DNA of 24,698 nucleotides from a virus, in IMG/VR virus record IMGVR_UViG_3300049456_000002, positions 1 through 24,698 of that record. One strand, 5' to 3'. Under the pieces are notes generated by a model, which saw nothing but the letters and a program-made list of their open reading frames with translations, was not told where the DNA came from and did not search any database. Below are positions 1-24,698 of the stretch, in pieces. A program made the translations under genes and the position numbers. Positions within the stretch are counted from its first letter, which is position 1, and each line of letters opens with the position of its first letter.

Positions 1-188
1 TCATTCGAGCGGGTACCCGACGTGCGGCCTGTCAGCGCAGTCTTCCACGTCCGTATCTCCTGCCCTATCCCCGACACCGAGAGGTCACCGCCGATGGCGA
101 AGCTCCCGGCCACCCCGTTGCCGTCAGCCTTCCCGTCGACCCGGGAAGCCACGTTGATCACCTTCGAGGTGAGCTGGACTATGTTCAC
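1..188 (-). CDS. Tail or fibre protein, N-terminal part only (runs off left edge)
   Basis: About 62 codons are visible and the frame is still open at base 1, so the 3' part is missing. The GTG start at 188-186 overlaps the TGA stop of the upstream gene (GTGA), the junction style used by its neighbours. The visible peptide begins VNIVQLTSKVINVASRVDGK and has a Gly/Ser-rich stretch (GNGVAGSFAIGGDLSVSG) followed by GQEIRTWKTALTG. The latter resembles the beta-rich N-terminal region of tail-tip or fibre proteins, but no specific family is recognised. Its place directly after the tape measure, distal-tail and minor tail genes supports a tail-tip role. The function is inferred from context. Confidence 0.6.
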   Translation of the reverse strand, partial: MNIVQLTSKVINVASRVDGKADGNGVAGSFAIGGDLSVSGIGQEIRTWKTALTGRTSGTRSN

Positions 189-1276
189 GCCGGAGCCTTC
201 GGCGCGATCAGCCCGAGCACGTTCCCGAGGTCATTCCGCCACGACTGGAACGGAGTCACCTGGAGCGTGTGCTCATTCGCGTTGTACTGCACCTGACCGA
301 CCGGGAACGTGATGGGCGGCGCTACGCCGATCTCGCCGCCGTAGGGTCCGTCCGCGAGGATCAGCCTCACTACCTCTCCAGCGGTCTCGGACGCCAGGTC
401 CACGGGCGCTCCACCCACCGTGAGGTACTGCCCCTGGTTGACGACGAACGGCCCCCCGTAGCTGGCCGCCTGGTACTTCGCGAGCGCGCTGTTCGTGAGC
501 CCGAGCGCCGTCGTCCCCGTCATCACCCCGGCCGACGTGAGGTCCCAGTAGTCCTCCGTCCGGTCATGCTTGGCGATCGACGCCGCGTTCGTCCCCGTAG
601 CGGTCAGGAACGTCGCCGGGGTGCCCCCCGAGTCGGCCGTCACCTGGTACCTGGCGTACAGCGCGTTGATGTACCCCGCCAGAGTCCTCACCGCCGCGAC
701 GTTCGTGATCAGCAGACGGGTCACCGTCGAAGGGATCGGGATCAGGTCGACCTGCCATCCCGCCTGCTTCCGGCTCACCCGCCACGTGGTCGACTGCGGC
801 GACGTGATCGAGTTCAGGAAGTCGGTGATCGACTGCGACGCGGAGTCCGCCGGGTTGACCAGCATCCCCCCCGACACCGTGCCCCGCACCCAGCGGAGGC
901 CCCGGCCTAGCGCCCGGTCAATGATGTTCTCGGCCGTGTACCCACCTGCGTTGTAGTCGGCCTGGTACCGGGTGCCCCACGTCCCCGCCCCGTCCGCCGA
1001 CACTGACCACCCGTTATCACCCGCGACAGGCTGGAGCAGAATCCCCTCCCACTGGATCCGCCCGCCCACCCCGATGATCACCCTGCGGCCCGGGTCGAGC
1101 GCCTGCGGCTGCACCCTCGGATCGGACTCCAGCGAGCACGTCATCGACAGCGGGCCGCCGGGCATCTGATCTGAGAACACCGCGTCCGCAACGTGACCGT
1201 ACCGGCCGAGGTACTGCTGGTCGGTCCCGTCGACAGCCGCCGTCCACGTCGTCGCGTTCGGGATGATGCTCGGCAT
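185..1276 (-). CDS. Minor tail protein
   Basis: The product has 363 residues. The ATG at 1276 (MPSIIPNATTW) is chosen because it overlaps the upstream stop as TGATG; an in-frame start 7 codons earlier is less likely. The N-terminal half is beta-rich with GRYGHVADAVFSDQMPGGP and PGRRVIIGVGGRIQWEGIL, the pattern of the minor tail proteins that follow the distal tail protein in actinophages. They resemble the Gp37/Gp68-type hub or tip proteins. The middle has an ENIIDRAL segment and repeated Thr/Ser-rich strands. There are no membrane segments or signal peptide. It probably forms part of the tail-tip hub with the proteins on either side. The family-level assignment is by pattern and position only. 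Confidence 0.65.
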   Translation of the reverse strand: MPSIIPNATTWTAAVDGTDQQYLGRYGHVADAVFSDQMPGGPLSMTCSLESDPRVQPQALDPGRRVIIGVGGRIQWEGILLQPVAGDNGWSVSADGAGTWGTRYQADYNAGGYTAENIIDRALGRGLRWVRGTVSGGMLVNPADSASQSITDFLNSITSPQSTTWRVSRKQAGWQVDLIPIPSTVTRLLITNVAAVRTLAGYINALYARYQVTADSGGTPATFLTATGTNAASIAKHDRTEDYWDLTSAGVMTGTTALGLTNSALAKYQAASYGGPFVVNQGQYLTVGGAPVDLASETAGEVVRLILADGPYGGEIGVAPPITFPVGQVQYNANEHTLQVTPFQSWRNDLGNVLGLIAPKAPA

Positions 1277-4200
1277 CAGGCGATCCTCTCTGACCACCAG
1301 TTCGGGAAATACTGGGCCTCCAGCGCGGGCATCCCACCGGGGCTGTAAACCATGATCAGGTTGTCCCCTGGTGATAGGCGCATCGGACCCCCCGTCATGA
1401 ACGTCTGCCCGAGCACCGACACCGCCTGAGCCCGCTGCTGCACCGAGCCGAGCACCCTCCCCACGTCAGCGGTCAGCTCCGGGGAGTCGATCCAGTAGTC
1501 GGTGTACCCGGCCCCCGGAAGGCTGATCCACACGAGCTGCCCCTGCGTGTCGAGCAGCAGGATGTCCATGAACCGGTCGAGCGTGTCACCCGAGGTAGGC
1601 GAGAACGTGAAGTACGAGTCGGTGTTGTCCGGGGCCATGTCCTTGATCGGCAGCGTGATATTCCCCATGTTCACCAGGCTGTTGCTCACCCCAGACGGAG
1701 TGACTGACTGCGACAGAATGGTGCTCGACACCGCCCCGCCCGACGCCTCGTACTGCTTCGCCGTCACCGAGACCGTCCGCGCCCCCGCACCGTGCCAGGA
1801 GAAGTTCGCCAGCAGCATCGTGTACGTCCCGACGAACCGCGCCGCCTGCCCCGGCGTGACCGAGCTGGGGAAATACTCGTGGGTACCGTCCGGCGTGTCA
1901 AGCCCAGCGCCCACGTCGATCACCGGCTGCGCGAGGATCGTGTTCTTAGGCGACGGCTTGTGGAGGATCAGCGCCGGGAACGCCCCCGGAGCCGTGTACG
2001 ACTTGATGATGACCGTGATCCGGCCGTCATTGCCGTTCGCCCCATCACGGTTATACGTGGTACCCGAGATCGCGCCGCCGCCACCACCGCCGGGGTAGCC
2101 GCCGGGAACGTTGTTCGTCCCGATGATCATGCCCGACCCGCCGCCCGCTCCCTTGATGCCCAGCGACCCGGACGCCCCCGCGAGACCCCCGGCCGGGGCC
2201 GAGCCCGCGCCTCCAGCCCCTCCGTCGCCAGCGGACCCGCCGCCGCCGCCCGCATCATTCGCCGCGTAGTTGCCCTGCGCGCCCGCCCCGCCGTTGCTGT
2301 GGTGAGCGTTACCGGAGCCAGTGCCCCCGAGCCCCCCGGTCCCGTTCAGGTAGTCGCTGTTCCAGATGTTCTGCCCGCCCTGCCCTCCGTTCGCCGTCAC
2401 CGTCACCGACTTGCCGGTGAAGAACGAGGAAGTGCCGTTCCCCCCCGTCCCGACGCCCTCGAAGAAATCGCCGCCCGCCCCGATCTTGTACGCGTGGTTC
2501 GCCCCCGGATTCAGATCCAGGTTCAGCTCCCACGCGATCTCAGCGCCGCCGCCCCCGCCGCCCGCTGCCATCGTCGGCCGGGTCGACCCGCCAGCGCCAG
2601 CGCCAGCCTGGCAGATGACCGTCGCCTGCACCCCGTACGCGAAGTAAATGTCATCGAAGTAGTGGACCTCAGCGGCGGCCGGAGTCGCGATCGTGAGCAG
2701 CATCCGGCAGACGGCCGAAGTCGCGGGCGCGGTCACGAGCCCCTGATACACCGTGAAGCCGCTGTTCGTGTCAGCGACCACGCTGAGGTCCACCCGGCTG
2801 ATCGACGCCCCCGCCCCGGTAAAGAACTGAGCGCCGACCGTGATGTTCCGCACCGTCGTACCGGCCCTCGCGTACACCCGCAGCGAGACACGATCACCCG
2901 CCGCGCACTGTACCCCCTGGGCAAGCACGTTCGCCGCCAGGCACGACCCCACCGTAACGTTCGTGCCGCCCGATATCGGCACCACGCTCATCGAGTTAGG
3001 GGCCGACCGGGACTGCGCCGCCGAGAACGTCACCGTCCCGTTCGCAACTAGCCCGTCAGCGCCTCCGACCCACGTCCCGACTGAGCCCTTATCGAAGTTC
3101 GACGCATCGCCGCTCAGCGTGTTCGGGTTCTCAGCGGGCGCGACGAACTGCTGCGTGTTCCCGGGGGTACCCGGCAGCACATACGTCACCGTCGATGCGA
3201 CCAGCGGGGCCGGGGACATCTGGCAGTGGAGGTTCACCGGACTTGGCGCGGTGCCCACAGCGTCGTACACCAGGTACGTCCCGCCGCGCTGCGAGGCCGC
3301 CCGCTTAGGCGACACCTCCGGGGACGCCAGCAGCCCAGAGAGGTACGCGGCGGGGGATAGCGCCTGCGTTGGCCCCGTCCAGTTGTGAGTCTCGGACACG
3401 GCCTTGATCGAGTACCCGACGACGTTGGTGTAGGTGAACGTCTTGCCCTGCGGTATGTGGCACGACACGAGGTTCCACCGGGGCAGCAGAGGGTTATCCG
3501 ACGCCGTGCAGTCGATCCGCGTCCCGAACGTGATTGTCCGCGCCGACGCGTCGGTCAGAGTGAACGTGAAGTTCACCGGCCCCTTATGCCACCGCCGCCA
3601 CGCAGCGGACCCGTCAGCCCCGAGCCCGAACCACATCGTCAGCTTGGACCGGCCCGTGAGGTCCACCGCAGCGCCACGCGTCATCGTGATGTCATCGAAG
3701 TAATGAACCTCAGCGCCAGCCCCTGTGGCTAGCACCTCCACCCGGTTGCGGACCCAAGCCGCGGTGGCCGGGGCGGTGATGTCCGCCGTGGGGTTGGTCG
3801 TGAAGTTCGACGTGCTGTTGGTCACCGTCGTCCCGAACGTGGCCGAGATCTGCACCCCCGCCGCCGTGTAGAACTCAGCGCCCACAGCGACCGACCGGGC
3901 CGACGCCACCGACCGGCTGAACGCCGCGACATGGATGATGTCCCCGGGGACGCACGCGAGCATCTGAGTGGCGAAGTTCGCGGCTAGGCATGAGCCCGCC
4001 GACATGTCACCGCCCGCGCTGGAGGTGAGCGTCATCGACTTGGTGCCACCGTGCGCCTGCACCGCCGACTGGGCGACCGCGCAGTTACCCGTCTGCGTGT
4101 AGTTCCCGAGGCCCGCCTCGAACGTCGCGGTCTGCCCCGCGTCGAAGATCGTCCGCGTATACAGCGCGGGCGAGTTGAAGTCGGTGATCGAATGATTCCA

Positions 4201-4845
4201 CCACGCCGACTGGAAGCCATAGGCCGACTGCCCCGACGCGGACCACCACGGCACCTGCGTGCTCGTGTTGATCGCCGTGAAGTTATCGACCTCGACCTGC
4301 GCGGCCGGGGCTGTCGCGCCTATGACCGGCGAGTCGAAGTTGAGGGTCTGCTCGACATCGCTCCGGCCGAACGGCATCGCGTCGAACGTGATCGTCATCT
4401 GGCAGATGAGATTCTTCTCGTGCCCGTAGTCGTACTCAATGCCCGTCGCCGCAGCGCGCCAGCACTCGTAGATCGTGTCCCGCTGCCCGAGCGCCCCTTC
4501 CGGTGACCACACCAGCGTGAACTGATCCGCGCTGATCGCCTGCTGGATCATCTCCCGCGCACCCGCCAGCGTCAGCCGGTCATTGAAGATCGCCGCCACC
4601 GAGGAACCCGTCGTCGGCACCAGGATCACCACCGGCAGCGAGAACGTCCGGTTACTGTACCGCCACCCGGACGGGCGCTCCCCGTCGCCCATCATCGCCG
4701 CCGTGAAGTCGATCACCGGCTGAGGCGTCCCGAAGTTGTACTGCGTCCCGAGCCGGAACTTCGCGCCCGTGCATTGCGGCAGCGTCGAAGCCACGCCGCC
4801 GCCAAGCAGCTCGAAGGTATTCGCGAGCACTAGGCTGTCAGACAT
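1276..4845 (-). CDS. Large distal tail / receptor-binding protein with duplicated lectin-like modules and a glycine-rich domain
   Basis: The product has 1189 residues. Residues 1-180 look like a distal tail (Dit-type) ring domain. Two similar beta-sandwich modules follow, near residues 245-390 and 600-730. Each has a GSCLAAN motif in its first half and EVHYFDDI at its end, which suggests an internal duplication of a carbohydrate-binding-like (galactose-binding fold) domain. Residues about 740-950 are extremely Gly-rich (AAGGGGGGAEIAW, ANGGQGGQN, DAGGGGGSAGDGGAGGAG), like glycine-rich tail adhesin domains that pack as polyglycine helices. The remaining 240 residues form another beta-rich domain ending in PNWWSERIA. 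The ATG at 4845 lies 1 nt after the previous stop. The likely role is the distal ring plus host cell-wall glycan recognition. The domain labels are my inference. Confidence 0.7.
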   Translation of the reverse strand: MSDSLVLANTFELLGGGVASTLPQCTGAKFRLGTQYNFGTPQPVIDFTAAMMGDGERPSGWRYSNRTFSLPVVILVPTTGSSVAAIFNDRLTLAGAREMIQQAISADQFTLVWSPEGALGQRDTIYECWRAAATGIEYDYGHEKNLICQMTITFDAMPFGRSDVEQTLNFDSPVIGATAPAAQVEVDNFTAINTSTQVPWWSASGQSAYGFQSAWWNHSITDFNSPALYTRTIFDAGQTATFEAGLGNYTQTGNCAVAQSAVQAHGGTKSMTLTSSAGGDMSAGSCLAANFATQMLACVPGDIIHVAAFSRSVASARSVAVGAEFYTAAGVQISATFGTTVTNSTSNFTTNPTADITAPATAAWVRNRVEVLATGAGAEVHYFDDITMTRGAAVDLTGRSKLTMWFGLGADGSAAWRRWHKGPVNFTFTLTDASARTITFGTRIDCTASDNPLLPRWNLVSCHIPQGKTFTYTNVVGYSIKAVSETHNWTGPTQALSPAAYLSGLLASPEVSPKRAASQRGGTYLVYDAVGTAPSPVNLHCQMSPAPLVASTVTYVLPGTPGNTQQFVAPAENPNTLSGDASNFDKGSVGTWVGGADGLVANGTVTFSAAQSRSAPNSMSVVPISGGTNVTVGSCLAANVLAQGVQCAAGDRVSLRVYARAGTTVRNITVGAQFFTGAGASISRVDLSVVADTNSGFTVYQGLVTAPATSAVCRMLLTIATPAAAEVHYFDDIYFAYGVQATVICQAGAGAGGSTRPTMAAGGGGGGAEIAWELNLDLNPGANHAYKIGAGGDFFEGVGTGGNGTSSFFTGKSVTVTANGGQGGQNIWNSDYLNGTGGLGGTGSGNAHHSNGGAGAQGNYAANDAGGGGGSAGDGGAGGAGSAPAGGLAGASGSLGIKGAGGGSGMIIGTNNVPGGYPGGGGGGAISGTTYNRDGANGNDGRITVIIKSYTAPGAFPALILHKPSPKNTILAQPVIDVGAGLDTPDGTHEYFPSSVTPGQAARFVGTYTMLLANFSWHGAGARTVSVTAKQYEASGGAVSSTILSQSVTPSGVSNSLVNMGNITLPIKDMAPDNTDSYFTFSPTSGDTLDRFMDILLLDTQGQLVWISLPGAGYTDYWIDSPELTADVGRVLGSVQQRAQAVSVLGQTFMTGGPMRLSPGDNLIMVYSPGGMPALEAQYFPNWWSERIA

Positions 4846-4846
4846 C

Positions 4847-5122
4847 TCACGCCCCCGGGTCGAGCAGGTATGGCATACCGGGCCAGCCTATTTCCACCCC
4901 GCCCGACTCGCCCATCCCGGGCATCCAGTCAACGATGACCCGCATCCCCGCCGGGGGAGTCCACCCCGGCCCGTGATACACGTCAGGACCCGCATGCCAG
5001 GCCGCTGAGCCTGATCGCAGCGTGATCGTGTGTGGAACAGTCCCCTCACGGCTGTTCCACACCTGCTCCGTCTCAGACCCGTCATCGGTCGAGTACCCGA
5101 GCACCTTGAACCCGTCGCTCAT
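4847..5122 (-). CDS. Small tail-tip protein, unknown
   Basis: The product has 91 residues. Its ATG overlaps the tape measure stop codon (ATGA), so it is probably translationally coupled. It is rich in Gly, Pro and Trp (AAWHAGPDVYHGPGWTPPAG, VDWMPGMGESGGVEIGWPG) and has no membrane segment. I do not recognise the family. A small gene between the tape measure and distal tail genes would fit a tail-tip accessory or connector role. The coding call is secure from the frame, the overlaps on both sides and the absence of any gap in the operon. Confidence 0.6.
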   Translation of the reverse strand: MSDGFKVLGYSTDDGSETEQVWNSREGTVPHTITLRSGSAAWHAGPDVYHGPGWTPPAGMRVIVDWMPGMGESGGVEIGWPGMPYLLDPGA

Positions 5123-8100
5123 CGCGCCCCCACCCGAGCCGACTGAGCCATACCGGCCATCGGGGACTGCACGGCCCGCGCCACGGCACCGCCCGTCTTC
5201 GCAGGGGCGTCGGCCAGTCTCTGCTCAATCCGCTGCAGTAGCGCGAGCATCGGGTCCTGGCGACTGTTCACGACCCGCTCCCTCCCCCGCTCACCGAGCG
5301 CGTACGCCTGCCCGCTAGCGCCGATCCCGAGGATCGGCTCAGGGATCATCCCGCCGTTCGCCAGCCCCGCGATCTGCCTGGCCAGGCCGAGGCCCGCCGA
5401 GTGAACGTCATTGATGCCGAACCGCTCAACACCGCGCCCCCATAGATTCGCCGCCTGGAGGATGGACGTGGACCGCAGCATCTGCCCGATCACGCTCACG
5501 TCGCCGCTGTTCACCACGAACCGCAGGATCGCCGGGAGCTGCGTGCGCATCCCGCCCCGGAAGTCAGCCTCGCTGATCGTGCCCTTCGGCGTCCACCCGA
5601 TCAGCCCTCGGCCGCTGGAGTTGCCCGTCCAGATCGGGCGCTCATCATCATCCGCGATCGTGGTCCACGTGCCCGTCGTAGTCGTGAGGCAGAACGTGTC
5701 CATCGCGCCGAGGCCCCGTCGGAACTCGACCGTCTCAGTGCGCCCGTCGCCTAGCAGCAGCTTCGCCCCGATAACCAGCTCATCCGCCCGCACCAGCCCA
5801 GCATCAGTGATCCACTTGTGGTCCCATGTGCAGGTCACCGACCAGTCGTCATTCCCGATCCGACAGACGAGAGCCCGGTAGTGGTACGGGATCGCTGTGA
5901 TCGTCGCGCCCTCGACTTGCCCCGTGCGCGGGTTCCAGACCGGCGTCACATCACCGACGCGGACCTCATCATGCGCTAGGACCCCCCGCGTCGTCACGAC
6001 CCGGTACGTCAGAGGCACGCAGTCCTGAGCGAACGGATTCCACGTCGACTCGCCCCAGATCGACGCCGTGGCCCCCGCAGCGGCGATCTTGTTCCCGCCG
6101 AACAGATTCTTCAGCAGGTACTCGTAAAGCTGCTTCCCGTTCGCCATCGTCCCCGCCGACGTGCCCACCCCTGCATCGCCCGTGAAGTCGAGCGGGTTAG
6201 CGAGCGCATTCGGGTTCTTCGTGTGGATGTGGTCGGCCAGCTTCGTGAGCAGCTTGGGCGGCATCTGCGCGATCATGTGCCCGATGCCCGTCTTCGTGCC
6301 GGGGATGTTCTTGATCAGCGGGTTGATCAGCCCGTTCGCCACGCCGATCATGATGTCAGCGGTCGCGTTCTTCAGGTCAGCCCAGACAGCCGCAGCGCCC
6401 TTTTTCGCTAGGTCCCAGCCCGCCTTCAGGAACCCGCCGATGCCCTCCGTCGCGCCCGACACGCCGGGGATCTGGTAGATGTCGTAGATCGAGTCAGGCA
6501 CCGACTGAGGCCCCGTGCCCGTAGCCGTCGACCGCGCCGCGAACCCTGTGCCCTTACCCGTGACGAACCCGATGTGCTGCCCGTTGCTCTCGACGTACAG
6601 ATCGCCGGGCGACATCTTGCTGTACGACTCCTTCGGCCACGACTGGTACTCGTTCGCGGTCGGCCCGTGCGTGCGGCTGCTCCACTTCACTCCGTGCGGC
6701 AGCGTGATCCCGAACGACCCCAGGATGTAGTTCACGAACGACGAGCAGTCCCAGCCCTGCTGCGGGTTCGCCGCCCCGCCCCACACATACCGGTGACCGT
6801 TGTACGACAGCGCCTTCGCGACGACCGCGCCGCCGTCCGCGAACCGCTGCGCATTCAGGGTGTCCAGCGTCTCCCGCCCGATCGCCCGCGCCGCCCTCGG
6901 GTTGATGACGTACTCACCAGGTGAGAGCATCGCCGGAACGGTGTCCTGCCCCGGCGCGTACCCCGGCACCGGCCCGCCCCGAGCGAGCTTCAGGTTCCCC
7001 AGCTTCGGCAGCCCCAGCGGCCCGGCGACCGCATTCCAGAACCGCTCGATGCCGTTCGTGTAGACGATGTTGACGATGAATTTCACCGGCTTCATCACGA
7101 TGTCCTGGATCTTGTTCCACACGCCCGGCAGGTCAGTGATGAACTTCTGGAACGCTGCCTTGACCGGCGCGATGAACTTATCCCTCACCCACCGGAAGAC
7201 GGTCAGGAACGGCTGCACGATGTACTTGTCGAGAGCGCCCTTGATCGGGCCGAACGCGTGAGCGTAGATCCAGTTCCACGCGGTCACCAGCGCCCGGCCG
7301 AGATCACCGAAGATCCGGATCGCCGTGTTCTTGATGTTGGTCCACCCGCCGGACAGCACCCGGCCGACCGAGCCGACCGCATCCGAGAAGAACTTCGTCG
7401 TCCGCCCCCACCAGGTTGAGAAGAATTTGCCGATGTCACCGAACACGGAGAGGACGAACCGCTTGATCGCGTCCCACCCCAGGGCCAGCGCCCTGGCGAC
7501 CGAGTTGATGGCACTACCGAAGAACCGGATGGTATTGCCCCACCAGCCCGCGATGAACCGTGAGATGTCCCCAAACACCTTCATGATGAACCGTGAGATC
7601 TGCGGCCAGAACTTGATGACGGCGGCCACGACGAGACTGAGGCCGAGCGTCATCGGGGCGAGGAGCAGAGGGATGACCAGCGGCCAGTTGTGCTTAAGCC
7701 AGTCTATGACGATGAAGAACGCATGCGGCAGCGTGTGCGTGAAGAACGGGATGACGGCGCTGAAGAACCAATGCACCACCAGCAGCACCGTGTTCTTGAT
7801 GAACCCCCAGACGACGTACCAGTTCTTGACCAGCAGGAATATCGCGAACCCGATCGCGGCGATGGCCGCGACCAGCCCCACGATCGCCAGGACGATGACG
7901 CCGACCGGGTTGGCGTCCATCGCTATGTTCAGCGCCCACTGGGCCGCCGTCCAAATCACCGTCGCGGTCTTGACCGCAACCGACCAGACCCACAGCAGGG
8001 CGAGCTGCACCCGGAGGAGGAGCGTGCTGTTCTTCAGCCACTTCGTTGAGACGTTAGCGGCGTTAGTCCAGAACGTCAGCGACTTCTGCGCGTCCCGCAG

Positions 8101-9162
8101 CAGATTGGTCGCGAACGCGACGGTCTTGATGATGCCGACGACAGCGCCGAGCCCGAGCATCGCCCCGATGAATAGTTTCGCGGACCCGGACCCGCCCGTC
8201 AGCCACCTCACGAGGCCCCCGATGCCCTGCACCAGCTTCGTGAGGAACGGCAGCACCTTGACGCCGATCGTCGCCGCCGTGTCCTTCAGGGTCGCCCCGA
8301 GCTGCTTCGACTGCCCCGAGAACGTCTTAGTCGCGGCCACGCCTTCCTTGCCGTACTTGTTGTTCAGGATGCCCTGCGCCTGCGCGAGATTCTGCGCGAG
8401 GGTCGCGGACTTCGGCAGCACCTCGATGTTCAGCTTGTTGTAGTCCTTGACGTTCCCGCCCAGCGCCCCCGTGACCAGCTTGTGCGCCTCAGCCAAAGAG
8501 AGGTGATTCTTCGCCGCGAACTTGGCCAGCCCGCCCGACTCGCTGATCCGCGCATTCAACAGCTTCGACGCATTCTCCAGCGCCTTAGACTGCGTGGCCC
8601 CCGTCACCTGCGTGACACCCAGCGACTTCAGCGTGCGGGCCGCCGTGCCGCCGCCCTGCGTGAGCTTCTGGAGCACCGTCGCATAGTCCTGCCCCGTCAC
8701 CGCCGACACGCTCAGCGCCGCCTGCTGAACCTGCAGAGCTTCCTTCATCGGCACCCCGGCGTTGATCAGCTTCGTCAGCCCCGTCTGGATAACGTCCTGC
8801 GTCACGCCGTACTTATTGCCCTGCTTGACCGCATCCTCGATGATCGGCTGATTCGCCTTGACCGATAGCCCGTGCGCCTTCTCGGCGGCGGTCAGTAGCG
8901 CCGTCGACTTCTGGAGCTTCGTCCCCTCATCGATGATCTCTTTGATGCCGCCGATCGCCGCGCCGATACCCAGCAGCGCCGCCCCGGACGTGAGCACGCC
9001 CTTGAACCCCGAGCCGAAGCCCGTGCCGAAATGCTTACCGGCCTCTTTCCCCGACTTGCTCGCGGCGGTGCCGGTCGACGCGGTGGTGAGACCTTTCTCG
9101 GTGTCCTTCCGCACCTGAGACGAGTCGACCCGCAACCGGACGAACGCCTGCGCCAGCTCCAT
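5119..9162 (-). CDS. Tape measure protein with NlpC/P60 and tail-lysozyme domains, interrupted by an intein
   Basis: The precursor has 1347 residues, or 1213 after removal of the intein (residues 1048-1181). It sets tail length and probably helps DNA cross the envelope. Residues 1-320 are helical, Ala/Lys-rich tape-measure sequence. A strongly hydrophobic segment lies near 418-445, with further amphipathic Trp-rich stretches to about 650. Near residue 730-757 is the typical tape-measure motif GGPVPGYAPGQDTVPAMLSP followed by GEYVINPRAARAIG. Residues about 775-905 form an NlpC/P60 peptidase with the catalytic Cys806 (GWDCSSF) and His863 (GQHIGFV). From about 1005 a phage tail-lysozyme type domain carries the candidate catalytic Glu1038 (GESTWNPFA) and, after the intein, GRGLIGWTP. 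The ATG at 9162 has a G-rich ribosome binding site. The length fits a tail of roughly 180 nm if 1.5 Å per residue applies. Confidence 0.93.
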   Translation of the reverse strand: MELAQAFVRLRVDSSQVRKDTEKGLTTASTGTAASKSGKEAGKHFGTGFGSGFKGVLTSGAALLGIGAAIGGIKEIIDEGTKLQKSTALLTAAEKAHGLSVKANQPIIEDAVKQGNKYGVTQDVIQTGLTKLINAGVPMKEALQVQQAALSVSAVTGQDYATVLQKLTQGGGTAARTLKSLGVTQVTGATQSKALENASKLLNARISESGGLAKFAAKNHLSLAEAHKLVTGALGGNVKDYNKLNIEVLPKSATLAQNLAQAQGILNNKYGKEGVAATKTFSGQSKQLGATLKDTAATIGVKVLPFLTKLVQGIGGLVRWLTGGSGSAKLFIGAMLGLGAVVGIIKTVAFATNLLRDAQKSLTFWTNAANVSTKWLKNSTLLLRVQLALLWVWSVAVKTATVIWTAAQWALNIAMDANPVGVIVLAIVGLVAAIAAIGFAIFLLVKNWYVVWGFIKNTVLLVVHWFFSAVIPFFTHTLPHAFFIVIDWLKHNWPLVIPLLLAPMTLGLSLVVAAVIKFWPQISRFIMKVFGDISRFIAGWWGNTIRFFGSAINSVARALALGWDAIKRFVLSVFGDIGKFFSTWWGRTTKFFSDAVGSVGRVLSGGWTNIKNTAIRIFGDLGRALVTAWNWIYAHAFGPIKGALDKYIVQPFLTVFRWVRDKFIAPVKAAFQKFITDLPGVWNKIQDIVMKPVKFIVNIVYTNGIERFWNAVAGPLGLPKLGNLKLARGGPVPGYAPGQDTVPAMLSPGEYVINPRAARAIGRETLDTLNAQRFADGGAVVAKALSYNGHRYVWGGAANPQQGWDCSSFVNYILGSFGITLPHGVKWSSRTHGPTANEYQSWPKESYSKMSPGDLYVESNGQHIGFVTGKGTGFAARSTATGTGPQSVPDSIYDIYQIPGVSGATEGIGGFLKAGWDLAKKGAAAVWADLKNATADIMIGVANGLINPLIKNIPGTKTGIGHMIAQMPPKLLTKLADHIHTKNPNALANPLDFTGDAGVGTSAGTMANGKQLYEYLLKNLFGGNKIAAAGATASIWGESTWNPFAQDCVPLTYRVVTTRGVLAHDEVRVGDVTPVWNPRTGQVEGATITAIPYHYRALVCRIGNDDWSVTCTWDHKWITDAGLVRADELVIGAKLLLGDGRTETVEFRRGLGAMDTFCLTTTTGTWTTIADDDERPIWTGNSSGRGLIGWTPKGTISEADFRGGMRTQLPAILRFVVNSGDVSVIGQMLRSTSILQAANLWGRGVERFGINDVHSAGLGLARQIAGLANGGMIPEPILGIGASGQAYALGERGRERVVNSRQDPMLALLQRIEQRLADAPAKTGGAVARAVQSPMAGMAQSARVGAR
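5620..6021 (-). other. Mini-intein in the tape measure protein (class 3-like WCT signature with Cys1)
   Basis: It is an in-frame insert of 134 residues between AQD and SSGRGLIGW of the lysozyme domain, and it would restore a continuous domain if removed. Intein residue 1 is Cys (block A CVPLTYRVVTTRG). Block B is TWDH with His68, followed by Trp70 (HKW). Block F is DTFCL with Cys111 at the F:4 position. The end is WTGN with Thr132 and the terminal Asn134, and the +1 residue is Ser. Trp70, Cys111 and Thr132 together form the WCT triplet that defines class 3 inteins, yet Cys1 of class 1 is also present. The penultimate residue is Gly rather than His. There is no endonuclease domain. The boundaries follow from block alignment and domain continuity. 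Confidence 0.85.
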
Positions 9163-9413
9163 AAGCCGGTCTCACCCCCGACCGCCTCAACCGCAGCCAG
9201 GATCTCCAGATGCCGCGTCTTGGAACGGTGGCCGGTGGCCGGTGCCTCACCCTCACGCATGACGCGCATCGCCTCGGACGGCGGCTCGTAATCCTCCATG
9301 CCCTCCGCCCCGAGACCGGCTGCGATCATTGAGAGCAACCGCAGCTCATCATCACGTTCCGCCCGCTTCCGCATCATTACCTCCGCGACCGAGCAGAACT
9401 CGGCCAGGCTTAC
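8892..9413 (-). CDS. Tail assembly chaperone, downstream frame (T part of a G/GT pair)
   Basis: It has no convincing start of its own at the gene boundary; it is read in the -1 frame relative to the upstream chaperone gene. From the end of that gene it reads VSLAEFCSVAEVMMRKRAERDDELRLLSMIAAG..., a charged helical sequence typical of the T extension of siphovirus tail assembly chaperones. It lies directly before the tape measure gene, as expected. The convincing part ends near base 9165, at the tape measure start. The frame stays open to 8892, adding about 90 Arg/Ser-rich residues that look like a shadow of the tape measure gene. The fused G-T product would be about 356 residues. A 271-nt overlap with the next gene is unusual. 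Confidence 0.6.
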   Translation of the reverse strand, partial: VSLAEFCSVAEVMMRKRAERDDELRLLSMIAAGLGAEGMEDYEPPSEAMRVMREGEAPATGHRSKTRHLEILAAVEAVGGETGLWSWRRRSSGCGSTRLRCGRTPRKVSPPRRPAPPRASRGKRPVSISARASARGSRACSRPGRRCWVSARRSAASKRSSMRGRSSRSRRRY

Positions 9414-9961
9414 CCCGCTGCCCGCTGGCCAGACTGCCGCCTGACCGTGGCCCTCGCCGGTCCCTTCGCCTTCGGCTGCTTGTGGTCTTCCGGCGGCGGC
9501 AGCACCCGCACGTCCCCGGACTGAAATGAGATAACTCTCGATGTCCGCTCGTCCGTCTCCGCTGGCCCAGCCGATGAGCGCGAGGACGGTTCGGTAGGGA
9601 GGCCCGTTTCCTTCTCCGACTCCGACTGGATGCGCTCGTTGATCATCTGCATGATCTCGATGACCACCCGGTCGGGTGTCTGCTGCGTCCGGACGTGCTT
9701 GCGCAGCCGCTCGTACTCAGCGGAGCCCATCGCCATCAGCATCGACTCGGACATCGAGCCCACCGCCGCCGCCATCGCGTCCGGGTCCAGGGTCGCGGGG
9801 TCGGCCTCCGGGTCCAGCGCGCCGACCCGGCGGGCCAGGTCCGACAGGTCGAGCACCGATAGATGCCCGAGGCATTTGAACTCCTGGTTGTCGAGCTTGA
9901 AGGCGAACCCGTCGAGCGGGTTAGTGTCCTCGGCCGTCGCCTTGGAGCTGAACTCCCTCAC
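9410..9961 (-). CDS. Tail assembly chaperone (G protein)
   Basis: The product has 183 residues and starts at GTG 9961. These proteins bind the tape measure protein and guide tail-tube assembly. The first 120 residues are the usual chaperone core: a short beta section (FAFKLDNQEFKCLGHLSVLD), then helices with LARRVG and RVVIEIMQMINERIQ. The last 60 residues are Ser/Pro/Lys-rich and disordered, as is common before the frameshift. The stop TAA is at 9410-9412. The gene sits between the major tail protein and tape measure genes, which is the conserved position for this pair. Confidence 0.85.
   Translation of the reverse strand: MREFSSKATAEDTNPLDGFAFKLDNQEFKCLGHLSVLDLSDLARRVGALDPEADPATLDPDAMAAAVGSMSESMLMAMGSAEYERLRKHVRTQQTPDRVVIEIMQMINERIQSESEKETGLPTEPSSRSSAGPAETDERTSRVISFQSGDVRVLPPPEDHKQPKAKGPARATVRRQSGQRAAG
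9413..9467 (-). promoter_or_regulatory. Probable -1 programmed frameshift region between the tail chaperone frames
   Basis: The -1 frame is open across the last part of the G gene and continues into the T frame. Two slip candidates are visible on the coding strand. GGGG at 9416-9413, just before the TAA stop, lets a glycine tRNA slip back one base with full pairing. GAAGGGA at 9467-9461, about 50 nt earlier, resembles a two-tRNA slip site. Neither is a perfect X-XXY-YYZ heptamer, so the exact site is uncertain. Confidence 0.45.
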
Positions 9962-9974
9962 CGTGCGCTCCTGT

Positions 9975-10532
9975 CTAGATCCGCTCTGGCGAAGTCAGCA
10001 GCGCCTTGAAAAGCCGAGACCCTGTGGCTGGCTTCTCCAGGGAGAACGTCGTCGCGATCGTCGCGTTGTTCGCGCCCTTCGCCCGAACGATCTTCATCGT
10101 TCCGGTCTGTAGACACTGACGGTACACCCAGCGCTCCGTGTGGTCTTCGGACTCGAAGCCGAGCATCGTCCTCACCTCAGTGCCGAGGTCGGGCGGCTCC
10201 ACCGTCACGACGCCCGTGCTCTGCGTGATGACGCCGCCGTTCATGGCGAGCTTCAGGTTCGTCGCCGTGAGCTGAGCGAGCACGAACGTCACCGTGGAGG
10301 TACGCCCATCGGTCGCGTTGACCACAGGGTCTAGTTCCTCGGCCACATTCACCGGGGACGTGGACAGCGCGTAGTCGAACTCGGACCCGGCGTCGGTGTA
10401 GCCCAGGAATATCCAGCCGAGGCTGACCTGCTGCCACGGAGCCTCCAGGTCGGACGGCTCAGTCGTGCCGAGAGGCCCTGCGTACAGGTAACCCGGCCCG
10501 AGAGATAGTGCATCGGGGCGACCGCGAGACAT
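9975..10532 (-). CDS. Major tail tube protein
   Basis: The product has 185 residues and the ATG is at 10532. It begins with SLGPGYLYAGPLGTTEP and continues with WIFLGYTDAGSEFDY, VAEELDPVVN and TVTFVLAQLTATNLKLAMNG, the signature layout of siphovirus tail tube subunits (beta-barrel plus one helix). It is placed directly before the tail assembly chaperones. The size is typical, with no extra C-terminal Ig-like domain. It would polymerise in hexameric rings around the tape measure protein. The next gene in the operon begins 14 nt after its stop. Confidence 0.88.
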   Translation of the reverse strand: MSRGRPDALSLGPGYLYAGPLGTTEPSDLEAPWQQVSLGWIFLGYTDAGSEFDYALSTSPVNVAEELDPVVNATDGRTSTVTFVLAQLTATNLKLAMNGGVITQSTGVVTVEPPDLGTEVRTMLGFESEDHTERWVYRQCLQTGTMKIVRAKGANNATIATTFSLEKPATGSRLFKALLTSPERI

Positions 10533-10538
10533 GGCAGA

Positions 10539-10751
10539 TCACTCCTTCCCGGCGGGCGTGCCGCCGTTGTCGGACGGATGGTGGACGTACTGCTGCCACC
10601 CGAATTTCTCGACGTGCTCGGCGGGTACCTTGTCGCCCGCGTTGAAAGCACGCGGCGGCATCGTCTCGCCGCCCATCTCCAGGCCGACCGGCAGCGGACG
10701 ATCCGCGATGTACCACTTCGTCGGCGGCTGAGACTTCACGCGGGCTGGCAT
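10539..10751 (-). CDS. Small protein of unknown function, between tail genes
   Basis: The product has 70 residues (MPARVKSQPPTKWYIADRPL...). The ATG at 10751 lies just past the TGA (10753) of the upstream gene. It is basic at the start, with VPAEHVEKFGWQQYVHHPSD near the end, and has no membrane segment. I do not recognise a family. It sits between the duplicated pair and the major tail protein and is tightly packed on both sides, so it is very probably translated with them. A role in tail or neck assembly is inferred from position only. Confidence 0.6.
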   Translation of the reverse strand: MPARVKSQPPTKWYIADRPLPVGLEMGGETMPPRAFNAGDKVPAEHVEKFGWQQYVHHPSDNGGTPAGKE

Positions 10752-10752
10752 G

Positions 10753-11112
10753 TCAGGCCCCCGGGAAGATGTAGGCGGATGCGGTGATCGTCGCCCCGAA
10801 CGCCGTGCAGGCGAAGTTGACGTTACCCGACGAGTCACCGAACGGGTTCTGCGGGAACGGCCCGTACATGATGTCGCCGGTCGTGATGGGGACCACGGGC
10901 AGCAGGTTGAGCGGCGCGATCGTCGTGCCCTGCGGTCCCGAGCCCGCGATGGGGGTGACCGTGACCTGGATCGTGCCACCGGACGTGTTCCTGACCCGGA
11001 GGTACGTGTTCGGCCCCGCAGGGAGCGTGTCGGCGGCGGTCGTGGTGACACCGGCCGTGATGAGATTCGCCCCGCTGAGACGGCTGACGGTGACTGGAAC
11101 TAGAGCGGTCAT
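10753..11112 (-). CDS. Unknown structural-operon protein, downstream copy of a tandem pair
   Basis: The product has 119 residues and the ATG is at 11112. It is a clear paralogue of the next gene upstream. Both start MTALVPVT and both contain TVTPIAGSGPQGTTI, YGPFPQNPFGDSSGNVN and end FPGA. By eye well over half of the positions match. It is small, beta-rich, and rich in Thr and Gly, with no membrane segment. The family is unknown to me; it could be a virion surface or neck decoration protein. The last ~20 bases of the two genes are also identical at DNA level, pointing to a fairly recent duplication. Confidence 0.6.
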   Translation of the reverse strand: MTALVPVTVSRLSGANLITAGVTTTAADTLPAGPNTYLRVRNTSGGTIQVTVTPIAGSGPQGTTIAPLNLLPVVPITTGDIMYGPFPQNPFGDSSGNVNFACTAFGATITASAYIFPGA

Positions 11113-11113
11113 G

Positions 11114-11470
11114 TCAGGCCCCCGGGAAGATGAACGCGCCGACCGTCACTGTGGCGAACGGCGCTTCGGTTAGGTTGACGTTCCCGCTGGAGTCCCCGAA
11201 CGGGTTCTGCGGGAACGGCCCGTAGATCCGGTCCCCGGGCGTGGCCTCGACCACGGGCGCGAGGACCAGCGGCGAGATCGTAGTGCCCTGCGGTCCGCTG
11301 CCCGCGATCGGCGTCACGGTGAGCGTGATCGTACCGGCGTTGCCGTTCTTGCAGCGCAGGAACGTGTTGGGACCGGCGGGGAACGTGTCCGAGCCGGTTG
11401 CGGTCGTCATCGCCGTGGCCAGGTTCGCGCCGACCAGACGGCTCGCGGTGACCGGGACTAGAGCGGTCAT
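11114..11470 (-). CDS. Unknown structural-operon protein, upstream copy of a tandem pair
   Basis: The product has 118 residues. The ATG at 11470 is separated from the upstream stop by one base (TGACATG); a longer in-frame reading from 11830 lies in the shadow of the two genes upstream and is rejected. It matches the downstream copy across its whole length. It differs mainly in the first third (LATAMTTATGSDTF against LITAGVTTTAADTL) and in the last 25 residues. Conserved blocks are GPNT, TVTPIAGSGPQGTTI and GPFPQNPFGDSSGNVN. Function is unknown; the location suggests a structural or assembly role. Confidence 0.6.
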   Translation of the reverse strand: MTALVPVTASRLVGANLATAMTTATGSDTFPAGPNTFLRCKNGNAGTITLTVTPIAGSGPQGTTISPLVLAPVVEATPGDRIYGPFPQNPFGDSSGNVNLTEAPFATVTVGAFIFPGA

Positions 11471-11471
11471 G

Positions 11472-11906
11472 TCATGTGTCCTTTCGTAGAACGAAATCGG
11501 CGGCGACCTGGAAGCAGAACTGCTCCCCGGAGTCCGCTGGCTGAGGCACGTACATCGGCTCGGACACATTGTCCGACGCGAGGATGGAGACGCCCGTCGA
11601 GCCGCACCGCTCCGGGCAGCCCCGCAGCGAGTTGATCGCCGTCGCGAGATCGGCGGCTGCGGCCTCAGCTGATTCGACGGTGCCCGCGTAGACCAGCGCC
11701 GAGATCCTGGCGATAGACGGATTGGACGACTCGGCGGTGAGCGTCGTCCGGGCCGCGACGGTGCGGGACAGCTCCGCGTACGCCCCATCGGCAGGTGAGC
11801 GGACACCGCCGTCCACGATGAACGCCCCACGCTTCAGGTTCCCCGTGGTGAGGTCCGGCCTGGCGTTGATCCACGCCAGCACCGCCGTCAGCGCCGCCAC
11901 GCTCAT
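11472..11906 (-). CDS. Tail terminator / tail completion protein (probable)
   Basis: The product has 144 residues. The ATG overlaps the upstream stop as ATGA. The alternating helix and strand pattern matches the small tail-terminator/minor capsid proteins that cap the tail tube in siphoviruses: an N-terminal helix (LTAVLAWINARPDL), VVDGG-type strands, a helix ESAEAAAADLATAINSL, and a final strand pair with VPQPADSGEQFCFQVAADF. Its place after the gp10-like connector and before the tail tube gene is the usual terminator position. No catalytic residues are expected. Confidence 0.6.
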   Translation of the reverse strand: MSVAALTAVLAWINARPDLTTGNLKRGAFIVDGGVRSPADGAYAELSRTVAARTTLTAESSNPSIARISALVYAGTVESAEAAAADLATAINSLRGCPERCGSTGVSILASDNVSEPMYVPQPADSGEQFCFQVAADFVLRKDT

Positions 11907-12439
11907 ATCCGGATCGTCCCCCCTACCGCCTCAGCAGACCGCTCGATGAAGTGGGTGGCCTTCGTCCCAGGGTGACGAACGTGCTGCCCGAAGATCTGCC
12001 CCGACGCCCTATTGCGCAGAGGCCACGGCCCGGTCGAGTAGATGTCATGCGGCGGGGTGCCGTTGTTGACGTACTCGGCGTAGTCGGCGGTCGGCCCGAT
12101 GATGATGGAACCGTCCGGGAGCCGGAACGCGTGGATGCTCGACCGCAGGAACCCTGACGGCCTCAGCGGCAGGTCACCTGGATACCGCGTGAGCGATGCC
12201 TCAGCGCCACCAGGACGGGCGATGGGCCGTCCCCTATGCGGCGGTCCTGTTGAGTGCCCGAGCGGCACAGGATAGGCGTACACGGCCTGCACGGGGGACA
12301 CAGGGGCGAGTGACTTCATCGTCACGACGATCCGGGCTGCGAACCGGTCCATCGCCGCCCTCGACTCATTGCCGTTCGTGGCCCATGTGCGCACAGCAGC
12401 GTCATCCCAGTCGATGTGCAGCTCCTCGTTCCTGCTCAT
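11903..12439 (-). CDS. HK97 gp10-like neck / minor structural protein (probable)
   Basis: The product has 178 residues. The start chosen is the ATG at 12439 (MSRNEELHIDWDDAAV), which shares a base with the upstream stop (TGATG); the longer reading from 12526 is shadow. The protein begins with a helix containing AAMDRFAARIVVTMKSLAPV. It then has a typical gp10 pattern: GFLRSSIHAFRLPDGSIIIG, then DYAEYVNNGTPPHDI and, near the end, HPGTKATHFIERSAEAV. This 'YAxYVxxGT ... HPGT' layout is characteristic of the gp10-like head-tail connector or tail-completion family. Confidence 0.72.
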   Translation of the reverse strand: MSRNEELHIDWDDAAVRTWATNGNESRAAMDRFAARIVVTMKSLAPVSPVQAVYAYPVPLGHSTGPPHRGRPIARPGGAEASLTRYPGDLPLRPSGFLRSSIHAFRLPDGSIIIGPTADYAEYVNNGTPPHDIYSTGPWPLRNRASGQIFGQHVRHPGTKATHFIERSAEAVGGTIRI

Positions 12440-12951
12440 CAGAAGAATCCCTGCTGCTGCTGGCCGCCGCCGAGCCCCGGAAGGTAGTTGGCGCCCGACC
12501 CCGGAGACTGGTCCCCCCATGGGCACGGCGGTGGTGCCTGCCAGATCGGTAGCAGGTCCACCGGCCCGCCCGCGATCACAGCGAGCGCCTGGCGCAGCAC
12601 CGCGATCGCGTCCTTCGCCCGCTGATCGAGCAGCACGAAAAGACGGATGTCAGCATCCCGGTTCGGGTAGGCCACCTCGATGTCGGCGGCGGCCCTCCAC
12701 TCGGCGGCAGCCCGCGCCGCCGCCTCGATCTGCTCCGTCGCCAGCGTCTCCGGAGCCAGCTCACCGACCTGCGCGACAACCCATGTTGACGCGTCATCGA
12801 TCACCGACTGGGCCTGAGCGTCAGTCGGGGTCGTGTTCGCGGTGAACGTCCCGAGCTGCCTGTCATTCCCCGGCGTCGACGCATCCCTAGTGCGGGTAGG
12901 GATATGACGCGCCACGTCGGACAGGCCGGGTGCCCACGGTTCAGTCGGCAT
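12439..12951 (-). CDS. Head-tail connector (gp6-like adaptor, probable)
   Basis: The product has 170 residues. The ATG at 12951 lies inside the end of the upstream gene (11-nt overlap). It starts MPTEPWAPGLSDVARHIPTR, and helices follow with AQSVIDDASTWVVAQVG, IEAAARAAAEWRAAADIE and DIRLFVLLDQRAKDAIAVL. The start 'PxLxDVAxxIPxRT' and the helical body are typical of the adaptor proteins that bind the portal ring in actinophages. The C-terminal 35 residues are Pro/Gly-rich and end GGGQQQQGFF, probably flexible. Confidence 0.7.
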   Translation of the reverse strand: MPTEPWAPGLSDVARHIPTRTRDASTPGNDRQLGTFTANTTPTDAQAQSVIDDASTWVVAQVGELAPETLATEQIEAAARAAAEWRAAADIEVAYPNRDADIRLFVLLDQRAKDAIAVLRQALAVIAGGPVDLLPIWQAPPPCPWGDQSPGSGANYLPGLGGGQQQQGFF

Positions 12952-13177
12952 CGCTCACCTTCGACCTCGACGGCACCGACCGGGTTGGCCTCTCGGCCGC
13001 CACCGGCTCGGGCTCGGGCACCTCAGCGATCAGCTCCAGGTTGAGCAGATGCCTGATGTGCTCCGGGGACACGTCATCGGGTAGCTGCGAGTCCACGCCG
13101 AGCCCGATTATCCGCCACCCGTCGCGGGTCATCGTCTTGACGTTGATGAACTGCCCTGTTACCACGTACGTTGTCAT
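12941..13177 (-). CDS. Small protein of unknown function between capsid and connector genes
   Basis: The product has 78 residues and the ATG at 13177 follows a clear ribosome binding site (GGAGG). The first 60 residues form an even alpha/beta mix (MTTYVVTGQFINVKTMTRD, WRIIGLGVDSQLPDDVSPEH, IRHLLNLELIAEV). The tail is acidic/Pro-rich then basic. Small proteins of this kind are common between the capsid and connector genes in actinophages, but I cannot name the family. Its stop overlaps the connector start, suggesting coupled translation. Confidence 0.6.
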   Translation of the reverse strand: MTTYVVTGQFINVKTMTRDGWRIIGLGVDSQLPDDVSPEHIRHLLNLELIAEVPEPEPVAAERPTRSVPSRSKVSDAD

Positions 13178-13231
13178 GCTGCCTCCATTTGTCTCGGCCG
13201 TGGTCCTTCTCCACCGCCGATGCTACGGCTG

Positions 13232-14158
13232 TCAGGCCGTGTTGATGAAGCAGGCCGAGGCTGGCTCCTGCACGATCGGGACGGTCTTGCGGCGTCCCTG
13301 GAGGTCCCAGGCGTCGTTCGCTTCGAGCCGCATGGACTTGATCTGGACGGCGAGCTGGTCCATCGCGTACCCCGGCGCGTCGTCCATCTCGTCGGCCATC
13401 CCGCCGAGCTGCGAGCTGTCGAGGACGTACGGCTTGCCGCCGCCCGCGACGATCGTGGAGGGCGTGACGATGATGTTCAGGTTGCAGAGAATTTCCAGGT
13501 TCCCGGAGTACACCGGGTTGTCCGTGGTCTCACGCCGAAGCGCGTTCGTCACTGCGGTGTTCGACATCATGTACGCATACCTGGTGTCGTCCACGATCAG
13601 CGTGTCCGGCTTGTAGCCCAGGTTCTGGGCGAAGACCGCTGCCTTCGCAAGCAGGATGTCCTGAATGATCGTCGCCGTGGTCGTGGACCACGCGGCGGTC
13701 GCCGTGGTCGACTGGGTGACGTTCGACTGGATCGAGGACATCGCGATGCCGTCGACCTGCTTGATGATCGAGTTGACGACCTTGCGGAGCGCCCGGTCCA
13801 CCGTCTGCCCCGCGTAGACGTTGCGGGCGATTTCCTCGTCAGTGACGCGGACCTTCTGGCCCCACTTGCTGACCGCCGCGATACCGGCGGTGCCGGTCGG
13901 CATGTTGGCGAACGGGTACTCAGCGCCCGCGCCCACAGCCTCCACGGTGCGGTCGGTGACGAATGGCTCCGACAGCTCGTAGAGAGCCGCCCCGCCGCTG
14001 GTGCGGAACCGCTGCGTGAGTAGCTGGTCCGCGATGAACCGCAGGTCGGTGTAGTCCCTAAGCCGACGCCTGATCTGCGTGGGCGAGCTTAGGAACCGGG
14101 AGATGGTCTCTAGATCGCCGGACAGGGTGGGCGGCGAAGCCGGGTACGAACCTGGCAT
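13232..14158 (-). CDS. Major capsid protein (HK97 fold)
   Basis: The product has 308 residues, the usual size for an HK97-fold capsid subunit without a fused scaffold domain. Evidence includes an N-terminal arm with many Arg and Leu (TQIRRRLRDYTDLRFIADQL), an E-loop type region with AVGAGAEYPFANMP, a spine helix region DEEIARNVYAGQTVDRALRK, and the A-domain sequence GYKPDTLIVDDTRYAYMMSN. The end has KTVPIVQEPASACFINTA. A good ribosome binding site (AAAGGACGTG) precedes the ATG at 14158. It follows the protease/scaffold and decoration-like genes, as expected. Subunits would assemble the icosahedral shell. Confidence 0.88.
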   Translation of the reverse strand: MPGSYPASPPTLSGDLETISRFLSSPTQIRRRLRDYTDLRFIADQLLTQRFRTSGGAALYELSEPFVTDRTVEAVGAGAEYPFANMPTGTAGIAAVSKWGQKVRVTDEEIARNVYAGQTVDRALRKVVNSIIKQVDGIAMSSIQSNVTQSTTATAAWSTTTATIIQDILLAKAAVFAQNLGYKPDTLIVDDTRYAYMMSNTAVTNALRRETTDNPVYSGNLEILCNLNIIVTPSTIVAGGGKPYVLDSSQLGGMADEMDDAPGYAMDQLAVQIKSMRLEANDAWDLQGRRKTVPIVQEPASACFINTA

Positions 14159-14185
14159 TGTCGTTCACGTCCTTTCACTTCTGTT

Positions 14186-14200
14186 CCGGCAACCTGCCGG
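14186..14200 (-). other. Small hairpin in the leader of the capsid gene
   Basis: A six-base-pair perfect stem (CCGGCA / TGCCGG) with a 3-base loop lies in the 65-nt gap between the decoration-like gene and the capsid gene, about 28 nt before the capsid start codon. It has no U-run, so it is unlikely to be a terminator. It could stabilise or set off the highly expressed capsid message. The role is inferred. Confidence 0.3.
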
Positions 14201-14223
14201 GCCTTACGTGGTGGAGGGTCGGT

Positions 14224-14613
14224 TTACTTACCGAGCCACTGGACCTTGGTGGTGGTAGCGCCGCCCTTGACGATGACGCCGATGATGTTGGGGACGGCGA
14301 TGGTAGTCGCGGCGATCACATCGACCCCGGCCGTAGCGCCGGGAACGACCAGGTTCCCGAACGTGACCGTGCCGCCGTTGTTGTTGACCGACTCATGGAC
14401 GATCCCGGGCATCGGCCAGATCGTCACGCGCCCGTTGACCGGAGCGTCGAACGCGGCGATCCCGATAGCGAGGTCGGTAGTCGCGGCGGTAGGCTTCACC
14501 AGGTTGTCACCAACCAGGGCCAGGGTCTGCCCCCCGGTGACCGCCGTGGTAGCGCCGACCGTCTTGGTGAACGGCTCCACGCCGTTCCTGTTCACCGGCT
14601 GGTAATCAGCCAT
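14224..14613 (-). CDS. Capsid decoration-like protein, third of three tandem paralogues
   Basis: The product has 129 residues. Near the middle it has NGRVTIWPMPGIVHESV, the motif shared with the two genes upstream. It is beta-rich with few charged residues, as in the trimeric capsid-decoration and DUF2190-like proteins. It is the most divergent of the three: it starts MADYQPVNRNGVEPFTKTVG and ends TTKVQWLGK. It sits directly before the major capsid gene, where head-decoration proteins are normally coded. The family call rests on the shared motif, size and position. Confidence 0.6.
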   Translation of the reverse strand: MADYQPVNRNGVEPFTKTVGATTAVTGGQTLALVGDNLVKPTAATTDLAIGIAAFDAPVNGRVTIWPMPGIVHESVNNNGGTVTFGNLVVPGATAGVDVIAATTIAVPNIIGVIVKGGATTTKVQWLGK

Positions 14614-14626
14614 ATTCCCTGTCCTT

Positions 14627-15055
14627 TCAGACGATCATCCAGCGGACTTTTCCGCCGTCTGCTGCCGATGTGAGAGCGAACCCGATCACTCCACGCGTGT
14701 TGTTCTCCTGCGTGTTCGCATCGGTGTTCAGGTAGCCGACCGCGAACCCGGAGGGCGGGCAGGTCTTAACCTGCTTCCCCCCGGTGCCGTCGCCTGTGAT
14801 GAGCTGATCCCCCGCCGTGATGACACCCTGAGCGACCGACTCGTGGACAGCGCCCCGGCAGTAGTACGACACACGCCCGTTGATCACGGTGTCGCTCTGT
14901 GCCACGCCGACCATCTTCAGCGACCCGGCGGTGAGGCACGTGCGGACTGTGGACGACCCGGACACCTCCAGGATGTCCGCCGCCGTCACCGCAGTGGAGG
15001 CCGTCGCGGTGACGATCTCCCCCACGATGTAAACGGGCGTGTAGTCGTTGGCCAT
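14627..15055 (-). CDS. Capsid decoration-like protein, second of three tandem paralogues
   Basis: The product has 142 residues. The ATG at 15055 (MANDYTPVYIVGEIVTATAS) is preferred because it overlaps the upstream stop (TGATG); an in-frame start 7 codons earlier exists but is shadow. It shares NGRVSYYCRGAVHESVA with the upstream copy's NGRVTVYARGWVHESVAEG. It also has the pattern 'TAG DQL(I/V)T' and ends with a K/CRW strand (GGKVRWMIV against AKCRWMEF). It is a beta-rich head-decoration candidate. Its two Cys in strand positions are unusual for the set. Confidence 0.6.
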   Translation of the reverse strand: MANDYTPVYIVGEIVTATASTAVTAADILEVSGSSTVRTCLTAGSLKMVGVAQSDTVINGRVSYYCRGAVHESVAQGVITAGDQLITGDGTGGKQVKTCPPSGFAVGYLNTDANTQENNTRGVIGFALTSAADGGKVRWMIV

Positions 15056-15462
15056 CAGAACTCCATCCACCGGCACTTCGCCGGGCCGGTGGCCGTGGTG
15101 AGTGCGATGCCGATGATGGCCCGCGCAGCGTTCACGTCCGCCTGGCCTGGTGCGCCGCCGAGCGGAGGCAGGGTCACTACCTGCCGGTTCGCCACAGACG
15201 ATGTGACGAGCTGGTCCCCGGCGTTGACGGTGCCCTCCGCGACCGACTCATGCACCCACCCACGCGCATAGACGGTGACCCGCCCGTTCGCGAGGGTGTC
15301 GTACGCCGCCGTGCCGACATAGCTCATCGACTGGGACGTGGTGCATTTGCGCACCGTGCCCGTTGCGGCAACCTCTAGCAAGTCGCCACCGCTGATCGCG
15401 GCGTTCGACGCCGTGAGCGTGACGATCTTACTGGGTGCGCCTGGCGGCGTGTAGTCGGTCAT
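15055..15462 (-). CDS. Capsid decoration-like protein, first of three tandem paralogues
   Basis: The product has 135 residues. The ATG is at 15462, seven bases downstream of the protease/scaffold stop. It begins MTDYTPPGAPSKIVTLTASN, followed by a G-rich turn (SGGDLLEVAATGTVRKC). It contains NGRVTVYARGWVHESVAEG, NAGDQLVT and a final RWMEF strand. It is homologous along its length to the next gene and more weakly to the third. All three are probably beta-barrel proteins that bind the capsid surface, but they could also be minor head proteins. The sequence is low in Lys and Glu. Confidence 0.6.
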   Translation of the reverse strand: MTDYTPPGAPSKIVTLTASNAAISGGDLLEVAATGTVRKCTTSQSMSYVGTAAYDTLANGRVTVYARGWVHESVAEGTVNAGDQLVTSSVANRQVVTLPPLGGAPGQADVNAARAIIGIALTTATGPAKCRWMEF

Positions 15463-15468
15463 GTTGGG

Positions 15469-17043
15469 TTAGCCCTGCGACTTCGACCGGGCCGGACCGG
15501 GCGGGAACAGGGAGCGGTACTCCTCGTCCATGAGGTCACTGTCGTCGCCGCCGGGTGAGCCGATGTCCTCGACCGGGAAGCTGTTCTTCGGGAGGCCAGC
15601 CAGGATCTCCCGGGTGCCCTCCGGGTCCTTATCCCAGATCCGCTCCCACCGGGCGCGGCCTGCGGGCGAGAGCTTCCCGGCGCGGATCGCCGCCAGGATC
15701 ACCTGGTCGCGCTCCCCGGCGAGCTGCTTCTTGCGGAACTCCTCCCCGGCGAGGACGCGCTTGTTCAGCCCCTCCCAGGCTTCCTTCTCGATGGTCATGA
15801 CACCGGGCGGCAGAGGACGGGCCGCGCCCACCTTGACCGACTCGGCCTTGTCCTTGAGCTGCGCGACCGCCGCGAGCAGCGCCTCGCCGTCCAGCTCCGT
15901 GTCATCTTCGCCCAGCCCTAGGCTTGCGCGCAGGCTGGCGAGCTGCTCGTCCGTGAAGTCCACGTCCGTGCCACCTTCCTTCGTGTTGTCCGCCGTCGCA
16001 TGTGCGTGGGCGTGATTGTCGTCGCCCGCATGGGTATGCGAGTGGCTATGGGTCTCATCGCCGCCCTGCGCCCCGTACGCAGGGTGATCGTGAGAGTGAG
16101 TGCCGTTGGGAGTGCCGTGAGGTTCGGCCGCCGCCTCCGGGTCGGGAGTAGTGTCGGCGGGCGGCTCAGGCTCATCCGCCGCCTTGGGGTCGGTCACGCC
16201 CTTCCGCGACTCATCACGTGAGGCGAACCGGAGCGTCCCCGCCTTCGGCTTGTCGCCCGGCTTATCGACGTACTCGATGCTCACCGGCACAGGGTCACCG
16301 AACGTCAGCTCGCCCTTCGCCGCCGAGATCGGCACCCGGAACACCGCGCCGCTGCCCTCATCGCAGACGATGAGCTGCAAAGGGTCGAGCTGAAGCTCGG
16401 TGATCCACATCGCGTACGACGTGTCTGGGTTGTCGTAGTAAGCCCGGCGTACATCTTCCGTGGTGATGCCCTGCGCCACGACAGAACCGGCCATCGGCTC
16501 GCCCCCTTCAAGGTGAAGCTTCCAGATAGTGTGCCCGGTGAGCAGGTCCGCCAGGTCTTTCGTCTCGGCCGCGATGCCGTACAGCACCGGGATGTCCTCG
16601 ATGCCGTTGAGCACGCCTACGCCGGGTGCGCTCACGCCGAGCAGCGCAACCGCCGTGATCACGAACGCGTGGTTATGCCCCTGCTGGCAGATCACCCCGT
16701 AGGTGCCCTCGATCGAACGCTCGGGGTATGCGGACGCCATGATCTCGCCCAGCCACGCGGGCATCCCCGAGTAGTCCCCGGTGATCTTGTTGCCCCCGGC
16801 GGTGAGCGTCAGGTTCTTCACGTTGCCGACGCGGGGTTCACCGTCGAACCTGGGGTCGACGTGACCGAGCTTGATCGCAGGGTCACCGAGGGACGGGCAG
16901 CCCGCCGCGTCCACAGCAGCCGCAAGATCCTCAGTGGTGAACGTCGTCATCCCGGTCGACAGATTCCACTCACCCGTCGCGACGATCTCGACGCCGGGGA
17001 TCGTCGCGAGGATGACCTCGGGAGCGTCACTCACTGACCTCAC
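15469..17043 (-). CDS. Prohead protease (Mu gpI-like) with fused scaffold and His-rich linker
   Basis: The product has 524 residues. The N-terminal 300 residues resemble the Mu gpI-type head maturation protease: VEIVATGEWN, FTTEDLAAAVDAAG, IKLGHVDPRF with GEPRVGNVKNLTL, GDYSGMPAWLGEIM and YPERSIEGTY. The linker at about 270-360 is Pro/Asp/Ala-rich and then His-rich, with 11 His within residues 309-348. The C-terminal third is charged and helical (DEQLASLRASLGLGEDD, LKDKAESV, EFRKKQLAGERDQVILAAI), as expected for scaffold. Maturation would cut scaffold and capsid arms. The start could be GTG 17043 or GTG 17034; both overlap the portal stop. Confidence 0.8.
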   Translation of the reverse strand: MRSVSDAPEVILATIPGVEIVATGEWNLSTGMTTFTTEDLAAAVDAAGCPSLGDPAIKLGHVDPRFDGEPRVGNVKNLTLTAGGNKITGDYSGMPAWLGEIMASAYPERSIEGTYGVICQQGHNHAFVITAVALLGVSAPGVGVLNGIEDIPVLYGIAAETKDLADLLTGHTIWKLHLEGGEPMAGSVVAQGITTEDVRRAYYDNPDTSYAMWITELQLDPLQLIVCDEGSGAVFRVPISAAKGELTFGDPVPVSIEYVDKPGDKPKAGTLRFASRDESRKGVTDPKAADEPEPPADTTPDPEAAAEPHGTPNGTHSHDHPAYGAQGGDETHSHSHTHAGDDNHAHAHATADNTKEGGTDVDFTDEQLASLRASLGLGEDDTELDGEALLAAVAQLKDKAESVKVGAARPLPPGVMTIEKEAWEGLNKRVLAGEEFRKKQLAGERDQVILAAIRAGKLSPAGRARWERIWDKDPEGTREILAGLPKNSFPVEDIGSPGGDDSDLMDEEYRSLFPPGPARSKSQG

Positions 17044-19339
17044 CCCACACGGCCATCACGGTGCCCCGGCAGCGGAGCCCGCCCTCACACCCGATGAACC
17101 CGCCGGACGGGTAGGCGTCCTCCGCGTCCGCGAGGGTGTCGAACGTCGTCCCGTCCTCATCGACGCACGCGTCACAGGTGTTGTCGTCCAGCACCTCAGT
17201 CGCCTCGTACGTTGCGGACCCAGCGGACTCCGGGGCCGCCTCCAGCACCGCTACCCGTCCCTCGTTCTGGGCGGCGGTGAGCGCAGCGCCGAGCTGGTCC
17301 TTCAGTGGCGCGTCCGACAGCCCGTCGAGGAACACGGCCACGTCGGCACCGGCATCCTCGGCTGGCCGAGGATTCGCCTTCCGCTTCGGCTTCGCCGCAC
17401 TAACCTGGAGCGCCTTCTGCCCCGCCTGCTGCCCCATGTACGAGCCGATCATCGCGGCCCGCGCAGCGGCGATCTTAGCGAGCTTCGCCTCGTTGATCTT
17501 CGCGTCCGCAGGGCTGATCACCACGCCCTGCGACAGCGCCTCCATGCTCATCATCGCGGCGGCCTGCTGCGCTGCCGTCATCATCGCGGACTTCAGGATG
17601 TCAGGTCCGTCGCCCGGTGACGGGGTGAGTGAGGCGAGCTTCTGCGTCTGGCCCTTGCCGACAGCGGCGACAACGGCGTCAACCAGGTCAACCCGATGCT
17701 GGGTGACCACGGGACGGTACCGCAGCATGAGGGACGCGAGGCTCGTCTGCCAGTCCGCCTGGTGGGTGTCGGCCTGGAACCCTGCGCGCTCCTCACGTGG
17801 CCCTGGCTGCCTACGCGCCATCACCGTGCGGGACGCGGCTGGCGCGGCTGGCTTAGCCGGTGGCGGTGTGGTGGGCTGGGCAGGGACGGCGTTGGGCACA
17901 GGGGCGGGCTTAGGCGGGGTAGGCGGCGTCCACGATGGCTTGAGGTCAGGGGCCGGGATAGGCGGGGCGTCAGGTCCCGCAGTAGACGGCACAGTCGAAC
18001 CGGGTGCGGGCGGGGTCGGGGACGCGCCGGGAGGCAGGTACGCGCCACCGGGCTGCCCTGGTGCCGGGATGCCACGCGAGGTCGGCTGCCAATCCCCGAC
18101 CCGCTGAGGCAGCCTCCACCGCTCCCGGATCCAGTCGTCCAGCGACTCATCCGGGGACAGCGCCCCGTACCTGGTCAGGTACTCCAGCGCCTCAGCCGTC
18201 ACCTCGTAGTTCTCGCCCACGTCAGTGCAGACCAGGCGCGGGGCAGGCTCATCCTCACCCCAGTTCACATCCACCATGTTCGTGAGGATTCCGGGCAGCG
18301 AACCCGGGTGCCCCGATGTCGCCGTGGTCGAGATCTCGTCGGCCACGCCCTGCAGCGACAGCAGGAACAGGTCGAGGAACGTCTCCCCGAGAGCCCTGTT
18401 CCCCGTGTCCGTCTGCCCCAGCTCGATGAGCTGCGCCAGGACCATCTTCGCCATCACCACGTCGAGGTACTTGATGAACCCAAGCGCATCAGGGACTGAG
18501 CCGATCATGCCCTGCAGCTCGAACTTGAAGCCCTGTGGCATACCGATACCGGACTGGTCGCCCGAACGGAACCCGGACGCCAGCAGGTTCGCCTCCTGCA
18601 CCTGCGCGGCGGTCGCCCCGGGCGGTGCCTCCACCGAGGGGACGCCCATCCCGAACCGGCGGATCGACGTTGCGTGAACCCGCCACGTCTCGTGCTTCAG
18701 CAGCCACGCGCCGAACGCCGGGCGGAGCATCGAGATCCCCGCCCAGTTCGCGCCCTCATGCTGGTTGACGTACCAGAGCAGCCGGTTCGCGGGCAGCGGC
18801 TCGGCCTGCGTCGTCTGCACGACTTCCCTGATCGAGCTGTCCGCGTTCAGGTGGATCTGCGCGAGCGTCCACGGTGACCGCTGACCCAGGTTGTCGAGCT
18901 GGAACAGCTTCGTCTTGTCATCGAGCCGGTACCGGAACTCGAACGGCATGTGACCGTAGACTAGGTGGTTCAGCGCCTCACGCAGATGACGCTGCCAGAT
19001 CACCCCGCGACGGCGAGCGGGGCCGGGGATGAGGTCGGTGCCGAGGATGCCGATGCCGAGCCCGTCCGCGCAGTGCTGCACCACCTCATCGCGGCAGCCC
19101 TCCGGGTCGAGCACCCACGTCGCCCGCATGATCGGCAGGAAATACGCGTTTAGCACAGCGCGTAGCTGCGGGTCATGCCGCATCCGCCCGTACGTGATCA
19201 CGCTCTGAGGCCAGATCAGATCGGCGGTGGTCTCCCACCAGTCAGTGAGAAGTCCCTGCCCCCACGTGCCCCAGTAGAGGTCGGTGGTGCCGATGTCGGA
19301 GGTCGGTGCAGTCAGCCGTGTGCTCGGGCTGCCTGCCAC
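17027..19339 (-). CDS. Portal protein fused to a MuF-like minor head domain
   Basis: The product has 770 residues, much longer than a simple portal. The GTG start at 19339 has a GGAGG site 7 nt upstream. Residues 1-420 look like the portal of the Mu gp29/DUF935 type: QSVITYGRMRHDPQLRAVLN, MRATWVLDPEG, HLREALNHLVYGHMPFEFRY, QHEGANWAGISMLRPAFGAW, and a QLIELGQTDTGNRALGETF segment. Residues about 430-540 are a Pro-rich linker. The C-terminal 230 residues are Ala-rich helices and then a gp30/MuF-like end with TEVLDDNTCDACVDEDGTTF and GCEGGLRCRG. The four Cys (722, 725, 751, 757) are the conserved pairs of that domain. It forms the DNA gate; the MuF part may be a minor head protein or ejected. Confidence 0.87.
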   Translation of the reverse strand: MAGSPSTRLTAPTSDIGTTDLYWGTWGQGLLTDWWETTADLIWPQSVITYGRMRHDPQLRAVLNAYFLPIMRATWVLDPEGCRDEVVQHCADGLGIGILGTDLIPGPARRRGVIWQRHLREALNHLVYGHMPFEFRYRLDDKTKLFQLDNLGQRSPWTLAQIHLNADSSIREVVQTTQAEPLPANRLLWYVNQHEGANWAGISMLRPAFGAWLLKHETWRVHATSIRRFGMGVPSVEAPPGATAAQVQEANLLASGFRSGDQSGIGMPQGFKFELQGMIGSVPDALGFIKYLDVVMAKMVLAQLIELGQTDTGNRALGETFLDLFLLSLQGVADEISTTATSGHPGSLPGILTNMVDVNWGEDEPAPRLVCTDVGENYEVTAEALEYLTRYGALSPDESLDDWIRERWRLPQRVGDWQPTSRGIPAPGQPGGAYLPPGASPTPPAPGSTVPSTAGPDAPPIPAPDLKPSWTPPTPPKPAPVPNAVPAQPTTPPPAKPAAPAASRTVMARRQPGPREERAGFQADTHQADWQTSLASLMLRYRPVVTQHRVDLVDAVVAAVGKGQTQKLASLTPSPGDGPDILKSAMMTAAQQAAAMMSMEALSQGVVISPADAKINEAKLAKIAAARAAMIGSYMGQQAGQKALQVSAAKPKRKANPRPAEDAGADVAVFLDGLSDAPLKDQLGAALTAAQNEGRVAVLEAAPESAGSATYEATEVLDDNTCDACVDEDGTTFDTLADAEDAYPSGGFIGCEGGLRCRGTVMAVWGEVSE

Positions 19340-19352
19340 GTCGACCCCTCCG

Positions 19353-21389
19353 TCAGAACGGAATGTTCATGATGTCGAGGTCACCGTGCCCGTTGCCCGT
19401 TGCCGAGCTATGAGCGGCGGCGACCGTCCTCTCATACTCTGAGAGCCCCGGCCTGGCAGGCGCTGGTGCGGGGGTCCATTCGGAAACGACTATACGCGCA
19501 GCGTAGGCCAGGACGTCAACCTGATCGTCGTGCGCGCCCTGCGGGAAGATCGCCAGCTCATCGCACCACTCATCGAGCCATGGTGCCTCAGCGGGAAACC
19601 ACACCTTCCCCGAGTGGACTCTCCCGGCGGCCGGGATAGCACGCGTCACCTTATCCGTGTCCGCGATGACCTCAGCGATCGCGTACCCCGCCGCCTGCGC
19701 GTCCTTCACGAACGTCGAGCTGTAGAACTGCTTCTCGACGTACGCCTGATTGAACCGCCACTTCGCGGCCAGCGGAGGGAGCAGCGCGAAGTGGTCGTGC
19801 ATCTCGACATGAGCCCTCGTCCTGTCGAGCAGGATCAGGTTCCCGCTGAGGTCCACCGCCCAAACGGCGATCACCGTCCAGTCGGCGCTAGTCTTCACCG
19901 ACGCGGCCACGTCCACCGTGGCGAACCGCCACGTGTCGTCCATCGTGACCGGCTGGCCATCCAGGTCTATGCGCTTACGCCCGTCGTTCCACGGCTCCAT
20001 CGACCGCCAGTACCGGAACGTGGCCCGCCTGAAGAAGTTCCCCTCGGGTGCGGTGGGCGACTGCTGGTAGATCCCCGAGAACACGTACGAGGACATCGTC
20101 GCCTTGAGCCGCCTGAAGTACCCTGCCGCCCTGCCGCGCACCGACACCAGTTCCTCGCCTACCGCACGGTGCAGCGGGTCGTCCGGCTCGTCAGCGATCG
20201 CCGGGATCTTCAGGACCTTCCAATCAAGCGGGGACGGGCGCGATGCTAGGCGGCCCGCGAGGTCGTCCTCGTGCCAGCGAGTATTGTGCGACGCCAGCCC
20301 ATTTGCTATGAAATTTTCCGTCCGGTCAATCTGAAGGTCGAACACGTCCTCCCGCCCGGCGGGGACGACTTCGACTATCTCATCGGTCGTGACGGCGTAG
20401 GTACTTAGCGGCTGCGTCGCAGGTGACTCCCCGCCATTTGCCCCAGTGACCAGCCGGATACGATCGCCCGGCTTGAGCGTGCCCGTTCGCTGCCACGTCT
20501 CGGCTCCTTGCGCGTCCACAGTTAGGAACGGGTGCCGAGCGTTCGCGCGCACCGTTCGTCCTGATCTCATCCTAATACGGAAGATTCGATCGGGACCTTG
20601 GCTCGCCCAGTTGCGCACCGTGGAAGTTGACAGCTTCCCGCCCTCATACGTGGCCACCGTGTCACCCGGCCGTACGTCCCGCAGCGGCTTCTCCGCGCCG
20701 TCGCCCATCAGCACGGGTGTGTCGCCGGTCATGCACTGGATGAGCACGACCTTGCCGTTCGGGGCGAGACGGGTCAGCGCGACGGACTCCCACCAGTCCC
20801 AGGCTGTGTCCCGCACCTTCGAGGACTCCGCTGCGGCCCTGTCTTTCACCGGGTCGTCCACGATCAGCACGTCCACTGGGCGTCCGGCGAGAGGCCCGCC
20901 GATGCCGACGCAGTACACCCCGCCGCCAGATGGCGTCTCCCACCGTCCCGCCGCCGCAGAGTCACGCCGGATCTTGATGTGGAGTCCACCGCACTCCATC
21001 TCGCATTCACCGCGCGGTAGGTGCGATCGGCATGGGTTCAGGGCGATGTCCTGCTTGATGTCACGGCCCCACCTGAGCGCGGTGTCCTGCTCGTAGGAGA
21101 CGATCGCGATGCGGAGCGTCGGGTCATGGTCGAGCAGCCATTCGGGGAACCGGCGAGAGCACTTCTGCGACTTGCCCTCCTGTGGCGGCAGGAACACGGC
21201 GAGGGCGTTGACCGGTGAGCTGGCCTCCATCAGTTCCACGAGCGCGTCATCGATCAGGGTGAGGGCGGGTGACGTGCCGACCTTCGGGTCTAGTCTGCTG
21301 GCGAGGGCACCGGGAGTCGGGTACCGGCGCGGGCGCTTCTCCGCTAGCTTGGCCGCGAACTCCCAGGGTGAAACACTCGCCGTTGTCAT
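19353..21389 (-). CDS. terL: Terminase large subunit, interrupted by an intein
   Basis: The precursor has 678 residues; the mature protein would have 527. It is the packaging ATPase and nuclease. Walker A is PPQEGKS (68-74) and Walker B is VLIVDD (174-179). The coupling motif TRWH begins at residue 370, immediately after the intein (219-369). The nuclease part has Asp493 (ATVDVAAS), Glu552 (YVEKQFYSS) and Asp621-Asp622 (HDDQVDVLAYAA), the usual acidic triad. The ATG at 21389 has no convincing ribosome binding site but has a -10-like TAGCAT just upstream. A 376-bp gene-free island with repeated motifs lies upstream of this start. No small terminase gene is seen in the window. Confidence 0.95.
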   Translation of the reverse strand: MTTASVSPWEFAAKLAEKRPRRYPTPGALASRLDPKVGTSPALTLIDDALVELMEASSPVNALAVFLPPQEGKSQKCSRRFPEWLLDHDPTLRIAIVSYEQDTALRWGRDIKQDIALNPCRSHLPRGECEMECGGLHIKIRRDSAAAGRWETPSGGGVYCVGIGGPLAGRPVDVLIVDDPVKDRAAAESSKVRDTAWDWWESVALTRLAPNGKVVLIQCMTGDTPVLMGDGAEKPLRDVRPGDTVATYEGGKLSTSTVRNWASQGPDRIFRIRMRSGRTVRANARHPFLTVDAQGAETWQRTGTLKPGDRIRLVTGANGGESPATQPLSTYAVTTDEIVEVVPAGREDVFDLQIDRTENFIANGLASHNTRWHEDDLAGRLASRPSPLDWKVLKIPAIADEPDDPLHRAVGEELVSVRGRAAGYFRRLKATMSSYVFSGIYQQSPTAPEGNFFRRATFRYWRSMEPWNDGRKRIDLDGQPVTMDDTWRFATVDVAASVKTSADWTVIAVWAVDLSGNLILLDRTRAHVEMHDHFALLPPLAAKWRFNQAYVEKQFYSSTFVKDAQAAGYAIAEVIADTDKVTRAIPAAGRVHSGKVWFPAEAPWLDEWCDELAIFPQGAHDDQVDVLAYAARIVVSEWTPAPAPARPGLSEYERTVAAAHSSATGNGHGDLDIMNIPF
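20283..20735 (-). other. Mini-intein in the terminase large subunit (class 1 type)
   Basis: An in-frame insert of 151 residues splits the sequence VVLIQ / TRWHEDD at the ATPase coupling motif. Intein residue 1 is Cys (CMTGDTPVLMGDG, block A). Block B has RHPFLT with His68; Asn65 replaces the usual Thr of TxxH. Block F is VFDLQID with Asp133 and ENFIANGL, and the end is ASHN with the penultimate His150 and Asn151. The +1 residue is Thr. These are the residues for standard class 1 splicing. No endonuclease motifs fit in this length, so it is a mini-intein that cannot home by itself. Splicing is needed for an active motor because the insert breaks motif III. Confidence 0.93.
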
Positions 21390-21395
21390 ACCCGG

Positions 21396-21425
21396 ATGCT
21401 ACAGTTCAGCCGTGCCCGTGCGGTG
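21396..21425 (-). promoter_or_regulatory. Possible promoter for the terminase gene (leaderless transcript)
   Basis: Reading the minus strand, TAGCAT (21401-21396) is a good actinobacterial -10 element. Only 6 bases separate it from the terL ATG, so transcription would begin at or near the start codon, which fits the missing ribosome binding site. The -35 position (17-base spacing) has no TTGAC box; it is occupied by CACCGCA (21425-21419), one copy of the motif repeated in this island. A phage activator binding there is possible. This is prediction only. Confidence 0.3.
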
Positions 21426-21732
21426 AGTGCCCGTCACCTTCCTCACCGGTATCCCGTCATCTCGCGTGCGGGCCTCACGGCTACCGCAGGTGCCACGCCA
21501 CCATCTTGCGATCCGGGTCCTGGTAACCCCAGCTAGCTAGCGGGTCAGGTTGCAACCATCACCGCTGCGGACATCACCGCACGAAACGCGACCCCCGCGA
21601 GGCCCTTGCAATGGCGCATCGCGAATCGTGGGCGACTGTCACTCTACCCCCGCCGAAACGTTGTGCGGTGAAGTATCCCTCGCCGTCGCCCCGGCTAGCT
21701 GCGGTGCGCACCGCAGCAGGACTTTCACCGCA
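21419..21732. repeat. Cluster of CACCGCA motifs in the gene-free island between terL and the tRNA
   Basis: CACCGCA occurs at 21575-21581, 21709-21715 and 21726-21732 on the plus strand. It occurs as TGCGGTG at 21419-21425, 21664-21670 and 21700-21706. Two direct copies extend to CACCGCACGAAAC (21575 and 21726), and the copy at 21664 extends to a similar TTCACCGCACAACGTTTC on the minus strand. A partial extra copy, CATCACCGC, is at 21557-21565, 15 bp before the next. No convincing gene fills 21390-21765. Possible roles are a small-terminase binding site (pac or cos region), an operator or an origin; the sequence does not choose between them. Confidence 0.65.
21698..21717. promoter_or_regulatory. 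20-bp perfect palindrome built from two CACCGCA half-sites
   Basis: The sequence GCTGCGGTGC GCACCGCAGC is its own reverse complement over 20 bases. It contains two facing copies of the CACCGCA heptamer, with the dyad centre between bases 21707 and 21708. Such symmetry suits a dimeric DNA-binding protein. It lies 48 bp before the tRNA 5' end and about 310 bp before the terL start. It could also form a short-lived cruciform or RNA stem, but there is no loop and no U-run, so it is not a terminator. Confidence 0.55.
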
Positions 21733-21765
21733 CGAAACATGAGTCTATCGTGCTAGTCTCCGTAG

Positions 21766-21839
21766 CGCGGAGTAGAGCAGTTCGGCAGCTCGCCTGCCCC
21801 ATACGCAGGAGGTCGCGGGTTCAAATCCCGCCTCCGCAA
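21766..21839 (+). tRNA. Initiator-type tRNA with anticodon CAT (tRNA-fMet-like, unusual anticodon arm)
   Basis: It is a full cloverleaf of 74 nt. Acceptor CGCGGAG pairs with CTCCGCA except for C1 and A72, the mismatch that marks bacterial initiators. The D stem GAGC/GCTC has A11:T24, also initiator-like; the variable loop AGGTC and the T loop TTCAAAT match bacterial fMet tRNA. The anticodon stem is CCTGC/GCAGG, so only one of the three G29-31:C39-41 pairs of initiators remains. The loop is CCCATAC (21798-21804) with anticodon CAT at 21800-21802 and C instead of the near-universal U33. CCA is not encoded (CCT follows). It is on the strand opposite to all protein genes and is followed by a hairpin. 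Confidence 0.85.
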
Positions 21840-21843
21840 CCTA

Positions 21844-21885
21844 GGCCCCGGCCCGGCTTTGCCCGGATGATGCCGGGGCCTTCTA
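21844..21885 (+). terminator. Hairpin terminator after the tRNA
   Basis: A 9-bp perfect GC-rich stem, GGCCCCGGC (21844-21852) with GCCGGGGCC (21872-21880), has a 19-base loop that can form an inner CCGG/CCGG pairing. It starts 5 nt after the tRNA and is followed by TTCTA. The U-run is weak, as is usual in high-GC actinobacterial terminators. It could also act on leftward transcripts coming from the genes at the right. Confidence 0.65.
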
Positions 21886-21969
21886 CGCGGGTAGGCGCAA
21901 ACCTGTGACCAGGCGAAACTGGGAACGGAAGGCCCCGTAGGTAACCACACCTGACCCGGGGTTCCGCCA

Positions 21970-21996
21970 GCCAGGCTCTCGCTCACGGAGCCTGGC
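21970..21996 (-). terminator. Hairpin after the glycosyltransferase-like gene
   Basis: A 9-bp perfect stem, GCCAGGCTC (21970-21978) with GAGCCTGGC (21988-21996), and a 9-base loop lie 10 nt past the stop of the gene ending at 22007. There is no U-run, so it is a weak terminator or an mRNA end-stabilising hairpin. Together with the tRNA hairpin it may separate the right-hand genes from terL. The 21897-21969 stretch between the two hairpins shows nothing else I can name. Confidence 0.5.
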
Positions 21997-22006
21997 GGGC
22001 CATTAC

Positions 22007-22699
22007 TCACGGTGACACTACCCCGAGCATCTGCGACTTTACGTGCCCAACACGGACCCCAGTGTGGAGCAAAAGCGGCACCTCGGCCAGCGCCAGGCGC
22101 ATGCAGAACGACATGTCCTCCCCGAACTCATCACCGTCAACGACCATCTCGCAGAACCACAGCCCATCGTCGCCAGGGTTGTGCTTGGAGATCCGCTCGA
22201 ACGCATTCCGGTGGATGAGGATGCACCCGGTGCCCACGGCGGCGACCTGGATCACCGCGCCCTTATCCCCGATCTGCTCCGGCCGAAGGAACCCGAACTT
22301 GAACCGGCCCTCACTGTCCTTGCCCGCACCGTACGCGATCGGCATGTCCTCACCCTCCGGACGCCCGTTGAACAACGCCGACACGACCGGCGTCTCATCG
22401 GGGTCCGCGATGTCGAGCAACGCGGGGAGCGTCTTCCGGGTGAAGATGATGTCCGTGTCGATCATCCACAGCCACTCATGATCGGTGGCCAGGAACTGGC
22501 GGGCGATCTGATTCCTGGCCTTCGACAGCACCGGGCCGGTTGGGAAGGCGAGGACGCTGGCGACTAGTGAATCCTCGGAGGTCCCCTGGTCGAACACGCT
22601 CATCATGAACTCGGTTCGCACCGTCCCCGGGTGGGGGAACGCGAGCAGCACATTACGGCTCGTCTTGTCCCATGCCATCGGCTTGCCGCTATGGCTCAC
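22007..22699 (-). CDS. Glycosyltransferase-like protein (GT-A fold)
   Basis: The product has 230 residues. The start is GTG 22699 in a GTGA overlap with the upstream stop; ATG at codon 8 (MAWDKTSR) is an alternative. The motif WLWMIDTDIIF contains Asp81-x-Asp83, the metal and nucleotide-sugar site of GT-A enzymes. RNQIARQFL (62-70) and a C-terminal GEDMSFCMRLAL (Glu194-Asp195) fit the donor site and catalytic base region of GT2-like proteins. His219 (GHV) may be a metal ligand. Similar phage enzymes decorate virion proteins or DNA. Which target this one has cannot be told; the repeat-rich protein encoded just upstream is one candidate. There are no membrane segments. Confidence 0.72.
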   Translation of the reverse strand: MSHSGKPMAWDKTSRNVLLAFPHPGTVRTEFMMSVFDQGTSEDSLVASVLAFPTGPVLSKARNQIARQFLATDHEWLWMIDTDIIFTRKTLPALLDIADPDETPVVSALFNGRPEGEDMPIAYGAGKDSEGRFKFGFLRPEQIGDKGAVIQVAAVGTGCILIHRNAFERISKHNPGDDGLWFCEMVVDGDEFGEDMSFCMRLALAEVPLLLHTGVRVGHVKSQMLGVVSP

Positions 22700-22929
22700 T
22701 GCCCCTCCAGGTAGTCGATCGCCGTGATTTGGATGTCCGGGTTATCAGGGTAGGCGGGCGTGACCTCGCTGACGCGGAACGGCAGCGTCCGGCACCGGAA
22801 CCACACCGCGACGACTTCGAGGGTTTCCGGGTTGACCTGGATGTCGATGGTCGAGCTGCCGTGGATCGTGCCGCGCTCGGCTATCTCCCCGGCGACGTAC
22901 GTGTCGCCGTAGTGATGCGGGCCGTTCAC
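22696..22929 (-). CDS. Small protein of unknown function
   Basis: The product has 77 residues from GTG 22929, which overlaps the previous stop as GTGA; upstream in-frame sequence is Arg/Gly shadow. The sequence is beta-rich: HYGDTYVAGEIAERGTIHG, STIDIQVNPETLEVVAVWF and RTLPFRVSEV. It is plausibly a small structural protein of the virion. I do not recognise a named family. Its stop overlaps the start of the glycosyltransferase-like gene, so the two are probably coupled. Confidence 0.6.
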   Translation of the reverse strand: MNGPHHYGDTYVAGEIAERGTIHGSSTIDIQVNPETLEVVAVWFRCRTLPFRVSEVTPAYPDNPDIQITAIDYLEGQ

Positions 22930-23201
22930 TCGAATCTGATCCTTCCCGACTTGACGCGCACGTCCTCGGCCCCTGCCTGCAGCCGCACGTACGCCATGTA
23001 GTCGCCCGCCGGGAACTGCCCCGCGCTCGGCTTGTACGCGATCTCCCCGTTGAGCCACGCCGCCGTCTGGTACGCGCCCGTGGTCGGCTGCACCGCGTCC
23101 TCGTCCACGATCGCGATGCTCGGCGTGTAGACGGTGAGGTCAGCGTACGGGCCGGACATCGGGATGCAGATGAACTCCGAACTGGTGGTGAGCAGCAGCA
23201 T
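22926..23201 (-). CDS. Small beta-rich protein of unknown function
   Basis: The product has 91 residues. The ATG at 23201 begins 1 nt after the stop of the upstream membrane peptide gene. The first residues are MLLLTTSSEFICIP; the rest is strand-rich with VYTPSIAIVDEDAVQPTTGA and KPSAGQFPAGDYMAYVRLQAGA, an immunoglobulin-like or jelly-roll pattern ending VKSGRIRFE. There is no clear signal peptide cleavage motif. In phage genomes such small beta-sandwich proteins are often minor virion proteins, but that is inference. Confidence 0.6.
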   Translation of the reverse strand: MLLLTTSSEFICIPMSGPYADLTVYTPSIAIVDEDAVQPTTGAYQTAAWLNGEIAYKPSAGQFPAGDYMAYVRLQAGAEDVRVKSGRIRFE

Positions 23202-23202
23202 G

Positions 23203-23316
23203 TCAGTCCCCTATCGCGAGCAGCACGCCGAGCGCCACGCAGACGGCGGCCATCAAGATCGCCGTCAGGAACAGCGTCCACAGCAGACAGCCGAGGTCGC
23301 TCCCGAACCTATCCAT
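23203..23316 (-). CDS. 37-residue membrane peptide
   Basis: The start is the ATG at 23316, which overlaps the end of the repeat protein gene. The sequence MDRFGSDLGCLLWTLFLTAI continues as a single hydrophobic span of about 22 residues (residues 11-33) and ends in AIGD. A longer in-frame reading from 23460 lies inside the repeat region of the preceding gene and is rejected. The single transmembrane helix suggests a small membrane protein; a holin-like role is possible but there is no lysin gene nearby. Codon overlap with both neighbours supports it being real. Confidence 0.5.
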   Translation of the reverse strand: MDRFGSDLGCLLWTLFLTAILMAAVCVALGVLLAIGD

Positions 23317-24698
23317 GCGGCGGCCTCGCTCCCCATCGTCCGTGCGGTTCACCGCTACTGTAACGCCCGTGCGGCGGGCCGTCACCCCACCTACCGTGCG
23401 GTGCCGCCGCCTCGAACCTGCCATGCGGAGGCCCCGCCGCCCATCTGCCGTGCGGTTCACCTGCCGTCACCGAGCGGAGGCTGATCTGCGTGGCTATCGT
23501 CGCCGCCAGTGCGGCCCAGCTCACGCCGACCCCGGATGCCAGCAGCGCCGTCACTGTGGCCGCGAGGCCGGGGTCCTCCGCCGTGCCCGTGGCGGTGGCC
23601 AGCAGCGGGGCGAGCCCTATGCCTGGTGCGCGGCTGGCCCCGCTGCCCGTAGCCACGCTAGCAGCCGCTGTGGCCACGGACGCGGCTGTGAGCGCCGCGC
23701 CAGCCCCCGTGGGTAGCGTCACCCCTCGGAGCTGCCCGCACGGCTGTGCGGTGCCTGTGCCGCCCGCCACGGGGACGCCTAGCATGATCCCCGGGGCCAG
23801 TGAGGCACCGGACCCGGAGGCGAGGCCCGCACCGAGGCGGATACCCGGGGCCTGCGCTGCGCCCGTCCCCGACGCCAGTCCTCCCGTGGCCGTGGCCGAG
23901 GGAATGGGCGACTGGGCTGCGCCGGTACCCGAGGCCAGGCCAGCGGTCACGTTCAGATTGCTGCCACCCCCTGCGGCGACCGCATCGAACGCCACGCCGA
24001 GACCTGTGGCCACGATGGTGATCACCGTGTTGATAGGGGCCGCCGACTGCGCCGTGCCCGAGCCAGAGGCCAGCGCCGGGGTGAGCCCCACGCCCAGGGT
24101 CTGAGCTGAGCCAGCTCCCTGAGCCAGCCCGCCCCCGAGCCCGATGCCCAGTGAACCGGCTGCCCCCACCCCGGATGCCAGCGCCGGGGTGAGACCGATC
24201 CCGGGAGCACGCGCCGCGCCAGCTCCGGTGGCCAGCCCCGAGGTCACCGCAGATGAAGGACTAGCCGACTGAGCCGAGCCAGCCCCCGAGGCCACGCCCG
24301 GGGCGAGCATCACCCCCGGCTGCTGCGCTGAGCCAGCGCCTTGCGACAGACCTGCGCCGAGGATCGTCCCAACCTGCCCCGCAGCGCCCGACCCGGCAGG
24401 CAAACCCGGGGCAAGGCCGATTCCCGGCGCGGAGGCAGCCCCAGAGCCACCGGGAAGCCCGGCCCCAAGCCCTATGCCAGGGGTGCCCGCCGACCCGGTA
24501 CCGGCCGCCTGTGGTGGTGCCAGTGCGCTATCAGGGTCCACGTCCAGCGCGGCCCCGGTGGCGGACGCGAGCCCGGCGGTGACCTGAAGGTCAGGGACGG
24601 ACGCCGCAGACGGGAACCTCTGCCCCTGCACCCGGTGATGCAGCCGCCGCCAGTTCTCGCCGCCCGGCTGCGGCCGGATGTCGGCGGACAGCGTAGGC
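23309..24698 (-). CDS. Low-complexity repeat protein, C-terminal 462 residues (5' end beyond right edge)
   Basis: The frame is open to the right edge: it reads ADIRPQPGGENWRRLHHRV in the last bases, before the first internal GTG at 24631, so the true start is outside. The body consists of about a dozen 18-residue repeats of the form GIGLxxGLASGSGAAxAP, rich in Gly, Ala and Ser, with some non-repeat inserts. The last 49 residues are PHGR repeats with a 9-residue period. No catalytic motifs are present. It may be a fibrous or surface protein of the virion. The 3' end overlaps the membrane peptide gene. Confidence 0.7.
   Translation of the reverse strand, partial: PTLSADIRPQPGGENWRRLHHRVQGQRFPSAASVPDLQVTAGLASATGAALDVDPDSALAPPQAAGTGSAGTPGIGLGAGLPGGSGAASAPGIGLAPGLPAGSGAAGQVGTILGAGLSQGAGSAQQPGVMLAPGVASGAGSAQSASPSSAVTSGLATGAGAARAPGIGLTPALASGVGAAGSLGIGLGGGLAQGAGSAQTLGVGLTPALASGSGTAQSAAPINTVITIVATGLGVAFDAVAAGGGSNLNVTAGLASGTGAAQSPIPSATATGGLASGTGAAQAPGIRLGAGLASGSGASLAPGIMLGVPVAGGTGTAQPCGQLRGVTLPTGAGAALTAASVATAAASVATGSGASRAPGIGLAPLLATATGTAEDPGLAATVTALLASGVGVSWAALAATIATQISLRSVTAGEPHGRWAAGPPHGRFEAAAPHGRWGDGPPHGRYSSGEPHGRWGARPPHG
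23312..23458 (-). repeat. 27-bp / 9-residue PHGR repeats at the C-terminus
   Basis: There are five full units of [E/P/A]PHGR[W/F/Y]xxx and a final PPHG, with an exact 9-residue spacing. The units are EPHGRWAAG, PPHGRFEAA, APHGRWGDG, PPHGRYSSG, EPHGRWGAR and PPHG. In DNA the units differ at third and other positions, so the pattern is kept at protein level rather than as an identical DNA tandem repeat. Each unit has one His, one Arg and one aromatic residue. Confidence 0.8.
23480..24560 (-). repeat. 54-bp / 18-residue glycine-alanine repeats
   Basis: The pattern GIGLxxGLASGSGAAxAP recurs through the protein, for example GIGLGAGLPGGSGAASAP, GIGLAPGLPAGSGAAGQV, GTILGAGLSQGAGSAQQP and GIRLGAGLASGSGASLAP. 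Some units are spaced by inserts such as SPSSAVTSGLATGAGAARAP. The regular PG-I-L and GSGAA positions suggest a repeating strand-turn or polyproline-like rod. The DNA copies are degenerate. Confidence 0.75.

Follow-up and report, generated by a model that had tools for sequence, protein, structure and literature searches.

Background

Mixed-motif inteins, which pair the Trp-Cys-Thr (WCT) triplet with an N-terminal nucleophile, were reportedly described by Tori and Perler in 2011 in phage-linked proteins, mycobacteriophage Catera Gp206 and a Nocardioides JS614 TOPRIM protein; the Catera Gp206 intein is said to start with Ser1 rather than Cys1. Canonical class 3 inteins, among them MP-Bethlehem DnaB, Msm DnaB-1 and Mch DnaB1, carry Trp at B:12, His at B:10, Cys at F:4, Thr at G:5 and Asn at G:7 within a HINT fold, retain a penultimate His, and have neither Cys1 nor Thr B:7. 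Their origin is disputed: they have been derived either from class 1 inteins by loss of Cys1 (PMC3196547) or, by convergence, from a protease-like ancestor (PMC7664689). A mycobacteriophage survey recorded class 1 inteins in which Gly, Lys or Ser replaces the penultimate His, and the Bethlehem RDF intein, counted as class 1, has such a Gly (mBio 2016, PMC5050341).

The intein described here lies in a viral stretch of 24,698 nucleotides (hereafter the window; IMG/VR record IMGVR_UViG_3300049456_000002) and belongs to an under-described phage intein family. It shares all five residues and the predicted HINT fold with canonical class 3 inteins but, unlike them, has Cys1, Thr B:7 and a penultimate Gly; a penultimate Gly is also found in the Bethlehem RDF intein.

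An intein in the tape measure gene

The insert comprises 134 residues that translate without a stop from Cys1 to Asn134 (window positions 5620-6021, minus strand) and lie in frame within the 1347-residue tape measure ORF at 5119-9162 (minus strand), of which they form residues 1048-1181. Flanked by ...STWNPFAQD on the N side and SSGRGLIGWT on the C side, it reads C1...TWDHKW70...TFC111LTT...IWT132GN134. Translation placed every residue singled out in the earlier note at its claimed position: Cys1, Trp70 two residues after His68, Cys111 at block F position 4 (F:4), Thr132 two residues before Asn134, and Gly133 as the penultimate residue. The +1 residue is Ser. The features of the locus, with the evidence for each, are:

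5119-9162, minus strand: tape measure protein precursor, 1347 aa (predicted ~1213 aa once spliced); best match to tail length tape measure families in PHROGs at E 2.5e-30
5620-6021, minus strand: mini-intein, 134 aa, without a homing endonuclease domain; translation, alignment, model and PDB comparison
6019-6021, minus strand: Cys1 (A:1); invariant, 63/63 relatives
5827-5829, minus strand: Thr65 (B:7), class 1-type residue; 63/63 relatives, 0/12 class 3 inteins
5818-5820, minus strand: His68 (B:10); 63/63 relatives
5812-5814, minus strand: Trp70 (B:12), W of WCT; 55/63 relatives
5689-5691, minus strand: Cys111 (F:4), C of WCT; 63/63 extracted relatives, 68/70 including unextracted ones read by eye
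5626-5628, minus strand: Thr132 (G:5), T of WCT; 59/63 relatives
5620-5625, minus strand: Gly133-Asn134 (G:6, G:7), C-terminal splice junction; Gly 61/63, Asn 63/63 relatives
5617-5619, minus strand: Ser+1, putative C-extein nucleophile; Ser in 34, Thr in 15 and Cys in 8 relatives
6022-6141, minus strand: Phage_lysozyme2 domain, N-terminal part (tape measure residues 1008-1047); Pfam
6049-6051, minus strand: Glu1038, the conserved GES.WNP Glu and a candidate catalytic residue; unchanged across 8 empty-site homologues, role suggested by the phi29 gp13-type fold
5410-5619, minus strand: Phage_lysozyme2 domain, C-terminal part (tape measure residues 1182-1251); Pfam
6532-6798, minus strand: NlpC/P60 domain of the tape measure protein (residues 789-877), uninterrupted; Pfam E 1.7e-7

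The insert shows what is expected of an intein: it is a flush, in-frame insertion absent from homologues, has a predicted HINT fold, and contains blocks A, B, F and G with the nucleophile, His B:10, the terminal Asn and Ser+1. Its best PDB sequence match is a bacterial intein-like (BIL) domain, 2lwy, and the profile of a small family matches NrdJ-1, DnaX and other inteins in the PDB. Structure modelling, proposed in the earlier note as a check, gave a confident AlphaFold2 model with a HINT fold (pLDDT 96.6, pTM 0.87) that matches solved inteins: the PDB structures among the matches listed are inteins, intein-like or hedgehog autoprocessing domains, including the class 3 structures 6rix and 6bs8. 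The identification as an intein is thus borne out by PDB matches in sequence and structure, by restoration of a Pfam domain when the insert is removed, and by intein-free alleles.

Empty sites in the lysozyme domain

In Pfam searches with the tape measure protein, the Phage_lysozyme2 domain (PF18013) was recovered at E 8.7e-4 with the insert and at 1.4e-7 without it; the joined flanks score 32.2 bits against a Pfam cut-off of 28.2, below which the domain falls when the insert is present. Flanks were joined, to show the empty site, for the window tape measure gene and its homologue at locus L003 only. A scan of viral contigs with the N-side flank yielded intein-free homologues of the lysozyme domain. 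In the nearest of these, L090, IWGESTWNPFAQGGGGRGLIGWT stands in place of the window's IWGESTWNPFAQD-(134 aa)-SSGRGLIGWT, and at the DNA level the joined window flanks align with it over 537 bp at 74.9%, gap-free at the junction; further empty loci also align across the junction at the DNA level. The earlier note named, as a finding that would speak against an intein, close homologues carrying the same 134 residues as part of a conserved non-intein domain; the close homologues found lack these residues.

The model of the empty lysozyme domain is of moderate confidence (pLDDT 73), and its sole credible structural match is the phi29 gp13 tail lysozyme, which represents the kind of domain interrupted in the window. 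The phi29 gp13 protein itself is not known to have an intein. This resemblance and the Pfam result upon rejoining uphold the claim that a tail-lysozyme domain is interrupted. On the N side of the insertion point stands the invariant GES.WNP Glu, nine residues ahead of the last N-extein residue, and on the C side the GRGLIGWT motif. Glu1038 is, from the alignment and the fold, a candidate for the catalytic Glu of the domain.

Because the insert separates the GES.WNP Glu from the GRGLIGWT motif, the unspliced lysozyme domain is very unlikely to be active, and a continuous domain would need splicing. The suggestion that lysozyme activity appears only after splicing is therefore plausible from the position of the insert; a tie between splicing and virion maturation, also raised in the earlier note, is speculation. 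On the plain reading, the intein is a selfish element, its endonuclease lost, and is maintained by the need for exact excision. Recurrent insertion at active-site motifs of hydrolases, polymerases and portals is the usual intein pattern and requires no regulation. In mycobacteriophage TM4, a tape measure motif of the peptidoglycan hydrolase kind is reported to promote the infection of cells in stationary phase (PMC1796659), so lytic domains of tails can be of consequence for infection.

A phage intein family with Cys1 and WCT

A mini-intein 61% identical to that of the window lies at the same point of another tape measure protein (L003; GPESRN-(134 aa)-SSGWGLIGW). The N-terminal part of that protein appears unrelated to its counterpart in the window, and the lysozyme domain has apparently moved together with its insertion site and intein. 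Between the two inteins, dN is 0.37 and dS 1.27 (NG86), with dS near saturation and the dN/dS ratio accordingly rough; dN below dS fits purifying selection.

Full-length relatives were found in the tape measure proteins of the Gordonia phages Mcklovin and Twinkle, and others in DNA polymerases, portals and terminases. The Mcklovin and Twinkle inteins and that of the DNA polymerase of the Escherichia phage PaulScherrer belong to the same family, with Cys1, HRW and WCP.T, but are larger than the window intein, contain an endonuclease-type insert and occupy other sites. The Mcklovin intein ends in TSN and is unannotated as an intein, whereas that of PaulScherrer is annotated; the PaulScherrer annotation (L004, 2501-3238; MZ501100.1) appears to be one residue off, running from Val2 to Cys+1.

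Single-protein scans with the window intein turned up a single viral relative; genome contigs gave none, and a block F DNA pattern search gave chance matches only. A profile scan of viral contigs yielded 64 loci; after removal of near-duplicates and addition of phage records, 63 inteins were cut out and aligned. In these 63, which share ~30% identity, were sampled with patterns from the family's own N-terminal motif (position 1 lying outside the patterns but inside the confirming query) and were extracted automatically on the demand for a block F Cys, five residues are invariant: Cys1, Thr B:7, His B:10, Cys F:4 and Asn G:7. Trp B:12 is present in 55/63, Thr G:5 in 59/63 and Gly G:6 in 61/63. 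Relatives missed by the extraction were read by eye: five more have Cys F:4, one (L067) has Asp, one (L086) is degenerate, and three are truncated or interrupted ahead of block F. Of 70 complete relatives, 69 thus have Cys1 and 68 have Cys F:4. Locus L067 (from 2648 onward) keeps Cys1 and ends in SGN; in L086 (from 244 onward), Cys1, Cys F:4 and Asn are gone and the intein looks dead. Trp B:12 and Thr G:5 covary (Fisher p 7e-6, uncorrected for relatedness).

The combination of Cys1, WCT and a penultimate Gly, described in the earlier note as rare, is standard among the 63 non-redundant relatives, and Cys1 with WCT and Thr-Gly-Asn is, on these sequences, the normal make-up of a large phage intein family. 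It may look rare because class 3 is defined by the absence of an N-terminal nucleophile; a census of 1701 class 3 inteins required 'no cysteine' at the N-end (PMC7891396), so inteins like that of the window were excluded. The NT and DNMT inteins of the mycobacteriophage survey (PMC5050341) resemble the extended family of the window intein, with Trp B:12 replaced by Met and Val. The Bexan genome has no intein-sized RDF gene annotated.

Relationship to class 1 and class 3 inteins

The window intein has the position-1 nucleophile (Cys1), Thr65 at B:7 and His68 at B:10 of class 1 inteins, and departs from two class 1 norms that are usual but not universal, Asp F:4 and His G:6, by Cys111 and Gly133. 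It also has the class 3 triplet at B:12, F:4 and G:5, while Cys1 sets it outside the original definition of class 3, which specifies no N-terminal nucleophile. In a sample of twelve canonical class 3 or class 3-like inteins from phages, Thr B:7 was found in 0/12, His G:6 in all, and Cys1 was absent in nearly all, position 1 being mostly Ala or other.

FastTree and IQ-TREE analyses (134 columns, four class 1-type outgroups) separated the Cys1 family, including its Asp F:4 member L067 (UFBoot 100), from the class 3 inteins (UFBoot 89), with a topology compatible with acquisition of WCT either by descent or by convergence; with these few outgroups, the window intein fell outside the class 3 clade sampled. 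Alignment against both classes supported the earlier note as to the WCT triplet. Assignment to class 3 by precedent is not supported: the canonical class 3 inteins are a clade of their own with other residues at B:7 and G:6, and the Catera-type precedent therefore cannot be carried over directly. The ET08 gp202 intein (SLACSTP...HLW...RCITV...THN), a probable orthologue of Catera Gp206, falls in the canonical class 3 clade and has no Thr B:7; judged by this probable orthologue and by its reported Ser1, the Catera Gp206 intein differs from the window intein with its Cys1, Thr B:7 and TGN end.

Class definitions turn on the presence or absence of a nucleophile at position 1. The inteins of a large phage family with both signatures near-invariant have been assigned in part to 'class 1 without His' and in part to 'mixed motif', or fall outside class 3 counts by definition; the small endonuclease-free ones among them could help to show how class 3, whose origin is disputed, arose.

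Predicted splicing mechanism

Judging by its residues and its model, the insert very probably splices. We are likewise largely confident in the following reading: the tail-lysozyme domain harbours, near its active site, a splicing-competent mini-intein of the large phage family with Cys1, Thr B:7, His B:10, Trp B:12, Cys F:4 and a Thr-Gly-Asn end, which would excise itself, joining NPFAQD to SSGRGLIGW in a mature tape measure protein of ~1213 residues. Excision by the HINT fold would follow translation and make the lysozyme domain continuous again. In the scheme that we tentatively propose, Thr65 and His68 would strain the Asp(-1)-Cys1 bond, with the first thioester on Cys1; the acyl group would then pass from Cys1 to Cys111 and on to Ser+1, Asn134 would cyclise without a penultimate His, and an O-N shift would form the final bond. 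Close to the C-terminus of the insert there is no His that could aid Asn cyclisation; the class 3 AceL NrdHF intein, without both C-terminal His residues, splices within minutes (PMC7891396), and the Gly-ending Bethlehem RDF intein was shown to splice (PMC5050341).

We infer the role of each cysteine from conservation only. Cys1 is probably functional because Cys1 and Thr B:7 are invariant: had the N-terminal bond been opened by Cys F:4 alone, the machinery that they form with His B:10 should have decayed, as it has in true class 3 inteins. The same invariance leaves splicing 'through the block F Cys' alone, the route cited in the earlier note for mixed-motif inteins, unproven for the window intein. 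Cys F:4 is near-equally invariant and Trp B:12 and Thr G:5 covary, which argues that Cys F:4 works too; participation of both cysteines is thus favoured. A relay from Cys1 to Cys111 to Ser+1 would be the most economical scheme, ahead of a class 1 route with a Cys helper and then of plain class 3, and we put it forward tentatively. That the family as a whole uses both cysteines in series, by a pathway with two nucleophiles that would be intermediate between the class 1 and class 3 routes, is possible, though on balance doubtful. If true, it would mean that WCT machinery can evolve with Cys1 still present, and no non-splicing stage would have to be assumed on the way to class 3.

A class 1 mechanism, unlikely but to be taken seriously, would transfer the Cys1 thioester directly to Ser+1, with Cys111 as a helper replacing Asp F:4 and WCT serving only in packing and proton transfer. 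The complete N-terminal machinery (Cys1, Thr B:7, His B:10) agrees with it, as do Asp F:4 in the clade member L067 and the mention of class 1 inteins with Cys F:4 in PMC3196547; however, Cys F:4 in 68/70 relatives and the covariation of Trp B:12 with Thr G:5 suggest a catalytic triad. Somewhat less likely still is a class 3 mechanism, in which Cys111 attacks the Asp(-1)-Cys1 bond directly, a block F branched intermediate forms and Cys1 is dispensable. Class 3 inteins do splice in this way (PMC5222942, PMC3196547), the fold matches include class 3 structures, and the three WCT residues are conserved in 55/63, 63/63 and 59/63 relatives. Nevertheless, Cys1 and Thr B:7, two positions under no such constraint in true class 3 inteins, are each present in 63/63, whereas a dispensable Cys1 should drift across such divergence, and the two groups form separate clades (UFBoot 100 versus 89).

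It is improbable that the insert is an inactive or cleavage-only relic, akin to a bacterial intein-like domain, whose flanks are no longer joined: the BIL domain 2lwy is its best single PDB sequence match, the penultimate His and the endonuclease domain are absent and the relative L086 is clearly degenerate, but all catalytic positions including Asn134 and Ser+1 are intact, L003 has an intact homologue at the same site, and the family-wide invariance and a dN below dS point the same way. That the insert is a structural domain of the tape measure protein, in line with its in-frame, stop-free translation, is extremely improbable, as close homologues lack it flush, solved inteins are matched and the terminal catalytic residues are present; a genuine non-intein domain is ruled out by the empty-site alleles.

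Host proteins and insertion sites

Family members interrupt tape measure proteins, DNA polymerases, portals, terminases, a sigma factor and others. Tape measure proteins, considered an uncommon host in the earlier note, turned out otherwise: by junctions and flank domain scans, lytic domains of tape measure or tail proteins are the insertion target in at least 18 of 50 non-redundant loci, spread over about six sites. Family A DNA polymerase accounts for eleven. The sites in lytic domains are:

Directly after E|SG.N: L023, L028
Between the Glu motif and the GL(M/A)Q motif: L025, L026, L031, L032, L087
At the equivalent point of the lysozyme domain: window, L003
After GIPQ or GLMQ: L024, L033, L034, L039, L042, L050
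At AHE.|S..WY: L036, L038, L040
Before HVHWA in a peptidase-like domain: L047, Mcklovin

No description of inteins in tape measure lytic domains was found in the part of the literature that was searched. For annotators, these lytic domains are repeatedly occupied, and the host domain in the window stays under the Pfam cut-off until the intein is removed.

Two further hosts were observed. A phage sigma-70 factor (L060, 3501-4256) carries a 252-residue Cys1 and WCT intein directly ahead of regions 3 and 4. At L016 (5001-5402), a 134-residue Cys1 and WCT mini-intein lies close to the N-terminal end of a protein similar to the first part of the distal-tail-like window ORF 1276-4845; the window copy, the next gene but one to the tape measure gene, is intein-free.

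Other features of the window

A second intein, a 151-residue class 1 mini-intein with Cys1, HPF, FDL at F:4 and SHN|T, interrupts the terminase large subunit at VVLIQ|TRWHEDD (20283-20735, minus strand). BLASTP detected no similarity between it and the tape measure intein, and the idea that the latter is a recent copy of the former was rejected on this ground. Three adjacent small genes (14224-14613, 14627-15076 and 15055-15462, minus strand) are apparent tandem copies, the last two 48% identical, and the adjacent frames 10753-11112 and 11114-11473 (minus strand) encode near-copies of a ~119-residue protein (MTALVPVT.SRL.GANL...PFPQNPFGDSSGNVN). A low-complexity protein with GLASGTGAAQAPGIGL-like repeats, and with PHGRW repeats at its end, is encoded at 23309-24631 (minus strand).
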